Below are positions 1 through 64,000 of a DNA stretch of 64,000 bases, in pieces. The stretch covers positions 1 to 64,000 of the forward strand of contig NZ_NUGT01000035.1 of the NCBI RefSeq assembly GCF_002574545.1. The letters run 5' to 3'. Made by a program: the position numbers and the translations under genes. This stretch comes from Bacillus sp. AFS055030. GTDB taxonomy: Bacteria; Bacillota; Bacilli; Bacillales; Bacillaceae_G. The notes under the pieces were generated by a model. It ran no database searches. It was not told the origin of the DNA and was given only the letters and a program-made list of their open reading frames with translations. Positions within the stretch are counted from its first letter, which is position 1. The number at the start of each line of letters is the position of its first letter.

Positions 1-31
1 TACTTCCTCATAACAGGTTTATAAGGAAGTA
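1..31 (-). repeat. degenerate single copy related to the 52-bp repeat
   Basis: Read on the minus strand, 23 of 30 bases match the core of the 52-bp tandem repeat unit found at 20208-20820, including GTTATGAGGAAGTA against GTTTATGAGGAAGTA. The same stretch is also an inverted repeat (TACTTCCT at one end, AGGAAGTA at the other), so the likeness could partly come from that symmetry. The window edge cuts off the neighbouring sequence. Low confidence. Confidence 0.3.
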
Positions 32-100
32 AACCAGCTAAAATTTGAAAGTTCCTTACTCACGACCAATTAGCGTAGTTGAGAAGCTCGTTTTTCAACA

Positions 101-135
101 TAATAAATAAAAGGCCGTCATATAGACAGCCTTTT
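101..135 (-). terminator. intrinsic terminator of the MFS gene
   Basis: An 11-bp stem with one mismatch (AAAAGGCTGTC against GACGGCCTTTT) is followed on the minus strand by TTTATTTATT. It lies just past the stop codon of the MFS transporter. Confidence 0.8.
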
Positions 136-153
136 AAGAAAATAAATTCCTAC

Positions 154-1365
154 TTAAACAGATTTTTTTCGATCATTTGGCAGCATAAAAGCTACTAAAC
201 CTAATAGTGGTAAGAAGCTACATAAATTCATTACAAATTTTAGGCTAGTCGCATCAGCAATTACACCTAATAATACTGCTCCTAGAGCACCCATCCCAAA
301 TGCTAAACCAACTATTAATCCACTTACTAAACCAACTTTACCAGGAACGAGTTCTTGAGCGTAAACAACAATAACACTAAAAGAACTTGAACTAATGATT
401 CCTATTAAAAATAATATTGGAATAACAGCCAGCAAAGAGATATGAGGTAATAATAAGGCTAATGGGAATGTACCGACTAGTGAAAATAAAATCATATTCC
501 GTTTTCCGAAACGATCAGCTAGCGTTCCACCTATGAAAGTACCAATTACACCTGAAATCATAAAGATAAATAAATACAATTGTGTGCTTTTAATTGATAA
601 GCCATAACTTTTAATTAAGTAAAACTGATAATAATTACCAATGCCTGCTGAGTACCACGAACGTGCAAATGTAATAAATACTAGGAGTATAATAGCAAAT
701 TTGACAGCTGATGTAATGTTGATGTTTTCAACTGAAGATTGACTTTTATTTTTTAATTTAAACGGGTTTTCTTTCAGTTTATTTCGATACCATGTGGATA
801 CGTAAATTAAAACACAAATCCCAATGGCAGCTAAGAGCGTAAACCATGCAGCACCTTTTTGTCCTAGTGGTACGAAAATTAATGCTGTAAAGATTGGCGC
901 CAGTGAGTTCCCTGTATTCCCTCCTACTTGGTAGATAGCTTGTGAGAGTCCTCTTTTTGAGCCAGACGCTAAAAACGCTACTTTTGAGCCTTCTGGATGG
1001 AAGATGGCAGAACCAATCCCAATTAATAGAACTGACAATAATACAATAAATAAATTAGGTGCAAATGCTAAGCAAAGCATTCCTAATAAACTCGATGCCA
1101 TTCCAATCGGTAAAAGAAATGGTGAAGGCTTTCGGTCTGAAAAAATCCCAAAAACGGGTTGCATTACAGAGGAAGTCATATTTAGCGCAAAGGCTATGAA
1201 TCCAATTTCTGTATAAGTTAAATTCATTGTCTTTTCTAAAATTGGAAATATGGCTGGTACAACTGCTTGCATAGAGTCATTTAATAAATGACCTAAACTG
1301 ATTGCAAATAAAATTTGATACATTGTTGATTGATTAATAACCTTTGTATTAACTGCTGGTTGCAT
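154..1365 (-). CDS. MFS transporter, fosmidomycin-resistance (Fsr) type
   Basis: A 403-residue polytopic membrane protein of the major facilitator superfamily with about 12 hydrophobic segments. The N-terminal half has the Fsr-like opening SLGHLLNDSMQAVVPAIFP, the motif-A-like loop FGIFSDRKPSP, and FHPEGSKVA in the middle, all typical of the FsmR/Fsr group of drug/H+ antiporters. The longest frame starts 11 codons earlier, but AAAGGAGG lies 5 bases before the ATG at 1365, so I take that start. It is divergent from the AlkD-like gene and shares a 130-bp intergenic region with it. The exported substrate cannot be told from sequence; family members range from fosmidomycin exporters to transporters of unknown substrate. 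Confidence 0.85.
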   Translation of the reverse strand: MQPAVNTKVINQSTMYQILFAISLGHLLNDSMQAVVPAIFPILEKTMNLTYTEIGFIAFALNMTSSVMQPVFGIFSDRKPSPFLLPIGMASSLLGMLCLAFAPNLFIVLLSVLLIGIGSAIFHPEGSKVAFLASGSKRGLSQAIYQVGGNTGNSLAPIFTALIFVPLGQKGAAWFTLLAAIGICVLIYVSTWYRNKLKENPFKLKNKSQSSVENINITSAVKFAIILLVFITFARSWYSAGIGNYYQFYLIKSYGLSIKSTQLYLFIFMISGVIGTFIGGTLADRFGKRNMILFSLVGTFPLALLLPHISLLAVIPILFLIGIISSSSFSVIVVYAQELVPGKVGLVSGLIVGLAFGMGALGAVLLGVIADATSLKFVMNLCSFLPLLGLVAFMLPNDRKKSV

Positions 1366-1440
1366 AATATCCTCCTTTCCTATTGACTTATCTATCATAA
1401 ACTAATCTTCGGAAAATTTACATAATTTTGCCTCATACAC

Positions 1441-1470
1441 TTTTCATTAAACTTTATGCTCATTTATAAT
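1441..1470 (+). promoter_or_regulatory. probable sigma-A promoter of the AlkD-like gene
   Basis: TTTTCA (1441-1446) and TATAAT (1465-1470) are 18 bp apart. The -35 is weak, the -10 is perfect. Transcription would begin near 1477, just before the palindrome at 1493. Confidence 0.5.
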
Positions 1471-1492
1471 AGAAGAAATGATTAAAATAAAC

Positions 1493-1518
1493 TTAACTAA
1501 GTAGTACTACTTAGTTAA
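1493..1518. promoter_or_regulatory. 26-bp perfect palindrome before alkD
   Basis: The two arms TTAACTAAGTAGT and ACTACTTAGTTAA are exact reverse complements with no spacer. The palindrome ends 17 bases before the AlkD start codon and just upstream of its SD. It could be an operator, possibly shared with the divergent MFS gene, or a 5'-UTR hairpin. No matching known operator is recognised. Confidence 0.55.
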
Positions 1519-1535
1519 ACGTTAGGGAGTGAATA

Positions 1536-2207
1536 ATGGACAACTATTCAACAGAGTTAATGAGATTTTTTAAAGAACACAAAAATAATGAAAATCGTCA
1601 CGCTATGGAAGCGTATATGAAAAATAGATTTACCTTTCTAGGAATAAAAGCACCAGAACGAAATGCACTCTTGAGACAGTTTAGATTGAGTAATGGTGAA
1701 CCACCAAATTTAGAATCAATAATCGATATTTGGAGCTTAGAAGAAAGAGAATTTCAATATATTGCATTAACATGTTTAGATCGTCAGTTAAAAAAAGCAG
1801 AGCTAGAACGGATTAAATTATATGAACAACTTGTAGTTGAAAAGTCTTGGTGGGATACCGTTGATACAATTGCTGGACGATTAATTAGTTATCATTTATT
1901 AATCTATCCAGAGTTGATTGATGAGTACGCAAATAAATGGATCTCTTCGGATAATATGTGGCTAAATCGAGTAGCGATATTATTTCAGATGAAATTTAAG
2001 GACAAAACTGACCAGGAGCGTTTATTTCATTACTGCCGTCTTCTCAAAGAAAGCAAAGAGTTTTTCATTCAAAAAGCAATAGGTTGGGCATTGAGAGAGT
2101 ATTCCTATATCAATCCAAATGAGGTTGAATTGTTTATTATACAAACTAATTTATCACCTTTAAGCAAAAGGGAGGGATTAAAATATATTGATAAATTAAA
2201 GAAATAG
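1536..2207 (+). CDS. alkD: AlkD-like DNA alkylation repair glycosylase
   Basis: 223 residues of HEAT-like helical repeats, the size and build of AlkD, which excises bulky or positively charged N3/N7-alkylated purines without flipping the base. The signature SWWDTVD (about residues 104-110) holds the Trp and Asp residues that in B. cereus AlkD contact the lesion and support catalysis. The start is supported by AGGGAGTG 5 bases upstream. It stands alone, with a promoter-like TATAAT and a perfect 26-bp palindrome in front. Family assignment is firm; the lesion range is inferred from the family. Confidence 0.9.
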   Translation: MDNYSTELMRFFKEHKNNENRHAMEAYMKNRFTFLGIKAPERNALLRQFRLSNGEPPNLESIIDIWSLEEREFQYIALTCLDRQLKKAELERIKLYEQLVVEKSWWDTVDTIAGRLISYHLLIYPELIDEYANKWISSDNMWLNRVAILFQMKFKDKTDQERLFHYCRLLKESKEFFIQKAIGWALREYSYINPNEVELFIIQTNLSPLSKREGLKYIDKLKK

Positions 2208-2407
2208 ATGTCGATTTTCCGGGAAATAACCGATCTAATTTAAGTAAAGACTATTGAAAAATAGGTTAGTTGAGACCTTATTCTTAAAAAGGTATAATAG
2301 GTGCATTATTGTTTTCAAACACTTCTCTATTATCAAGAGTGTTATTTAAATTTGAGTTATGTAACCTGTACAAAATAACTAAATGAAAAAAGTTCAAAGG
2401 AGATTTA

Positions 2408-3619
2408 GTGTTTATGAAATCGACTTTTAAAAATATGATTAAATTATGCCTTTGTTTTAGCTTAATTAGTGGCTTCTTTATTCAAAAAAATGTACATGCA
2501 GACGAAATAAACTTATTTAGTGATAAAGCAATTTCAATATTGGCCGATAGTGGGGAAGTAATTTATAGTAAGAACGCAAATAAAATTGATTTCCCTGCTA
2601 GTACAACTAAAATAATGACCGCAATGGTTATGATGGATCATTTAAAAGAGATTGATAAAATTCAAATGACAAAAAGAAGTATCCAAGAAGAAAAAAGTAA
2701 TTCCCAAATTCTTTTTTCTGAAGGAGAAGTTTTAGATCGAAATACAGCTTTAAAGACAATGATGATTTTAAGTGCCAATGATTTAGCATATGCTATAGGT
2801 GAAAGAGTTGGCGGAAATATGGACCACTTTGTAAAAATGATGAATGAAAAAGCTAAAATGATTGGCGCAAATCAAACAAATTTCATGAATCCGAATGGGC
2901 TTCACAATGTAAATCATTATACAACTGCTCATGATTTAGCTTTAATTACAAAAGAAGCTCTAAAATATCCATTAATTATGAAAGCAATGGGTACAAAAGC
3001 TGCTCATATTAGTACATCTAAGCAAAAGAATGTATATATTTATAATCGTGGAAAAATGTTTAAAAATCCTTATTTTTATGCGGGGAAAACTGGTTATACT
3101 GATGCTGCTAGGAATACTTTAATTGAAATCGATAAAAAAGATGGCCAAATGATTATTAATATTTTATTACGCTCATCAAAACCGCAATATCTACAAGATA
3201 TTAAGTTATTAGATGCCTATGCATTTTCAAGAATCCATCAAAAAACGCTTATAAAACAACGTGATTGGCAAAAGGAATTAAAAATAAGAAATGATTTAAT
3301 TCAAACAAAAATACCTAGCGATTTATCCTTTTTGACTGCACTAGGCACGAATACAAATTACGATATTAAATTAAAACGGTTAAATGCAATAGATCAGTCA
3401 TACAAGGAAAATGGAATATCCAAAAATCAGAAACTTGGACAAGTTGAAATATGGGCCAATAACGAAAAACTTTTCAGTACGGAGCTACTAGCTGCAAAAT
3501 CATATGATCGACCGACAATACTCTCTCTGAATACTTTTATCATAGCAGGAACGGTAATTTTACTACTGCTGTTTATATTTTTTATTACAAAACCTAAAAG
3601 GAAAAGAGAATATATGTAA
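2408..3619 (+). CDS. D-alanyl-D-alanine carboxypeptidase (peptidase S11, low-mass PBP)
   Basis: 403 residues. An N-terminal signal peptide (to about residue 31, HADE cleavage region) is followed by a serine DD-peptidase domain with the three penicillin-binding motifs: STTK (65-68), SAN (122-124) and KTG (227-229). A C-terminal hydrophobic segment (about 377-395) and KPKRKR tail anchor it in the membrane. It trims the terminal D-Ala of peptidoglycan side chains, as do DacA and DacF. The start is ambiguous: GTG at 2408 is 5 bases after AAAGGAG, and ATG at 2414 is 11 bases after it. Which Dac paralogue it is cannot be decided here. Confidence 0.88.
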   Translation: MFMKSTFKNMIKLCLCFSLISGFFIQKNVHADEINLFSDKAISILADSGEVIYSKNANKIDFPASTTKIMTAMVMMDHLKEIDKIQMTKRSIQEEKSNSQILFSEGEVLDRNTALKTMMILSANDLAYAIGERVGGNMDHFVKMMNEKAKMIGANQTNFMNPNGLHNVNHYTTAHDLALITKEALKYPLIMKAMGTKAAHISTSKQKNVYIYNRGKMFKNPYFYAGKTGYTDAARNTLIEIDKKDGQMIINILLRSSKPQYLQDIKLLDAYAFSRIHQKTLIKQRDWQKELKIRNDLIQTKIPSDLSFLTALGTNTNYDIKLKRLNAIDQSYKENGISKNQKLGQVEIWANNEKLFSTELLAAKSYDRPTILSLNTFIIAGTVILLLLFIFFITKPKRKREYM

Positions 3620-3657
3620 TAAAAAGGCGAAACGTAAAAATACGATTCGCCTTTTTA
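3620..3657. terminator. bidirectional terminator
   Basis: AAAAAGGCGAA and TTCGCCTTTTT form an 11-bp outer stem around a short AT-rich inner part, lying between the convergent carboxypeptidase and pit genes. Runs of A and T on both sides serve both strands. Confidence 0.85.
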
Positions 3658-3660
3658 TCA

Positions 3661-4671
3661 TTAAAGTAAGATTAGTTTTAAAATTTGATAGAAAATTGCA
3701 GCTACTGTTGCTGAAATTGGAATTGTAATAATCCATGTAATTACCATACGTTGAGCAGTGCCCCAGTTTACATCTTTAACACGTTGAGCAGAACCTACCC
3801 CCATAATAGAAGAAGAAATTACATGAGTAGTACTTACTGGTAAATGTAAAGCAGTAAATGTGAAAATAATAGCTGCAGAAGATAAGTCAGCTGCCGCACC
3901 ATTAATTGGGCGAATTTTCATGATTTTTCCACCAACAGTTTTAATGATTTTCCATCCACCAACTGATGTACCAATAGCCATTGCCATAGCACAACCGATA
4001 CGTACCCATAAAGGAACATCTGCGCCTGCTGGTTCAATTTTTGCAGCTATTAAAGCGATCATGATAATTCCCATAGCTTTTTGTGCATCATTTGTACCGT
4101 GAGTAAATGACTGTAAAGAAGCTGTGAAAATTTGGACTAATCTAAAGCCTTTATTCGTCTTAGAAAGATTAGCACGTCGGAAAATAGTTGCTAAAATTGT
4201 CATAACGATAAATCCAATTGTAATAGCAATAACAGGGGAAATTAATAAAGCTTCAATAATTTTAATAAAACCGTCCGCCTCTAAAACGCCAAATCCTTTT
4301 GCAGAGACAGCGGCACCTGCTATTGCACCAATGATTGCATGAGAAGAACTACTTGGAATACCAAAATACCAAGTTAATAAGTTCCAAAAGATACCGCCTA
4401 ATAAAGCTGCAATTACGACAACTAGTCCATCTGAACCTTGAATTGTAATCGGATCAACGATACCATTTGTAATCGTTTTTGCAACACCTGTAAAAGTAAT
4501 CGCACCAATGAAATTCATTATTGCAGCTAATAAAATAGCTGTACGTGGCTTTAATGCTTTTGTTGAAACTGACGTTGCAATTGCATTAGCAGTATCATGA
4601 AATCCATTAATAAAATCAAACAGGAATGCAAAAATCACGATTAAAATCGTAAGTAAATATAAATGCTCCAT
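3661..4671 (-). CDS. pit: PiT-family inorganic phosphate transporter
   Basis: 336 residues with about ten hydrophobic segments and the duplicated PiT signatures: FINGFHDTANAIATSV near the N-terminus and THGTNDAQKAMGI in the second half. Members are low-affinity H+- or Na+-coupled transporters of metal-phosphate; a few related proteins carry sulfate (CysP), so phosphate is the likely but unproven substrate. It lies 11 bp downstream of the DUF47 gene in the same orientation, the usual Pit/regulator pair, and ends at a bidirectional terminator. Confidence 0.9.
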   Translation of the reverse strand: MEHLYLLTILIVIFAFLFDFINGFHDTANAIATSVSTKALKPRTAILLAAIMNFIGAITFTGVAKTITNGIVDPITIQGSDGLVVVIAALLGGIFWNLLTWYFGIPSSSSHAIIGAIAGAAVSAKGFGVLEADGFIKIIEALLISPVIAITIGFIVMTILATIFRRANLSKTNKGFRLVQIFTASLQSFTHGTNDAQKAMGIIMIALIAAKIEPAGADVPLWVRIGCAMAMAIGTSVGGWKIIKTVGGKIMKIRPINGAAADLSSAAIIFTFTALHLPVSTTHVISSSIMGVGSAQRVKDVNWGTAQRMVITWIITIPISATVAAIFYQILKLILL

Positions 4672-4682
4672 TTTATGACTCC

Positions 4683-5303
4683 TTACGCATTTCGCATGAT
4701 AATTTGCTCAAGTGTGTTTGCTACATCCTGTGCACTATCAGCTACAGATTCTAGATTTTCGTAGATTTCTTTATACTGAATAATTTTAATTGGGTCTTTT
4801 TCATTCATAAATAATTGTTTAATTGATGTACGTAATAGCTCATCACATTGAGACTCGTAATCCTTAATTTTAATTGCATGAACACGGATCTCTAATAATT
4901 TTTTATTTGAAAGTAATTTAACTGCATGTAAAATTTCTTCAACAGCTTTTTGAAGAATATCAACGAATTTAACCATATATTCATCAGCAGACGTGATTGA
5001 ATACATTTCAAATCGTGCTGAACAATGTTCGAATCCATCTAATACATCATCCATTTTCATTGCAAGTTGTAAAATATCTTCTCGCTCAATTGGAGTAATA
5101 AAAGTTTTGTTTAATTCAACGATCAAAGAGTGAATAAATTTATCACCTTTTGTTTCATATTCTTTCATTTCTTCTTGAAACTTCTTTAAGTCGCTTGCAT
5201 TTTTTATTTTAAAATCAACGTAATACTTTGATGATACGTGCAAATTCTCTGCAATACCTAAAAGCTTTTCAAAGAATACATCCTTTTTTTGTCCAAAAAA
5301 CAT
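4683..5303 (-). CDS. DUF47 (PhoU-like) accessory protein of Pit
   Basis: 206 residues, helical, starting MFFGQKKDVFFEKLLG, the standard N-terminus of the DUF47/YkaA family. These proteins are structurally related to PhoU and are coded next to pit genes, where they are thought to adjust transporter activity. I start it at 5303 because GGAGG lies 7 bases before that ATG; a longer frame reaches 5411 but its extra 36 residues do not resemble the family. The gene pair is probably one transcript with a promoter in the 5304-5630 interval. Confidence 0.88.
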   Translation of the reverse strand: MFFGQKKDVFFEKLLGIAENLHVSSKYYVDFKIKNASDLKKFQEEMKEYETKGDKFIHSLIVELNKTFITPIEREDILQLAMKMDDVLDGFEHCSARFEMYSITSADEYMVKFVDILQKAVEEILHAVKLLSNKKLLEIRVHAIKIKDYESQCDELLRTSIKQLFMNEKDPIKIIQYKEIYENLESVADSAQDVANTLEQIIMRNA

Positions 5304-5630
5304 TATGATTCCTCCAACTAAAACATATAATTTATTATCACCTTCACATTTGTCAGTTAATTTTATAATGTCAGAAACTATGTAAAAAATGTCGAAAAAA
5401 GTAAAGGTCACGTTAATAATAATAATTGGTTTTTGAAATTAATCAATTAAAAACGTCTAATTAATTTACAAATTTACAATATCTTTACATTCCTTTAACA
5501 AAGTTAATATTTCGATTTCTACATTAGTTAATATAAGGAATAGTATTCACAGAATAATTGACTTTATGTGAGATTTTAATTTAGCATAGGATTATTCGTT
5601 TAAACTATTGGACTTAAAAAGGATGTGATG
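5304..5630. other. 327-bp intergenic region between pit operon and aldehyde dehydrogenase
   Basis: Very AT-rich, no open frame of interest. It holds promoter sequences for two divergent units and the tandem TTTACA-type hexamers described separately at 5473-5500. TTGATT and TATTAT about 16 bp apart on the minus strand (near 5415-5445) could be the pit-operon promoter, but the match is weak. Confidence 0.5.
5465..5500 (+). promoter_or_regulatory. tandem PhoP-box-like hexamers
   Basis: TTTACA at 5473, TTTACA at 5484 and TTAACA at 5495 are spaced exactly 11 bp apart; another TTTACA begins at 5465, off register. Bacillus PhoP binds direct repeats of TT(A/T/C)ACA with an 11-bp period, usually four or more. 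Position before a phosphate transporter operon makes Pho control plausible; the boxes point away from pit, toward the aldehyde dehydrogenase gene. Inference. Confidence 0.5.
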
Positions 5631-7025
5631 ATGATTTTGGAAAGTACATATAAGGCATCTGAAATTAAACATTTAGTATCTATGCAAAAAGAATTTTTTC
5701 AGACTGGTTTTACAAAAACTTCAAATTTTCGAATAGAACAATTAAAAAAGTTATATAAATCGATCGTAGAGAACGAGGATGAAATAAAGAGCGCTTTAAA
5801 AAAGGATTTAAATAAGTCAGATTTTGAAGCCTATGTAACTGAAATAGGATTTACATTAAAAGAACTATCGGAAGCAATTAAACATCTTAAAAAATGGATG
5901 AAGCCTAAAAAAGTTAAAACTCCAATTACGCATATTGGAACAAAAGGATATATTTACAAAGAACCGTATGGAGTAACATTAATTATTTCACCATGGAATT
6001 ATCCTTTTCAATTAACGATGGCTCCATTAATAGGTGCAATAATTGGCGGGAACACTGCAATTATAAAACCATCAGAATTAACACCAAATACATCAATCAT
6101 TATTAATAAAATAATTAATGAGAATTTTGATAAACAATATATCGCTGTAGTTGATGGTGGAATTGAAGAAAGTACGATTTTATTACAACAAAAATTTCAT
6201 TTTATCTTTTTTACAGGCAGTGTTCAAGTTGGAAAAATTGTGATGGAAGCAGCAAGTAAAAATTTAACGCCACTAATTCTTGAATTAGGTGGAAAAAGCC
6301 CAACAATTGTACATAACGACTCGAATATTCAATTAGCTGCGAAAAGAATTGCTTGGGGAAAATTTACAAATGCAGGGCAGACTTGTATTGCTCCAGATTA
6401 TATTTATGTTCATAAATCAGTTAAAAAGGATTTTATTAAAGCATTAAAGAATGAAATAGTTCAGTTTTATAGTAATAAACCTTTACTTAATAATGATTAT
6501 ACAAAGATCATCAGTGATCGCCATTTTAATCGTTTGGTTAGCTTTTTAAATAATGGTGAAATTCTACATGGTGGGGAATTTGATCAATTATCTCATAAAA
6601 TTGAACCGACTTTAATTTCTGATGTATCTTGGGATTCACCAATTATGTCTGAAGAAATATTTGGTCCAATTTTACCAATCCTTACTTATGAAAATATGGA
6701 TGAAGTCATAAATGAAATTAATCAACACCCTAAGCCATTAGCACTATACGTCTTTACAGAAAATAAACAAATCGCTCAGAAAGTAATTGAAAGAGTTCCA
6801 TTTGGTGGAGGATGTGTAAATGATACCCTTTATCACATGGCAAATCCTAATTTACCGTTTGGTGGTGTCGGGGAAAGTGGTTCAGGAAATTATCACGGGG
6901 AGTACAGTTTTGCTGCTTTTACACATGATAAAAGTGTCCTTTTACAAACGACTAAAATTGACTTGAAAATTAGATATCATACAACAAAAAACGCTTTACG
7001 GTTGATTCGTAAATTGTTAAAATAA
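5631..7025 (+). CDS. aldehyde dehydrogenase (class 3 type)
   Basis: About 464 residues of an NAD(P)-dependent aldehyde dehydrogenase. SPWNYPFQL is the Rossmann-region motif of class 3 enzymes, FFTGS precedes the cofactor loop, ELGGKSP holds the general-base Glu, and NAGQTCIAPDY holds the catalytic Cys. The length (shorter than the usual 480-500) and hydrophobic C-terminus match the fatty-aldehyde/YwdH subgroup. GTG (5625), ATG (5628) and ATG (5631) follow one another in frame; the last fits best, 8 bases after AAAAAGG. Substrate unknown. A single-gene unit with its own terminator. Confidence 0.88.
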   Translation: MILESTYKASEIKHLVSMQKEFFQTGFTKTSNFRIEQLKKLYKSIVENEDEIKSALKKDLNKSDFEAYVTEIGFTLKELSEAIKHLKKWMKPKKVKTPITHIGTKGYIYKEPYGVTLIISPWNYPFQLTMAPLIGAIIGGNTAIIKPSELTPNTSIIINKIINENFDKQYIAVVDGGIEESTILLQQKFHFIFFTGSVQVGKIVMEAASKNLTPLILELGGKSPTIVHNDSNIQLAAKRIAWGKFTNAGQTCIAPDYIYVHKSVKKDFIKALKNEIVQFYSNKPLLNNDYTKIISDRHFNRLVSFLNNGEILHGGEFDQLSHKIEPTLISDVSWDSPIMSEEIFGPILPILTYENMDEVINEINQHPKPLALYVFTENKQIAQKVIERVPFGGGCVNDTLYHMANPNLPFGGVGESGSGNYHGEYSFAAFTHDKSVLLQTTKIDLKIRYHTTKNALRLIRKLLK

Positions 7026-7048
7026 AGGTTAAATATGACTATTTTTCT

Positions 7049-7076
7049 AGCTCCTTGACAAAAAGGGGCTTTTTAT
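7049..7076 (+). terminator. terminator of the aldehyde dehydrogenase gene
   Basis: AGCTCCTT pairs with AAGGGGCT (one G-T pair), followed by TTTTAT. Confidence 0.75.
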
Positions 7077-7140
7077 ATGTTGAAAATAAATTATTCATTT
7101 CTACATAATAATAAAATATTACTAAAGATGGGACGGGAAA

Positions 7141-8115
7141 ATGAAAAATATAATAGAAATTGAACAAGTAGAGAAAAACTTTAGTGAAAATAATGTGATT
7201 TCTCCCCTTTCATTAGAAATTTATTCAGGAGAGTTCTTAACAATTTTAGGACCAAGTGGTTGTGGGAAAACAACACTCTTAAGAATGATTGCTGGTTTTG
7301 AAGAACCATCGTCAGGTGTAATCAAATTAAACGGAGAGGCAATTAATAATTTACCTCCATATAAAAGGGATATGAACTTAGTGTTTCAACATTATGCATT
7401 ATTCCCTCATATGAATGTTGAAAGAAATATTCAATTTGGATTAAAAATGAAAGGTATTTCGTTAGAAGAGCAAAAGGTCCGTGCTGAGGAAGCAATGAGA
7501 TTAACTCAATTAACTGAATTTAGAAATCGTAAACCTAGTCAATTATCAGGTGGTCAACAGCAAAGGGTTGCAATCGCACGTGCAATAGTGAACAATCCAA
7601 AAGTCTTATTATTGGATGAACCATTAGGAGCACTTGATTTTAAGCTTCGCAAAGATCTACAAAGAGAACTTAAAAATCTTCAGCGTGAATTAGGAATTAC
7701 TTTTATCTATGTAACACATGATCAAGAAGAAGCGATGAGCATGAGTGATCGAATCGTTGTTATGAATAAAGGGAAAATCGAACAAATCGGATCACCGAAA
7801 GAAATTTATCAAAACCCAGCAAGCAAATTTGTAGCTTCATTTATCGGTGAAAATAATTTCTTTGATAAAGGTGTGAAAGAAATTGCGGTTAGACCAGAAA
7901 ATATTAAAGTTTCACATACTACAAATGAGAATAATCCTTATTCAGGCATAATAAGAGATGTAGAATTTGTAGGGACTTTAAATAAAATCTTTATCGATTT
8001 AAATAAACATAAACAAACGATTATTGTCTATCAAATGCCAGACCAAACAAGTTTTAATAGAAATGATCATGTTGAAATTAGTTGGAGGTCGGAAGATGAG
8101 GTGATTATGTATTGA
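7141..8115 (+). CDS. potA: spermidine/putrescine ABC transporter ATPase
   Basis: 324 residues. The ABC domain has Walker [10 protein letters not shown] (37-45), signature LSGGQQQR (135-142), Walker B LLLDEP (156-161) and the switch His in THDQEEA. A TOBE-like C-terminal domain follows. First gene of potA-potB-potC-potD, the classical polyamine importer: PotA hydrolyses ATP on the cytoplasmic face of PotBC. The C-terminal part is shorter than E. coli PotA (378 residues), usual in Bacillus. Its stop codon overlaps the potB start, so translation is probably coupled. Confidence 0.93.
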
Positions 8116-8963
8116 AAAATGAAAAGTACATAATTGCACCTACGATTATCTGGCTATTAGTATTTTTTCTAGTGCCTTTATTATTAATTTTTGGTTTTGC
8201 ATTTATGAAAAATGGAATGTATGGGGAAATTGAAAAAACATTTACTTTAGAAAATATTGTAAAAGTTTTTGACCCACTTTATTTAAAAGTTTTATGGACA
8301 ACTTTTTGGATTGCTTTAGTAACGACAATAATTACTCTTTTGATTGGATATCCTTATGCATATACAGCTACAGTTGTAAATGAAAAATGGCAGAGAGTTT
8401 TACTATTATTAATCACAATCCCTTTTTGGATAAATTTCTTAGTTAGATCGTATGCATTAATTGTTATCCTTCGTTCAAAAGGAATTATTAACTCTTTATT
8501 AATCCAATTAGGGATTATAAAAGAACCTTTACAACTACTTTATAATACACCATCAGTCATAATGGGGATGGTCTATACATTATTACCATTTATGGTATTA
8601 CCGATTTTTGTTGCCATTGAGCAGTTAGATAACCGAAAATTGGATGCTGCAAACGATTTAGGAGCTACGCCATTTCAAACCTTTATATATGTCACTCTTC
8701 CATTAACGATGAAAGGGATTTTTGCAGGTAGTATATTAGTTTTTGTAGCTTCATTTGGAATGTTTGTTGTTTCAGATGTAATGGGTGGATCAAAAGTTGC
8801 TTTAATCGGAAATGTTATTCAAAATCAATTCTTAGCAGCGAGAAACTGGCCATTTGGTTCTGCACTTTCAATATTCTTAGTCATTACGTCAATTGGTTTA
8901 ATTGGACTTTATTATTTAGCTACAAAAAATATTGGTGCTGATAAAAGTAGAGGTGAGAAATAA
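8112..8963 (+). CDS. potB: polyamine ABC transporter permease PotB
   Basis: 283 residues with six membrane segments and the permease EAA-like loop [21 protein letters not shown] near residues 177-197, which docks on PotA. The start is TTG, placed inside the end of potA (ATTGA overlap); GAGGTG 8 bases upstream supports it. It forms the transmembrane channel with PotC for spermidine or putrescine. Confidence 0.92.
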
Positions 8964-9770
8964 ATGAAAAAACCTATACTTATTGGATTTTCAACAATTA
9001 TTTTGATTTGTTTATATTTACCAATCTTGATTTTAATCCTATTTTCATTTAATAAATCAAAGATTAATGCGCAGTGGACTGGTTTTACGTTTGACTGGTA
9101 CTTAAATTTATTTCAAAACCCACAAGTTATTGATGCTTTTATGAATAGTTTATTTATTGCCATTGTCACGACAATCCTTTCAACAATTCTTGGTACTATT
9201 TGTGCACTTGCTTTACATAAGCATAAGTATAAATTTACTAATTTTATTAGTGGGCTAGTTTACTTACCAATTGTCGTTCCAGATATATTAATGGGACTTT
9301 CATTACTAATATTATTTACTAATTTTCATATTGAATTAGGAAGTATTACCATTATTATTGCTCACGTCACATTTTGTATTTCATATGTAATTATTCTCTT
9401 AGCAGCTCGACTTTCAGGAATGTCATCTGATTTAGAAGATGCTGCAAGTGATCTAGGTGCTACACCATGGCAGACATTTAGATTTGTAACTTTACCGGCG
9501 CTAATGCCTGGAATTATTGCTTCTGCACTATTATGTTTTACATTAAGTATTGATGATTTTGTCATAAGCTTTTTTGTTTCAGGACCTAGTTCAACTACAT
9601 TGCCAATTTATATTTATGGAATGGTTAAAAAAGGTGTAACTCCTGAAATAAATGCAATTTCGACGATATTAATCGTTACAATTATATTCTTAATGGTAAT
9701 TTCTGAGGTGTATCGTACAAAAGGTATTAACAATCAAGAAAAATCAGAGAAAAAATCCTATATTGTTTAA
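8964..9770 (+). CDS. potC: polyamine ABC transporter permease PotC
   Basis: 268 residues, six hydrophobic segments, EAA-like loop LEDAASDLGATPWQTFRFVTLP around residues 157-178 and the conserved FTLSIDDFVISFF of PotC proteins. It starts one base after the potB stop, with AGAGGTGAGAAATAA as SD region. Partner of PotB. Confidence 0.92.
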   Translation: MKKPILIGFSTIILICLYLPILILILFSFNKSKINAQWTGFTFDWYLNLFQNPQVIDAFMNSLFIAIVTTILSTILGTICALALHKHKYKFTNFISGLVYLPIVVPDILMGLSLLILFTNFHIELGSITIIIAHVTFCISYVIILLAARLSGMSSDLEDAASDLGATPWQTFRFVTLPALMPGIIASALLCFTLSIDDFVISFFVSGPSSTTLPIYIYGMVKKGVTPEINAISTILIVTIIFLMVISEVYRTKGINNQEKSEKKSYIV

Positions 9771-9849
9771 AATCGAATTTTGTAGAGTAGAGAATAAAAG
9801 GCATACTGGATTAATGTGCCAGATTATAAGGAGGTAGTCTGAACGAATT

Positions 9850-10896
9850 ATGAGTATATTTAGAAAAACTGCAGCAATTTTAATTTCATTAGGCTTAGTA
9901 AGTTCGCTATTATCTGCTTGTTCAGTTGGAAAAAAAGAATTAAATATTTATAGCTGGGCAGATAATTTTGACGAGAAAGTTTTAGAGTCATTTGAGAAGA
10001 AATATGATGTTAAAATTAATTATCAAGTTTTTGCAAGTAATGAAGAATTGTATGCAAAACTAAAGGCTGGCGGTTCGAATTATGATGTAATCCAACCTTC
10101 AGATTATATGGTTAAACTAATGATTCATCAAAATATGTTGGCTAAATTAGATAAAAGTAAAATGCCAAATTTAAATAATATTTCTCCAGAATATACAAAT
10201 CAAGAGTTTGATCCAAATGGGGACTATTCAGTTGTTTACACTGGTGGATTAACGGGGATTGCTTATAATCCAAAATATGTAAAAGAAAATATTGATAGCT
10301 GGAACGATCTATGGAACCCAAAATACAAAGGTCATGTAACGTTACTTGATGACAATAGAGAAGTATTTGGAATGGGATTAATTAAAAATGGTTATTCAAA
10401 TAGTTCAACAAATGAAGACGAATTGTTAAAAGCTTATAGCAATTTAAAAACATTAACTCCTAACCTATTAGCATTTGACACGGATACAGTAAAACAAAAG
10501 TTTATTACTGAAGATGCATGGATTGGTCAAGTATGGTCCGGAGATGCTGCCTATATTCAAAAAGAGCTTAAAGATATTAAATGGGTTGTACCAAAAGAAG
10601 GATCTTCAAGATGGGCAGATACTTTGGCCATACCAAAAGATGCTAAACAAAAAGATTTAGCCCAGAAGTTTATTAATTATTTATATGACCCAAAAGTAAG
10701 TGCACAAAATTATGAGGCGATTGGCTATGCTGATCCAAATAGTAAATCAGAACCGTATCATTCGGCAGAGTATAAACAAAATCCGTTTATTAATGTAACA
10801 AAAGCACAAACGGATGCTACCAACTGGATTAAAGATGTCGGGGACCAAACAGAATTATATGATAAGTATTGGACAGAATTGAAAACTGGTAAATAA
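9850..10896 (+). CDS. potD: spermidine/putrescine-binding lipoprotein PotD
   Basis: 348 residues. A lipoprotein signal peptide ends in the lipobox LLSAC (Cys at residue 24), followed by a periplasmic-binding-protein fold beginning LNIYSWADNFDEKVLESFEK, the PotD/PotF start. It captures polyamine outside the membrane and hands it to PotBC. The strong AAGGAGGT lies 14 bases before the ATG, unusually far; an in-frame stop just upstream leaves no better standard start, only a rare ATT. Separated from potC by 79 bp, so still in one transcript, and ended by a strong terminator. Confidence 0.92.
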   Translation: MSIFRKTAAILISLGLVSSLLSACSVGKKELNIYSWADNFDEKVLESFEKKYDVKINYQVFASNEELYAKLKAGGSNYDVIQPSDYMVKLMIHQNMLAKLDKSKMPNLNNISPEYTNQEFDPNGDYSVVYTGGLTGIAYNPKYVKENIDSWNDLWNPKYKGHVTLLDDNREVFGMGLIKNGYSNSSTNEDELLKAYSNLKTLTPNLLAFDTDTVKQKFITEDAWIGQVWSGDAAYIQKELKDIKWVVPKEGSSRWADTLAIPKDAKQKDLAQKFINYLYDPKVSAQNYEAIGYADPNSKSEPYHSAEYKQNPFINVTKAQTDATNWIKDVGDQTELYDKYWTELKTGK

Positions 10897-10908
10897 ATAA
10901 TTCAAATT

Positions 10909-10940
10909 AAAAAGGTTATCTTCTAGGAGATAACCTTTTT
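10909..10940. terminator. bidirectional terminator after potD
   Basis: AAAAAGGTTATCT pairs exactly with AGATAACCTTTTT around TCTAGG. It serves potD and the convergent MarR gene, whose stop codon overlaps it. Confidence 0.9.
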
Positions 10941-11364
10941 AGTTTGAGATTAATTTGTTTAATAAGAATCGAAATTGATCTCTTTCACTATGTGAAAGAT
11001 TTTCGAATAAAGTTTGCCATAATTCTTGTCTGAAATTGAAGATTTCTTCAACCAACCGTTTTCCTTCATCAGTTAATTCAAGCCATGTAACTCTTCGATC
11101 TCGGCTATCTCTTTTTCGAGAAATTAAATGATTATCAACCAATTTATTAACAGCAGTTGTAATAGAACCTGAAGATAATCCAATTTGTCTTCCAAGTTCT
11201 GAAGCAGTAATTTTTTGATTTTTATAAATTAAATATAAAAGCAAATACTTTGGTGGAGTTAAGGAGTTTTTAACTTCCTCATCAGTTTTTTGCCAGTTTT
11301 TTCGAACTCGAATCATTAAACTTGTTAAATCATCTAGAAGAAGTTTGTCGTTATCGGTTAGCAA
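10939..11364 (-). CDS. MarR-family transcriptional regulator
   Basis: About 141 residues with a winged helix: recognition helix region LSSGSITTAVNKLVDNHLI, wing RKRDSRDRRVTWLELTDEG, and flanking dimer helices. The longest frame begins at a GTG lying inside AGGAGGTG, so it cannot be the start; TTG at 11364, 11 bases after AGGAGG, is the best choice. Convergent with potD; nothing is divergent from it except the small unknown gene at 11564, so its target is unclear. Ligand unknown. Confidence 0.82.
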   Translation of the reverse strand: MLTDNDKLLLDDLTSLMIRVRKNWQKTDEEVKNSLTPPKYLLLYLIYKNQKITASELGRQIGLSSGSITTAVNKLVDNHLISRKRDSRDRRVTWLELTDEGKRLVEEIFNFRQELWQTLFENLSHSERDQFRFLLNKLISN

Positions 11365-11563
11365 GGCAGAATCCACCTCCTAAATTATGATTAAAAGTTA
11401 TTAATAAAGTTGGATTGTACGTATAGGTTACCAATTTTCTAAATTATTTTCAAGAATGCAAGGGATTTAGCTAAGTTTTTTAAATTTGTCAAGTTTTGTC
11501 TGTATAGTATCTATAGTGTTTTGTAAATAGTATGATAAAAGACATTGGTAGGGGTGAAGTTCA

Positions 11564-12016
11564 ATGTTTAAGTATTTTAAGTTTAAAATAAATGATACTG
11601 TTCAATTTGTGAAGAATGATGGTCATTTCTATCGAGTGATCGGGTACAGGATCGAAAAAAGTATTTATTTAAATGATGAGTACAGTAGCATTATTTACGA
11701 ACTCTTACGAGAATTTGATGGTCTTCAAGTTGACGCTGAAGAAGATGAATTAATAAGCGTATCGAACTTCGATGATTTCTACGGTTCAATGTTTGAGAAA
11801 CTTGGCACATTTACAATTAAGTTTGCTAAAAAGCAGGAAGAAGGAAAGAAAACAAGCATCGGTAATGCCACATCTGTAGACGAGCTATTAGATAAATATA
11901 ATGATTATCGAAGACTAGCAATACTTTTTAAAGATTGTCTTTACGATCTAGCTGCCGAAAATGTTTTAAATGAGCTCACCGATTTTTCAGAATCAAAAAA
12001 AGATTACATGCATTAA
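11564..12016 (+). CDS. conserved hypothetical protein (small Bacillaceae type)
   Basis: 150 residues, soluble, no signal peptide or membrane segment. The N-terminal 60 residues (DTVQFVKNDGHFYRVIGY and a following acidic strand-rich part, DAEEDELISV) look like a small beta domain; the C-terminal 45 residues (SVDELLDKYNDYRRLAILF onward) are helical and charged. It resembles the Bacillus YodN-like unknowns, but I am not sure of that. SD GTAGGGGTG lies upstream. The last six codons form one arm of the terminator shared with the next gene. Confidence 0.7.
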   Translation: MFKYFKFKINDTVQFVKNDGHFYRVIGYRIEKSIYLNDEYSSIIYELLREFDGLQVDAEEDELISVSNFDDFYGSMFEKLGTFTIKFAKKQEEGKKTSIGNATSVDELLDKYNDYRRLAILFKDCLYDLAAENVLNELTDFSESKKDYMH

Positions 12017-12032
12017 GCATGTAATCTTTTTT
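11996..12032. terminator. bidirectional terminator containing both stop codons
   Basis: A perfect 16-bp stem (AAAAAAGATTACATGC against GCATGTAATCTTTTTT) with the 5-base loop ATTAA. The stop codons of the two convergent genes overlap by four bases inside the loop, so each arm is coding for one gene and untranslated for the other. Confidence 0.92.
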
Positions 12033-12654
12033 CATTCGTTTTAATTGTAACAGATTCTTTTTGAAATTTACTTTCATAGACCAATTCTGTTACTTTCGCA
12101 CAGATTGCAACAGAAAGAATGGTATATCCTACTTCATTCCAAGAAAGGTAAGATAGTGAGCAAAGAAGTATTATAGCATCAAAAATAAAATATACTTTAC
12201 CGATCGATATTTTTGATTTTTTGCTCATTATGATTGTGATTAAATCATCTCCACCAGTTGCACCACCACTTCTTAGAATTAACCCTAAACCAAGTCCAGC
12301 GAAAATTCCACCTAAAATAGCGGGTATCCAAAGATGACTTCCAAAATTAAATGTAAAATTAGAAGATGTTTTTTCTATTATAGAATAAAAAACAGAAAAC
12401 GAAATTGCACCGATAGTCGTATTAATTAATAATTTTCTACCTAAATACAATCCAGCGATTAAGATAATTGGAATATCAAGTAGCAAGGTTGTAATTGAAG
12501 GTGATATATTTAGAGCGTTTTTTACTAATAAAGCAATACCAATAAATCCACCTTCAGCTAAATTATTTTGATAATGAAAATGATACAGTGTAGTGGCTAA
12601 AATAAATGAACCAACTAAAATCATTAAGGTCTCACCCAAACGATTGTTACTCAT
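12013..12654 (-). CDS. YitT/YczE-family membrane protein
   Basis: 213 residues with five to six hydrophobic segments and the YitT-family glycine-rich stretch LRSGGATGGDDLITIIM. Most YitT proteins carry a C-terminal cytoplasmic DUF2179 domain (total 280-290 residues); this one ends after the membrane part, so it is the short form. Function is unknown for the family. SD AAAGAGG precedes ATG 12654. The gene has an unusually long leader, about 330 bases, with a structured RNA candidate (12664-12981), suggesting control after transcription starts. Confidence 0.82.
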   Translation of the reverse strand: MSNNRLGETLMILVGSFILATTLYHFHYQNNLAEGGFIGIALLVKNALNISPSITTLLLDIPIILIAGLYLGRKLLINTTIGAISFSVFYSIIEKTSSNFTFNFGSHLWIPAILGGIFAGLGLGLILRSGGATGGDDLITIIMSKKSKISIGKVYFIFDAIILLCSLSYLSWNEVGYTILSVAICAKVTELVYESKFQKESVTIKTNEKRLHA

Positions 12655-12663
12655 TGTTATTTC

Positions 12664-12981
12664 CTCTTTTCGTAGTTAGTAGTTAAAAGTAGCTTATAAA
12701 CTAACTACGTACATATAGAGCTCGTAGTTAGTTTTTTGGCTTTCTAACTACATAGCTATATATCATTGAAGAAATAACATAATCGCCTGTCAACCATAGT
12801 TTCGCCTACCTTCAGTTTTATTTTAGAGTTCTTTTGGTTCTCTAAATTAAAACTGCTAAGTGTAGGATAAGTCTTTACGTTGCCAAATGCTCCTTCGAGC
12901 AATCATGGTTACACGTCCTTTATACCAGTTTTGTTAGAAAAATCTAACAGGTGAAAAATAAGTTCAATGAGAACTTATTCT
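12664..12981 (-). promoter_or_regulatory. candidate structured 5' leader (riboswitch-like) of the YitT gene
   Basis: The leader shows a three-way junction: AACCAT/ATGGTT (12792-12797 with 12905-12910) encloses CCTAC/GTAGG (12805-12809 with 12862-12866), which itself carries a 16-bp stem with one mismatch (12813-12828 with 12840-12855), plus hairpin 12888-12901. Between it and the start codon, four copies of CTAACTAC or its complement (12671-12680, 12700-12709, 12724-12733, 12745-12752) can pair only with a neighbour, giving two exclusive folds. No known riboswitch class was recognised. Which strand is transcribed is inferred from the promoter at 12984-13012. Confidence 0.45.
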
Positions 12982-12983
12982 TA

Positions 12984-13012
12984 ATTTTATCATATGCGAA
13001 AATATTTGAAAA
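12984..13012 (-). promoter_or_regulatory. possible promoter of the YitT leader
   Basis: On the minus strand TTTTCA and TAAAAT are 17 bp apart, with an extended -10 TG one base before. The -35 is weak. Confidence 0.45.
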
Positions 13013-13076
13013 AAGAAAAGAATTAACAAAAATCTACAAAAAGTTAAAAGTAAGGAAAGAAAGGAAAATATACAAA

Positions 13077-13094
13077 ATGTGAAATATTTCACAA
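13077..13094. promoter_or_regulatory. Rex (or Fnr) operator 1 upstream of adhE
   Basis: ATGTGAAATATTTCACAA differs in one base from the Rex consensus TTGTGAA-N4-TTCACAA. It also fits the Fnr box TGTGA-N6-TCACA. Its centre is 71 bp upstream of operator 2. Confidence 0.85.
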
Positions 13095-13147
13095 ATTAGA
13101 CATAGCAATTTCAATCAAAAGGATATATATTATATTTGTAAATAGAA

Positions 13148-13165
13148 TTGTGAAATATTTCACAA
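13148..13165. promoter_or_regulatory. Rex (or Fnr) operator 2 upstream of adhE
   Basis: TTGTGAAATATTTCACAA is a perfect match to the Rex consensus; the symmetry runs two bases further on each side (13146-13167). It lies downstream of AT-rich -10 candidates (TATTAT 13128, TATATT 13131), so a bound repressor would block initiation. Confidence 0.88.
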
Positions 13166-13172
13166 TTATAAA

Positions 13173-13212
13173 TCGGACATAATGAAGCTTCAATATGGTG
13201 ATTACTGTCCGA
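13173..13212 (+). promoter_or_regulatory. hairpin in the adhE leader, before the SD
   Basis: TCGGACA and TGTCCGA pair over 7 bp around a 26-base loop that holds the small palindrome GAAGCTTC. It ends 4 bases before the purine-rich SD AGAGGAGGAG and may protect the mRNA or affect translation. Confidence 0.5.
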
Positions 13213-13232
13213 CATCAGAGGAGGAGAGCCAA

Positions 13233-15836
13233 ATGGCTGTTCAAGAAAAAATTGTAAATGAAATTAGTAACGCTTCTGAAATGGTAAATGATTTAGTCGT
13301 AAAAGGACAAAAAGCATTAAAGGAATTTGAAAGCTTTAATCAACTTCAAATCGATGAAATTGTACATTCGATGGTTCTAGCAGGTTTAGATCAACATATG
13401 CCACTAGCAAAAATGGCAGTTGAGGAAACAAATCGTGGAATCTATGAGGATAAAATTATTAAAAATATATTTGCGACTGAATATATATGGAATTCAATTA
13501 AAGATAATAAAACAGTTGGGATTATAAGTGAAGATCAGCAAACAGGAATAACTGAAATTGCTGAACCTGTAGGGGTTATTGCAGGGGTCACACCAACAAC
13601 TAACCCTACATCAACTACTTTATTTAAAGCAATCATTGCAATAAAAACAAGAAATCCAATTATTTTTGCTTTTCATCCTTCCGCACAAAAATGTAGTAGA
13701 GAAGCAGCGAGAATTGTTCGTGATGCAGCAGTTAAAGCTGGAGCACCAGAAAACTGTGTTCAATGGATTGAAGTCCCTTCAATAGAAGCAACAAAATGTT
13801 TAATGAATCATGAAGGAGTAGCACTTGTTTTAGCAACTGGTGGTGCTGGTATGGTTAAATCGGCTTATAGTACAGGAAAACCTGCTTTAGGGGTTGGACC
13901 TGGTAATGTACCATGCTATATTGAGAAATCTGCTGAAATAAAATCTGCAGTGAATGATCTAATTCTTTCAAAAACATTTGATAATGGCATGATTTGTGCT
14001 TCTGAACAAGCCGTTATTGTAGATAAAGAAGTTTATAATGAAGTGAAAGCAGAATTAAAAGCAAATAATTGTTATTATGCTACAAAAGAAGATAAAAAGA
14101 AATTAGAAAAGCTTGTCATAAATGAAGCTACATGTGCTGTAAATGGTGACATAGTTGGTAAATCTGCATATGAAATTGCTAAGCTTGCTGGCATTATTGT
14201 TCCTGAAGATACAAAAATTCTTATTGTTGAATGCACAAGTGTAGGTGCGAAGGAACCTTTAACAAGAGAAAAATTAAGCCCAGTTTTAGCAGCAATTAAA
14301 GTAAATGATAAAGAAGAAGGATTTAAACGTTGTGGAGAAATGTTAGAGCTTGGTGGATTAGGACATTCTGCCGTTATTCATAGCAATAATGAAGAAATTC
14401 AAAAAGAGTTTGGATTAAGAATGAAAGCATGTCGTGTCATAGCAAATGCTCCTTCAGCACATGGTGGAATTGGAGATTTATATAACGCCTTTATTCCTTC
14501 TCTTACATTAGGCTGTGGATCGCATGGTAAAAACTCAGTATCGTCTAATGTAACAACTGTACACTTATTAAATACTAAAAAATTGGGAAGAAGAAATATG
14601 AATATGCAATGGGTCAAACTACCACCAAAAATTTATTTTGAAAAATATTCAACACAGTATTTAGAAAAAATGCCTAATATTAAAAAAGCATTTATTGTAA
14701 CAGACGAAGCAATGGTTAAACTAGGTTATGTTGATGTGATTAAATATTATTTAGAGAAAAGACAAGGAAATGTTCAGATTGAAATCTTTTCAGATGTAGA
14801 ACCAGATCCTTCAGATGTTACTGTAATAAAGGGTGCAGATAGAATGATATCATTTGAACCGGACACGATTATTGCTTTCGGCGGTGGATCAGCAATGGAC
14901 GCAGCTAAAGGGATGTGGATGTTCTTTGAATACCCAGAAACTACTTTAGACGGACCTAAACAAAAATTCTTAGATATTCGAAAAAGAGTTTATAAATACC
15001 CTAAATTAGGTCGTAAAGCGCAGTTTGTAGCAATACCAACTACTTCTGGTACTGGTTCAGAGGTTACACCTTTTGCTGTAATTACTGATAAAGCAAATAA
15101 TATCAAATATCCTTTAGCTGATTATGAATTAACCCCTGATGTAGCAATTATTGACGCTCAATTTGTATCAACTGTTCCTAAAAGCATTACAGCAGATACA
15201 GGTATGGATGTATTAACACATGCAATTGAAGCTTATGTAAGTGTTTTAGCAAATGATTATACAGATGGATTAGCATTACAAGCTATTAAATTAGTATTTA
15301 AATATTTACCTAAAGCATATGAAAATGGGAACGATCTTGAAGCCCGTGAAAAAATGCATAATGCTTCAGCGATCGCAGGTATGGCGTTTGCAAATGCGTT
15401 CTTAGGAATTAACCACAGTTTGGCGCATAAAATTGGAGCGGAATTCCATATCCCACATGGCAGAGCAAATGCAATATTAATGCCGCATGTTATAAGATAC
15501 AATGCAAAGAAACCAACTAAGTTTACAGCATTCCCTAAATATAAACATTTCATTGCTGATGAACGATATGCTGAAATTGCTCGTTTCCTAGGACTACCAG
15601 CAACAACAACTCAAGAAGGTGTTGAAAGTTTAATTGCAGCAGTTATTAATTTAGCTAAGGAATTAAATATCAATATGAGTATCGAAGCACAAGGAGTTAC
15701 TGAAAAAGAATTTTTAGAAAAAGTTTCCTATTTAGCTGATCGTGCATTCGAAGATCAATGTACTACTGCAAACCCAAAACTACCTCTAGTAAAAGAATTA
15801 GAAGAAGTTTATCTGAATGCTTTCAAAGGATGTTAA
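13233..15836 (+). CDS. adhE: bifunctional acetaldehyde-CoA/alcohol dehydrogenase
   Basis: 867 residues. The N-terminal half is a CoA-acylating aldehyde dehydrogenase (catalytic Cys about 255 in NGMICASEQ); the C-terminal half is an iron-dependent alcohol dehydrogenase (GGGSAMDAAKGMW cofactor loop, and His ligands in HAIEAY and HSLAHKIGAEFHIPHGRAN). It turns acetyl-CoA into ethanol through acetaldehyde, oxidising two NADH, and forms filaments called spirosomes. The frame is open from 13182, but AGAGGAGGAG is 6 bases before ATG 13233. Two near-perfect Rex/Fnr operators upstream predict induction by high NADH or low oxygen. Single-gene unit. Confidence 0.95.
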   Translation: MAVQEKIVNEISNASEMVNDLVVKGQKALKEFESFNQLQIDEIVHSMVLAGLDQHMPLAKMAVEETNRGIYEDKIIKNIFATEYIWNSIKDNKTVGIISEDQQTGITEIAEPVGVIAGVTPTTNPTSTTLFKAIIAIKTRNPIIFAFHPSAQKCSREAARIVRDAAVKAGAPENCVQWIEVPSIEATKCLMNHEGVALVLATGGAGMVKSAYSTGKPALGVGPGNVPCYIEKSAEIKSAVNDLILSKTFDNGMICASEQAVIVDKEVYNEVKAELKANNCYYATKEDKKKLEKLVINEATCAVNGDIVGKSAYEIAKLAGIIVPEDTKILIVECTSVGAKEPLTREKLSPVLAAIKVNDKEEGFKRCGEMLELGGLGHSAVIHSNNEEIQKEFGLRMKACRVIANAPSAHGGIGDLYNAFIPSLTLGCGSHGKNSVSSNVTTVHLLNTKKLGRRNMNMQWVKLPPKIYFEKYSTQYLEKMPNIKKAFIVTDEAMVKLGYVDVIKYYLEKRQGNVQIEIFSDVEPDPSDVTVIKGADRMISFEPDTIIAFGGGSAMDAAKGMWMFFEYPETTLDGPKQKFLDIRKRVYKYPKLGRKAQFVAIPTTSGTGSEVTPFAVITDKANNIKYPLADYELTPDVAIIDAQFVSTVPKSITADTGMDVLTHAIEAYVSVLANDYTDGLALQAIKLVFKYLPKAYENGNDLEAREKMHNASAIAGMAFANAFLGINHSLAHKIGAEFHIPHGRANAILMPHVIRYNAKKPTKFTAFPKYKHFIADERYAEIARFLGLPATTTQEGVESLIAAVINLAKELNINMSIEAQGVTEKEFLEKVSYLADRAFEDQCTTANPKLPLVKELEEVYLNAFKGC

Positions 15837-15855
15837 TGAATTTACATTTTCCATT

Positions 15856-15888
15856 AAGAAGCACTTAAACAGGTGCTTCTTTTTTTTG
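15856..15888 (+). terminator. adhE terminator
   Basis: GAAGCAC pairs with GTGCTTC and is followed by eight T. Confidence 0.88.
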
Positions 15889-15934
15889 CTAATTATTTTG
15901 ATATAATAGCCATATCGAAAGTGGTGATTAAAAA

Positions 15935-16843
15935 ATGGAGTTAAAGAAACAAAATTCATGGTTTAAGGTAATAATAGGTGTTGAGCATAAAGATCAAACA
16001 GTTGAGTCCTATTTAAAAAATGTATGGCAGTTTCCAAAGAAATTGTTACATGAATTAAGGATGGCAAAAGGTTGTAGAATTAATGGAGAAATTAAACCTT
16101 GGAATACATTCCTTTTAAGTGGTGACCAAGTTGAAATTCAATTGTTCAAAGAGGAGGATTATGGTGTAATTCCGCAAGATCAATCGATTGAAATCTGTTT
16201 TGAAGACGAACATATACTTATTGCTAATAAACCTATTGGGGTCGACACACATCCTAATGAAAAAGGACAGTTAAATACATTAGCAAATGGGGTAGCATTT
16301 CATTTCCAACAAAATGGATTAAAAACAAAAGTACGTCATATACATCGCCTTGATAAAGACACGACCGGCGGAGTCGTATTTGCTAAACATGCATTGAGTA
16401 GTGCAATTTTAGATTCAATGTTAAGCCAACGTAAAATCAAACGTACTTATACAGCTATAGTTGAAGGGAACGTTAAATCAGCAAAAGGTACTATAGATGA
16501 AGCGATTGGAAGAGATCGACATCATCCTACTAGAAGAAGGGTTTCAAGAAATGGCGATAAAGCAATTACACAATATAAAAAAATAAGATATCTATCAATG
16601 ATGAATGTAACAATATTAGAATGTCAGTTAGATACTGGTCGTACACATCAAATCCGAGTTCATTTAAGTTTTTTAGGTCATCCATTAATCGGAGACTTAT
16701 TATATGGTGGGAAACAAAATTTATTGAATCGTCAAGGATTACACGCTAGTAATGTACAATTTGTGCATCCTTTTACGAAAGAAAATTTATCAATTCATAT
16801 CCCATTTCCATCGGATATAAAACGAATACTTAACGAAAAGTGA
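15935..16843 (+). CDS. RluA-family 23S rRNA-type pseudouridine synthase
   Basis: 302 residues. An S4-like N-terminal part precedes the catalytic domain with HRLDKDTTGG (137 onward; catalytic Asp140) and the later motifs TGRTHQIRVH and GHPLIGDLLYGG. It isomerises uridine to pseudouridine in RNA. It resembles the Bacillus YjbO/YhcT/YlyB paralogues; which one, and its target site, cannot be told. SD AAGTGGTGAT is upstream. cutC begins two bases after its stop, so the two are co-transcribed. Confidence 0.9.
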   Translation: MELKKQNSWFKVIIGVEHKDQTVESYLKNVWQFPKKLLHELRMAKGCRINGEIKPWNTFLLSGDQVEIQLFKEEDYGVIPQDQSIEICFEDEHILIANKPIGVDTHPNEKGQLNTLANGVAFHFQQNGLKTKVRHIHRLDKDTTGGVVFAKHALSSAILDSMLSQRKIKRTYTAIVEGNVKSAKGTIDEAIGRDRHHPTRRRVSRNGDKAITQYKKIRYLSMMNVTILECQLDTGRTHQIRVHLSFLGHPLIGDLLYGGKQNLLNRQGLHASNVQFVHPFTKENLSIHIPFPSDIKRILNEK

Positions 16844-16844
16844 G

Positions 16845-17543
16845 ATGAATGAAATGTTATTAGAAGTTATTGCCACTAACGTAAAAGATGCATTAGATGC
16901 ACAAAGGTTTGGGGCAAATCGAATCGAATTAGTTACTGGGATAAAAGAAGGGGGCTTAACACCAAGTTATGCGACAATTAAACAGGTTGTTCAAAATGTC
17001 TCGATTCCAGTACATGTCATGATTCGACCTCATAGTCGGTCTTTTTTATATGACCAGTATGATCAAGAAGTAATCCTAAGTGATATTAGTGTATGTAACG
17101 AGCTTGGAGCTGCTGGTATCGTTTTTGGTGCTTTGACAAAAGAGAATACAATTGATGAGGATCTGTTAAAAAAAGTAACGGCTCGAGTAAAAAATATGAA
17201 CTTAACATTTCATAGAGCAATTGATGAATCAAATGATCTGTTAGCAGCGATTAATACATTAAAAAATTACCCTGAAATTACGCATGTATTAACATCTGGT
17301 GGTGTTGCTAGTGCTATTGATGGGAAAGAAATAATAAAAAATATGATTGAACTGACAAGTAAATCGCATATAAAAATTTTAGCAGGAAGCGGATTATCCA
17401 TTGAAAATATAACAGACTTTATAGAATATACGAATGTAGAAGAAATACATTTTGGTTCCGGTGTCCGAAAAAATAACTCTGCAATTGAAGAAATAGATTC
17501 CTCATTAATGGAACGTTTACGAAGAAAGTTAATCCGAGGCTAA
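16845..17543 (+). CDS. cutC: CutC family protein
   Basis: 232 residues, a TIM-barrel protein with the CutC hallmarks LEVIATNVKDALDAQRFGANRIELV at the start of the barrel, MIRPHSRSF and FHRAIDES. First described in copper tolerance in E. coli; the biochemical role remains uncertain, so the copper label should be treated with care. Two start codons are possible, ATG 16845 and ATG 16854, neither with a strong SD, consistent with coupling to the upstream pseudouridine synthase gene. Confidence 0.85.
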   Translation: MNEMLLEVIATNVKDALDAQRFGANRIELVTGIKEGGLTPSYATIKQVVQNVSIPVHVMIRPHSRSFLYDQYDQEVILSDISVCNELGAAGIVFGALTKENTIDEDLLKKVTARVKNMNLTFHRAIDESNDLLAAINTLKNYPEITHVLTSGGVASAIDGKEIIKNMIELTSKSHIKILAGSGLSIENITDFIEYTNVEEIHFGSGVRKNNSAIEEIDSSLMERLRRKLIRG

Positions 17544-17587
17544 AGTCAAATAATGTTAGAATACATCAACGTTTTTTTCACATAATA

Positions 17588-17620
17588 AAAAAAGTAGTCC
17601 GGATAAACGGACTACTTTAT
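17588..17620. terminator. bidirectional terminator
   Basis: AAAGTAGTCCG and CGGACTACTTT pair perfectly over 11 bp, flanked by A- and T-rich runs, between convergent cutC and the CAP-domain gene. Confidence 0.88.
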
Positions 17621-17635
17621 ATAAAACTTTACTGA

Positions 17636-18457
17636 TTATTTACCGATGAATTGTTGAGTCCAAGCATTTGATCTTGAATCATAACCAACACCAATTTGAT
17701 TTAAGTTAGGATTTAAGATATTTGCACGGTGACCAGCACTGTTCATCCAAGCAGTAACTACTTCTTCAGGAGTTCTTTGACCTTTAGCAATGTTTTCTGC
17801 TGCATAGTTATAAGAGATTCCGAATTGTTTCATCATATCAAATGGTGATCCATAAGTCGGTGAATTGTGATCAAAGTAATTTTTGTCAGTCATATCTTGT
17901 GATTTTAAACGTGCTGTTTTAGATAATGTTGCATTTACAGTAAATGGTTTTAAACCAGCTTTTGTACGTTCAGCATTTGTTAAATCAACTACTTTTGATT
18001 CGTAAGCTGATAATGATGCTGAATTTGATGGATTTGATGGTGTAGTTGGTGTTTCAGTTGACGGAGTTGTTGGTTTAGCTGGTGTAGTTGGTTCCGCCGG
18101 TTTTGTTGTAGGTGTCGCTGGTTTAGCTGGCGTTGTTGGAACTGTTGGTTTTGTAGTTCCAGGGTTAGCCGGCTTAGTCGTTGGAACTTGTCCAGATTGT
18201 TGCTTCATAGCATCTTGAAGTTCCTTCATATCAATACCATTAGAAGTAAATAATTTATTTAAATCGATTTTAATAGTACCATTTGTAGTTGATAAGTTTG
18301 GTAGTTTAAAATAATGGAATAAAGAATTATTTAAATTAATATGTTGTGTATATGATTTAGTTGTATCCTTAGTAATTGTTTCTGCGTTTACGGCACCTAC
18401 AGGAGCACCTACTAATAGAGTAGCAGCCACAGTTGATAAAGTAATGATTTTTTTCAT
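17636..18457 (-). CDS. secreted CAP-domain (SCP/PR-1, YkwD-like) protein
   Basis: 273 residues: signal peptide to about residue 25 (GAVNA), an unknown segment to about 85, a Pro/Thr-rich linker (about 90-145) of repeated TTPAKP/TTKPAEP units, and a C-terminal CAP domain. The CAP part shows LTNAERTKAGLKPF, YFDHNSPTYGSPFDMM, AAENIAKG and WMNSAGHRANIL, with the His and Glu residues of the family. In Bacillus such proteins are exported, some in spores or germination; the biochemical role is unknown. SD GGAGGAGAAC precedes the ATG. Confidence 0.88.
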   Translation of the reverse strand: MKKIITLSTVAATLLVGAPVGAVNAETITKDTTKSYTQHINLNNSLFHYFKLPNLSTTNGTIKIDLNKLFTSNGIDMKELQDAMKQQSGQVPTTKPANPGTTKPTVPTTPAKPATPTTKPAEPTTPAKPTTPSTETPTTPSNPSNSASLSAYESKVVDLTNAERTKAGLKPFTVNATLSKTARLKSQDMTDKNYFDHNSPTYGSPFDMMKQFGISYNYAAENIAKGQRTPEEVVTAWMNSAGHRANILNPNLNQIGVGYDSRSNAWTQQFIGK

Positions 18458-18651
18458 GTTCGTTCTCCTCCAATTGTTTGGTTATCGTCTCGCTGTACAA
18501 GTAATACTTTAGCATGAAAACGGATGACATAATTATGGGAAAAAATGGCGAGGAGAATTTGAGGATTTTTTTGGTAGTACTGTTTTAATACAGAAATAAA
18601 AAAGTCGTTGTTATAACTACTATTTTACTAGAATGTTATTAAAACATTATC

Positions 18652-18689
18652 TTAAATTTTTTCCTGAAATTTCCACTGAAAAAATTTAA
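18652..18689. repeat. 12-bp inverted repeat
   Basis: TTAAATTTTTTC and GAAAAAATTTAA are exact complements separated by 14 bases. It may be an orphan terminator or a regulator site; no gene ends here. Confidence 0.5.
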
Positions 18690-18833
18690 ACTTAAGAAAT
18701 AATCATATTTCCACGTTATAATACAGGAAGAAAAATCCATTTTTGTTGTTATTCAGTTACGATTGTAATCTTTCTGTAATGAACGTATTGAAGGTGCATA
18801 ATTTGAAATTATTTTTGACTTAGAGCTAAGTAA

Positions 18834-18960
18834 AAGAGGTTGTATCAAACCACTTAATTAAAAAACGTCAAATTAAAACGCAAGAATGCTGTTAAATCAA
18901 CATTCTTGCGTTTTGTTTATAAATTTCAAGGCTAAAATCTACCTTTTGGGACTGTCTCTT
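18834..18960. repeat. MITE-like stretch with a strong internal hairpin
   Basis: A perfect 14-bp stem (AAAACGCAAGAATG with CATTCTTGCGTTTT, 18874-18914) is flanked by imperfect inverted ends: AAGAGGTTGTATCAAA on the left and, reversed, AAGAGACAGTCCCAAA on the right, 11 of 16 matching. The ends resemble degenerate insertion-sequence termini, but no transposase or target duplication is visible. The hairpin alone could be a terminator for the SDR gene. Confidence 0.35.
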
Positions 18961-19006
18961 GATTTTTTTCCTTCATATATATAGAAGCGAAATAACATAA
19001 CTAGAT

Positions 19007-20104
19007 TTACTTAATTAATACATGCTTTTCTGTTACTGCCTTATTCACTTTATAATAATCTGTAATAACAGGAAGTATATCTTTAAAGTCCGGACATTTG
19101 ATACTTGTGTTTTGTAAATCAGTTAAAGTATTCATACAATCATATTCGGAATAACAATTAAAATAAGATATTACCTCTTTTTCAACTTTAAGTAAACGTC
19201 TAATGAAAGGAATGGAAAGGAGTGGATTAATTATTTTCATTGGAATAATTCCTACGGTAGTTTTGTTTAAGTAATAGGAAAGAAATTCTTTATATATATC
19301 TTGTACAAGGTAAGGAGAGGGATCTGTAATTTGATAAGTTTTGTTAACTCCGATTTTTGCATGACTCAAATAGTAAACAGCGTCAATTAAATAGTCGATT
19401 GGAATGAAATTGCAATATGCATTATCTTTACCTACTTGTGGTATAGGTAAATAGCGAAGTTTTGTGAAGAAGTTTAAAATGAAATATGGTCCATCAAATT
19501 TACTTGTCTCACCAGTTTCTGAATGACCAACTACAATTCCAGGCCTGATGATGGTGATTGGAAGTTGGGTTTTTAGCTTCTCAACTTCAATTTCGGCATA
19601 ATACTTCGTTTCTTCATAATAGTTTTTAAATGTTTGTCCCATTTCTAATTCATGTTCATAAATTCTTCCTTCACGAGTTCCCGACACATAGCTAGTACTA
19701 AAATAGGTGTAACGCTTCAAAAATTTCAACTTAAGTGCGAAATCATTTACGTTTATTGTTCCTTTCACATTTACTTCATATGCAATCTTTTTAGGCACTG
19801 CAAGGTCGTATATTGCAGCCAAATGAAATAAGTCTGTTATATTATTAATAAGTTCATTTTGAGTTATTAAATTAAGTCCAAAGTTTTTCTTAGTGATATC
19901 ACCAGTTAAAAGTTCTATTTTTAAAAGAGTATAATCTGGATATTTTTGATCTAATGTAAATAAAAAATCTCGGCATTGTTTTTCAGTATTAGGAAGAATG
20001 AGTAAATAAATTTTTTGAAAAGACATTTCATTATCAAGAATTTTAAGGAGTAAATGTTTTGAAATAAATCCGGGAAATCCAGTAATAAAGTACGTTCTTT
20101 CCAT
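19007..20104 (-). CDS. extended SDR-family NAD(P)-dependent oxidoreductase
   Basis: 365 residues with a Rossmann start ITGFPGFISKHLL (TGxxGxxG) and the catalytic Tyr and Lys in YYEETKYYAE. The layout (GDITKKNFGL, IIRPGIVVG, substrate-binding C-terminal half) is like NAD-binding 4 / male-sterility type reductases and atypical epimerases. Its substrate is unknown. I start it at ATG 20104, 7 bases after AGGTG, instead of the in-frame GTG 20113. It is isolated, with a long gene-poor region on both sides and the 52-bp repeat array upstream. Confidence 0.78.
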   Translation of the reverse strand: MERTYFITGFPGFISKHLLLKILDNEMSFQKIYLLILPNTEKQCRDFLFTLDQKYPDYTLLKIELLTGDITKKNFGLNLITQNELINNITDLFHLAAIYDLAVPKKIAYEVNVKGTINVNDFALKLKFLKRYTYFSTSYVSGTREGRIYEHELEMGQTFKNYYEETKYYAEIEVEKLKTQLPITIIRPGIVVGHSETGETSKFDGPYFILNFFTKLRYLPIPQVGKDNAYCNFIPIDYLIDAVYYLSHAKIGVNKTYQITDPSPYLVQDIYKEFLSYYLNKTTVGIIPMKIINPLLSIPFIRRLLKVEKEVISYFNCYSEYDCMNTLTDLQNTSIKCPDFKDILPVITDYYKVNKAVTEKHVLIK

Positions 20105-20207
20105 CTTAGTCACCTACTTTATGTAAATTAAACTTCTTTGTTTATTTTATTAAAGTGAAATTCATTTAATGTAATATTCTGTTCAATATTATTTTAAGAA
20201 ATTGCCT

Positions 20208-20820
20208 AAAAAGTACCGCATGAACCGTTTAAGAGGAAGTGAAATTTTAAATAGTGTCTGAAGAACCCCTTAAAAGGAAGTATAATTCATGATTTAACTT
20301 AAAAAGTACCGCATGAACCGTTTAAGAGGAATTAAAATGCAAGGAATAGCATAAAAAGTACCGCATGAACCGTTTAAGAGGAAGTATAATTCATGAAATA
20401 GCTTAAAAAGTACCGCATGAACCGTTTAAGAGGAATTAAAATGCAAGGAATAGCATAAAAAGTACCGCATGAACCGATTAAGAGGAAGTATAATTCATGA
20501 AATAGCATAAATAGTACCGCATGAACCGTTTAAGAGGAAGTAAAATGCAAGAAATAGTCTAAATAGTACCGCATGAACCCTTTAAGAGGAAGTAAAATGC
20601 AAGAAATAGCATAAAAAGTACCGCATGAACCGTTTATGAGGAAGTATAATTCATGAAATAGCATAAAAAGTACCGTATGAACCGTTTAAGAGGAAGTAAA
20701 ATGCAAGAATTAGATTAAATAGTATCTCAAGAACCCCTTAAAAGGAAGTATAATTCATGATTTAACTTAAAGAGTTTCACATGGCCCCGTATGGAAACTA
20801 AAGTTCAAGACTTAGCTCCC
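20208..20820. repeat. array of twelve 52-bp tandem repeats with alternating tails
   Basis: Unit starts: 20208 (41 bp, partly deleted), 20249, 20301, 20353, 20405, 20457, 20509, 20561, 20613, 20665, 20717 and 20769 (degenerate). Each full unit is exactly 52 bp with the head AAAAAGTACCGCATGAACCG, a core TTTAAGAGGAA and one of two tails: type A, GTATAATTCATGAAATAGC, or type B, ending AAAATGCAAGGAATAGC. Order from the second unit: A B A B A B B A B A. Units 20249 and 20717 are near-identical outer variants. 52 is not a multiple of three and stops occur in every frame, so it is not coding. Confidence 0.95.
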
Positions 20821-20851
20821 TAACTAATTGTGATTCCTTATGAGTTGCAAG

Positions 20852-20880
20852 AAAAAAGCTTGCCCATTCGGACAAGCCTT
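20852..20880 (-). terminator. nagP terminator
   Basis: On the minus strand GGCTTGTCC and GGGCAAGCT pair around GAAT with one G-T pair, then TTTTTTC. Confidence 0.82.
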
Positions 20881-20894
20881 AAAATCAATTACAA

Positions 20895-22259
20895 TTATTT
20901 TACTTGTTTTTTCAAGTCTTCAGCAACAAACTCTACGTTTGTACCAACTACTACTTGTACGTTTTTATCGTCTAATTTAATAACTCCACGAGCACCTGCT
21001 TTTTTAAGAAGTGCTTCATTTACTTTAGAAGCATCTTTTACTTGTAAGCGTAAACGAGTTGTACAGTTATCAATATTTGTTAAGTTTTCTTTTCCACCTA
21101 AAGCTTGTAGGTATAATGAATCACCAATTTCAGTTGTTACTTCATCAGTTTCAACTTCTTCGTCTTCACGACCTGGTGTTTTAATGTCAAATTTCTTAAT
21201 TGCGAAGTAGAACACGATAAAGTAAATTGCACCAAAGATTAAACCAATTAGAAGTAACAGAATCGGTTTTGTTGCAATATTGTAGTTCAGGATGTAGTCC
21301 ATGAAACCTGCTGAGAAAGTAAACCCATCTTTAATTCCTAAAGCATTTACGATACCCATTGATAAACCAGTTAAGATTGCATGGAATGTATATAGTACTG
21401 GAGCAATGAACATGAATGCAAATTCAATTGGTTCCGTAATACCTGTTAAGAAAGATGTTAATGCAAGTCCAATAAACATACCTGAAACAGTTTTACGTCT
21501 TTCTGGTTTCGCAGCAGCGATCATAGCAAATGCAGCGGCTGGAAGACCGAACATCATAATAGGGAAGAAACCAGTCATGAATGCACCAGCAGATTTGTCA
21601 CCAGCGAAGAATCTGTTTAAGTCACCGTGAACTAATTTACCAGCAGCATCAGTAAAGTCACCTAAGTTGAACCAGAAAATTGTATTTAATACGTGATGTA
21701 ATCCTAGTGGGATTAAAATACGGTTTAAGAAACCGAATACTGCGGCCCCGATTGGACCAATAGCAATAATCCAGTTACCAACTGAGTTAATTGCATCTTG
21801 AATTGTTGGCCATACATAACCAAATATACCTGCTAATACAAGCATCGTAGCTGATGTTATAATTGGAACGAATCGTCGTCCACTAAAGAAACCTAGCCAT
21901 TCAGGTAATTTAATACCACTGAAACGGTTGTAAAGAAGACCAGCTATAACCCCTGTAATAATACCACCAAGAGCAGCCATATTAATATCTTTATTTATCG
22001 TAGTTGTTCCTGCAGTTAATACAAAGTAACCGATTGCACCTGCAAGACCGGCGGCTCCATTTCCATCCTTTGAAATACCGATTGCAACACCGATAGCAAA
22101 GATTAATGGAAGATTAGAGAAAATTGCATTACCAGCAGCCGCCATAAACGGAATGTCTAGTAAATCTGGTTGTCCAAAGCGCAGTAAAAGTCCTGCTGCT
22201 GGAAGCACAGCGATTGGTAGCATTAATGCTTTACCAATGCGTTGTAAAAAACTAAGCAT
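20895..22259 (-). CDS. nagP: N-acetylglucosamine-specific PTS enzyme IICB
   Basis: 454 residues. The IIC membrane domain (to about 360) has [19 protein letters not shown] at the start and [12 protein letters not shown]; the IIB domain carries the phosphorylated Cys in NIDNCTTRLRLQV. It lacks an IIA domain, so it must borrow IIA from another protein, such as the IIA domain of PtsG encoded in this window. It imports GlcNAc as GlcNAc-6-P. A CcpA site and a NagR-like operator lie upstream, and the same operator sequence occurs before nagA at 50117, tying it to the nagAB pathway. Confidence 0.9.
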   Translation of the reverse strand: MLSFLQRIGKALMLPIAVLPAAGLLLRFGQPDLLDIPFMAAAGNAIFSNLPLIFAIGVAIGISKDGNGAAGLAGAIGYFVLTAGTTTINKDINMAALGGIITGVIAGLLYNRFSGIKLPEWLGFFSGRRFVPIITSATMLVLAGIFGYVWPTIQDAINSVGNWIIAIGPIGAAVFGFLNRILIPLGLHHVLNTIFWFNLGDFTDAAGKLVHGDLNRFFAGDKSAGAFMTGFFPIMMFGLPAAAFAMIAAAKPERRKTVSGMFIGLALTSFLTGITEPIEFAFMFIAPVLYTFHAILTGLSMGIVNALGIKDGFTFSAGFMDYILNYNIATKPILLLLIGLIFGAIYFIVFYFAIKKFDIKTPGREDEEVETDEVTTEIGDSLYLQALGGKENLTNIDNCTTRLRLQVKDASKVNEALLKKAGARGVIKLDDKNVQVVVGTNVEFVAEDLKKQVK

Positions 22260-22286
22260 AATGTTTTCCCTCCGAAAATTATTATA

Positions 22287-22302
22287 ATGATTACGCTTTC
22301 AA
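22287..22302 (-). promoter_or_regulatory. CcpA cre site of nagP
   Basis: TTGAAAGCGTAATCA matches the consensus WTGNAANCGNWNNCW at every position. It lies 28 bp upstream of the start codon next to a TATAAT, in a position suited to catabolite repression. Confidence 0.8.
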
Positions 22303-22321
22303 TATTAACTTAAAACGCTCA

Positions 22322-22337
22322 ACTTGTCTATACAACT
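22322..22337. promoter_or_regulatory. NagR (YvoA) operator-like site of nagP
   Basis: On the minus strand AGTTGTATAGACAAGT, an imperfect palindrome (12 of 16 symmetric). The 16-mer before nagA, AGTAGTATAGACAACT, differs in two bases. Both are close to the GntR/HutC-type NagR sites described in B. subtilis. Confidence 0.75.
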
Positions 22338-22381
22338 AGTTAAGATAAAAATTTCTATTTTCTTCCAATAAAAATAAAAAT

Positions 22382-22410
22382 AAAAGGGGAAGAATTAAAT
22401 CTTCCCCTAT
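22382..22410 (-). terminator. terminator of the SASP gene
   Basis: GGGGAAGA and TCTTCCCC pair exactly around a 6-base loop, followed on the minus strand by TTTTATTTTTATTTTT. Confidence 0.88.
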
Positions 22411-22440
22411 ATTAAGCCATTTTATATAGTTTTATTTAAA

Positions 22441-22629
22441 TCAAACACCCTTTAAATGACTTTGCGCTTGAGCAATTAAACGTTTAGTGATTTCGCCACC
22501 AACTGAACCATTTGAACGTGCAGTTGTATCAGATCCTAAATTTACTCCGAATTCATTAGCGATTTCATATTTAAATTGATCAAGTGCTTGCTCTACACCT
22601 GGTACTAATAATTTATTTGTTCTAGCCAT
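22441..22629 (-). CDS. alpha/beta-type small acid-soluble spore protein
   Basis: 62 residues, the typical size. [13 protein letters not shown] contains the GPR protease cleavage motif and [13 protein letters not shown] is the second conserved SASP block. These proteins coat and protect spore DNA against UV and heat and are degraded at germination. Strong evidence that the organism makes endospores. SD AAGGGAGAA lies upstream; a short inverted repeat TGTAAG/CTTACA precedes it. Expected to be sigma-G dependent, though I could not place a convincing promoter. Confidence 0.95.
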
Positions 22630-22715
22630 GATAAATTCTCCCTTTCTGTAAGTAATAGCTTACAATTCTATTTTTTACATTTAGGGATTTCTCATGCTTG
22701 GTAAATACAGTCATA

Positions 22716-23165
22716 TTAGGGTGATGTTAACTTTTTAACCAACGCTGAGCCTTCAACGACGAGTACATTTTCTTGATTATATACATTCGTTTGGAGCGTT
22801 AATAATTTTTTATCATCTCTTTTACGTATCACACTAACGATTACTTTAATTGTGTCATTAATTTTTACTGGTGCTTTGAAAAATACTTCTTGAGATAGGT
22901 AGATGGTGTTTTTACCGGGTAGTTTTGTACCTAATACTGAGGAAATAAAGCTGCAAATCAACATGCCATGTGCAATTCTTTCTTTAAAGATGCTTTCTTT
23001 TGCAAAATCATCTAATAAGTGAATTGGATTTACATCTGTTGAAATTGCAGCAAATTGTTCGATTAACTCGGCAGTAATTTTTACTTCAAGAGTAGCTTCA
23101 TCACCAACTGATATGGAGTCAAAATGAACTTCCTGTACATGTCTTGCACTTTCGAAAACATTCAT
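22716..23165 (-). CDS. phaJ: (R)-specific enoyl-CoA hydratase (MaoC-like)
   Basis: 149 residues with a hot-dog fold. The motif FAAISTDVNPIHL (Asp and His catalytic) and RIAHGMLICSFISSVLG are those of PhaJ enzymes, which hydrate trans-2-enoyl-CoA from beta-oxidation to (R)-3-hydroxyacyl-CoA, the monomer for PHA synthase. It lies 57 bp downstream of phaP in the same orientation. This links fatty-acid degradation to PHA made by phaRC across the divergent promoter. Confidence 0.88.
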   Translation of the reverse strand: MNVFESARHVQEVHFDSISVGDEATLEVKITAELIEQFAAISTDVNPIHLLDDFAKESIFKERIAHGMLICSFISSVLGTKLPGKNTIYLSQEVFFKAPVKINDTIKVIVSVIRKRDDKKLLTLQTNVYNQENVLVVEGSALVKKLTSP

Positions 23166-23222
23166 TTTGTTTCATCCTCTCCTTGATGAAATACCTAGCT
23201 AATCAAGAAAATTGTACAATTA

Positions 23223-23732
23223 TTATAGTTTAGCGAATGAGAATTCTTGTAGGTTTTTTAACCAATCTTCTTGAGTTTTTTGGAACTGTTGATACATGTT
23301 CGTCCAAGCAGTGTAAGGTGAGTTAGTTAATGGTTGTTTAAAAAATTGTTGGAATAATTGTTGTTGTTGATTTGAAAATGTACTCATAGCTTGAAAAAAC
23401 GGTTGATATGGGTTTTGATTCATATTCGTCCATAAAGATTGAAATGGAGCAAACTGATCAAATAATTTTTTCCAAGTTTTTTCATAAGTCTCTTGATTAA
23501 TTGTAGGCTTAATTTCATTTAATAATTTAATCATTTCTTGGAATTGTTCGTATGACTCTTGTTGTTGTACTTGAACTTGATCGTTTAACGTTTTCCATTG
23601 TTTTGCTTGTTCTTGAAATAATGACTCTGTCCATTGTTGGATTTGTAATTGATTGTCTAATAAATATTGAAGCATTTTTTGAAAATTCTCAGCTGCAAGT
23701 TCAGTTTGTAATTCGATTGTTTTTTCAGTCAT
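23223..23732 (-). CDS. phaP: phasin, PHA granule protein
   Basis: 169 residues, extremely rich in Gln, Phe and Trp, with helix-forming heptad-like stretches; typical of Bacillus PhaP, which coats polyhydroxyalkanoate granules and sets their number and size. Low sequence conservation means the call rests mainly on its place between phaJ and phaQ. Start at ATG 23732, 8 bases after GGAGG, five codons inside the longest frame. Confidence 0.88.
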   Translation of the reverse strand: MTEKTIELQTELAAENFQKMLQYLLDNQLQIQQWTESLFQEQAKQWKTLNDQVQVQQQESYEQFQEMIKLLNEIKPTINQETYEKTWKKLFDQFAPFQSLWTNMNQNPYQPFFQAMSTFSNQQQQLFQQFFKQPLTNSPYTAWTNMYQQFQKTQEDWLKNLQEFSFAKL

Positions 23733-23779
23733 TAGTGTTTCCTCCAAAAAAATTTATTATTGAATGCATTGCTGCAATT

Positions 23780-24199
23780 TCAATCATCTTTAAAACTTTG
23801 ATCAGAGTTGCTAAATGGAAAGAATGAATTTGTATAGATCGAAAAAAATGTTTGGAGCATCTGATTATATTGAGTAAATGAATTATGGCAAGTTTTTAAA
23901 TATTCCTCTCCGGCATCTGTGATTGAGTAAATTCGTTTTGCCGGACCTTCATTTCCATATTCCCAACTAGATTTAATATAACTATCTTTTTCAAGTTGCC
24001 TTAGAATTCGATAGACATTACTTGAATCAAGCGTAGTAAAACCTAAATCAAATAATACTTGCATTAATTTATACCCATGCATATTCCATTGCTTAAGGCT
24101 AAGAAGTAGAAAGGGAACTAAGAAGTTTTTAGGCAATGTAATCGATTCAGAAGTTTCGAGTTTATTTTTTTTACTTGTTTCCTTTTCATTTGTTGTCAT
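23780..24199 (-). CDS. phaQ: PadR-type regulator of PHA granule genes
   Basis: About 139 residues with a PadR winged helix: LVPFLLLSLKQWNMHGYKLMQVL, VYRILRQLEKDSYI, and the wing GPAKRIYSITDAGEEYL. In B. megaterium PhaQ is a repressor of the phaPQ operon that senses PHB itself. The start at ATG 24199 follows a long GGGGGG run by 11 bases. phaQ heads the leftward phaQ-phaP-phaJ unit; its promoter overlaps a small palindrome (24249-24261) that may be its own operator. Confidence 0.88.
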   Translation of the reverse strand: MTTNEKETSKKNKLETSESITLPKNFLVPFLLLSLKQWNMHGYKLMQVLFDLGFTTLDSSNVYRILRQLEKDSYIKSSWEYGNEGPAKRIYSITDAGEEYLKTCHNSFTQYNQMLQTFFSIYTNSFFPFSNSDQSFKDD

Positions 24200-24248
24200 A
24201 AAGTACTGTTCCCCCCTATATCGTAGTAATGGAATCATTATCCCTTAG

Positions 24249-24281
24249 GTGTAATTTACACTTAGTTAAATTTATTGTCAA
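24249..24281 (-). promoter_or_regulatory. phaQPJ promoter with embedded palindrome
   Basis: On the minus strand TTGACA (24276-24281) and TAAATT (24253-24258) are 17 bp apart. The -10 lies inside the inverted repeat GTGTAA-T-TTACAC (24249-24261), the natural place for an autorepressor such as PhaQ. The PhaQ link is inferred. Confidence 0.6.
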
Positions 24282-24316
24282 TGTATTTTAAATATAATGA
24301 ATATTAAAAAACAAAT

Positions 24317-24323
24317 TTCGACA
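24317..24323 (-). promoter_or_regulatory. possible Spo0A box upstream of phaR
   Basis: TTCGACA is the exact complement of the 0A box TGTCGAA, 84 bp before phaR. Seven-base matches occur by chance about ten times in a window of this size, so this stands mainly on its position. Confidence 0.3.
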
Positions 24324-24406
24324 GAAGATGTAGAAATATCGCGAAAACATTGGATTGTTTTGTCGTTAACTTGTTTTCTATACTTAAAATAGTGAGGGGG
24401 ATTAAC

Positions 24407-24919
24407 ATGTCAGAGCAAAATTATTCAGATCCATTAAAAATGTGGAAGCAAATGTATGATGTTAATGAAAAATACTTTGGAAAAATGATGAACGAATATG
24501 TTCAGAAGGAAGAATTTTCCGAGTGGATGGGTTCTGTAATAGATTTTAATCTATTCTGTAAAAAGATGTTGAATGATCAATCAAAAACGTTCTTAGAGGC
24601 TTCAAATATTGCTTCTAAAGAAGATATTGCAAATGTAGCTAGCTTAGTGATTAATTTAGAATCAAAAGTAGATACATTAGAAGATCAATTATTTTTAGAT
24701 TCCCAACCCGAGTTAGATGTTCAAGCATTGAAAAAAGAGCTAGACATTGTGACAGTTAAACGAGATCTTACAAAATTAAAAGCTGAAACCAAATCAATTC
24801 ATCAACAAATTAGTGAGTTAAAGTCTTCAATGGAAAGCGTTGAGCAACTAAAGTCTTCAATGGCTAACATTGAACAACTTTTACAACAATTAACGACTAA
24901 ACAACCAACAAAACAATAA
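24407..24919 (+). CDS. phaR: class IV PHA synthase subunit PhaR
   Basis: 170 residues, largely helical and charged, with a C-terminal coiled coil (SIHQQISELKSSMESVEQL and a partial repeat of it). PhaR forms the active class IV synthase with PhaC. The frame is open from 24350 but GAGGGGG lies 6 bases before ATG 24407, and the protein then starts MSEQNYSDPLKMWKQMYD, the family N-terminus. First gene of phaR-phaB-phaC; divergent from phaQPJ. Confidence 0.92.
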   Translation: MSEQNYSDPLKMWKQMYDVNEKYFGKMMNEYVQKEEFSEWMGSVIDFNLFCKKMLNDQSKTFLEASNIASKEDIANVASLVINLESKVDTLEDQLFLDSQPELDVQALKKELDIVTVKRDLTKLKAETKSIHQQISELKSSMESVEQLKSSMANIEQLLQQLTTKQPTKQ

Positions 24920-24943
24920 CTAGTTAAAAAAGGAGAAATGACA

Positions 24944-25684
24944 ATGGATTTAGTAAATCGTGTAGCGATCGTAACAGGTGGAGCAAAAGGAATCGGAAAA
25001 GGTATAGCATTTGCTTTAGCAGAAAAAGGTGCAAAAGTTGTAATCAATTATAATAATAGTGAAGCACACGCAAAAGCAGTTGTAGATGAACTTTTTGAAA
25101 ATGGTTATGAAGCATTAGCAGTGCAAGCTAACGTTGCTGAATTAGATCAAGCGAAAGCATTAATTGATCGTACAGTTGAGCATTTTGGCCGATTAGACAT
25201 TATTGTTAATAATGCTGGTATTACTAGAGATCGTAGTTTCAAGAAACTAAGTGCAGAAGATTGGCATGAGGTTATTGATGTGAATTTAAGCAGTGTTTAT
25301 AACACATGTAATTCTGCTCTACCTCACCTACTTGAATCTGATAACGCTCGTATCATTAATATTTCATCAGTTATTGGTCAATCAGGAGGATTCGGCCAAA
25401 CAAACTATTCTGCTGCAAAGGCTGGCATGATTGGATTTACTAAATCATTAGCACTTGAATTAGCAAAATCAAACGTTACGGTAAACTCTGTATGTCCTGG
25501 ATTTATTGAAACTGACATGGTAAACGAAATTCCAGAAAATGTAAAAGAGCAAATTAAATCTAGAATACCAAAAAGAAGATTTGGTACTGTAGAAGAGATT
25601 GCTAAAGCTGTTATTTACTTATGTGAAGGTGGAGAGTACATTACTGGTCAACAGATTAATGTAAATGGCGGACTTTACGTTTAA
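24944..25684 (+). CDS. phaB: acetoacetyl-CoA reductase
   Basis: 246-residue short-chain dehydrogenase: cofactor motif TGGAKGIGKG (residues about 10-19), NNAGITRD, catalytic Ser in NISSVIGQSG and Tyr-x-x-x-Lys in YSAAKAGM. It reduces acetoacetyl-CoA to (R)-3-hydroxybutyryl-CoA. Two ATGs lie close; the second (24944) is 8 bases after AGGAG and is preferred over 24938. It lies 24 bp after phaR, in the usual phaRBC order. FabG is its closest relative, but position settles the role. Confidence 0.93.
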   Translation: MDLVNRVAIVTGGAKGIGKGIAFALAEKGAKVVINYNNSEAHAKAVVDELFENGYEALAVQANVAELDQAKALIDRTVEHFGRLDIIVNNAGITRDRSFKKLSAEDWHEVIDVNLSSVYNTCNSALPHLLESDNARIINISSVIGQSGGFGQTNYSAAKAGMIGFTKSLALELAKSNVTVNSVCPGFIETDMVNEIPENVKEQIKSRIPKRRFGTVEEIAKAVIYLCEGGEYITGQQINVNGGLYV

Positions 25685-25730
25685 GTCTTACTTATAGATG
25701 ACATTTTTAAGATCTAAAGGGGGGAAAAGT

Positions 25731-26810
25731 GTGTTTAATTCACAAATGTTAGAAAAAGCTACACAATCGCTTCCGAGCGGATTAAAAGAATCATACAAAA
25801 GATTGAAGAAAACTGCAGATATTCTTATAAAAGAGGGAGAACCTTTAGTAGGTCAATCTCCTAAAGAAGTGATTTGGACTAAAAATAAAAGTAAATTATA
25901 TCACTATATTCCAACTACAAAAAAAGTAAAAAAGACGCCAATCCTTCTTATTTATGCGCTAATTAATAAACCGTATATTCTTGATTTAACAAAGGGGAAC
26001 TCTTTTGTTGAGTACCTTGTAAATGAAGGATTTGATGTTTATCTATTAGATTGGGGAACATTTGGTCATGAAGATCGTCATTTAAAATTTGACGATATTA
26101 TTCACGACTATATTGCAAAAGCGGTAAATAGGGTTCTTCGTTTTTCAGGTGCAAAAGAATTATCCATGTTAGGATATTGCATGGGTGGTACTTTAACTAG
26201 TATTTATGCAGCACTATATGAAAATGCACCAATTAAAAACTTAATTTTTGTAACTAGTCCATTCGATTTTTCTGATACAGGATTATATGGTGCGTTTTTA
26301 AATGAAAAATACTTTGCACTTGATAAAGCTGTTGATACATTGGGGAATATTCCTCCTGAAATGATCGATTTTGGTAACAAAATGTTAAAACCAGTTACTA
26401 ATTTTGTTGGACCTTATGTAACATTATTGGATCGTTCTGATAATACAAAATTTATTAAATCGTGGCAGTTAATGCAAAAATGGGTTACAGATGGTATTCC
26501 ATTCCCAGGTGAAGCATATCGCCAATGGATTAGAGAGTTTTACCAGCAAAATAAATTATTAAGCGGTGACCTAGAAATTAGAGGAAGAAAAGTAGATGTT
26601 TCAAACATTAAAGCTAATGTTTTAAATATTTCTGCTACGAAAGACCATATTGCGATGCCTTGCCAAGTTGAAGCATTAAATGAGCATATTTCAAGCGTAG
26701 ATAAGCAGTATGTTTCGATTCCATCGGGCCATGTATCAATCATGTTTGGACCTGTTTCATTAAAAACGACATATCCAACGATTGGTAAATGGTTGGCTGA
26801 AAGATCATAA
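25731..26810 (+). CDS. phaC: class IV PHA synthase catalytic subunit PhaC
   Basis: 359 residues, alpha/beta-hydrolase fold with the lipase-like box GYCMGGT (nucleophile Cys150), the Asp in ISATKDHIAMP and the His in PSGHVSIM, the catalytic triad. Length is normal for class IV. It polymerises (R)-3-hydroxyacyl-CoA on granules with PhaR. Start: GTG 25731, 6 bases after AAGGGGGG; an ATG at 25698 lies upstream in frame but reads through the SD. Last gene of the operon, followed by a strong terminator. Confidence 0.94.
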   Translation: MFNSQMLEKATQSLPSGLKESYKRLKKTADILIKEGEPLVGQSPKEVIWTKNKSKLYHYIPTTKKVKKTPILLIYALINKPYILDLTKGNSFVEYLVNEGFDVYLLDWGTFGHEDRHLKFDDIIHDYIAKAVNRVLRFSGAKELSMLGYCMGGTLTSIYAALYENAPIKNLIFVTSPFDFSDTGLYGAFLNEKYFALDKAVDTLGNIPPEMIDFGNKMLKPVTNFVGPYVTLLDRSDNTKFIKSWQLMQKWVTDGIPFPGEAYRQWIREFYQQNKLLSGDLEIRGRKVDVSNIKANVLNISATKDHIAMPCQVEALNEHISSVDKQYVSIPSGHVSIMFGPVSLKTTYPTIGKWLAERS

Positions 26811-26863
26811 TTTCAGTAAGTTTCTAGAAATCCTTTGCATTAATAATGATCTATATTACGTTT

Positions 26864-26892
26864 AAAAAAAAATCTCACTTTTAAAAAAGTGG
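26864..26892 (+). terminator. phaRBC terminator
   Basis: AAAAATCTCACTTTT pairs with AAAAGTGGGATTTTT (one mismatch) and ends in eight T. Confidence 0.85.
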
Positions 26893-26954
26893 GATTTTTT
26901 TTATTCAACTGACAAAAACTACCTTAAATATGATTTTTGAAAGGAGAGTAGACG

Positions 26955-28175
26955 TTGAAAAGTATAAGTGGAGTCTTGTATTGGCCAACGACATACACTG
27001 ATTCACATAGTGATCTCGAAAATATAAAGTCACTCGATGAAGATCAAGCGTGTGATTATGTAATAATTGGAGGCGGTGAATCAGGAAGTTTATGTGCTTA
27101 TTTCTTAAGTCAAACGGGAGCTAAGGTCATATTACTAGATAAGCGTAAAAAACTTGTACAAGGAAGTACTAGTGCAAATACGGGGCTCTTACAATATTCA
27201 AATGATAAAACTTTAAATTCGTTTATCAATTCTTATGGAAAAGAAAAAGCTGTCCGTCATTATCAATTATGTGTAGAGGCAATTAAAGGTCTTGAAGAAA
27301 TGTCAAAAACGTTCGATATTAATCCTGATTTTATAAAAAGAAAAAGTTTATATTTTGCTAGTAATTTAGATGGTAAAAAAATGATTGATCTGGAATATAA
27401 AGCATTAATAGAAAATGGTTTTAATGTTGAACGATATACAAAATCACAAATTGAAGAAAAGTTTAATTTTTCAAAAGAAGCTGCACTGTTCACAGGGGAT
27501 GACGCTGAAGTAAATCCATATAAATGCGCACACGGTTTACTTTTATATGCCAAAAAACGTGGAGTGAAGTTATTTTCGGATACAGAGGTAATTCGGATCA
27601 TTGGTACAGATGAAGGGGTAAAACTATTTACTAAAAATAAACATACGATTCGAGCAAATAAAGTTATTTTTGCTGGAGGTTATGAATCATTAGAGGTAAA
27701 AAGTGAGAAAAATGCAGTATTAACATCAACATTTGCAATTGCAACCCAACCTCTAATTGAGAAAAACAATGCATGGTATGAAAATTGTTTAATTTGGGAA
27801 ACTGCAAGACCTTATTTATATCTTCGTACTACAGTTGATGGGAGAATAATTGTCGGAGGGCTTGATGAACCTACAATAATACCAGAAAAACGTGAATCTA
27901 TGTTATTTCATAAAAAAGAAGTGCTTATCAAAAATTTAATAGAATTGTTTCCTATTTATAAAGATGCTAAACCAGAATTTTATTGGACTGGTACATTTGG
28001 AGGAACACATTCCGGCTTACCAATGATTAGGCAATATGATGAATATCCTAATTGCTTTTTTTTAATGGCCTATGGTGGAAATGGAACTGTTTATAGTTAT
28101 ATATTAGCTAAAATATTAAAAGATCTAGTTACTGTCGGATCTCATCCAGACGCATCTATTTATATGGATTATTAA
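26955..28175 (+). CDS. FAD-dependent amine/amino-acid oxidoreductase (DAO family)
   Basis: 406 residues. The dinucleotide-binding motif YVIIGGGESGSLCAYFL (about 36-52) and DKRKKLVQGSTSANTG identify the DAO/GlcD-like family that includes sarcosine oxidase, glycine oxidase and gamma-glutamylputrescine oxidase. The C-terminal block WTGTFGGTHSGLPMI closes the FAD site. Substrate unknown. It begins with TTG, 8 bases after AAGGAG. Stand-alone between the pha operon and the yetF-like gene. Confidence 0.82.
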   Translation: MKSISGVLYWPTTYTDSHSDLENIKSLDEDQACDYVIIGGGESGSLCAYFLSQTGAKVILLDKRKKLVQGSTSANTGLLQYSNDKTLNSFINSYGKEKAVRHYQLCVEAIKGLEEMSKTFDINPDFIKRKSLYFASNLDGKKMIDLEYKALIENGFNVERYTKSQIEEKFNFSKEAALFTGDDAEVNPYKCAHGLLLYAKKRGVKLFSDTEVIRIIGTDEGVKLFTKNKHTIRANKVIFAGGYESLEVKSEKNAVLTSTFAIATQPLIEKNNAWYENCLIWETARPYLYLRTTVDGRIIVGGLDEPTIIPEKRESMLFHKKEVLIKNLIELFPIYKDAKPEFYWTGTFGGTHSGLPMIRQYDEYPNCFFLMAYGGNGTVYSYILAKILKDLVTVGSHPDASIYMDY

Positions 28176-28274
28176 AGTTTAATTAGAATGAAGTTCAATT
28201 ACCAATTTCATGTATAAAAAGAGTAAAGTAGTAAGAAAATTTAATAGGTAATTAAAATTTTAGGAGTGTTATAC

Positions 28275-28943
28275 ATGAGTTATCATGAAATGTTTACTGA
28301 GTTGGTTTGTGGATATATAGCTCTTTTTATTGTTGTTAAAATTAATGGGAAAACTCAAATTACACAAATAACACCATTTGATTTGATTTCGTCGCTAGTG
28401 TTAGGAAATATACTAGGAGATGGAATATATGATAAAGAAGCAAATCTACCAAGAATTCTTTTTAGTATTTTTGTTTGGGGAGCATTAATCTTAGTAACAG
28501 AAATCTTGACACAAAAGTCAATATGGGCAAGAAAGTTCTTAGAAGGTGATGCTTCAGTTGTCATAAAGCACGGTGCAATACAATGGAAAGAATTGAAAAG
28601 AAATCGTTTGGACACTGACCAATTGATGCAATTACTCAGATCAAAAGATACTTTTTCAGTTAGTGAAGTTGCGTATGCTATTTTAGAAAATGACGGTACG
28701 ATTAGTGTTTTGAAGAAATCAAATTTTGATACGCCTACTAAACAGGATTTAAAAATTCAAATGGAAAAAGAATTTTTACCGGTTGTCGTAATTAGTGATG
28801 GGAAAATAACTCAAAGAGCTCTTAACACGTTGAAAAAAGATGAAAAGTGGGTTCATAAAAAACTTTCTGAGTCAAATTTATCACTTAAACAAGTATGCTT
28901 TGCAGAATGGGATTCAAAACAATTACATTTACATACGTATTAA
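28275..28943 (+). CDS. DUF421 family protein (YetF-like)
   Basis: 222 residues: three N-terminal membrane segments (to about residue 80) with the motif TPFDLISSLVLGNILGDGI, then a cytoplasmic DUF421 part with FLEGDASVVIKHGAIQWKELKR and a C-terminal DUF421-associated domain. Bacillus YetF relatives include germination and spore proteins; the exact role is open. I start at ATG 28275, 8 bases after AGGAG, and not at the GTG that overlaps the SD. The next gene begins 24 bp later, so the two are probably co-transcribed. Confidence 0.85.
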   Translation: MSYHEMFTELVCGYIALFIVVKINGKTQITQITPFDLISSLVLGNILGDGIYDKEANLPRILFSIFVWGALILVTEILTQKSIWARKFLEGDASVVIKHGAIQWKELKRNRLDTDQLMQLLRSKDTFSVSEVAYAILENDGTISVLKKSNFDTPTKQDLKIQMEKEFLPVVVISDGKITQRALNTLKKDEKWVHKKLSESNLSLKQVCFAEWDSKQLHLHTY

Positions 28944-28967
28944 TATAAAAATTTGAGGATGAGATAA

Positions 28968-29474
28968 ATGAAATATTATATTTATTACTGTTTTGGTGGT
29001 ACGCATTCTTCACCTCTGGCTGCTGCATATCATTTGAAGCAATTACCACTTGATCGGCAACCGACAACGGAAGAAGTAAAAAATACGTACTTATTTAATA
29101 AACTAAAACCAAAAGATGGTGGAAAACTTTTTTATCATGGTGAAGACGAAAATGGGGACCAAGTATATACTGTAGCAAAAAGATATACTAAAAATGTCCC
29201 GACAGCGATCGAAGGTTTAGGAAAAATCTTATTAAATGAAGAGGATAAAATAATCTTATCAAGTACATCGCCAACTGTACCATTAGCTATGACTTTAGGT
29301 GGTTTTACATCAAGATTTCTACATCTTGATTTTATTGGGGTACCATTACTTGTTTTAGGGGCTAAGCAAACTTATCTAAATTTGATAAAATTAGTTGAAA
29401 ATACGAAGAGATATCATCACATTGCAGCTGAAAAGGTGACAGACTTATCGAATAAAAACTTCAACAAAGATTAA
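28968..29474 (+). CDS. DUF3189 family protein
   Basis: 168 residues, soluble, beginning MKYYIYYCFGGTHSSPLAAAYHLKQLP, the characteristic opening of the Bacillus DUF3189 family. The Cys-Phe-Gly-Gly-Thr-His-Ser segment looks like a phosphate-binding or reactive loop. No function is known. A weak GAGGATGAG SD is upstream and a strong bidirectional terminator is downstream. Likely co-transcribed with the DUF421 gene. Confidence 0.78.
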   Translation: MKYYIYYCFGGTHSSPLAAAYHLKQLPLDRQPTTEEVKNTYLFNKLKPKDGGKLFYHGEDENGDQVYTVAKRYTKNVPTAIEGLGKILLNEEDKIILSSTSPTVPLAMTLGGFTSRFLHLDFIGVPLLVLGAKQTYLNLIKLVENTKRYHHIAAEKVTDLSNKNFNKD

Positions 29475-29504
29475 AAAATGGACGTTTGACTACGTCCATT
29501 TTTT
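29473..29504. terminator. bidirectional terminator
   Basis: AAAAAATGGACGT and ACGTCCATTTTTT form a perfect 13-bp stem with a 6-base loop between the convergent DUF3189 and CotF-like genes. Confidence 0.92.
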
Positions 29505-29982
29505 AATACGGCATCTTTAAGACATCCATAGCTTTTTTAGCATCGTTCTCGATTAACTTATTAATATTAAATACGGAATATTGTCCTTGTTTTGATAAAT
29601 AGTTAAAAATTTTTGTATGTAAATTGTTCACTGATACTAGATGCTTAATAAATAAATTATTTAAATCAAGGGTAGCTGTTTCAGTAAGTGCATGCGCATA
29701 CATTTTGGTTAATACTTTTGTTGCTGATAATAAATCTTCTGCACTCATTTCACTTGCTAGTTTATTGCTTTGTGCATCTCTTTCTCCAATCTTAATATTG
29801 CTCATAAATTTAAGTAAATCCCGTAAATTATTTTCAAACAATGTAATGGAAGTTTTATATAATTCTTTTAATCCTGCATCTGTAATATTTTTTAAATTTG
29901 TTTTAAGCTTAAATAAGTAGTGAGTAGTTGTAGCAACAATTTCATGTAATTCTAAGGTTTCATGCCAAGCCAAAGTTCTCAT
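29503..29982 (-). CDS. spore coat protein, CotF family
   Basis: 159 residues, all-helical, [12 protein letters not shown]. LAWHETLELHEIVATTTHYLFKLK at the start and the C-terminal LIENDAKKAMDVLKMPY are hallmarks of the CotF/YhcQ/YraG coat family. The protein is expected in the spore coat or mother-cell. SD GGAGGGATTTTA lies upstream. Which of the CotF paralogues it is cannot be fixed. Confidence 0.8.
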   Translation of the reverse strand: MRTLAWHETLELHEIVATTTHYLFKLKTNLKNITDAGLKELYKTSITLFENNLRDLLKFMSNIKIGERDAQSNKLASEMSAEDLLSATKVLTKMYAHALTETATLDLNNLFIKHLVSVNNLHTKIFNYLSKQGQYSVFNINKLIENDAKKAMDVLKMPY

Positions 29983-30051
29983 AAATTAAAATCCCTCCTA
30001 TATGGTACAAGTCTATTCAATAGGAAAGGGTTATATGACGGTTAAAAAATA

Positions 30052-30087
30052 GGTGGAGGTAAGCAGGGGAAGGAGGAATAGGGACAA
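30052..30087 (+). other. G-rich purine tract
   Basis: A run of seven GG or longer blocks (GGTGGAGGTAAGCAGGGG, then AAGGAGGAATAGGG) in otherwise AT-rich DNA, with almost no pyrimidines. It could form a two-tetrad G-quadruplex. Its last part, GGGACAA, pairs with TTGTCCC at 30142-30148, just before the DinB gene. Confidence 0.4.
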
Positions 30088-30157
30088 GTTTGATTATTTA
30101 AGGATTGATTGAAGACACACTAGTTAAAGTTCTATCATTCTTTGTCCCGCTTTAATT

Positions 30158-30616
30158 ATGTATATTGAGAATGTGTTTAATCAGTTGAGTTTATGTGTAA
30201 AGAGTGTTTTAGAAATGATTGATTCAATCAAAGAGGAGGATCTAAATTTTCGACCGGTTGAACATAAGAAATCGATCGGAGAATTAGTCCAGCATTTATG
30301 TGAACTGATTGGTGCTGATATGGAAATTATGAGCGGTGTAAGTCAAGAAAAGATGGTTAATTATTATAGGGTGGTTAAATGTAACTCACTAGTAGAAATG
30401 AGATATCTATTACAAAAAAATTTTGATGAGTTAAAGAAATACTATTTTAATATGAAGGAAAATGATTTAGTTGAGAAAACGACTTCCTATTGGGGACTTC
30501 AATATTCAAAATTCGAATGGTTATTAGAGATTTTAGTCCACTTCACACACCACAGAGCGCAGTTACATATGCTACTAGTCCAAAAAAAGGGCGATATCAA
30601 TATCGCACTTTTTTAA
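30158..30616 (+). CDS. DinB/YfiT-like protein
   Basis: 152 residues, four-helix DinB fold with ELVQHLCELIGADMEI and the C-terminal HFTHHRAQLHML; the spaced His residues form the metal site seen in DinB, YfiT and bacillithiol-transferase relatives. The substrate is unknown. No convincing SD precedes ATG 30158 or the GTG five codons later. Its last codons are part of a terminator hairpin, so translation and termination are linked. Confidence 0.72.
   Translation: MYIENVFNQLSLCVKSVLEMIDSIKEEDLNFRPVEHKKSIGELVQHLCELIGADMEIMSGVSQEKMVNYYRVVKCNSLVEMRYLLQKNFDELKKYYFNMKENDLVEKTTSYWGLQYSKFEWLLEILVHFTHHRAQLHMLLVQKKGDINIALF
30582..30614 (+). terminator. terminator overlapping the end of the DinB gene
   Basis: AAAAAAGGGCGATAT and ATATCGCACTTTTTT pair with one mismatch around only CA, so the loop probably opens by one or two pairs. 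The last seven codons of the gene lie inside it. Confidence 0.78.
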
Positions 30617-30679
30617 AGAAAAATAAGGGGAGTCAAGAAATGATAAACCATTTTCGATCCCCTAAATCTTTGTGCTTGA

Positions 30680-31027
30680 TCAGTCTCTCGTTTCGTGCTG
30701 TGGATGCATAAATTGTTTTGCTGGTTGTTCTCGCTTTTTTGATTCTAATAGGTCAGCGTTTTCAGGACTTGCCCAACCAATATCATTTGTTGGATGAACC
30801 CATTCGTCTCCTGCCATAACTGATGGATCAACATCTTCAGACCAATTATTTAATGGAGAGTTAGGAGAGCTATACTTACTGTCTCCAATGACTACACCTT
30901 TTGAATTTACAAAAGGTTCTTCCATTTTAATGTCTGTCCCTTTAAAAGATGGAAAGTTTGAAATATGGGGTAAAGTATCATCCAATACTGGTGAATCGAT
31001 TTTGGTTTTCTTATTTTTTCTCTTCAT
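30680..31027 (-). CDS. DUF3905-like small protein
   Basis: 115 residues, polar, with no predicted membrane segment. FPSFKGTDIKMEEPFVNSKGVVIGDS, SPLNNW, DPSVMAGDEWVHPTNDIGW and the C-terminal EQPAKQF are shared by the DUF3905 family of Bacillus. Found in spore formers; function unknown. SD AGAGGTGATA is upstream. Family call from memory of the motif, moderate confidence. Confidence 0.7.
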   Translation of the reverse strand: MKRKNKKTKIDSPVLDDTLPHISNFPSFKGTDIKMEEPFVNSKGVVIGDSKYSSPNSPLNNWSEDVDPSVMAGDEWVHPTNDIGWASPENADLLESKKREQPAKQFMHPQHETRD

Positions 31028-31080
31028 TATATATCACCTCTGCTTACAAATTATTATTTACTATTTAGTGATTTCAATTC

Positions 31081-31119
31081 AAAAAGGACAATATCCAAAA
31101 TTGAATATTGTCCTCTTTT
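31081..31119 (-). terminator. terminator of the radical SAM gene
   Basis: AGGACAATATTC pairs with the complementary arm GGATATTGTCCT, ending in TTTTT on the minus strand. Confidence 0.8.
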
Positions 31120-31121
31120 AC

Positions 31122-32864
31122 TCATACTTCAATTGTAAAAAATGAAGGCGATAATGTTTTAGGTGAGAAATAAACTAGCATTGCATAATTACCAGTTCTA
31201 TATTCTCCAGTTTGTAAGAAATGTTCGATATCAAATGAAAGTGATTCAATCATTGTATGTTTAAAGATTTCTTTTTCGTTTAAATGAAGTGAAATAAATT
31301 CTGAACCTAAAAATTCAGGGTTATCAATAATTCGTTTATAAATTTCCTTCGTAAAATCATGGTTTGTTATTTCAGACCACCAAGGTTTACGTGGTTTATA
31401 TTTATGATTTAAGTAATAATCAAATTTCATAATATCTTTAACGATGGTCTCGTTTTTAATTTGATAATGCGTTAAAAACTCATTTAGACGCTTAAATAAA
31501 TCTTCAAGCTGATGACCGATTCTTGACCAACCACGTTCTTCCCAATATGCACCAAATAATTGGAAGAAATCAAAAGGACTTTCAAACTCATTTTCAACTA
31601 AATATTCAATCGTATTATTTGTTCGATGGTCATTCCAATATTTTTCAAGTACATCTTCAACTTGTTTAATTTTTACAATGTCGTCAAAGGATAGTACATT
31701 ATTACTTAATATTTCATACGGAGCATAATCCATATACACATAATCATGTTCATTTGCTCTTAATCGTACACCAGTTCCTCTTAGCATTTTTAAGAAACCT
31801 AATTGTAGTTCTTCGGGTCTTAACGCAAAAACGTCATTGAATGTTTGACGGAATGAATCGTAATCCTCTTCTGGTAAACCAGCAATTAAATCTAAATGTT
31901 GATCTATTTTTTCTCCATCTCGTACAAGTGTGACAGTTCTGCATAGCTTTTCAAAGTTTTGTCTTCGCATAACTAACTCGTTTGTCGCATCATTTGTCGA
32001 TTGAACGCCTATTTCAAATCGGAATAAGCCTTTAGGTGCATTTTGATTTAAAAATTCGATGACTTCAGGTCTCATAATATCACCAGTAATTTCAAACTGG
32101 AATACAGTTCCTTCCACATGTTCGTCAATTAAAAATTGGAACATATCCATTGCATAACTACGACTTATGTTAAAAGTTCTGTCTACGAATTTAAAAACTT
32201 TTGCTCCGTTTGCCATAAGATAACGAATATCATCTTTGATCACCTCTCGATTAAAGTATCGTACCCCAACTTCAATAGAAGATAAGCAAAACTGGCAATT
32301 AAATGGGCAACCTCGGCTTGTTTCGATATATTGAATTCTTTTACTTAGAAATGGCAAATCTTCTTTAAATCGATAAGGGGAAGGAATTGTTGTCAGATCA
32401 ATTTTTTCGGTTTGTGGTTTAATGATATTTTTTCCTTCATCTCGATAACCAATGCCATTTATAGAAGTGAAATCATCCCCATTTTCAATCGCTTTAATTA
32501 ATTTCTTAACAGTGATTTCTCCTTCACCAATCGTAACGATGTCAATTTCCTTTACACGATCTAACCAATAATTGACATCATAGCTTACTTCTGGACCGCC
32601 AACAAAAATAATAACTGAAGGATCAATCTTCTTATACATACGTATTACTTCAATCGTTTGTTCGATATTCCAAATATAGCAGCTAAAGCCAAGAATTTTT
32701 GGCTTACGTTTATATAAGTCTGTGATGATATTAAGACTTGGGTCTTTAATTGTATATTCAGCAAGCTCTATATCATATTCAGGCTGAGCATAGGCTTTAA
32801 TGTATCGAATCCCCAAATTAGTATGGATATATTTTGCATTTAATGTAGCTAAAACAATGTTCAT
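31122..32864 (-). CDS. B12-binding-domain radical SAM protein (DUF4080 type)
   Basis: 580 residues. The N-terminal third is a cobalamin-binding-like Rossmann domain (LGFSCYIWN, VGGPEVSYD, GEGE). The radical SAM barrel follows with RGCPFNCQFC (Cys186, Cys190, Cys193) for the 4Fe-4S cluster, and a DUF4080 domain lies at the C-terminus. It lacks the DxHxxG of true B12 ligation, so cobalamin use is uncertain. Reaction unknown, possibly methylthiolation-like or other. Single-gene unit. Confidence 0.82.
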   Translation of the reverse strand: MNIVLATLNAKYIHTNLGIRYIKAYAQPEYDIELAEYTIKDPSLNIITDLYKRKPKILGFSCYIWNIEQTIEVIRMYKKIDPSVIIFVGGPEVSYDVNYWLDRVKEIDIVTIGEGEITVKKLIKAIENGDDFTSINGIGYRDEGKNIIKPQTEKIDLTTIPSPYRFKEDLPFLSKRIQYIETSRGCPFNCQFCLSSIEVGVRYFNREVIKDDIRYLMANGAKVFKFVDRTFNISRSYAMDMFQFLIDEHVEGTVFQFEITGDIMRPEVIEFLNQNAPKGLFRFEIGVQSTNDATNELVMRRQNFEKLCRTVTLVRDGEKIDQHLDLIAGLPEEDYDSFRQTFNDVFALRPEELQLGFLKMLRGTGVRLRANEHDYVYMDYAPYEILSNNVLSFDDIVKIKQVEDVLEKYWNDHRTNNTIEYLVENEFESPFDFFQLFGAYWEERGWSRIGHQLEDLFKRLNEFLTHYQIKNETIVKDIMKFDYYLNHKYKPRKPWWSEITNHDFTKEIYKRIIDNPEFLGSEFISLHLNEKEIFKHTMIESLSFDIEHFLQTGEYRTGNYAMLVYFSPKTLSPSFFTIEV

Positions 32865-33137
32865 TTATATACCTCGTTCTAAATTATTATCGATTTATTT
32901 TATCATAAATTAATGAGATTACTAAATTTTGAAAAGCGAAATAGAAAATGAATGAAAATTATAAGATCAAAATAATTTTAGCGGGAAGTATTTTCAAGAA
33001 GTTTTGCACTAAAAACCCGTAAAAATACGAAGAATCTTGCCGAATTAATAGTAGATTTTCTTCACGTTTTTAATAAAAAAGACATATGATTTACTAAACA
33101 CAAAAAAGTTTCCTTAGGGAAAGAAAGGGTCAAGAAA
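32865..33137. other. gene-poor AT-rich stretch
   Basis: No credible frame, RNA or repeat is seen. It presumably holds the promoter of the radical SAM gene. Confidence 0.5.
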
Positions 33138-33227
33138 ATGAGTAGGAAAGTTTTATTTTTCACGTATTTGTTTAATAAAATAGGAGTATTGTCAAATCAA
33201 GATGTAAAAAAAGTATTAAATCATTAA
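33138..33227 (+). CDS. possible 29-residue peptide
   Basis: ATG 33138 opens a 29-codon frame (MSRKVLFFTYLFNKIGVLSN and nine more residues, ending KVLNH), with AAAGGG eight bases upstream. It is slightly amphipathic, ends in a basic helix, and fills a 529-bp gap. No homologue is recognised. The chance of a random small frame with a weak SD is considerable in such DNA. Confidence 0.3.
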   Translation: MSRKVLFFTYLFNKIGVLSNQDVKKVLNH

Positions 33228-33393
33228 TTACTATCAAAAATGGATAAAAGCTGTAGAAAATTGATGATTCTTCATTTACTTAGAACTATTGACAATGAAG
33301 ACCGACACATGACATAATTTTATTAAATAGTATGAATAGTTTGAATTTTTAACGGTGTCCAAATAGATAGTTTAAATAAGTGGAGGTGTAAAT

Positions 33394-34029
33394 ATGAGTT
33401 TATTTTTAGAACAATGGAAGAAGCTTGCAAATATTAAATGTGATTTGGCGAAAAGAGATTGGTTTTATGGTACGAGTGGAAACTTGTCTATGAAAATTTC
33501 AGACGATCCATTATTATTTCTTGTAACAGCGGATGAGAAGGATAAGAGGGCACGCTGTGATGAAGAATTTATTGTTGTGAATAACCTTGGTGAACCAGTA
33601 TTTGATACGGTATTAAAGCCATCACTTGAAACATTGATTCATGCAAATATTTACGAAAAAACAGCTGCTACTTGTGTGCTTCATGTACATACTGTAGATA
33701 ATAATGTTATTTCTGAGTTATTTAGCAATGAAGGGCAAGTAGAACTTGAAAATAATGAGATGATTCATATCTTAACAAGTTCGTATTTTGAAAATAAAAT
33801 AACAGTTCCAATCATTGAGAATGCTCAAGACATGGAAACGTTTAAACGCGCATACACTCCATTTTTAACAAAGGACTTTGGGGCTGTTCTTGTTAGAAAT
33901 CATGGAATTACTGTTTGGGGAAGAACCCCTCTAGAAACGAAGAAATGGCTAGAAGGAATTGAATTTCTAATAAGTTATAAAGTAAAACTAATGATGATTA
34001 AAGGTCATAAAATAAAAGCAGGCAACTAA
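33394..34029 (+). CDS. mtnB: methylthioribulose-1-phosphate dehydratase
   Basis: 211 residues, class II aldolase fold. FYGTSGNLSMK near residues 24-34, the Zn-binding HVHT (about 98-101) and RNHGITVWG are MtnB motifs. It dehydrates methylthioribulose-1-phosphate in the methionine salvage pathway. SD GTGGAGGTG is strong. Unusually it stands alone here; the other mtn genes (mtnK, mtnA, mtnW, mtnX, mtnD) are not in the window. A related class II aldolase (such as AraD) is the alternative. Confidence 0.85.
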   Translation: MSLFLEQWKKLANIKCDLAKRDWFYGTSGNLSMKISDDPLLFLVTADEKDKRARCDEEFIVVNNLGEPVFDTVLKPSLETLIHANIYEKTAATCVLHVHTVDNNVISELFSNEGQVELENNEMIHILTSSYFENKITVPIIENAQDMETFKRAYTPFLTKDFGAVLVRNHGITVWGRTPLETKKWLEGIEFLISYKVKLMMIKGHKIKAGN

Positions 34030-34037
34030 ATAGTATT

Positions 34038-34092
34038 AAAAAAAGCTGAAATAGTAGTGGTAAATAAATTCCATTACATTTCAGCTTTTTTA
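34038..34092 (+). terminator. mtnB terminator
   Basis: AAAAAAGCTGAAAT pairs with ATTTCAGCTTTTTT over 14 bp around a long loop holding a minor stem. Confidence 0.85.
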
Positions 34093-34212
34093 TTTTATAA
34101 TAAAATTATACTATTTTTGAAAAGGAATCATTTTAAGCAGGATTTAATAAAAAGTCGTCTAATTTATTTAAGTAAGAACGATCGATAAAAGAGCTATTAC
34201 ATAAAAAAAAAT

Positions 34213-34244
34213 AAACCTACTAGGTAAATTTGCTTAGTAGGTTT
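34213..34244 (-). terminator. orphan minus-strand terminator
   Basis: AAACCTACTA and TAGTAGGTTT pair exactly; on the minus strand it is followed by ATTTTTTTTT. There is no minus-strand gene upstream within 500 bp, so it may end an unannotated small or antisense transcript. Confidence 0.55.
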
Positions 34245-34352
34245 CATATTGTATCTATTTTAAATAATTTAGTTAAAATGAATAATAGAAACGAATTCGA
34301 TTAAGTATGAAAAGGTTTGTTAAAAAACATCCTGTAGAAGGGAATCAGTCTA

Positions 34353-34544
34353 ATGAATGAATATCAACTCAGCCGTTTATTATTATCTATTTCATTAAAA
34401 AGGGAAGAAATGGTATTTTTTGCGGAAACTAAAGGGTTAAACGAACATTTGACCTTAAAAGCCAGTCAAGAATTGGACGAGTTAATTATTTCATACCAAA
34501 AAAAATTACTAACTGAATTAAATAAGTCATTTTCATTGAAATAA
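34353..34544 (+). CDS. Spo0E-like aspartyl-phosphate phosphatase
   Basis: 63 residues, two predicted helices, with the family motif ASQELDELI (Ser-Gln-Glu-Leu-Asp) in the second helix. Spo0E-type phosphatases dephosphorylate Spo0A~P and delay sporulation. SD GAAGGGAA precedes the ATG. The gap between mtnB and this gene (34030-34352) holds only the two terminators above. Confidence 0.85.
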   Translation: MNEYQLSRLLLSISLKREEMVFFAETKGLNEHLTLKASQELDELIISYQKKLLTELNKSFSLK

Positions 34545-34618
34545 TCTTAAGATTGATTAATAAGTGTAAAATAGTAATATAGAATGAACGATGTAAAAGA
34601 AATTGAAGGGGTATTATT

Positions 34619-35065
34619 ATGGAAGAGACAAATAGAAAAGATATAGAGCTTTCTTTAAAGCTATTTATTGTATTATCGCGAGCTCATAGAAAGATCAGTG
34701 ATTCAGCAAACAAATCAATTGCTAGTTTTAATTTAAATCCAACTGAATTTGCAGTACTAGAGCTCTTGTATCATAAAGGAAATCAACCACTTCAACATAT
34801 TGGAGAAAAAATATTAATCGCAAGTGGAAGTATTACTTATGTTGTAGATAAACTTGAGAAAAAGGGACTAGTTTATCGAAATCCTTGTAGTGCAGATCGT
34901 CGAGTAATTTATGCAGAAATAACGGACAGTGGAAAAAAATTGATGGATGAAATTTTTCCTATTCACGAAGAATTTTTACATGAACAAATAAGTGATCTAT
35001 CGAATGAAGAAAAAAACTTCCTAATTCACTTATTGAAGAAAATTGGATACCATGGTTCTAACTAA
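34619..35065 (+). CDS. MarR-family transcriptional regulator
   Basis: 148 residues, winged helix with LQHIGEKILIASGSITYVVDKLEKKGLV and the wing RNPCSADRRVIYAEITDSG. A Cys in the wing (NPCSADRR) might give redox sensitivity, as in OhrR-like proteins; that is a guess. SD GAAGGGG is 9 bases upstream. Its target is unknown; the closest neighbours are the Spo0E-like gene and the M3 peptidase. Confidence 0.82.
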   Translation: MEETNRKDIELSLKLFIVLSRAHRKISDSANKSIASFNLNPTEFAVLELLYHKGNQPLQHIGEKILIASGSITYVVDKLEKKGLVYRNPCSADRRVIYAEITDSGKKLMDEIFPIHEEFLHEQISDLSNEEKNFLIHLLKKIGYHGSN

Positions 35066-35096
35066 AAAAGCTTGCATTTGATGGAGCTTTTTTTTA
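35064..35096 (+). terminator. terminator after the MarR gene
   Basis: AAAAAAGCT and GAGCTTTTTT form a short stem with a long loop, followed by nine T. Confidence 0.65.
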
Positions 35097-35293
35097 TTTT
35101 TTTACAACCATCTTATAAATTATTTTGGATTAAACTACTAATTTTTTCTTGAAAAAACTAGTATCTCTGCATTTCTATTGTATGATCCTAAGTTGTTAAT
35201 TTTTAAATTTTCAGAAATTTATTTAGATTTAGGTTTTTTTACAAGAAGATTTTTTATATAATAGCAATATCACAAAAAAATGGAGGGATTAAC

Positions 35294-36988
35294 ATGGGTT
35301 TTCAAGATTACAAGTATTGTAGACCGAATATTCAGAAGTTTGGGGAACAATTTAAACGTTCACTACAAAATTTTTATGATGCTTCAACGGTCTATGAACA
35401 AGAATTAGCAATGAATGAAATCAATGATTTAAGAAATGAATTTTCAACAATGGAAAATTTATGTGCAGTTCGCCATTCAGTTGATACAAACGATAAGTTT
35501 TATGAAGATGAGCAAGCTTTTTTTGATGAGAACACTCCAATTGTTCAATCTTATGGGCAACAATATTATAAAGCATTAATCGGTTCACCATTTAGAGAGC
35601 AACTTGAAGAGAAATATGGCCATCAATTATTTGCTTTAGCTGAATGTGAAGTGAAAATTTTAAATGAGGAAGTAATACCAGATTTACAGGAAGAAAATAA
35701 ACTAACGACTGAATATGCTAAGTTAGTAGCTGCTGCTAAACTACCATTCTATGGTGAAGTGAAAACGTTAGCACAAATTTCAGCACATTTCGAGGATAAA
35801 GATCGAGAGGTTAGAAAGACAGCATATGATACATATTTTGGATACTTCTCGGAGAATCAGGATAAATTTGATGAGATTTACGATAAATTAGTAAAAATTA
35901 GAACTCGTATTGCAAATAAACTTGGATTCTCAAACTTTATTGAACTAGGATATGCTCGTATGATGAGGACAGATTATGATGCAAATGATGTGAAGAAGTT
36001 TAGAGAGCAAGTTCTTGAAACAATTGTTCCAATCGCCACAGAATTAAGAGAACGACAAGCTAATCGTATCGGTGTGGAACAACTTTATTATTATGACGAT
36101 AAATTTGAATTTGTAACTGGTAATGCTACACCTAAAGGTAATCCTGAGTGGATTATTGAGAATGGTAAAAAAATGTATGATGAATTATCGAAAGAAACAA
36201 GTGAATTTTTCAATTTTATGTTAAAGGAAAATTTACTAGACTTAGTTGCTAAGGAAGGAAAACAAGGTGGGGGATATTGTACTTATATTCCAAACTATAA
36301 GGCTCCTTTTATTTTCTCGAATTTCAATGGTACATCAGGTGACATTGACGTACTTACACATGAAGCTGGTCATGCATTCCAAGTTTATGAAAGTCGCAAA
36401 TTTGAAACACCAGAGTATAACTGGCCAACTTTTGAGGCGTGTGAGATTCATTCAATGAGTATGGAATTTTTCACATGGCCTTGGCAAGAAGAATTCTTTA
36501 AGGAAGATACTCAAAAATATTATTTTACACACTTAAGTAGTGCAATTACATTTATTAGTTATGGTGTAGCAGTAGATGAATTCCAACATGAAATCTACGC
36601 AAATCCCGATTTAACACCTGAAGAACGCCACGGGCTGTGGAAGAGAATCGAAGAAAAATATTTACCGCACCGAGCAAATGATGGAAATAGTTATTTAGAA
36701 AAGGGTGGTTTATGGCAAAGACAAGGTCATATTTACCAATCACCATTCTATTATATTGACTATACATTAGCTCAAATTTGTGCATTACAATTTTGGAATA
36801 AAATGCATGAAGACCGAGACTCAGCGTGGTCCGATTATGTTGGACTTTGCAGGTTAGGAGGAAGTAAATCATTTTTAGGTTTAGTTAAAGAGGCTAAACT
36901 CGAATCTCCATTTAATGATGGCTGTATTGAGAAAACACTAGAACCTGTTAGAAAATGGCTTGCAGGCGTTAATGATCAAGATTTATAA
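35294..36988 (+). CDS. M3-family oligoendopeptidase (PepF type)
   Basis: 564 residues. The zinc-binding HEAGH (356-360) with the third ligand in FEACEIHSMS about 30 residues later defines clan MA, family M3; the length fits the 564-residue M3-family oligoendopeptidases of Bacillus. Cytoplasmic enzyme that cuts short peptides (about 6-18 residues). SD GGAGGG lies 6 bases before the ATG. Single-gene unit ending in a bidirectional terminator. Confidence 0.9.
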   Translation: MGFQDYKYCRPNIQKFGEQFKRSLQNFYDASTVYEQELAMNEINDLRNEFSTMENLCAVRHSVDTNDKFYEDEQAFFDENTPIVQSYGQQYYKALIGSPFREQLEEKYGHQLFALAECEVKILNEEVIPDLQEENKLTTEYAKLVAAAKLPFYGEVKTLAQISAHFEDKDREVRKTAYDTYFGYFSENQDKFDEIYDKLVKIRTRIANKLGFSNFIELGYARMMRTDYDANDVKKFREQVLETIVPIATELRERQANRIGVEQLYYYDDKFEFVTGNATPKGNPEWIIENGKKMYDELSKETSEFFNFMLKENLLDLVAKEGKQGGGYCTYIPNYKAPFIFSNFNGTSGDIDVLTHEAGHAFQVYESRKFETPEYNWPTFEACEIHSMSMEFFTWPWQEEFFKEDTQKYYFTHLSSAITFISYGVAVDEFQHEIYANPDLTPEERHGLWKRIEEKYLPHRANDGNSYLEKGGLWQRQGHIYQSPFYYIDYTLAQICALQFWNKMHEDRDSAWSDYVGLCRLGGSKSFLGLVKEAKLESPFNDGCIEKTLEPVRKWLAGVNDQDL

Positions 36989-36989
36989 G

Positions 36990-37024
36990 AAAAAACTCCG
37001 ACTTTTTAAAAGTCGGAGTTTTTT
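36990..37024. terminator. bidirectional terminator
   Basis: AAAAAACTCCGACTTTT and AAAAGTCGGAGTTTTTT pair exactly around a small loop; it serves the M3 peptidase and the RND remnant. Confidence 0.9.
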
Positions 37025-37063
37025 ATATGGGTTAGAAAAGATGAAGAAACCTTTCTCTTAAAT

Positions 37064-37510
37064 TTAATTATTAACGACTTTAGCAGTTTCCTCAGATTTA
37101 GAATGCTTTTTTGTTCTCTTAGAAAAGAACAGTTCATATACAACTGGAATAAATACTAGTGTTAATAAAGTCGATGAAGTTAAACCACCGATGACTGTAA
37201 TAGCTAATCCTTTCGAAATAAGTGTACCACTAGACGTTGTTAATGCTAATGGTAGTAAAGCAGCGATTGTAGCAAATGCGGTCATTAATATAGGTCTTAG
37301 ACGTGTTTTACCTCCCTCGATGATCGCTTGACGAAGAGGTAATCTTTTTTGTTCTATATTTTGACTAATGCGATCGACTAGTACGATTGCATTGGTTGTC
37401 ACAATCCCAATTAACATTAGCGAACTAATATGAATTTTCAATCTTTTGAAGAAAAAAGATTGAAAATTCATTCTTATTACTTGTTCAATCCTTTTAAAAA
37501 TAATTAACAT
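37064..37510 (-). pseudogene. swrC: C-terminal remnant of an RND efflux pump (SwrC/AcrB-like)
   Basis: From SSLMLIGIVTTNAIVLVDR to the end (about 115 residues) this is the last transmembrane part of an AcrB/SwrC-type pump: TRLRPILMTAFATIAALLP, KGLAITVIGGL and PVVYELFF are conserved. An intact protein has more than 1000 residues; here about 900 are missing and the first 30 residues match nothing. The break coincides with a 17-bp perfect inverted repeat (37431-37470), and nothing upstream encodes the lost part. Non-functional most likely. Confidence 0.85.
37431..37470. repeat. 17-bp perfect inverted repeat at the pump breakpoint
   Basis: TGAATTTTCAATCTTTT and its exact complement AAAAGATTGAAAATTCA are separated by GAAGAA. 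It lies where conservation to RND pumps stops, and is translated as NFQSFFFKRLK in the remnant frame. Confidence 0.85.
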
Positions 37511-37575
37511 AGATTTTCATTTTTTGTGAAATGATAAGATGGCAAGAAATTGATTAATTTTAAGGAGGTATAATA

Positions 37576-37686
37576 ATGACAAAATCAAAAAGAGAAAAGG
37601 AACGATTTTGGAATGAAAGAAAGTCGAACCAACAGCCACATGGTAAAGTAAAATCGTTTAAAGAATTGGACAAAGAAACAAAATAG
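37576..37686 (+). CDS. small basic protein, DUF6254-like
   Basis: 36 residues, strongly charged (MTKSKREKERFWNERK at the start, HGKVKSFKELDKETK at the end), preceded by a textbook SD AAGGAGGT 6 bases from the ATG. The HGKVKSFKEL block recalls the DUF6254 family of tiny Bacillus proteins; I am only fairly sure. The SD strength makes expression very likely. Function unknown. Confidence 0.65.
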   Translation: MTKSKREKERFWNERKSNQQPHGKVKSFKELDKETK

Positions 37687-37750
37687 TCATCTCCTTTACT
37701 AAAGAATGATTGAAGTAGAATATCACTTATCACATTTTCATTGTAATCAT

Positions 37751-37780
37751 AAAAAAAAGTCCCGTGATCTACACGGGACC
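37751..37780 (-). terminator. terminator of the DUF2187 gene
   Basis: GTCCCGTG and CACGGGAC pair exactly around ATCTA and are followed on the minus strand by eight T. Confidence 0.85.
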
Positions 37781-37883
37781 TAAGACTGATTTGGTAAAGA
37801 ATTCTTATATTTTTTATAGAATTGAAATCTATGTAGTTCGAACCTTTTTAAAATACGAATATAAGTAGAATCTATTATTTAAA

Positions 37884-38069
37884 CTATTCTACAGTTGTTA
37901 CTATTTTATAATTTTTATGATTTACGACTGTTAGCGGTTCCATTTCTAAATCTCTGAAATTTTCCATTATGGATATGTCAACAATGACAGAATTTTTATT
38001 AACCTTTTGTACTCTACCTTTCAACCCCTGTTTAAACTCAATGATATTTCCTGCTTCTGCAATTTTCAT
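37884..38069 (-). CDS. DUF2187 family protein
   Basis: 61 residues, an SH3-like small beta protein: KIAEAGNIIEFKQGLKGRV, VNKNSVIVDIS, and TVVNHKNYKIV. It belongs to the DUF2187/YkvS family of unknown function. Start at ATG 38069, 8 bases after AGGAG, 16 codons inside the longest frame. Confidence 0.82.
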   Translation of the reverse strand: MKIAEAGNIIEFKQGLKGRVQKVNKNSVIVDISIMENFRDLEMEPLTVVNHKNYKIVTTVE

Positions 38070-38245
38070 GAGCGTATCTCCTAACAAAGTTTTGACTTGA
38101 CACCTTCTATAATGCATGAAAACGGTTTAAAGGTAAAGAGAAAATTCAAATTTTTTTACAATTTTGTCTTTTTTTATAAAAAATTATGTTTAAAAACCTT
38201 TTGTAAGGCAAAAATGGTTGTAGCACTTTTTTGGAGGTTAGTTTG

Positions 38246-38554
38246 TTGAAAGACTGGTTTGAAGAGTTTGAAGTAGAAATTTCAAATGAGATTGAAAATT
38301 TGGTTAGTCGTAATACGCTCATTGGTGATCCGATTTTATTTTTTGAAAACATTATTTTAGTACCATTTTTTGAAATGATTTTGGCGCTAGGGGAAGCTCA
38401 TTCATCATATGAGTTTGCGAGTATTGGAACAGGAGTAGAAGTCATTCCTAAAGCATTCTTAGTTTTAAAAGATGGAAAGAGTGAAGTAATTTTAGTAAAT
38501 AATAAAAATATGAATTTAGCTGTTACGGAAAAAATTCTAGATGTTACTATTTAG
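38246..38554 (+). CDS. hypothetical protein
   Basis: 102 residues, soluble, acidic at the N-terminus (MKDWFEEFEVEISNEIENL), with a mixed middle (LFFENIILVPFFEMILALGEAH) and a beta-rich end. The TTG at 38246 is 8 bases after GGAGG and fits better than upstream TTG codons. No family is recognised. Single gene, divergent from DUF2187. Confidence 0.6.
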   Translation: MKDWFEEFEVEISNEIENLVSRNTLIGDPILFFENIILVPFFEMILALGEAHSSYEFASIGTGVEVIPKAFLVLKDGKSEVILVNNKNMNLAVTEKILDVTI

Positions 38555-38645
38555 TTTCCATTAAGTTCATTCTTTGTTAATGTTAAGGTTAAAGTTTATT
38601 TCTTGTAGCGATCAAAGATAAATCAAAATAATGAAGGGTGATTAG

Positions 38646-38840
38646 ATGGAACAAAATGAATTTATCAATTTGATTGATCAGCTAGTTAAAGGCGTGATTT
38701 CTGAAATTTACATTACAAAAGATGATTTTTTAACATTTAGACAAATAATCGTTAATCGAGAGGACTTTAAGCACTTTCGTGGGATTGCTCAGCATGGAGG
38801 CCATGTAATATATACTTACTTGGAAGAAGCTAGAAGTTAA
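38646..38840 (+). CDS. conserved small protein of unknown function
   Basis: 64 residues, MEQNEFINLIDQLVKGVISE at the start and IAQHGGHVIYTYLEEAR at the end, with no membrane segment. SD AAGGGTGATT is 4 bases from the ATG. It has the look of conserved small Bacillaceae proteins of about 60 residues with an REDFKHFRG block, but I cannot name the family. Confidence 0.65.
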   Translation: MEQNEFINLIDQLVKGVISEIYITKDDFLTFRQIIVNREDFKHFRGIAQHGGHVIYTYLEEARS

Positions 38841-38887
38841 CTGTTTTGTTAATTTTAAAAGTCAAAATAATATTAATTTAATCGAGT

Positions 38888-38968
38888 ACTCATTAATAGT
38901 TTGCGAAAAAAAAAGTTTTTTTTAGCTTTTTTTCTTATTTCGCAAGGTGTTAATGAGTATTTTTTTTG
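38888..38968 (+). terminator. large composite terminator hairpin
   Basis: ACTCATTAA with TTAATGAGT (9 bp) encloses TTGCGAAA with TTTCGCAA (8 bp), with a further A/T-run stem inside, and ends in TATTTTTTTTG. It is 50 bases past the small gene and 230 before nrdI; it may stop read-through into nrd. Confidence 0.75.
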
Positions 38969-39101
38969 TGAAAATGTTATGACCTCATTTGACAAAAAAA
39001 TCGTTTTACACTTTATTGCACTCTTCTCCATAATTTGTTAAATTTCATATATTGTTTAAATTAGAGACATATTGTCGAAATGTTTATTTTTTAAATCCAG
39101 T

Positions 39102-39147
39102 ATCTATATATTGTGTTTGTTCTAAAAAGGTAATACAATATGTAGGT
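39102..39147. promoter_or_regulatory. NrdR box pair overlapping the nrd promoter
   Basis: ATCTATATATTGTGTT (39102-39117) and AATACAATATGTAGGT (39132-39147) are both close to the NrdR box (ACACWATATNTWGTGT-like), 30 bp centre to centre, three helical turns. A likely -35 TTGTGT (39111) lies in the first box and -10 TACAAT (39134) in the second, so NrdR would block RNA polymerase when dATP is high. Confidence 0.72.
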
Positions 39148-39197
39148 ATATAATATAAGTATTTTCAATATTCTTACATATTAACGAGGGTGATAAT

Positions 39198-39566
39198 ATG
39201 GTGATAGTTTACAGTTCAATGACTGGCAATGTTAAGCGATTTGTCAATAAAGTTAGAATGCCGTCAATCCAAATAAAAGATGGACTAAAAATTGAAGAAC
39301 CGTATATTCTCGTAACCTATACTACAGGATTTGGTAACGTACCTGAAAACGTAAGTACTTTTTTGAAGAGTAATTCGAAGTATTTAAAAGCAGTTAGTGC
39401 AAGTGGTAATAAAAACTGGGGAGATTCTTTTGCAGCAAGTGCAGATAAAATAGCATCAGACTATCAAGTTCCAGTGTTATCAAAGTTTGAACTGTCAGGG
39501 ACAAGTCGAGATGTACAATATTTTATTGAGGGAGTGGAAAAGCTTGAGACATATAGAGCTAAATAA
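39198..39566 (+). CDS. nrdI: NrdI, flavodoxin for class Ib ribonucleotide reductase
   Basis: 122 residues. VYSSMTGNVKRFVNKV is the FMN phosphate loop and YTTGFGNVPENV the second FMN loop. NrdI activates the dimanganese-tyrosyl cofactor of NrdF. First gene of nrdI-nrdE-nrdF; its end overlaps nrdE. SD AACGAGGGTGAT lies upstream, and the NrdR boxes precede it. Confidence 0.92.
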   Translation: MVIVYSSMTGNVKRFVNKVRMPSIQIKDGLKIEEPYILVTYTTGFGNVPENVSTFLKSNSKYLKAVSASGNKNWGDSFAASADKIASDYQVPVLSKFELSGTSRDVQYFIEGVEKLETYRAK

Positions 39567-41628
39567 TGAATTGACGATTAAAAAAGATGGTTTTTTTGAT
39601 CTCGCAAAAGATAAAGAAGCGCTTCTTTGTTTCTTAAAAGAAGTAGAAGATAAAAAGATTCAATTCTCTTCTTTAAAAGAACGCTTAAACTATATGATTC
39701 AAGAAAACTACTATTATAATGTTGAGTTGGATTACTCCTTTGATGAAATAGAAAAATTATATGAGTTAGTATACAATGCCGAATTCACTTTTCAATCCTA
39801 CATGGCCGCATCAAAATTCTTTAAAGATTACGCATTAAAAACAAATGATGGAAAGTATTATTTAGAAGGATATGAAGATCGCATTGCGATTGTTGCACTA
39901 TATTTAGGAAGAGGCAATATTGAAAAAGCATTGAAATTAGCAAAAATGATGATTCAACAAAACTATCAGCCAGCTACACCAACTTTCTTAAATGCTGGAC
40001 GAAGTAGAAGAGGCGAATTGGTGTCATGTTTCTTATTAGAAATGGACGATAGTTTAAATTCAATAGGATTTCAAATTAATACGGCAATGCAACTGTCAAA
40101 AATCGGCGGTGGTGTTGCACTAAATCTATCTAAACTTAGAGCCAGAGGAGAGCAAATTAAGGAAATTGATAACGCTGCAAGTGGTGTTGTTCCTGTTATG
40201 AAGCTATTAGAAGATTCATTTTCATACGCTAACCAGCTAGGACAACGTAAAGGTGCTGGTGCAACCTATTTAAATATTTTCCACTGGGACGTAGTTGAAT
40301 TTCTTGATACAAAAAAAATCAATGCCGATGAGAAAAGCAGAATTCAATCACTATCAATCGGTTTAATTGTTCCAAATAAATTCTTTGAACTAGCAGAAAA
40401 AAATGAACCATTCTATGTATTCGCACCATATACAGTGTATAAAGAATATGGGATTCATTTAGATGATATTGATATAGATGAAAAATATGAAGAGTTAGTA
40501 AATAATGAACGAGTTAAAAAGAAAAAACTAGATTTAAGTGCACGTGATCTTTTAGTAAAAATTGCTGCGATTCAATTAGAATCGGGTTATCCATATTTAA
40601 TGTATAAAAGTAATGCCAATCAACAGCATGCATTAAAGGATATTGGCGAAATTAAAATGTCTAATTTGTGCACAGAAATTTTTCAACTTCAAGAAACATC
40701 AGTCATCAATAATTATGGTGAAGAAGATCAGATTAAACGTGATGTGAATTGTAATTTAGGATCATTAAACATTGTAAATGTAATGGAAAATAAAGCGATC
40801 AGAGAATCTGTACATGTTGGAATTGAAGCATTAACAGCTGTAGCAGATATGACGGAAATAGAGAATGCACCTACTGTTAAAAAGGCAAATGAAGAACTTC
40901 ATTCGGTTGGTCTTGGTGCAATGAATTTGCATGGATTTTTAGCGAAAAATAAAATCTCATATGAAAGTGCTGAGGCTAAAGATTTTGCGAATACATTCTT
41001 TATGATGGTAAACTTTTATTCGATCGAAAAAAGTATGCTAATCGCTAAAGAAACTGGTAAAACGTTTAAGGATTTTGAAAAGAGTGAATATGCTAAAGGC
41101 ACTTATTTTGAAAAGTATACTTCAAAATCTTATGAACCTAAAACAGATAAGGTAAAAGAATTATTTAATGGAATTTATATCCCAAATGAATTTGACTGGG
41201 TTACATTAAGTAAGCAAGTACAAGCGTATGGATTATATAACAGCTATCGTTTAGCAATCGCTCCTACTCAATCGATTAGTTATATTCAAAATGCTACTTC
41301 ATCAGTTATGCCGATTGTAAATGTTATTGAATCTAGAACTTACGCAAATTCAACAACTTATTATCCGATGCCATATTTATCAAAAAATAGTTTCTGGTAT
41401 TATAAATCAGCTTATGATATTAACCAATTTAAGTTAATTGATTTAATTGCTGAAATTCAGCAGCATGTCGATCAAGGTATCAGTACAATCTTATATGTAA
41501 ATAGTGATGTCTCAACGCGTGAGCTTGCTAGATACTATATTTATGCTAATAAAAAAGGATTAAAGAGTTTATATTACACACGTACTCGTAAGTTGAGTGT
41601 AGAAGAATGTATTAGTTGTTCAGTATAA
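39544..41628 (+). CDS. nrdE: class Ib ribonucleoside-diphosphate reductase alpha chain
   Basis: 694 residues. QPATPTFLNAGRSRRGELVSCFL, SKIGGGVALNLSKLRARG, the central CNLGSLN and APTQSISYIQNATSSVMP are core motifs; the C-terminal Cys pair in EECISCSV is re-reduced by thioredoxin-like partners. It makes deoxyribonucleotides with NrdF. The long frame starts at 39487, but TTG 39544, 9 bases after AGGGAG, gives the expected N-terminus RHIELNNELTIKKDG and overlaps nrdI by 23 bases, so translation is probably coupled. Confidence 0.93.
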   Translation: MRHIELNNELTIKKDGFFDLAKDKEALLCFLKEVEDKKIQFSSLKERLNYMIQENYYYNVELDYSFDEIEKLYELVYNAEFTFQSYMAASKFFKDYALKTNDGKYYLEGYEDRIAIVALYLGRGNIEKALKLAKMMIQQNYQPATPTFLNAGRSRRGELVSCFLLEMDDSLNSIGFQINTAMQLSKIGGGVALNLSKLRARGEQIKEIDNAASGVVPVMKLLEDSFSYANQLGQRKGAGATYLNIFHWDVVEFLDTKKINADEKSRIQSLSIGLIVPNKFFELAEKNEPFYVFAPYTVYKEYGIHLDDIDIDEKYEELVNNERVKKKKLDLSARDLLVKIAAIQLESGYPYLMYKSNANQQHALKDIGEIKMSNLCTEIFQLQETSVINNYGEEDQIKRDVNCNLGSLNIVNVMENKAIRESVHVGIEALTAVADMTEIENAPTVKKANEELHSVGLGAMNLHGFLAKNKISYESAEAKDFANTFFMMVNFYSIEKSMLIAKETGKTFKDFEKSEYAKGTYFEKYTSKSYEPKTDKVKELFNGIYIPNEFDWVTLSKQVQAYGLYNSYRLAIAPTQSISYIQNATSSVMPIVNVIESRTYANSTTYYPMPYLSKNSFWYYKSAYDINQFKLIDLIAEIQQHVDQGISTILYVNSDVSTRELARYYIYANKKGLKSLYYTRTRKLSVEECISCSV

Positions 41629-41679
41629 AATAGGCCAAAATGAATCTAAATTAAACGACTTAATGATCTAAAATGAAAT

Positions 41680-41735
41680 GCTCGAATATAGAATGCTATT
41701 TTGCATATTGTTCTATATCATCGAGCTTTCTTTAT
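41680..41735 (+). terminator. hairpin between nrdE and nrdF
   Basis: GCTCGA and TCGAGC close a stem that continues with TATAGAA and TTCTATA, and is followed by TTTCTTTAT. Either a partial terminator or an RNA-stability element that sets the NrdE:NrdF ratio. Confidence 0.65.
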
Positions 41736-41752
41736 GATTAGGGGGAAAATAA

Positions 41753-42721
41753 ATGAAAGCTGTTAACTGGAATAAAAAAGAAGATGATTTTAGTTTAGTG
41801 TTTTGGAAGCAAAATCTATCTCAGTTTTGGACGGAAGAAGAAATTGTCGTTTCATCTGATAAAAATACTTGGAATACATTATCAAAAGAGGAACAAACTG
41901 CATTTAAAAAGGTTTTAGGTGGTCTAACATTATTAGATACTAAGCAAGGCGGAGAAGGAATGCCTTTAATATTAGTTCATCTTAAAAATTTACAAGCTAA
42001 AAGTGTACTAGCATTCATGGGTGCAATGGAAGAAGTTCATGCCAAAAGCTATTCACATATTTTTACAACTCTTGCTACAGAAGATGAAATTGAAGATTTA
42101 TTTAAATGGGTGGACGAGCATCCAATTTTAACTAAGAAATCGGAATTAATTTCTTCTTATTATTTAAATTTATTAAAGCGTGATGTAACTGATGAAGAGT
42201 TATTCATGGCAATGGTTGCAAGTGTATTTTTAGAAAGTTACTTATTTTATAGTGGATTCTTCTTTCCGTTATATTTAGCAGGACAAGGTAAAATGACTGC
42301 TAGTGGTGAGATTATTAATCTAATTTTACGAGATGAAAGTATTCACGGTGTATTTGTAGGACTATTAGCGCAACAAATTTATGACCAATTTACTGATGAA
42401 CAAAAAACTCGACTTTACAATGATACCATGTCATTATTAGTTCAATTATATGAAATTGAGTTACAATATACTGAAGAAATTTATTCTTCAATTGGTTTAG
42501 TAGATGAAGTTAATAAGTTTATTCGATATAATGCAAACAAAGCGTTAATGAACTTAGGTTTTGAAACATATTTTGATGAAGAAGATATTAATCCTATTGT
42601 TTTAAATGGTTTAAAAACGGATACTAAAAATCATGATTTCTTCTCTGTTAAAGGGAATGGGTATGTAAAAGCAGTTACAGTGGAAAAATTAACAGATGAG
42701 GATTTTGTCTTTGAATTTTAA
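41753..42721 (+). CDS. nrdF: class Ib ribonucleoside-diphosphate reductase beta chain
   Basis: 322 residues, [12 protein letters not shown] helical bundle. Metal-ligand blocks are visible: AMEEVHAKSYSHIF holds Glu and His ligands and the region of the radical Tyr, and RDESIHGVFVG holds the second Glu and His. It carries the Mn2 or Fe2 centre activated with NrdI. SD GGGGGAAAAT is 6 bases upstream. Co-transcribed with nrdIE, across the hairpin at 41680-41735. Confidence 0.93.
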   Translation: MKAVNWNKKEDDFSLVFWKQNLSQFWTEEEIVVSSDKNTWNTLSKEEQTAFKKVLGGLTLLDTKQGGEGMPLILVHLKNLQAKSVLAFMGAMEEVHAKSYSHIFTTLATEDEIEDLFKWVDEHPILTKKSELISSYYLNLLKRDVTDEELFMAMVASVFLESYLFYSGFFFPLYLAGQGKMTASGEIINLILRDESIHGVFVGLLAQQIYDQFTDEQKTRLYNDTMSLLVQLYEIELQYTEEIYSSIGLVDEVNKFIRYNANKALMNLGFETYFDEEDINPIVLNGLKTDTKNHDFFSVKGNGYVKAVTVEKLTDEDFVFEF

Positions 42722-42739
42722 ATGTAAGGAAGTATGTAA

Positions 42740-43708
42740 ATGAAAGCACTTGTTTTTAGAGAATTTGGTCAATCAGACGTATTAACATACGAAGAGATAG
42801 CAACACCTAAAATTTCAAATGATGAAGTATTAGTTGAAATGAAGGCTGTGGGAGTTAACTTTGCAGATATTTATCGTCGTAAAGGAAATTATCATTTAGC
42901 AGGTGATCCTCCGTATATTTTAGGGTATGAAGGCTCTGGTATTATTGCAGAAGTCGGTTCAGATGTAACGGACTATAAAGTAGGAGATCGCGTAGCTTTT
43001 GCAGATGTTCCTTTTGCGAATGCAGAGTATGTTGCTGCAAAGGAATCTAATATTGTACCAATTCCAGATGAAATTAATTTTGAAATTGCTGCATCTATTA
43101 TGCTACAAGGGTTAACTGCACATTATTTAATAAATGATAGTTATAAAATAAAAGCAGGTGATGTTGCACTTGTTCATGCAGTCGCAGGTGGTGTTGGTCA
43201 ATTATTGACTCAAATGATTCGCTTAAAAGGTGGAGAGGTAATCGGATTGACCTCATCACAAGAAAAAAGAGAAAAAGCTTTATCAATCGGTGCGAAAGAG
43301 GTATTTTTATATACTGATAATTGGGTTTCAAAAATAAAAGAGTTTACAAAAGAAAAAAATGGTGTAGATGTTGTCTATGAATCAGTCGGATCTACAATAA
43401 TGGATAGCTTTGAAGCAACAAAAGTTCACGGTACAGTTGTATTTTATGGAATGGCTGGGGGGGATCCAGTTCATATTGATCCAAGAATGTTAATGGATAC
43501 CTCAAAAACACTAACCGGTGGCGACTTGTGGAATGTACTAATTTCGAAAGAAGAGAGACTACGAAGAAGTAGTGAGTTATTTAATTGGATTGCAACGAAA
43601 CAATTAATCGTACAACAACCTACTGTGTTTCCTTTAAAAGATGGTAAGCTTGCTCATGACCTATTAGAAAGTAGAAAATCGACTGGAAAAATCATATTAT
43701 CTGTTTAA
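42740..43708 (+). CDS. quinone oxidoreductase-like MDR dehydrogenase
   Basis: 322 residues, zinc-free medium-chain dehydrogenase. GVNFADIYRRKGNY, the Rossmann AVAGGVGQLLTQMIRLKG (about 142-159) and YESVGS match QorA/NADPH:quinone reductase relatives. Electron donor is probably NADPH; the in vivo substrate is unknown. SD TAAGGAAG is upstream. It follows nrdF by 18 bp, so it may be read with nrdIEF, then ends at a terminator. Confidence 0.85.
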   Translation: MKALVFREFGQSDVLTYEEIATPKISNDEVLVEMKAVGVNFADIYRRKGNYHLAGDPPYILGYEGSGIIAEVGSDVTDYKVGDRVAFADVPFANAEYVAAKESNIVPIPDEINFEIAASIMLQGLTAHYLINDSYKIKAGDVALVHAVAGGVGQLLTQMIRLKGGEVIGLTSSQEKREKALSIGAKEVFLYTDNWVSKIKEFTKEKNGVDVVYESVGSTIMDSFEATKVHGTVVFYGMAGGDPVHIDPRMLMDTSKTLTGGDLWNVLISKEERLRRSSELFNWIATKQLIVQQPTVFPLKDGKLAHDLLESRKSTGKIILSV

Positions 43709-43712
43709 TAAG

Positions 43713-43743
43713 AAAGACCAAAACAAAAGTTTTGGTCTTTTTA
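43713..43743. terminator. bidirectional terminator
   Basis: AAAGACCAAAAC and GTTTTGGTCTTT pair exactly around AAAA, between the convergent MDR and kinase genes. Confidence 0.9.
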
Positions 43744-43748
43744 TTAAG

Positions 43749-44972
43749 CTATCTAATCGGTAGTGTTATTGTAAAAGTAGTACCATTATTACCACTAATT
43801 ACGGATATGGTACCATTATGATTTTGAATCAATTTTTTTGTTAAAGATAAACCTAGTCCGGTCCCGTCATCTTTCGTTGAGAAGAACGGATCAAAAATAT
43901 ATGGTAAATCTGAAGGTGGAATTCCCGATCCATCGTCTTTTAATGCAATATAAATAAAATCTTTATCAATATAAGTTGCAATGCTAATTGTAAGCTGTCC
44001 TTCTTTTTTAGCATCTAGTGCATTATGAAATAAATTTAAAATTACTTGAACAAGTTGGTTTTTATCAAAGAAAATATGTGCTCCTATTAATTCCTCTGAT
44101 AAGTAATAGTCAATTTTGACATTATTTAAAACGGTCTCGCTAAATAATAGTTGTTTAATGTGATTTGTTAAAAAATCATTTATATTGATTGGCTCTGGCT
44201 TATAGTTCGCATTCTTTGTAATCGATAAAAAGTCTGTAATAATTCCATTTGCCCGATCTAATTCTGGAATCAATAAATCATTAAACAATCGCTTATACCT
44301 AGATGGAGCTTCTTCTTGCAAGAATTGCAAATAACCTCTAACAGTTGTAAGTGGATTGCGGACTTCATGTGCTATACCTGCAGCGATTCTACCTGACATT
44401 GCTAGCTTTTCAGAATCTCTTGCCTCGTTTAAATTATGAAAAATACCAATAACTCTTGATATTTCACCATTTATATCACGGATAATCCGTGTATTGATAA
44501 TGCCATAGTTAATATTTAAAATTTCCTTATTATAAAATTCTTCGCCCGAATAAAGTGTTTGCAATATATAAATGTCTTTATCGTCTATTTTTAATAACTC
44601 TCTAATATGTCGTCCGATAAATTCGTATTTAGTGATTCTAAAATCGATCGAAACTTGTTGATTGTATAGCGTAATTATTCCATCTTTATCGATAAATAAT
44701 ATGTGGTGTGGTAATGCATCATAGATTGATTGCAAAGTCCTTCTACTATTCGATAAAAAGTTAGTGAATTTAGTATGTAATGGAAGTATATCATTATTTG
44801 TATTAGATTTACTTGTATTTCTAGTTAAATGATCCGAATTAGATAATTCGAGTGTTTCGTTCGAAAATATAGATCCAGAAGTTATTGTATTTAAAATTAT
44901 TTCATACGATTTTATCTTTTCTTCAAGTTCGTTAATTTTAGCTTTTAGTTCATGTACTGGCTCGTTTATCAT
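43749..44972 (-). CDS. orphan PAS-domain sensor histidine kinase (KinA-E like)
   Basis: 407 residues, cytoplasmic: a short coiled coil (1-25), a PAS domain (about 80-180: LPHHILFIDKDGIITLYN), H-box GIAHEVRNPLTTVRGYLQFL, N-box NLFHNALDA, and G boxes DDGSGIP and GTGLGLSL. No transmembrane segment. The H-box is the type of the sporulation kinases feeding Spo0F, and there is no adjacent response regulator, as usual for them. Its signal is unknown. SD GGAG is 10 bases upstream of ATG 44972. Confidence 0.85.
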   Translation of the reverse strand: MINEPVHELKAKINELEEKIKSYEIILNTITSGSIFSNETLELSNSDHLTRNTSKSNTNNDILPLHTKFTNFLSNSRRTLQSIYDALPHHILFIDKDGIITLYNQQVSIDFRITKYEFIGRHIRELLKIDDKDIYILQTLYSGEEFYNKEILNINYGIINTRIIRDINGEISRVIGIFHNLNEARDSEKLAMSGRIAAGIAHEVRNPLTTVRGYLQFLQEEAPSRYKRLFNDLLIPELDRANGIITDFLSITKNANYKPEPININDFLTNHIKQLLFSETVLNNVKIDYYLSEELIGAHIFFDKNQLVQVILNLFHNALDAKKEGQLTISIATYIDKDFIYIALKDDGSGIPPSDLPYIFDPFFSTKDDGTGLGLSLTKKLIQNHNGTISVISGNNGTTFTITLPIR

Positions 44973-45098
44973 TTACACTATACTCCAATTTCTACTAAAA
45001 TAAAATTATACTATAGTCATTATAACAAACATATCCGTTTATTTTAATGAAAATTAGAAATAATTAATTAATAATGAAAGAACTAATAGGAGAGATGT

Positions 45099-45947
45099 AT
45101 GGAAATAAAGATTGGAGTTACTGGGTGGGGCGATCATGATAGTTTATACCCTGATCGGATTCACTCTTCAAAAAAATTGAGACAATATTGTATGCATTTT
45201 CCAATTGTCGAAATTGATTCTTCCTATTATAGTATAATGCCACAATCAAACTATCAAAAATGGGTAAATCAAACGACAGCTGACTTTTCATTTATTGTTA
45301 AAGCATATGGCGGAATAACGGGCCATTCAAGGCAAAACTATTCTAAAGAGGAGCAGATTTTACTGTTAACGCCATTTTTGGAATCAATCCAGCCTTTAAT
45401 TGAAGCGAATAAATTAAAAGGCATATTATTTCAGTTTCCACCTTGGTTTAATTGTAAAAAAGAAAATGTTGAATTATTAAGAATTTTGAAAAGTAAGCTC
45501 AAAGGACTTCCTGCAATTTTAGAATTTCGTAATCAGACTTGGTTTTATCCTAGTTTTTATGAGCAAACTTTGAAATTTATGGAGGATGAAGGGTGGATTC
45601 ATTCGATCTGTGATGAGCCACAAGCTGGGACTGGTAGTATACCGATCGTACTACACCCTACAAATTCAAATTTAACTTTAATCCGTTTTCATGGACGAAA
45701 TATTTATGGATGGAATCATAATGGACAAGATAACTGGCGTGAGGTACGTTATTTATACCGATATAATGAAGAAGAATTGTATGAATGGGTAGAAAGAATT
45801 GAGCAGTTATCAAAAAACACAAAAGAAATTTGTATACTGTTTAATAATAATTCTGGTGGAGATGCAGCGGATAATGCTAAACAATTAATGAAGCTGCTAG
45901 GCATTGAATTTGGACCATCCTCTACCGAGCAGCTTGAATTATTTTAG
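45099..45947 (+). CDS. DUF72 family protein (YunF-like)
   Basis: 282 residues, TIM-barrel-like DUF72 domain: IGVTGWGDHDSLYP, EIDSSYYSIM, WVNQTTADFSFIVKA, LEFRNQTWF, and RFHGRN. Function unknown. SD AGGAGAG is 6 bases upstream. Its stop overlaps the convergent bdbC stop by four bases and no terminator is visible, so the two mRNAs must overlap at their 3' ends. Confidence 0.85.
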   Translation: MEIKIGVTGWGDHDSLYPDRIHSSKKLRQYCMHFPIVEIDSSYYSIMPQSNYQKWVNQTTADFSFIVKAYGGITGHSRQNYSKEEQILLLTPFLESIQPLIEANKLKGILFQFPPWFNCKKENVELLRILKSKLKGLPAILEFRNQTWFYPSFYEQTLKFMEDEGWIHSICDEPQAGTGSIPIVLHPTNSNLTLIRFHGRNIYGWNHNGQDNWREVRYLYRYNEEELYEWVERIEQLSKNTKEICILFNNNSGGDAADNAKQLMKLLGIEFGPSSTEQLELF

Positions 45948-46357
45948 TTTGATTTTCGTAAAAGAACTATGCAGAAAATATTAATTAGTAGGAATGCAAC
46001 AAATGCTAACATTGGAATGGTTATAAATCCAAACCAATTTAAATAATCTCCAGTACAAGGGACAGGTCCACATTGTGTAGCTGTTTCTTTAAGTGCAGGA
46101 ACCTTTTGAATTAAAATATGATAAATTGAAATACACATACCTATTAAGGATAAAGGTAGTGCATAAACAACATCTTTTATATTATTTTTATAAAAAGCGA
46201 TTCCGATAATAAAAACAATCGGGTACATAAAAATTCGCTGATACCAGCATAATGAACATGGTGTCCAATGATTAATTACTGAAAATGATAAACTACCTAG
46301 TGTTGCGATAATGCTTACAATCCAGGTGAGAAATAAAATTGATTGCTGTTTCTTCAT
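45944..46357 (-). CDS. bdbC: disulfide oxidoreductase, DsbB/BdbC type
   Basis: 137 residues, four membrane segments. The first loop has CSLCWYQR (quinone-interacting Cys pair) and the second the pair CGPVPC. It reoxidises a BdbD-like partner, passing electrons to quinone. No bdbD is visible in the window. In B. subtilis BdbC acts in competence and disulfide formation in exported proteins. Confidence 0.9.
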   Translation of the reverse strand: MKKQQSILFLTWIVSIIATLGSLSFSVINHWTPCSLCWYQRIFMYPIVFIIGIAFYKNNIKDVVYALPLSLIGMCISIYHILIQKVPALKETATQCGPVPCTGDYLNWFGFITIPMLAFVAFLLINIFCIVLLRKSN

Positions 46358-46459
46358 ACCTTACCATCCTTAAATTGAATTTCGATATTGCTATTGTACC
46401 TTTGATTGGATGTAAAGTGGTATAAAAACGTCGTTAGGTTGTTAAGTTTTTTAATTAAT

Positions 46460-46490
46460 AAAAGCCTGAGATTATGTTCTCAGGCTTTTA
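46460..46490 (-). terminator. deoD terminator
   Basis: AAAAGCCTGAGA and TCTCAGGCTTTT pair exactly around TTATGT. Confidence 0.88.
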
Positions 46491-46496
46491 AATAAC

Positions 46497-47201
46497 TTAA
46501 GCGATTGCTGCATCTAGTGCGATGACAATCATATCATTAAAAGTAGTTTGTCTTTCTTGTGCAGATGTTTCTACGCCAGTGAAGATATGGTCGCTTACCG
46601 TTAAAACAGTAAGTGCGTCTACATTATGTTTTGCTGCGATTGTATATAATGCAGTTGTTTCCATCTCTACAGCAAGAACTCCGTAATTCGCTAATTTTTC
46701 GTACATGTCCATACTATCTCGGTAGAAAATATCAGAAGTTAAAATATTTCCTACTTTCACATTTAATCCTTTATTCACAGCACCTTCATACGCTTTCTTT
46801 AATAAATCAAAGCTAGCACAAGGAGAATAATCGAAACCAGGAAATGTTTGACGATTCATATTTGAATCTGTACAAGTCGTCATCGCAATAATGACATCAC
46901 GAATTTTTACATCTTTTTGAAGCCCACCACAAGTGCCAACACGAATCAACGTTTTTACACCATAACTATTAATCAATTCATTTACATAAATCCCAATTGA
47001 AGGAATTCCCATTCCAGTACCTTGAACGGAAATTCTTTGACCTTTATAAGTACCAGTAAAACCAAGCATTCCGCGAACTTCATTATAACAAACTACATCT
47101 TCTAAAAACGTTTCTGCAATATATTTAGCTCTTAATGGATCACCAGGTAATAAAATTTTATCAGCAATTGCACCTTGTTCGGCACCAATATGTATACTCA
47201 T
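46497..47201 (-). CDS. deoD: purine nucleoside phosphorylase, DeoD type
   Basis: 234 residues. The N-terminal [26 protein letters not shown], phosphate-binding RVGTCGGL, and VEMETTALY with SDH near the C-terminus are those of hexameric PNPs. It cleaves purine ribo- and deoxyribonucleosides to base and sugar-1-phosphate. SD AGGAGG lies 8 bases upstream. Single-gene unit. Confidence 0.94.
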
Positions 47202-47505
47202 TTAATGCTCCTCCTTCAAAACTGTTTGTATATAGCCCATCATTATCAGTATGTTAGTTTCTACATTTAAATAAAAAACATTCTTATTTGTAACACTACT
47301 TAAAGGAAAAAGTAAGATGGACGTAGTACATATTAAATATAGAAATAAAATATTCATAGACAATATTAACCAATACAGATAATTTATGGCGAATTTTAAT
47401 TATTGCACAGGTGATAAAATATTGAAAGAGTTTACAATTAGAATTTTTAGCTTTCTTGAAATAACTAAAAATTATTAATTTTAACTTTTTAAGGGAGAAT
47501 GATCT
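47202..47505. other. 304-bp intergenic region
   Basis: AT-rich, with promoter sequences presumably for deoD and the next gene. A 21-codon frame at 47317-47382 has a poor SD and is not called. No hairpin or repeat of note. Confidence 0.5.
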
Positions 47506-48234
47506 ATGAAATTTCGTTTTATTGCTGCTCTATGTGTAGCTATCTTAATTATTCTACTAATTAGCAATCGTTTAGTTAATCATAGTATATTATCAAGTAG
47601 TAGCCATGTTAGCCAACTGAAAGTTCAAAAAGTAAAGTGGAATCTATCGACTAAAAAAACCTTACAAGAAGTAACGGTATCTTCTAGATCATTGAATGCA
47701 TTGCAACGAGAAAAAATTAGAATATTTATTACGACAGATCAATTAAATTCCTATAAAGTCATTGAACCTGTCTATAATGGGAATAACCATTTTACATTTA
47801 AGTATTCCTTTAAGAAAGATATACCTTATTACGTTAGTATATTTATACATAATCAAACCCTTGATACAAAGATTTTCCAAAAGCAAAAGAACAAAAAAGG
47901 AGAAGTATTTCCGACTGCAATTTTAACGAAAAAAACTGATGATTACAGAGTTTCCCTACTTTATACTTCAATTCTTCCAAAAACTAAGAGTAAAATTACA
48001 TTTAATTTTGATCAATTTAAAAAACGTTCCAAATTTACTGATCAGCAATTTTATATAATGAATGAAGAAGGAACATATTTTAGGCTAATTAGCAATCCTA
48101 ATAATCAATCAAAAGTAAGCTATGAACTTGATTTACCTGAAGCAGGTATGTATAAAATATTTTATGAATTTAAATTAAATGACGATCGAAAATCATTTAA
48201 TTTTATTTTAGACGTAAAAGACAAAGACAGCTAA
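47506..48234 (+). CDS. membrane-anchored protein of unknown function
   Basis: 242 residues. One N-terminal hydrophobic anchor (residues 5-25) then an extracellular region with two related-looking beta-rich segments, each ending in a hydrophobic Tyr-rich strand (YKVIEPVYNGNNHFTFKY; VSYELDLPEAGMYKIFYEF). The second resembles YtkA-like beta domains. SD AAGGGAGAATG is upstream; the HAD phosphatase begins 11 bp after the stop, so the two form a unit. Function unknown. Confidence 0.65.
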   Translation: MKFRFIAALCVAILIILLISNRLVNHSILSSSSHVSQLKVQKVKWNLSTKKTLQEVTVSSRSLNALQREKIRIFITTDQLNSYKVIEPVYNGNNHFTFKYSFKKDIPYYVSIFIHNQTLDTKIFQKQKNKKGEVFPTAILTKKTDDYRVSLLYTSILPKTKSKITFNFDQFKKRSKFTDQQFYIMNEEGTYFRLISNPNNQSKVSYELDLPEAGMYKIFYEFKLNDDRKSFNFILDVKDKDS

Positions 48235-48244
48235 GGAGTAGAAA

Positions 48245-49066
48245 ATGCACAATTTATTAATGAATTCAAAAGTATTAGTTTTTGATTTAGATGGTACTTT
48301 GTATGATGGTACCGAGCACTACGATTACTATGCCAAATTACTTGCGAATGAGATAAGTCCAGAAAAGCGTGATTCTTTTTTAAAGGATTATCAAAAAATA
48401 AAAGATTATGACCATGCACTAACTATAGGCAAAATTTATGATTCGAAAAATGATTTAATTATATCGTTAGATCCAATTACATTAAATCCAATTCAAGTAT
48501 TTACTTGGGAAGGGCAGCTGCTTTCTAAAAATGAACTTCCAGAAAATTATCTTGAAAAAATTAATTATGAATTACCATATATCCCAGTAGGTGATGGATG
48601 GTGGATTCCTTTAGTAGCAAGTTATCATTACGGTGCAAAAGATGTTTATCACTGTTATGATAAAACAAAGGAGTATATGGCAACAAAAGAGTTTAGTATT
48701 CCTTATATAAAAGGTTTAAAAGAAGCATTAGAAAAAGTTAAGGATTCAAAAAAGTTAGTATTGTTAACAAACTCTGATCGAGCAGATGTAACTAGATTAC
48801 TGAAACTACTTAATTTAAATGATTTATTTCATTTAGAAATTACGGATGGTAAGAAACCATTAGAAACAGAAAAGCATTTTAAAAATATAATAAATCAGTT
48901 CAATGTTAAGCCACATGAAATTGTTTCAATTGGTGATAACTTCATTAATGAAATTTCTCCTGCTTTAAAATTGGGGATGCATGGGGTTTACATTACAAAT
49001 CAAACAACGAGACAAGTAAGTGATTCCTTATTAGTTGTAAAAAAACTAGAGGAAGTATTTGAGTAA
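48245..49066 (+). CDS. HAD-family hydrolase
   Basis: 273 residues. The nucleophile motif VFDLDGTLYDGTEHY near residues 11-25, a cap of about 120 residues, the Thr/Ser motif LLTNSDR, and the Lys/Asp motif GDNFINE give a HAD phosphatase core. Substrate unknown. SD AAGGAG is 6 bases before the ATG. Probably co-transcribed with the membrane-anchored gene before it. Confidence 0.82.
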   Translation: MHNLLMNSKVLVFDLDGTLYDGTEHYDYYAKLLANEISPEKRDSFLKDYQKIKDYDHALTIGKIYDSKNDLIISLDPITLNPIQVFTWEGQLLSKNELPENYLEKINYELPYIPVGDGWWIPLVASYHYGAKDVYHCYDKTKEYMATKEFSIPYIKGLKEALEKVKDSKKLVLLTNSDRADVTRLLKLLNLNDLFHLEITDGKKPLETEKHFKNIINQFNVKPHEIVSIGDNFINEISPALKLGMHGVYITNQTTRQVSDSLLVVKKLEEVFE

Positions 49067-49072
49067 TTTGGT

Positions 49073-49107
49073 AAAACTGTAAGCAAAAAATTGCTTACAG
49101 TTTTTTG
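49073..49107 (+). terminator. terminator after the HAD gene
   Basis: AAAACTGTAAGC and GCTTACAGTTTT pair exactly, then TTG. Confidence 0.85.
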
Positions 49108-49251
49108 TGATTTTTTATCATGATTAACTAATCTTTTACACATAATTTGAATTGGTATTTCACTTTGATGTATACTCAATTTCCATCTTTATTTTATGTG
49201 CTTCATACATACTTTGGAAATTGCTTAGAGAAAATAATGTTAGGAGGAAGT

Positions 49252-50055
49252 GTGAATGAACAAAAATCGAAGACGATACTCTCTCATATTTTCTATCTTT
49301 ATTTTTTTGATGTAGGTCAAGGGGATAGCATGGTTATGATTTTACCAAATGGTAAGACGGTACTGATTGATGGAGGAGACGTGGAACATGGTGGAGTGGT
49401 TATAAAAAAACTTAGACGACTACATATAAATGAAATCGATCTCTTAGTCAGTACACATCCTGATATTGATCATATTGGTGGGTTATTAAAAGTAATGAAT
49501 AGTGTTAAAATCACAAAAATCCTCGATAGTGGGAAAAAATATAATTCACATTCTTATTATTTATATAAGAAAGAAGCATATCAAAGGAATATTCCAATAA
49601 GTATTGCAAAGTTAAATGAAAAAATTATGCTTGACCCAAATGTCGATATCACGGTTTTAAATAGCGGGAAAAAATCGTATACAAATAATAATAGTTCAAT
49701 TGTATTGAAGGTAAAATATGATGACATTTCAATTTTATTAACTGGAGATATTGAAAGAAAAGCCGAACAAAGGTTAATTAAAAATGAGGATATCAATGCT
49801 CAAGTACTAAAAATTCCGCATCATGGATCATCAACATCAACTTCAGAAGCGTTTTTATTTGCAGTAAATCCTACAGTCGCAATTCTTTCATATGATAAAT
49901 TTAATTTATTTGGTCATCCTCATCGTTCAGTAATGAAGAGGTTAAATCACCTAGGAATTAAGCAATATACAACGGACCAATTCGGAGATATCGAATTATC
50001 AACAAATGGACATAAATTATATATTGAAAAAGAAGAAGTATTGGTAGATCCATGA
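49252..50055 (+). CDS. ComEC-like metallo-beta-lactamase-fold hydrolase
   Basis: About 267 residues from GTG 49252. Metal motif STHPDIDHIGG (about 98-108), LTGDIERKA, and PHHGSSTST are the zinc-binding blocks shared with the ComEC C-terminal domain. The first strand FFDVGQGDSMVMI begins at about residue 20. The usual export signal is absent from this frame. The best SD (AGGAGG 49242) fits an ATG at 49256 in another frame, which reads 19 codons and stops after a run of seven T; a one-base shift there would join it to the enzyme. Possible frameshift or sequencing error. Confidence 0.72.
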   Translation: MNEQKSKTILSHIFYLYFFDVGQGDSMVMILPNGKTVLIDGGDVEHGGVVIKKLRRLHINEIDLLVSTHPDIDHIGGLLKVMNSVKITKILDSGKKYNSHSYYLYKKEAYQRNIPISIAKLNEKIMLDPNVDITVLNSGKKSYTNNNSSIVLKVKYDDISILLTGDIERKAEQRLIKNEDINAQVLKIPHHGSSTSTSEAFLFAVNPTVAILSYDKFNLFGHPHRSVMKRLNHLGIKQYTTDQFGDIELSTNGHKLYIEKEEVLVDP

Positions 50056-50269
50056 AGGACAAAAACCTATACTTCTTTTTTTAGTCAAAAGTGATTTAAT
50101 TTATTATTTTTGAATCAGTAGTATAGACAACTAGGAGTATATATCATAAAATAGTTATGAAGAAATCAAGCTACTTATATAAATGAATGTGAATGATGAT
50201 TAAGTAAACACTACTTTCTATATTGGGGTATTGACGAAGACTTCTTAGACAAAGGAAAGAGGAGAGTAA
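50056..50269 (+). promoter_or_regulatory. nagA promoter region with NagR operator-like site
   Basis: AGTAGTATAGACAACT (50117-50132) matches the nagP operator-like sequence at 14 of 16 positions. TTGAAT lies seven bases upstream. The rest of the interval has no gene. Confidence 0.72.
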
Positions 50270-51406
50270 ATGAAATCAATCATTAATGTTAAAATTTACA
50301 CAGGTAAAGAAGTAATTGAAAATGGCTATATTCGATACAATGAAAAAATTTCATCTCTTGGTCATATGAATGGTTATGAAAATGAAGGTGAAGAAATAAT
50401 TGATGGAAAAGGGACAGTTATTATTCCTGGAATGATTGATGTCCATATTCATGGTGCATATGATGTCGATGCAATGGATGCTGATCCAAACTCAATGGTA
50501 AGGATGAGTAAAGAAATGATGAAGGAAGGGGTAACAACATTCTTCCCGACTACCATGACACAATCGAAAGAAAATATTAAAAATGCTTTAAAATCTTTAA
50601 ATGAAGCAAAAAAACTTGGTGCTCATTTTGAATATATTCATTTAGAAGGACCGTTTGTTAATAAAAATAAAGCTGGAGCACAGCCATTAGAATATATTAT
50701 TAACCCTGACGTTGAACTATTTAAAGAGTGGCAAGAAGCTTCTGGTGGACTAATCAAATTAGTTACTTATGCACCTGAGGTTGAAGGTGCAATAGAGTTA
50801 GAAAAAGAGCTAGAGCGTACTAATGTAGTTGGCACAGTAGGTCACTCAGATGCAATTAGATCAGATTTTGAAGGTCGAAATATTTTCCACGCTACACATT
50901 TATACAACCAAATGAGACCTATGCATCATCGTGAAGCAGGGACTGTTGGACATGTATTACTTGATGAAAGAGTAATGGTAGAAGTGATACCTGATGGAAT
51001 TCATATTCATCCTGATATGGTAAAACTTGCTTATCGCCTAAAAGGTGCGAAGAAAATAAGCGTAATTACTGATGCGATGAGAGCAAAAGGGTTAGCTGAG
51101 GGCAAGTATGAATTAGGTGGACAACCTGTATTTGTAAAGGATAAAAGTGCAAGATTAGAAGACGGAACACTTGCGGGTAGTATTTTAAAAATGGATGATG
51201 CATTCAGAAACATTATGGCTTTTACCGGATGTAGTCCTGAAGAAGCAGTACAAATGACTTCAATAAACCAAGCTAATGAGTTTGGTCTTAAACATAAAGG
51301 AGCATTAGAACCAGGTAAAGACGCTGATTTTGTGCAAATGACTCCTGATTTCTTCGTTATTGATACAACTAGACAAGGTAAAAATATGAATGAGGTGACT
51401 TTATGA
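50270..51406 (+). CDS. nagA: N-acetylglucosamine-6-phosphate deacetylase
   Basis: 378 residues, amidohydrolase fold. [18 protein letters not shown] (HxH metal ligands), LEGPFVN, the His-rich [16 protein letters not shown], and ITDAMRAKG with its catalytic Asp. It deacetylates GlcNAc-6-P to glucosamine-6-P. First gene of nagA-nagB-nagR; the stop overlaps nagB by 4 bases. SD AGAGGAGAG is 5 bases upstream. Confidence 0.94.
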
Positions 51407-52113
51407 ACGTAATCGTAGTAAAAAATGCAGAAGAAATATCAAAAGTAGCATATGAAAAAATGGTAAAGGCATTTGAAGGGAAAGAAGAATTCACTTTAGG
51501 ATTGGCTACTGGTGGATCTCCATTAGGTATTTATGAACTTTTCCGTATTCATAAACCAGATGTATCACACGTCATTACTGTAAATCTTGATGAATATGTT
51601 GGACTTGCAGAAGATGATCAAACAAGCTACCACACATATATGGCAGAACAACTTTTTAATCATTTAAAATTTAAAGAAAACCATTTACCAAATGGAAATA
51701 CAAAAAATCTAGAAGAAGCTTGTAAAAATTATGAAGAATTACTACAAAAGCATCCTGTAGATTTACAACTTTTAGGAATAGGTGAAAATGGTCATATTGC
51801 ATTTAATGAACCTGGGACACCATTTGATACACCTACTCATATTGTAGAACTTACTGAATCAACTCGTAACGCAAATAAAATTTATTTTGAGAACGAGGAA
51901 GATGTCCCTACACATGCAGTAACGATGGGAATTGGTTCAATTATGAGAGCAAAAGAAATCATTTTAGTAGCTTCAGGCATCAAAAAGGCTGAAGCAGTCA
52001 AGGAAATGTTAAATGGAAAATTAGATATTAACTGTCCTGCTACTGCACTCCAAAACCACAACAACGTAACAATTGTTGTTGATGAAGAAGCTTACTCACT
52101 TTGTCATAAATAA
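51403..52113 (+). CDS. nagB: glucosamine-6-phosphate deaminase
   Basis: 236 residues, NagB/RpiA fold. [12 protein letters not shown] is the sugar-phosphate loop, NLDEYVGL holds catalytic Asp, and [12 protein letters not shown] the ring-opening His. It converts glucosamine-6-P to fructose-6-P and ammonia, completing GlcNAc use. ATGA overlap with nagA and TAATG overlap with nagR make a tightly coupled operon. Confidence 0.94.
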
Positions 52114-52850
52114 TGTTAAAACTAGATAAAAATTCACCGTTACCGATTTATTTCCAAATACAAGAAATTTTAAAGCTTAAAATTAACTCAGGAGAATGGA
52201 AACCTGGTGAGCGAATTCCTTCTGAGCAAACATTGAGTGAGATGTTAAATGTAAGCAGGATGACAATAAGACAAGCATTAAACAATCTTGTAAAGGAATC
52301 ATTAATAAGCCGGAAACGCGGAATTGGTACGTTTGTATCAGTAAAAGATGGAATTGAAGTTGAGGAATCATTAAAATCATTAAGGAGTTTTTCTGAGGAC
52401 ATTACATCCATAGGATTGACCCCTACTAATAAATTACTTGGCTTTTCGACAATTGAAGCTGATGAATACTTAGCAGAAGTGTTATCAATTGAAAGTGGCT
52501 CTGAAATTTTTAAAATTGAAAGATGTCGCTTAGCAAATGAGCATCCCATTGCCATTGAAACAACGTACCTACCAAAAAAATTAGTAAATCGAATTGATGA
52601 AAAAGTCCTAAATCATTCCTTATATGAATATTTTGAAGTTACATTAGGTTATTCAATTGAAAAAGCTACAAAATGGATTAAAGCATCTTTAATGACAGAA
52701 AAAGATTCATTAATCCTTGAGGTAGCAGAGGATTCTCCTGCACTTGAATTACACCAAGTAACGTTTATTAATGATGGAATCCCACTTGAATATGTAAGCT
52801 GTATTTACCGAGCTGATCGTTATCGTTTTACAATTGATATTGATCGTTAA
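52113..52850 (+). CDS. nagR: GntR/HutC-type repressor of GlcNAc genes
   Basis: 245 residues: winged helix ([20 protein letters not shown], then SRMTIRQALNNLVKESLISRKRGIGTFV), and a UTRA ligand-binding domain with SLRSFSEDI. The homologue YvoA/NagR of B. subtilis represses nagAB and nagP and is released by glucosamine-6-P or GlcNAc-6-P. Operator-like sites are present before nagA and nagP. Starts in TAATG with the nagB stop. Confidence 0.9.
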   Translation: MLKLDKNSPLPIYFQIQEILKLKINSGEWKPGERIPSEQTLSEMLNVSRMTIRQALNNLVKESLISRKRGIGTFVSVKDGIEVEESLKSLRSFSEDITSIGLTPTNKLLGFSTIEADEYLAEVLSIESGSEIFKIERCRLANEHPIAIETTYLPKKLVNRIDEKVLNHSLYEYFEVTLGYSIEKATKWIKASLMTEKDSLILEVAEDSPALELHQVTFINDGIPLEYVSCIYRADRYRFTIDIDR

Positions 52851-52878
52851 AAGAGTGCTTTTTTAGCACTCTTTTTTC
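52850..52878 (+). terminator. nag operon terminator
   Basis: AAAGAGTGC and GCACTCTTT pair around TTTTTTA, followed by T3. Confidence 0.85.
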
Positions 52879-53010
52879 ATTTTTTAGATGAAACTGCCAT
52901 TAGAAAAATATCCAGTAAAATGATTATCGAACTATAACGATTAAGAGGTTCATAAAAAAGAGCAATCTGATTAATCGAAATCACAAGACTCCCATACATT
53001 ATATTTCAAT

Positions 53011-53041
53011 AAAAAAAGGGTGCTCAATTTAGCACCCTTTC
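53011..53041 (-). terminator. terminator of the Cof-type HAD gene
   Basis: AAAGGGTGCT and AGCACCCTTT pair exactly around CAATTT; on the minus strand T7 follows. Confidence 0.85.
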
Positions 53042-53044
53042 ATT

Positions 53045-53827
53045 TTACTTAATTTGTGAAACAATATTAACTGCTTCAGCTACTGAAGGAACAATATATG
53101 AAGCATATTTCTTAACTTCATCGTCAGCATTTTCCATTGCAAAGCTATGAGGAGTTAGTTCAAACATAGAGATATCATTGTAAGCATCACCAATACAAGC
53201 AATTTCATCTCGTTTAATACCTAATTTTTCGATTAATATTTGAATTGCTGAACCTTTACTAACATTTACTGGAACGATATCTAAACAATTTTTAGCAGAA
53301 ATAAATGAAGTTACAAATTCAGGTAATTCTTTTTGTAATTCTTTTTGAAGTTCAAGTAAGTCCTCATCTTCACCTAAAACTACATATTTTTTTGGTGTGA
53401 TTGATTTACCTAAATCAGTTTTTAGTGTTTTTAATTCAATTGTTTTCATGCTAGAGTTTTTTTCGATTTCTTTCACTAAATCAGTTTTCTCTTCAATATA
53501 GTATGTTGAATTGTCCGCTACGTAAATTAAAAATTTATCGTTAGAAATCATTTCATAAACTCTGTCAATTACACTTGGATGAAAGGTAGCATCTAACAAT
53601 GCTTCGCCATCATTTGAATAAATATAAGTTCCATTCATACTAATACGGTGAAAATTACCTTCTAAGCTTTCCATGATTTTTACGATTTCATAATCTAAGC
53701 GTCCGGAAGCAAAACATAATAAGACACCTTGATCTAGAAGTTTTTTTAATGCTTCTACATCATGTTCAAATAGTTGCCCTTGATGAAACATTGTCCCATC
53801 TAGATCACTAACAAATAACTTAATCAT
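53045..53827 (-). CDS. Cof-type HAD-IIB sugar phosphatase
   Basis: 260 residues: FVSDLDGTMFHQGQL (nucleophile Asp), FASGRLDYEIV, a large cap, and IGDAYNDISMFELTPHSFAM at the C-terminus, the motif of the Cof/YwpJ/YwtE group. It dephosphorylates small sugar or cofactor phosphates. Substrate unknown; its place between nag and glc genes suggests hexose phosphates, but it has its own promoter. SD AGGAGTT lies upstream. Confidence 0.85.
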   Translation of the reverse strand: MIKLFVSDLDGTMFHQGQLFEHDVEALKKLLDQGVLLCFASGRLDYEIVKIMESLEGNFHRISMNGTYIYSNDGEALLDATFHPSVIDRVYEMISNDKFLIYVADNSTYYIEEKTDLVKEIEKNSSMKTIELKTLKTDLGKSITPKKYVVLGEDEDLLELQKELQKELPEFVTSFISAKNCLDIVPVNVSKGSAIQILIEKLGIKRDEIACIGDAYNDISMFELTPHSFAMENADDEVKKYASYIVPSVAEAVNIVSQIK

Positions 53828-53942
53828 TATTTTTAACTCCTACTCAATTTATATTATACTTTTTACTTTTCTATTCTATCCTAATATAATAGATAATCAA
53901 AAAAAAATGATTAATTTACAAAACTTAAACTGTGTTTTAACT

Positions 53943-53971
53943 TTTTCAGAAAAATTATGTTATGATATATA
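53943..53971 (+). promoter_or_regulatory. glcT promoter
   Basis: TTTTCA and TATATA are 17 bp apart with an extended -10 TG one base before. Leader of about 27 bases. Confidence 0.6.
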
Positions 53972-54004
53972 AGCGATTTTTTAAACTTGGGGGTGATAAA
54001 AATA

Positions 54005-54865
54005 ATGTCAGAGATGTCAGTATGTTACACAATCAAAAAAGTTCTTAATAATAATGTTTTAATAGCGAAAAATCCCGATCATACAGAAGTAGTTTTGTTA
54101 GGTAAAGGCATCGGTTTTAATAAAACTAGAGGAGATTTAATTTCCGAAGGTGTAGTAGAAAAAATGTTTATTTTAAAAGATGAACAAAAACAAAAACAAT
54201 ATAAATCACTAATTAACTTTATGGATGAAAAATTAATGGGTACGCTACAGCAGGCGATCTATTTAATTTCTGAAAGAACAGGATGTACATTAAATGAGCA
54301 AATTCATATCGGGTTAACAGACCACTTAATATTTGCGATTAAGCGTATTCGAGAAGGTTATAATGTTGATAATCCGTTTTTACAGGAAACGAAAGCAATG
54401 TATCCAGAGTATTTTAAAATTGCACAAGAAGTAATTGATTTGATAAATAAAGAAATTGATATAAATTTACCGATTGAAGAAGTAGGGTTTGTAACTCTCC
54501 ATATCGTTAGTAATTTATCGATGGAAGTTCTATCGGATGTAAATAAGTTCTCTCAGATTATTAAAGATTTAGTAATCTATATAGAAGAATATTTACAAAT
54601 TGAAATTGATAAAGAAAGTATTCACTATTCAAGATTAGTTCGTCATTTGCGATTTTTAATTGACCGTATTTTTCATGGTAATTCATCTGAAGAGTCACCA
54701 GCTTTAGGTATTATCTTAAAAAAAGAATACCCCATCTGCTATGATTTAGCATGGAAAATTTTAAAGTCAATCCAAGCTTCATTAAATAAAAAAGCAAGTG
54801 AAGCCGAAGTAATCTACTTAACCTTACACTTAGAACGACTTGTTCAAAGTAAAATTAAAAAATAA
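54005..54865 (+). CDS. glcT: transcriptional antiterminator GlcT of the BglG/SacY family
   Basis: 286 residues: an RNA-binding CAT domain (about 1-60, VLLGKGIGFN in its core) and two PRD domains with the regulatory His residues (HIGLTDHLIFAI and TLHIVSNLSM in PRD1; SRLVRHLRFLIDR and YLTLHLERL in PRD2). When glucose is taken up GlcT is unphosphorylated on PRD1 and binds the RAT to let ptsG be transcribed. Start at ATG 54005, 8 bases after GGGGGTGA; a TTG frame starts 6 codons earlier. Lies 290 bp before ptsG. Confidence 0.92.
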   Translation: MSEMSVCYTIKKVLNNNVLIAKNPDHTEVVLLGKGIGFNKTRGDLISEGVVEKMFILKDEQKQKQYKSLINFMDEKLMGTLQQAIYLISERTGCTLNEQIHIGLTDHLIFAIKRIREGYNVDNPFLQETKAMYPEYFKIAQEVIDLINKEIDINLPIEEVGFVTLHIVSNLSMEVLSDVNKFSQIIKDLVIYIEEYLQIEIDKESIHYSRLVRHLRFLIDRIFHGNSSEESPALGIILKKEYPICYDLAWKILKSIQASLNKKASEAEVIYLTLHLERLVQSKIKK

Positions 54866-54942
54866 TTCAATAAGCCTAAACAACAATTTAGCGCTTTTTT
54901 TAACATAGTAAAAAAATATTAAAAATTGATAGGTTTTTTGAC

Positions 54943-54971
54943 TTGATATTTTTAAAATCTATAGATATAAT
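54943..54971 (+). promoter_or_regulatory. ptsG sigma-A promoter
   Basis: TTGATA and TATAAT, exactly 17 bp apart; transcription from about 54978. Confidence 0.85.
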
Positions 54972-54984
54972 GAAAGCGAAATCA
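54970..54984 (+). promoter_or_regulatory. CcpA cre site of ptsG
   Basis: ATGAAAGCGAAATCA matches WTGNAANCGNWNNCW at every position and overlaps the -10 and start of transcription, so it would repress. It shares its TGAAAGCG half with the nagP site. Confidence 0.8.
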
Positions 54985-55017
54985 TATTAAAACATAATTG
55001 AATAGAGTACACATTAT

Positions 55018-55046
55018 ACGTGTTACTGATTCGATCAGGCATGAGT
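55018..55046 (+). promoter_or_regulatory. GlcT ribonucleic antiterminator (RAT)
   Basis: The 29-base sequence beginning ACGTGTTACTGATTCGATC overlaps the start of the terminator stem below. From memory it is nearly the B. subtilis ptsG RAT. Binding of GlcT would prevent the terminator. Confidence 0.88.
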
Positions 55047-55131
55047 TGAAAAAATGTGAATTATTATACTTGGGTAGGGGAAACTATATCCAGGATTCAA
55101 TAATCTCATTTTTTCTGCTCATGCCTTTTTT
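55038..55131 (+). terminator. ptsG leader terminator (attenuator)
   Basis: GGCATGAG pairs with CTCATGCC, followed by six T; further in, AAAAAATG pairs with CATTTTTT and AATTATT with AATAAT. A long-stem intrinsic terminator controlled by GlcT. Confidence 0.88.
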
Positions 55132-55154
55132 GTTTGGATAAAAGGAGGAAAACA

Positions 55155-57206
55155 ATGTTTAAGAAGATCTTTGGAGTTTTACAAAAAGTTGGTAAAGCGC
55201 TTATGCTTCCTGTTGCAATTTTGCCAGCTGCCGGATTGTTACTTGCATTTGGTAATGCATTTCAAAATCCACAAACATTAAAGTATTTACCGTTTCTTGA
55301 TGCACAATGGTTCCAACTAGTAGCAAAAGTTATGGAACAATCAGGTGACATCATTTTTGGTAATTTGGCATTATTATTTGCAGTAGGTGTTGCCGTTGGT
55401 TTAGCAGGAGGAGAAGGTGTTGCAGGTTTAGCAGCAATCGTCGGATTCCTAATTATGAATAAAACAATGAGTGTGTTCAAAGATGTTGGACATTATGTTG
55501 TTTTAGATAAAGCATTAAATATTGCTAAATTTGATGATCCATCATTTGCGTTTGTATTAGGTATACCTACATTACAAACAGGTGTATTTGGTGGTATTAT
55601 CGTCGGTATTTTAGCTGCATGGGCTTACAATAAATTCTTTGAAATTGATTTACCATCATACTTAGGTTTCTTTGCAGGTAAACGATTTGTACCAATTGCT
55701 ACTGCAGCGTTTTCAGTATTACTTGGTATTTTAATGTGCTTTATTTGGCCACCAATTCAGCACGGTTTAAACACATTTTCACATAATATGATTGATGCGA
55801 ACTTAACATTATCGGCATTTATTTTTGGTGTTATTGAGCGTTCATTAATTCCATTTGGTTTACATCATATTTTCTATGCACCTTTCTGGTTTGAGTTTGG
55901 TTCATATACTGATAAAACTGGTTTGGTTGTACACGGGGATCAAAAAATCTTCTTCGCTCAATTAAAAGACGGAGTAAAATTAACTGCTGGTACATTCATG
56001 GTAGGTAAATTCCCATTCATGATGTTTGGTCTACCTGCTGCTGCATTAGCTATGTATCATGAAGCAAAACCTGAAAATAAAAAAATCGCTGGTGGTATTT
56101 TAGCATCAGCAGCGTTAACTTCATTCTTAACAGGTATTACAGAGCCAATTGAATTCTCATTCTTATTTGTTGCTCCAGTACTATTTGGAATACACGCAAT
56201 CTTCGCTGGTTTATCATTTATGATCATGCAATTATTAAATGTTAAAATTGGTATGACGTTCTCTGGTGGTTTAATCGACTTCTTATTATTCGGTGTTTTA
56301 CCGAATAGAACTGGCTGGTGGTGGGTAATCATCGTCGGTTTAGTATTAGCAGTGATTTACTACTTCGGTTTTAGATTTGCTATTAGAAAATGGAATTTAA
56401 AAACGCCAGGTCGTGAAGATGCAATCGCTGAAGATACTACAAGTAATACGCCAGCTAATGAATTACCATATGAAATTTTACAAGCTTTAGGTGGAAAAAG
56501 TAATATTTCTTCATTAGATGCATGTATCACACGATTACGAGTACAAGTTAATTCAAAAGACGAAGTAAATAAAGATCGCTTAAAAGCATTAGGTGCCGCT
56601 GGAGTTCTTGAGGTTGGAAATAATATTCAAGCAATCTTTGGACCTAAATCAGATACATTAAAATCACAAATTAAAGACATTATGACTGGAAAAACACCGG
56701 TTGTTAGTCAAGAGGCACATAAAGAAACAGCATCAGCAGTAGATACTGCGATTGAAGAGGCGATTATTAATCCAATTGAAGGAGAAATCATCCCAATTAC
56801 AGAAGTACCAGACCAGGTATTTTCTGGAAAAATGATGGGTGATGGATTTGCGATTATTCCTTCAGAAGGTACAGTTGTATCTCCTGTAGATGGGGAAATT
56901 GTAAATGTATTCCCAACAAAACATGCGATTGGTATTTTATCAAATGGTGGAAAAGAAATTTTAATTCATATCGGAATCGATACTGTAAAACTAAACGGTG
57001 AAGGCTTTGAAGTACTGGTATCACAAGGTGAGAAAGTAACTAAAGGTCAACAATTAGTTAAAATTGATTTACACTTTATTCGTGAAAATGCACCGTCTAC
57101 AATTACACCAGTTGTATTTACAAATTTAAGTGAAGGACAACAAGTTGTAATCGAAAAACCAGGTAAGCAATCAAAAGGTGAAGTAGGCATCATTAAGATT
57201 AAATAA
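55155..57206 (+). CDS. ptsG: glucose-specific PTS enzyme IICBA
   Basis: 683 residues in three domains. IIC (about 1-420) has [33 protein letters not shown] carries the phospho-Cys in [16 protein letters not shown] at the C-terminus has [17 protein letters not shown] with the phospho-His. It imports glucose as glucose-6-P. Start at ATG 55155, 6 bases after AGGAGG and 7 codons inside the longest frame. Under GlcT and CcpA control. Its IIA domain may also serve nagP. Confidence 0.94.
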
Positions 57207-57240
57207 ATCTAATTAAATAGACGAAAAATGTTTGATTTTA

Positions 57241-57277
57241 AAAGGGGTAGTATAGTTGACACTATGCACCCCTTTTA
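57241..57277 (+). terminator. ptsG terminator overlapping the ptsHI promoter
   Basis: AAAAGGGGT and ACCCCTTTT (9 bp) enclose GTATAG and CTATGC (6 bp with one wobble). Confidence 0.82.
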
Positions 57278-57285
57278 ATAGAATA
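57257..57285 (+). promoter_or_regulatory. ptsHI promoter inside the terminator
   Basis: TTGACA (57257-57262) and TAGAAT (57280-57285), 17 bp apart. The -35 lies in the hairpin loop and the spacer is the descending arm. Confidence 0.72.
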
Positions 57286-57348
57286 TTTAGAGTAGGCCAA
57301 ACGTCTATACCAAAAATGTAGATTTAATCACAAAGGAGATAAATTATT

Positions 57349-57612
57349 ATGGAAAAAACTTTTAAAGTAACAGCTGATTCTGGAATCCACGCTCGTCCAG
57401 CAACATTATTAGTAAATGTAGCAGGTAAATTTAATTCAGATATCAATCTTGAGTATAATGGTAAAACAGTTAACTTAAAATCAATCATGGGTGTAATGTC
57501 TTTAGGAATTCAACAAGGAACTGAGATCAAAATTACTGCTAACGGTGAAGATGCAGATCAAGCACTTGCTGCAATCGAAGATACAATGAAAAAAGAAGGA
57601 TTAGGCGAATAA
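57349..57612 (+). CDS. ptsH: phosphocarrier protein HPr
   Basis: 87 residues. SGIHARPAT holds the PEP-dependent phospho-His (14 here, His15 by usual numbering) and [12 protein letters not shown] the regulatory Ser45 (usual Ser46) phosphorylated by HPr kinase, which creates the CcpA co-repressor. SD AAAGGAGAT precedes the ATG. Overlaps ptsI start by one base. Confidence 0.96.
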
Positions 57613-59321
57613 TGTCTTTACATATTAAAGGTATTGCCGCTTCTAGTGGAATTGCGATTGCAAAAGCATTTCGTTTAGAAAATCCTGAATTAAACATTGT
57701 TAAAAAGCAAATTTCAGATATTGATGCTGAAATAGCTAAACTTGACAATGCCATTCAAGTTTCTAACACTGAATTAGAAAAAATTCGTGATCATGCGAAT
57801 GCTGAACTTGGTGAAGATAAAGCTGCAATCTTTTCTGCGCACATCTTAGTTTTAAATGATCCAGAGCTAGTTAACCCAGTTAAAGATAAAATTAAGTCTG
57901 AAAGTGTCAACGCTGATTTTGCTATGAATGAAGTTGCTTCAATGTTCGTTCAAATGTTTGAAAGCATGGATAATGAATATATGAAGGAACGTGCTGCAGA
58001 TATCCGCGATGTTACGAAACGTGTAATGGCGCATCTTTTAGGTGTTACAATTTCTAACCCTGCAAATATTACTGAGGAAGTTATTATTATTGCAGAAGAT
58101 TTAACACCATCTGATACAGCACAATTAAATCGTAAATATGCGTTAGGTTTTACTACTGATATTGGTGGTCGTACTTCTCACTCAGCGATTATGGCTCGTT
58201 CTCTTGAAATTCCTGCTGTTGTAGGGACAAAAGAAGTGACAGGTAAAATCGAAAATGGCGTAATGGTCATTGTAGATGGATTAGATGGCCATGTAATAGT
58301 AGATCCTTCTAATGAAGAATTAGAAGAGTATAAAGCTAAAAAAGAAAAATTCGAGCTTCAAAAAATTGAATGGGCTAAACTGAAAAATGAACCAACTGTA
58401 ACGAAAGATGGACATCATGTTGAGTTAGTAGCTAATATTGGTACACCAAATGATGTAGAAGGCGTTATCAATAATGGTGGTGAAGGTGTAGGTCTTTACC
58501 GTACTGAGTTCCTATATATGGGACGCGATAACTTCCCATCAGAAGAAGAGCAGTTTGAATCATACAAATCAGTTCTTGAAAGTATGGGTGATAAGCCGGT
58601 AGTAGTAAGAACACTAGATATCGGTGGAGATAAAGAATTATCTTATTTACACTTACCAAAAGAAATGAATCCATTCTTAGGATACCGAGCGATTCGTTTA
58701 TGTTTAGATCAAAAGGACATATTCCGTACTCAATTACGTGCATTACTTCGTGCTAGTGTATATGGTAATTTGAAAATTATGTTCCCAATGATTGCAACTT
58801 TAGATGAGTTCAGAGCTGCAAAAGCTGTTTTATTAGAAGAAAAAGAACAATTAGTAAAAGAAAATGTTCAAGTTTCAGACAATATTGAAATTGGTATGAT
58901 GGTAGAGATTCCTGCTTCTGCTGTTCTAGCAGATGTATTTGCTAAGGAAGTTGACTTCTTTAGTATCGGGACAAACGATTTAATCCAATATACAATGGCT
59001 GCTGATCGAATGAATGAACAAGTTTCATATTTATATCAACCATATAACCCATCTATTTTAAGATTAGTTAAAATGGTAATCGATGCTGCAAACAAAGAAG
59101 GTAAATGGGCTGGAATGTGTGGAGAGATGGCTGGAGATGCATTAGCTATTCCTTTACTTGTAGGATTAGGCTTACACGAATTCTCTATGAGTGCTACTTC
59201 TATCCTACCTGCTCGTAGTCAAATGGCTAAACTTTCTAAAGCTGAGATGGAATTATTAGCACAAAAAGCTTTATCTATGTCTACAGCTGAAGAAGTTGTT
59301 AATTTAGTAAATAGCATTTAA
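57612..59321 (+). CDS. ptsI: PTS enzyme I
   Basis: 569 residues. [13 protein letters not shown] holds the active His190; DGLDGHVIV and the PEP-binding barrel with FLMGR and GMCGEMAGD are further hallmarks. It transfers phosphate from PEP to HPr. Starts in TAATG with the ptsH stop. Followed by a terminator. Confidence 0.96.
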
Positions 59322-59324
59322 TTT

Positions 59325-59358
59325 AAAACAACAGGGAAACCTGTTGTTTTATTTTTAA
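59325..59358 (+). terminator. ptsHI terminator
   Basis: AAAACAACAGG and CCTGTTGTTTT pair exactly around GAAA, followed by ATTTTT. Confidence 0.9.
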
Positions 59359-59480
59359 GATTATATTTGATTCTGAATAAAAAACGCCTACTGTTGACAA
59401 ATTCACTTCTTTAATTTAGTGTATGTTTAAATTATTAAACGAATAAGATTATTTTTGGATAATAAAAGTAGGTGGAAGAT

Positions 59481-59780
59481 TTGAGTAAAGAAGCAGTTGA
59501 AGTATTTAGAGAATGTATTCCGTTGTTCCAAGCGTTAAGCGATCCTTACAGACAGGATATCATTTTAATGTTGTCAGAAGGTGAAGCGCTAACTGTTAAT
59601 GAAATTACAGAAAAAACTTCATTATCTAGACCCGCTATATCGCACCATTTAAAGATATTACGTGATAATCATTTAGTACAAATTGAGCAAAAAGGTACTC
59701 ATAGATACTATTCATTAGCAATTGATTCTTCTTTAGAATTACTTAAGAAATTAATCATTACTGTTGAACAACATTGTTAA
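59481..59780 (+). CDS. ArsR-family regulator
   Basis: 99 residues, winged helix: ALSDPYRQDIILMLSEGEALTVNEITEKTSLSRPAISHHLKILRD. It lacks the ELCVCDL-type metal site of ArsR, so it is probably not a metal sensor of the known type. GTG 59472 has no SD; TTG 59481 is 5 bases after GGTGG and is preferred. Convergent with the nitroreductase; target unknown. Confidence 0.82.
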   Translation: MSKEAVEVFRECIPLFQALSDPYRQDIILMLSEGEALTVNEITEKTSLSRPAISHHLKILRDNHLVQIEQKGTHRYYSLAIDSSLELLKKLIITVEQHC

Positions 59781-59797
59781 TGAAACTTAAATGACAT

Positions 59798-59832
59798 AAA
59801 AGGGACTCCGACTTTTGTCAGAATCCCTTTTC
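59798..59832. terminator. bidirectional terminator
   Basis: AAAAGGGA and TCCCTTTT pair, with further pairs CGAC/GTC inside, between ArsR and the nitroreductase. Confidence 0.78.
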
Positions 59833-59841
59833 ATTTTAAGA

Positions 59842-60456
59842 TTAAATCCAAATCGACATTTCTTTTGCAGAAAAACGTGTTGTATGATGTCCAGGTACCT
59901 TTTCTTTACCAATGGCAATCAACATCGTTGGAATATAGCGATCATCTGTTAAGAAATTTTCTTTAAATGCTTGTTCATTAAATCCACCGATTGCACAAGT
60001 ATTCCAACCTTTTGCAGAAGCAGCCATTATTAATTGCATAGCAGCAAGAGATGAATTCAAGATTCCTTGTTCACGATTGCGTTGCTCTGTTGCATACGCA
60101 TTTTCAACGTTTGCTTTTAATTTGTCTTTTGCTTCTTGGGTCATATAACCAGCTTCAACTGCAGGTCCAAAAACTAAGTCAACATTTTTGGCTGATTGTG
60201 TATCGGCCAATACAGCAATTACACAAGAAGCATCTTTGATCTGGCCTTGGTTATATGCAACAGGTAATAATTTACCTTGCGCATTCTCACCATGGAATAC
60301 AACGAATTTCCAATGTTGTAAATTCCAAGCAGATGGTGCAGTCATTGCAGCATCAAGAAGTTCAGTAATTTCGCTACTACTGATTTCAGTAGATGAATCG
60401 AATACTCTAGTAGAGTTTCGTTCTTTAATCATTTCAAAAAATTGTTCATTTTTCAT
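59842..60456 (-). CDS. nitroreductase-family FMN oxidoreductase
   Basis: 204 residues. KERNSTRVFDSSTEIS, MTAPSAWNLQHWKFVVF (FMN site), and GWNTCAIGGF match the NADH/NADPH-dependent nitroreductase family (YodC/YdfN-type in Bacillus). Donor and substrate cannot be fixed. SD GGAGGTATTTTC lies upstream. Confidence 0.88.
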   Translation of the reverse strand: MKNEQFFEMIKERNSTRVFDSSTEISSSEITELLDAAMTAPSAWNLQHWKFVVFHGENAQGKLLPVAYNQGQIKDASCVIAVLADTQSAKNVDLVFGPAVEAGYMTQEAKDKLKANVENAYATEQRNREQGILNSSLAAMQLIMAASAKGWNTCAIGGFNEQAFKENFLTDDRYIPTMLIAIGKEKVPGHHTTRFSAKEMSIWI

Positions 60457-60671
60457 ATGAAAATACCTCCAAAAATTAGGTGAATTAGATACATTTTTAT
60501 GTACTTATTTAATATAGAAAAGTTCCATTATTAGAGTCAACAAATTAGTATTGAAATAAACTAAATATAATTTTGAAATAATATTTAGTTTACTTAGTTA
60601 GCTCAATCTTTTTAATTAGTTATTTTTATGGTAATTTTATATGTGGATATTCAATGAGGGGTGTGGAAAAA

Positions 60672-61571
60672 ATGGGAGCAATTAGTTTAAAAGATTTGCA
60701 AATTGGATTTATCGGTATTGGTGTTATGGGTAAAAGTATGGCAAAGCATTTAATCAATGCAGGTGCGAAATTACATATTTATAACCGTACAAAAGAAAAA
60801 GCAAGTGAGTTAATTGATTTAGGGGCAATTTGGTATGATACACCGAAAGAATTAGCTCCAAATTGTCAGGTAATTTGTACGATGGTCGGCTATCCAAGTG
60901 ATTTAGAAGAAGTATATTTTGGCGAAAATGGGATCATCCAATCGGCTTCAAAGGGGACTACATTTATCGACTTTACAACTTCAACACCAACTTTAGCCAA
61001 AAAAATTGATGAGCATACAAAGTTATTAGGTATGTCATCATTAGATGCACCTGTGTCAGGTGGGGATTTAGGTGCAAGAGAAGCTAGATTAGCGATTATG
61101 GTTGGAGGAGAAGAAGAAACTTTTCATAAAATGACCAGCTTATTTGATGTTTTAGGAAAAAATATTGCTTATCATGGAAATGCTGGTAGTGGGCAGCATG
61201 TAAAAATGTGTAATCAAATTGCAATAGCTTCTGGTATGTTAGGCGTTTGTGAAGCACTTGCATATGCTTCAAAAGCTGGATTAGACGGTGAAAAAGTATT
61301 AGGAAGTATTTCTACTGGTGCAGCAGGTAGTTGGTCATTATCTAATCTAGCACCTCGTGTTTTAAAAGGTGATTTCGAACCAGGATTTTATATTAAACAT
61401 TTTATAAAAGATATGGGAATCGCAATTGAAGAGGCAGAGAAGATGGAATTAAATCTACCAGGACTTTTACTTGCAAAAAAATGCTATGACGAACTGTCTA
61501 AAAATGGATTAGATGAAAAAGGAACGCAAGCACTTTATACTTTATACGATCCGTCTCACCACATTCAATAA
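60672..61571 (+). CDS. NAD(P)-dependent beta-hydroxyacid dehydrogenase (HIBADH family)
   Basis: 299 residues. Rossmann loop IGFIGIGVMGKSMAKHLINAG (about 10-30), NRTKEKA, substrate motif DAPVSGGDLGAREARLAIMVGG and the catalytic Lys in GQHVKMCNQ. It resembles 3-hydroxyisobutyrate and tartronate-semialdehyde reductases. Substrate unknown. Start at ATG 60672, 8 bases after GGGGTG, and not the upstream ATG. Followed closely by the RDD gene. Confidence 0.88.
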   Translation: MGAISLKDLQIGFIGIGVMGKSMAKHLINAGAKLHIYNRTKEKASELIDLGAIWYDTPKELAPNCQVICTMVGYPSDLEEVYFGENGIIQSASKGTTFIDFTTSTPTLAKKIDEHTKLLGMSSLDAPVSGGDLGAREARLAIMVGGEEETFHKMTSLFDVLGKNIAYHGNAGSGQHVKMCNQIAIASGMLGVCEALAYASKAGLDGEKVLGSISTGAAGSWSLSNLAPRVLKGDFEPGFYIKHFIKDMGIAIEEAEKMELNLPGLLLAKKCYDELSKNGLDEKGTQALYTLYDPSHHIQ

Positions 61572-61593
61572 TATAATGAATAGAGGTTAACAA

Positions 61594-62043
61594 GTGCAGA
61601 ATTTTCAACTTGCAAAGTTTTATCAACGATTAAGTGCGTTTTTAATCGATACGTTTATTATTTCAGTAGCGTATGGGATCATTATCGCGATTATTACGAT
61701 GAATCCTGAGAAGATATTAAGTCGTTTTAATTCTACATCAGGAAACTCAACGGTCGATTTAATCGTTATTTCAATTATAATGATCATATTATTTGTAGTT
61801 GTTCCAAAATTTAATAAAGGAATGACATTTGGTCAAAGATTTTTAGCTATTAAAATGATAAAAGATAACTATGAAGAAACGACAATGATCTTATTTTTCA
61901 TTCGTTTTATTTTTCTCGCAGCTATATCAGTTTTATTTTTAGGTGTACCATTAATTGTTAATGTCTATTTAATGCTATTTAGAAAAGATCATAAAACCAT
62001 TCAGGACTTGTTATTCAAAACAAGCGTAATACAAGCTAGATAA
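61594..62043 (+). CDS. RDD-family membrane protein
   Basis: 149 residues, three membrane segments. FYQRLSAFLIDTFIISVAYG is the RDD-type first helix (the typical Arg-Asp-Asp is RLSAFLID here). GTG start, 6 bases after GAGG. Family members include ion or proton transport related proteins, but no function is proved. It follows the dehydrogenase by 23 bp and ends in a strong terminator. Confidence 0.82.
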   Translation: MQNFQLAKFYQRLSAFLIDTFIISVAYGIIIAIITMNPEKILSRFNSTSGNSTVDLIVISIIMIILFVVVPKFNKGMTFGQRFLAIKMIKDNYEETTMILFFIRFIFLAAISVLFLGVPLIVNVYLMLFRKDHKTIQDLLFKTSVIQAR

Positions 62044-62085
62044 AAAAAGCAGGGGAAGATTTGTAATTCTTCCCCTGCTTTTTTT
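62043..62085. terminator. bidirectional terminator
   Basis: AAAAAAGCAGGGGAAGA and TCTTCCCCTGCTTTTTT pair exactly over 17 bp with an 8-base loop, between the RDD and aminotransferase genes. Confidence 0.93.
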
Positions 62086-63244
62086 AATTTCTAAGACTCG
62101 TTACAAACTCTTCTAATCGATCACATGCAATTTCTAATTCTTTCATTGAATAAGCGTAAGATAATCGAATAGATGAATCTCCATATTCAGAAAAAGCTTC
62201 TCCAGGAATAACCGCTAGATTATGTTTTTCTACTAGATTTAGTGCAAATTCCATAGAAGGCATGTTGAATTCTTTAATTGATGGGAATAAATAAAATGCA
62301 CCTTCTGGCTTAATACAAGGTAGCCCCATCATCTCTAATCGATTAATCATATAATTACGTCTTATTTTATATTCCTTAGCCATTTCCATTGGTGAATCAA
62401 TACAATCAGTTAAAGCTGCAATTGCTGCATATTGAGATATTGATGTAGCGCATGATACATTATACTGATGTACTTTTAAGATTTCTTGTGCTAAGTAAGC
62501 AGGTGCATAGATAAATCCAATTCTCCAACCAGTCATAGAGTGAGATTTACTAAGACCGTTTATGACAATTGTTTTTTCTCTCATTCCAGGGTAACTTGCA
62601 ATTGATGTATGAGTAGAATCATATGTCAGTTCACTATATATTTCGTCTGATAAAATGAACAAATCTTTCTGAGATAAATAGTTAGCTAAATTCTCAAGTT
62701 CCTCTTTCGTTAATGTGACGCCTGTTGGGTTATTTGGATAAGGTAAAACAATACAACGTGTTTTTTCAGTAATATGTTCTTCCAATAATTCAGGTGTAAT
62801 TTTAAAACCACTATTAGATGTATCTACAAAGACTGGAGTTGCCCCACATGTTTGAATAATAGGTGCATAGCCAGGGTAGATTGGTGCAGGTAAAATAACC
62901 TCACATTCTTCGTTAAGGATTGTTCTAAATGTAACATCAAGTGCCTGACTAGCCCCTACAGTAACGATTACTTCATTTGTTGGATCATATGATAGCGAAT
63001 ATTTTTGCTTTAAAAAGTTAGAAGCAGCATTTCTAAGTGCTGGCAGTCCTGCATTAGGAGTATAGACTGTATGATTTTGATTAATTGCAGAAATAGCAGC
63101 TTCTTTAATAGGCGCTGGAGTTGGAAAATCAGGTTGGCCTAATGTTAATGCAATAACATTATCATATTTTTCAATTTTTTGGGCAAATTTTCTAATACCA
63201 GAGATTTGTATTTCTTTTACACTTTCGTTTATAAATCGGTTCAT
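62084..63244 (-). CDS. PLP-dependent aminotransferase, class I/II (PatA-like)
   Basis: 386 residues. LTLGQPDFPTP, GASQALDVTFRTIL, LPYPNNPTGVT, DEIYSELTY and the PLP Lys in VINGLSKSHSMTGWRIG; the last Arg in SIRLSYAYS binds the carboxylate. It matches B. subtilis PatA, an N-acetyl-L,L-diaminopimelate aminotransferase, but aspartate-type specificities are also possible. Its 3' end shares a strong terminator with the RDD gene. Confidence 0.88.
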   Translation of the reverse strand: MNRFINESVKEIQISGIRKFAQKIEKYDNVIALTLGQPDFPTPAPIKEAAISAINQNHTVYTPNAGLPALRNAASNFLKQKYSLSYDPTNEVIVTVGASQALDVTFRTILNEECEVILPAPIYPGYAPIIQTCGATPVFVDTSNSGFKITPELLEEHITEKTRCIVLPYPNNPTGVTLTKEELENLANYLSQKDLFILSDEIYSELTYDSTHTSIASYPGMREKTIVINGLSKSHSMTGWRIGFIYAPAYLAQEILKVHQYNVSCATSISQYAAIAALTDCIDSPMEMAKEYKIRRNYMINRLEMMGLPCIKPEGAFYLFPSIKEFNMPSMEFALNLVEKHNLAVIPGEAFSEYGDSSIRLSYAYSMKELEIACDRLEEFVTSLRN

Positions 63245-63394
63245 TTTAAATCCCTCAACTTATTATTTTTATATGTAAATTAAAATTTTTTAATCGAACT
63301 ATCAATTCAATGAAATTTCCTTCATTTTACCATATAATAAAAAAAGAATTTAGTAGTGAAATAATTTGATTGCCTAAAGAAGGTGTGTAAAAAC

Positions 63395-64000
63395 TTGTTA
63401 CAAGTAATAGGAATCACAAAAAATAAAGTAATTGATCGAAATATTACAATTGCAGACGCAAGATCAAATAAATACTTATGGTATTGGGTAGATATTAATG
63501 AACCAACTGAAGATGAGATTCAACTTTTAACAACTGAATTTAATTTTCATCCTTTAGCGATTGAAGATTGTTTGGAGTATGTACAACGACCTAAACTTGA
63601 TTATTACGAAGGATATCACTTTTTAATTTTGCACGAATTAAATAAATCAGATTTAGAGGAGACGGAACTGGATATATTTGTAAGTGACCATTATGTCATC
63701 ACATTTCATATTCATAAAAGTCCGGCTATACAATTAGTTTTAGAAAATATGAAATCAGATCGTCGGGCTTCGAAGAGTCCACTTCATTTAACGCATCGAA
63801 TTATTGATGAGCTTGTAGATAGCTATTTTCCACTTATTTATCGTTTGGAGGATGAGCTATCAGACTTAGAGATTGATCCTTTAAAGAAACAAGTAAATAA
63901 TGTTGTTGAAAGATTATATGATATTAAATCGGATTTATCGAAATTAAGAAGAACGATTTTACCAACTCGTGATTTATTATATCGAATCCTTAATTCGAAT
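63395..64000 (+). CDS. corA: CorA-type magnesium/cobalt transporter (N-terminal part)
   Basis: Partial: 202 codons to the window edge, no stop. Starts TTG 63395, 9 bases after AAGGTG. WVDINEPTEDEIQLLTTEFN, FHPLAIEDCLE, YYEGYHFLILHEL and VSDHYVITFH are the cytoplasmic funnel motifs of CorA; the two membrane helices and GMN motif lie outside the window. Mg2+ uptake is the usual role. Confidence 0.85.
   Translation, partial: MLQVIGITKNKVIDRNITIADARSNKYLWYWVDINEPTEDEIQLLTTEFNFHPLAIEDCLEYVQRPKLDYYEGYHFLILHELNKSDLEETELDIFVSDHYVITFHIHKSPAIQLVLENMKSDRRASKSPLHLTHRIIDELVDSYFPLIYRLEDELSDLEIDPLKKQVNNVVERLYDIKSDLSKLRRTILPTRDLLYRILNSN

What the first reader, a model, noticed from the sequence alone, without database searches (positions are those of the whole stretch)
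20208..20820. 52-bp tandem repeats with two alternating tail types
Seen: twelve units, ten of exactly 52 bp, share a 20-bp head and a core, but the last 20 bp are of two kinds that follow the order A B A B A B B A B A. The tails differ, yet both keep complementarity to the head: type A ends TTCATG, pairing with CATGAA of the head, and type B has ATGC, pairing with GCAT. That looks like a kept secondary structure and a 104-bp higher-order unit. Units 2 and 11 are matching outer variants, as if the array had defined borders. A diverged single copy may sit at 1-31, so the family may be dispersed. Not coding, no spacers, so not CRISPR. I know of no described element with this structure.
Basis: partly seen in the sequence, partly recalled or inferred. 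Interest (0 to 1): 0.72.

Follow-up and report, generated by a model that had tools for sequence, protein, structure and literature searches.

The report
Decayed 52-nt hairpin satellite array
This is one worn-out copy of a family of non-coding tandem repeats, always 52 bases long, scattered between genes in some Bacillus-like bacteria; the repeat class is already published, but here many copies ride inside small mobile-element-like pieces that sit against gene-end terminator signals.

Summary
The array is real: twelve units at 20208-20830, ten of the spacings exactly 52 bp. It is not a one-off. This genome (genus Gottfriedia) holds about 30 related loci, and the family also occurs in other Gottfriedia, in Robertmurraya, and singly in B. 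methanolicus. All 56 arrays with three or more units have modal period 52 although spacers differ widely. The shared core is a covarying hairpin (ACTTCCTCATGAACCNNTTATGAGGAAGT). This fits a published class, the constant-length 52-nt tandem repeats of Bacillus (PMC8161180), so the kind is known.

The A/B alternation is weak (P=0.04) and not conserved; orthologous arrays vary in length, are reduced, or are absent.

New here: many Gottfriedia arrays lie between inverted-repeat ends abutting rho-independent terminators, with the terminator duplicated in three cases and single in relatives at two of those sites. They look like modules of a terminator-targeted MITE; one such end is at window 1-105. 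The window array lacks these ends and is most likely a locally expanded, decaying member without essential function at this locus.

The parts
20208..20830 (+). 52-bp tandem array, twelve units, core AGTACCGCATGAACCGTTTAAGAGGAAGT, two spacer types
20253..20304 (+). left outer unit variant (GAACCCCTTAAAAGG)
20721..20772 (+). right outer unit variant, the match of the left one
20855..20880 (-). rho-independent terminator of the PTS gene, next to the array
20895..22259 (-). PTS EIIC/EIIB gene (context)
19007..20113 (-). NAD_binding_4 (fatty acyl-CoA reductase-like) gene (context)
1..105 (-). left end of a carrier element of the same family (end at 68-99, one hairpin core at 2-30), next to a terminator, cut by the contig end

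Best explanation
The array is a decaying member of the constant-length 52-nt tandem-repeat class of Bacillaceae. The family unit is a 29-nt hairpin-forming palindrome plus about 23 nt of spacer. Arrays grow, shrink and become uniform locally, probably by replication slippage, unequal exchange and gene conversion. In Gottfriedia the family is probably dispersed by a MITE-like carrier with ends CAGAGTGTTGAAA...TTTCAACACTCTG that inserts against rho-independent terminators and can duplicate the terminator. The window array has no such ends left and a broken palindrome, so it most likely persists as a neutral or selfish satellite between the PTS terminator and the next gene. Shown: membership, constant period, covarying hairpin in the family, turnover at the orthologous locus, decay here, terminator association of the carrier ends. 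Inferred: the amplification mechanism, active transposition, and absence of function at this locus.
For: Own genome: about 60 matches to the array, 66 core matches with 0 in the reversed control, 127 cores at about 34 loci. Period: 304 of 344 spacings exactly 52; modal 52 in 56 of 56 arrays; spacer identity 0.53 within the genus against 0.33 shuffled, while an orthologous flank shows 66 indels per 334 substitutions. Hairpin: covariation 0.139 against 0.069 shuffled (0 of 500), slid versions 0.031-0.073; typical unit z -4.74. Turnover: orthologous array in G007, G012, G006, G003, reduced in G010, remnant in G011, absent in G005, G009, G001. Carrier: ends abut terminator-like hairpins in 17 of 29 places against 72 of 1160 control positions, Fisher P=4e-13; single terminator in relatives against duplicated terminator around inserts. 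Decay: 6.1 of 11 stem pairs, lowest of 56, median 9.0. Known class: PMC8161180.
Against: The constant period across very different spacers argues for some constraint, so 'no function' may be wrong for the family. The window array lacks recognisable carrier ends, so its own dispersal route is inferred from relatives. No transposase was found, and the terminator duplication is seen only around some elements. Cores were collected with patterns built on the inner stem, so inner-stem conservation is partly by selection; the outer pairs, which carry the covariation, were not fixed by the pattern.
Confidence: 0.72

Rival explanations
1. The arrays are functional DNA: phased binding sites for a nucleoid-type protein, 52 bp being five helical turns, so that the protein sits on one face of the DNA. 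Proposed for the class, without the phasing figure for 52, in PMC8161180.
For: Period held at 52 while spacers diverge; palindromic core as for a dimeric site.
Against: The arms covary instead of keeping a fixed word; the array is lost or reduced in close relatives and decayed here. No protein is known.
Confidence: 0.25
2. The arrays are transcribed into structured RNA that acts as a small RNA, a protein sponge, or a 3'-end protector of upstream mRNA.
For: Covarying hairpin, conserved G-T pair next to the loop, reported transcription in B. coagulans (PMC8625621).
Against: No excess of G-T over A-C mismatches elsewhere in the stem; no clear orientation relative to neighbouring genes, upstream gene same strand in 25 of 41; the window units do not fold.
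Confidence: 0.2
3. REP-like elements spread by a Y1/RAYT transposase that recognises the hairpin.
For: Extragenic palindromes in high copy; one intact Y1 gene in this genome.
Against: No intact Y1 gene in G006, G007 or G012, which are rich in arrays, and several in G004, which has no match to the core.
Confidence: 0.04
4. A purely local tandem duplication with no wider family.
For: Strong uniformity within each array.
Against: About 30 loci in the genome, other species and genera, constant period.
Confidence: 0.01

Closest known systems
52-nt constant-length tandem repeats of Bacillus (Subirana and Messeguer 2021, PMC8161180; transcription in PMC8625621)
   Same: Non-coding, several families per genome, unit 52 nt (51-53), mostly 4-10 copies, changing between strains; short words and their reverse within the unit. 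Published B. coagulans and B. litoralis units hold a related hairpin, TTGTCnTTCATcACCCTTATGAAnGACAA.
   Different: The paper's main text does not name Gottfriedia luciferensis, reports no sequence conservation between species, and describes neither covarying hairpins nor carrier ends at terminators.
BOX elements of Streptococcus pneumoniae (boxA-boxBn-boxC; PMC3049150)
   Same: Bounded intergenic repeat with a variable number of internal tandem modules, predicted folded RNA, regarded as non-autonomous mobile.
   Different: Different sequence, module and host; a terminator target with terminator duplication is not described in the passages read.
BrickBuilt MITE of Porphyromonas gingivalis (PMC4596501)
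   Same: Minisatellite inside a MITE whose leader and tail carry short inverted-repeat ends; intergenic.
   Different: 23-nt unit, unrelated sequence, different phylum.
REP/BIME elements with RAYT transposases
   Same: Clusters of extragenic imperfect palindromes (own knowledge).
   Different: Strict 52-bp direct period here; no co-occurrence with Y1 transposases.

Membership tests
52-nt tandem repeats of Bacillus | repeat length 52 (51-53) nt in arrays of at least four units | tested here: met
52-nt tandem repeats of Bacillus | several arrays with different unit sequence but the same length in one genome | tested here: met
52-nt tandem repeats of Bacillus | non-coding, intergenic | tested here: met
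52-nt tandem repeats of Bacillus | length and presence vary between related genomes | tested here: met
52-nt tandem repeats of Bacillus | transcribed | not testable with these tools
   no RNA-seq at hand; reported for B. coagulans
MITE (window array itself) | terminal inverted repeats around the array | tested here: not met
   no carrier end found near 20208-20830
MITE (carrier of other arrays in this genome) | terminal inverted repeats | tested here: met
   CAGAGTGTTGAAA / TTTCAACACTCTG
MITE (carrier of other arrays in this genome) | empty site and target duplication | tested here: inconclusive
   terminator duplicated at L079 and L071, intact plus decayed copy at L095; single terminator in relatives at L079 and L095; no duplication at L068 and L078
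MITE (carrier of other arrays in this genome) | matching autonomous transposon | not tested
   none seen among 30 TIR places, but not searched systematically
CRISPR | unique spacers between repeats | tested here: not met
   spacers nearly identical within an array
REP/RAYT | associated Y1 (RAYT) transposase | tested here: not met
   no co-occurrence in 13 genomes

The most novel reading that the evidence does not exclude
The 52-nt satellites, at least in Gottfriedia, are the expandable inner module of a BOX-like mobile element that uses rho-independent terminators as insertion targets and duplicates the whole terminator, sharing ends and target with a second, unrelated-looking element; the fixed 52-bp period and covarying hairpin reflect a constraint of copying or of protein loading.
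Probability: 0.45. Interest if true: 0.65.

Novelty: new member of a known kind. Interest (0 to 1): 0.42.

Why it matters
The 52-nt repeats are a published puzzle: constant length, variable sequence, no known function or origin. Here the length constancy is set against the indel rate of an orthologous flank, a covarying hairpin core is shown across two genera, and a vehicle is proposed. A vehicle that targets terminators would explain dispersal and make origin and function testable. The window array itself adds little, being the most decayed of those compared.

Tried and rejected
Rfam: nothing above threshold in eight array- or carrier-bearing loci and only a weak unrelated match near the window array. 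Promoter scan of the array: one match, below the shuffled mean. Y1/RAYT transposase: no co-occurrence. Plasmids and phages: no blastn match. Gene-orientation bias: none clear. Strand-specific G-U excess in the stem: none overall. Text search for the core word: listed papers are unrelated. Search for paired opposite ends with a gene between: only non-coding-size pairs of about 420-460 bp or weak pairs.

Full report
What is there. Window 20208-20830 holds twelve units with core starts at 20212, 20253, 20305 and then every 52 bp to 20773. Two spacer types follow the order A B A B A B B A B A; 10 of 252 orders alternate as much, so P=0.04. The outer units at 20260 and 20728 match each other. The array lies between a PTS EIIC/EIIB gene with its terminator (20855-20880, minus strand) and a fatty acyl-CoA reductase-like gene, both on the minus strand.

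It belongs to a dispersed family. The same genome gives about 60 matches and 66 hits to the common core, with none for the reversed control. After fetching 40 stretches, a weight matrix finds 127 cores at about 34 loci, some of them single weak matches. Many arrays end at contig ends, so the assembly breaks in them; the copy at window 1-31 is one of these. The genus is Gottfriedia: contig lengths equate G007 with G. luciferensis CH01. The exact core also occurs in Robertmurraya and Bacillus sp. FJAT-29790, there in arrays of period 52, and in single copy in B. methanolicus. In a sample of 399 genomes of the order, multi-copy presence is confined to the genus; Robertmurraya may not have been sampled.

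Constant period. Of 344 spacings, 304 are exactly 52 and 27 are 51 or 53. All 56 arrays with three or more units have modal period 52. Spacers are 53% identical between Gottfriedia arrays and 43% between Gottfriedia and Robertmurraya, against 33% for shuffled ones, while an orthologous intergenic flank collects about one indel per five substitutions (66 to 334). Length is therefore held more tightly than sequence. Homogenisation within arrays and common descent could contribute but do not obviously explain it alone.

Hairpin. In 67 array consensus cores a 13-pair helix is 85.5% paired; covariation is 0.139 against 0.069 in shuffles (0 of 500) and at most 0.073 when slid. Two measures (pairs with a double change, further pair types) do not exceed shuffles, and the rows are related, so this is good but not absolute evidence. 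The window array is the exception: 6.1 of 11 pairs, lowest of 56, with units folding at z -0.24 and +0.12. Its counterparts at the same locus in relatives average 8 to 10 of 11 pairs.

Turnover. The orthologous spacer carries five and seven recognisable units in G007 and G012, contig-broken arrays in G006 and G003, about two units in G010, a remnant in G011, and none in G005, G009 or G001. Whether the array is old and repeatedly lost or was gained more than once is not resolved.

Carrier. Many other Gottfriedia arrays lie between inverted-repeat ends with a conserved left border unit. These ends abut terminator-like hairpins in 17 of 29 places against 72 of 1160 control positions. At the relA-like locus G006 and G002 have one terminator, this genome has an array element between two identical copies, and G007, G011 and G012 have a different element between two copies. 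At the L078 locus single terminators in G003, G006 and G007 contrast with the second element between two copies in G008, G010 and G011; the array element of this genome has one copy there. At the L095 locus relatives have one copy, and this genome has an intact and a decayed copy around the array element. No transposase was identified. The window array has no such ends. Several Robertmurraya siralis arrays share another right flank, so the carrier may differ by genus.

Known or new. Constant 52-nt tandem repeats in Bacillus are published, with transcription reported in B. coagulans and nucleoid or RNA roles proposed (PMC8161180, PMC8625621). Of 27 published consensus units, 13 fold with z below -2 on at least one strand, a lenient count since the better strand was taken; units of B. 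coagulans and B. litoralis hold a hairpin related to the present core. The window array is therefore a new member of a known kind. The covarying core and the terminator-associated carrier are additions that I did not find in the papers read; the library holds open-licence papers only, so prior description elsewhere cannot be excluded.

Noticed in passing
L151, L152, L153, L292, L293, L294: A second non-coding element of several hundred bp (GTTGATTGGA...GACTCCTATGGGAT...GAGACCCCGCAGG) with the same type of ends sits at terminators with the terminator duplicated; no Rfam match in L151-L153.
   Followed up: partly
window 18832-18968: Another dispersed repeat holding the hairpin CGCAAGAATGCTGTTAAATCAACATTCTTGCG, also in contigs C2, C11, C15 and C29 of this genome, in places followed by the carrier's inverted-repeat end.
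   Followed up: no
L203, L208, L228: Robertmurraya siralis arrays share a conserved right flank (CCTCATGCATCCCTA...), unlike the Gottfriedia ends.
   Followed up: no
L073, L080: Terminators flanked on both sides by the carrier's inverted-repeat end, giving one long extended palindrome.
   Followed up: no
G004:C29:292233-303620: Four Y1 transposase matches within about 11 kb in a genome without matches to the core.
   Followed up: no
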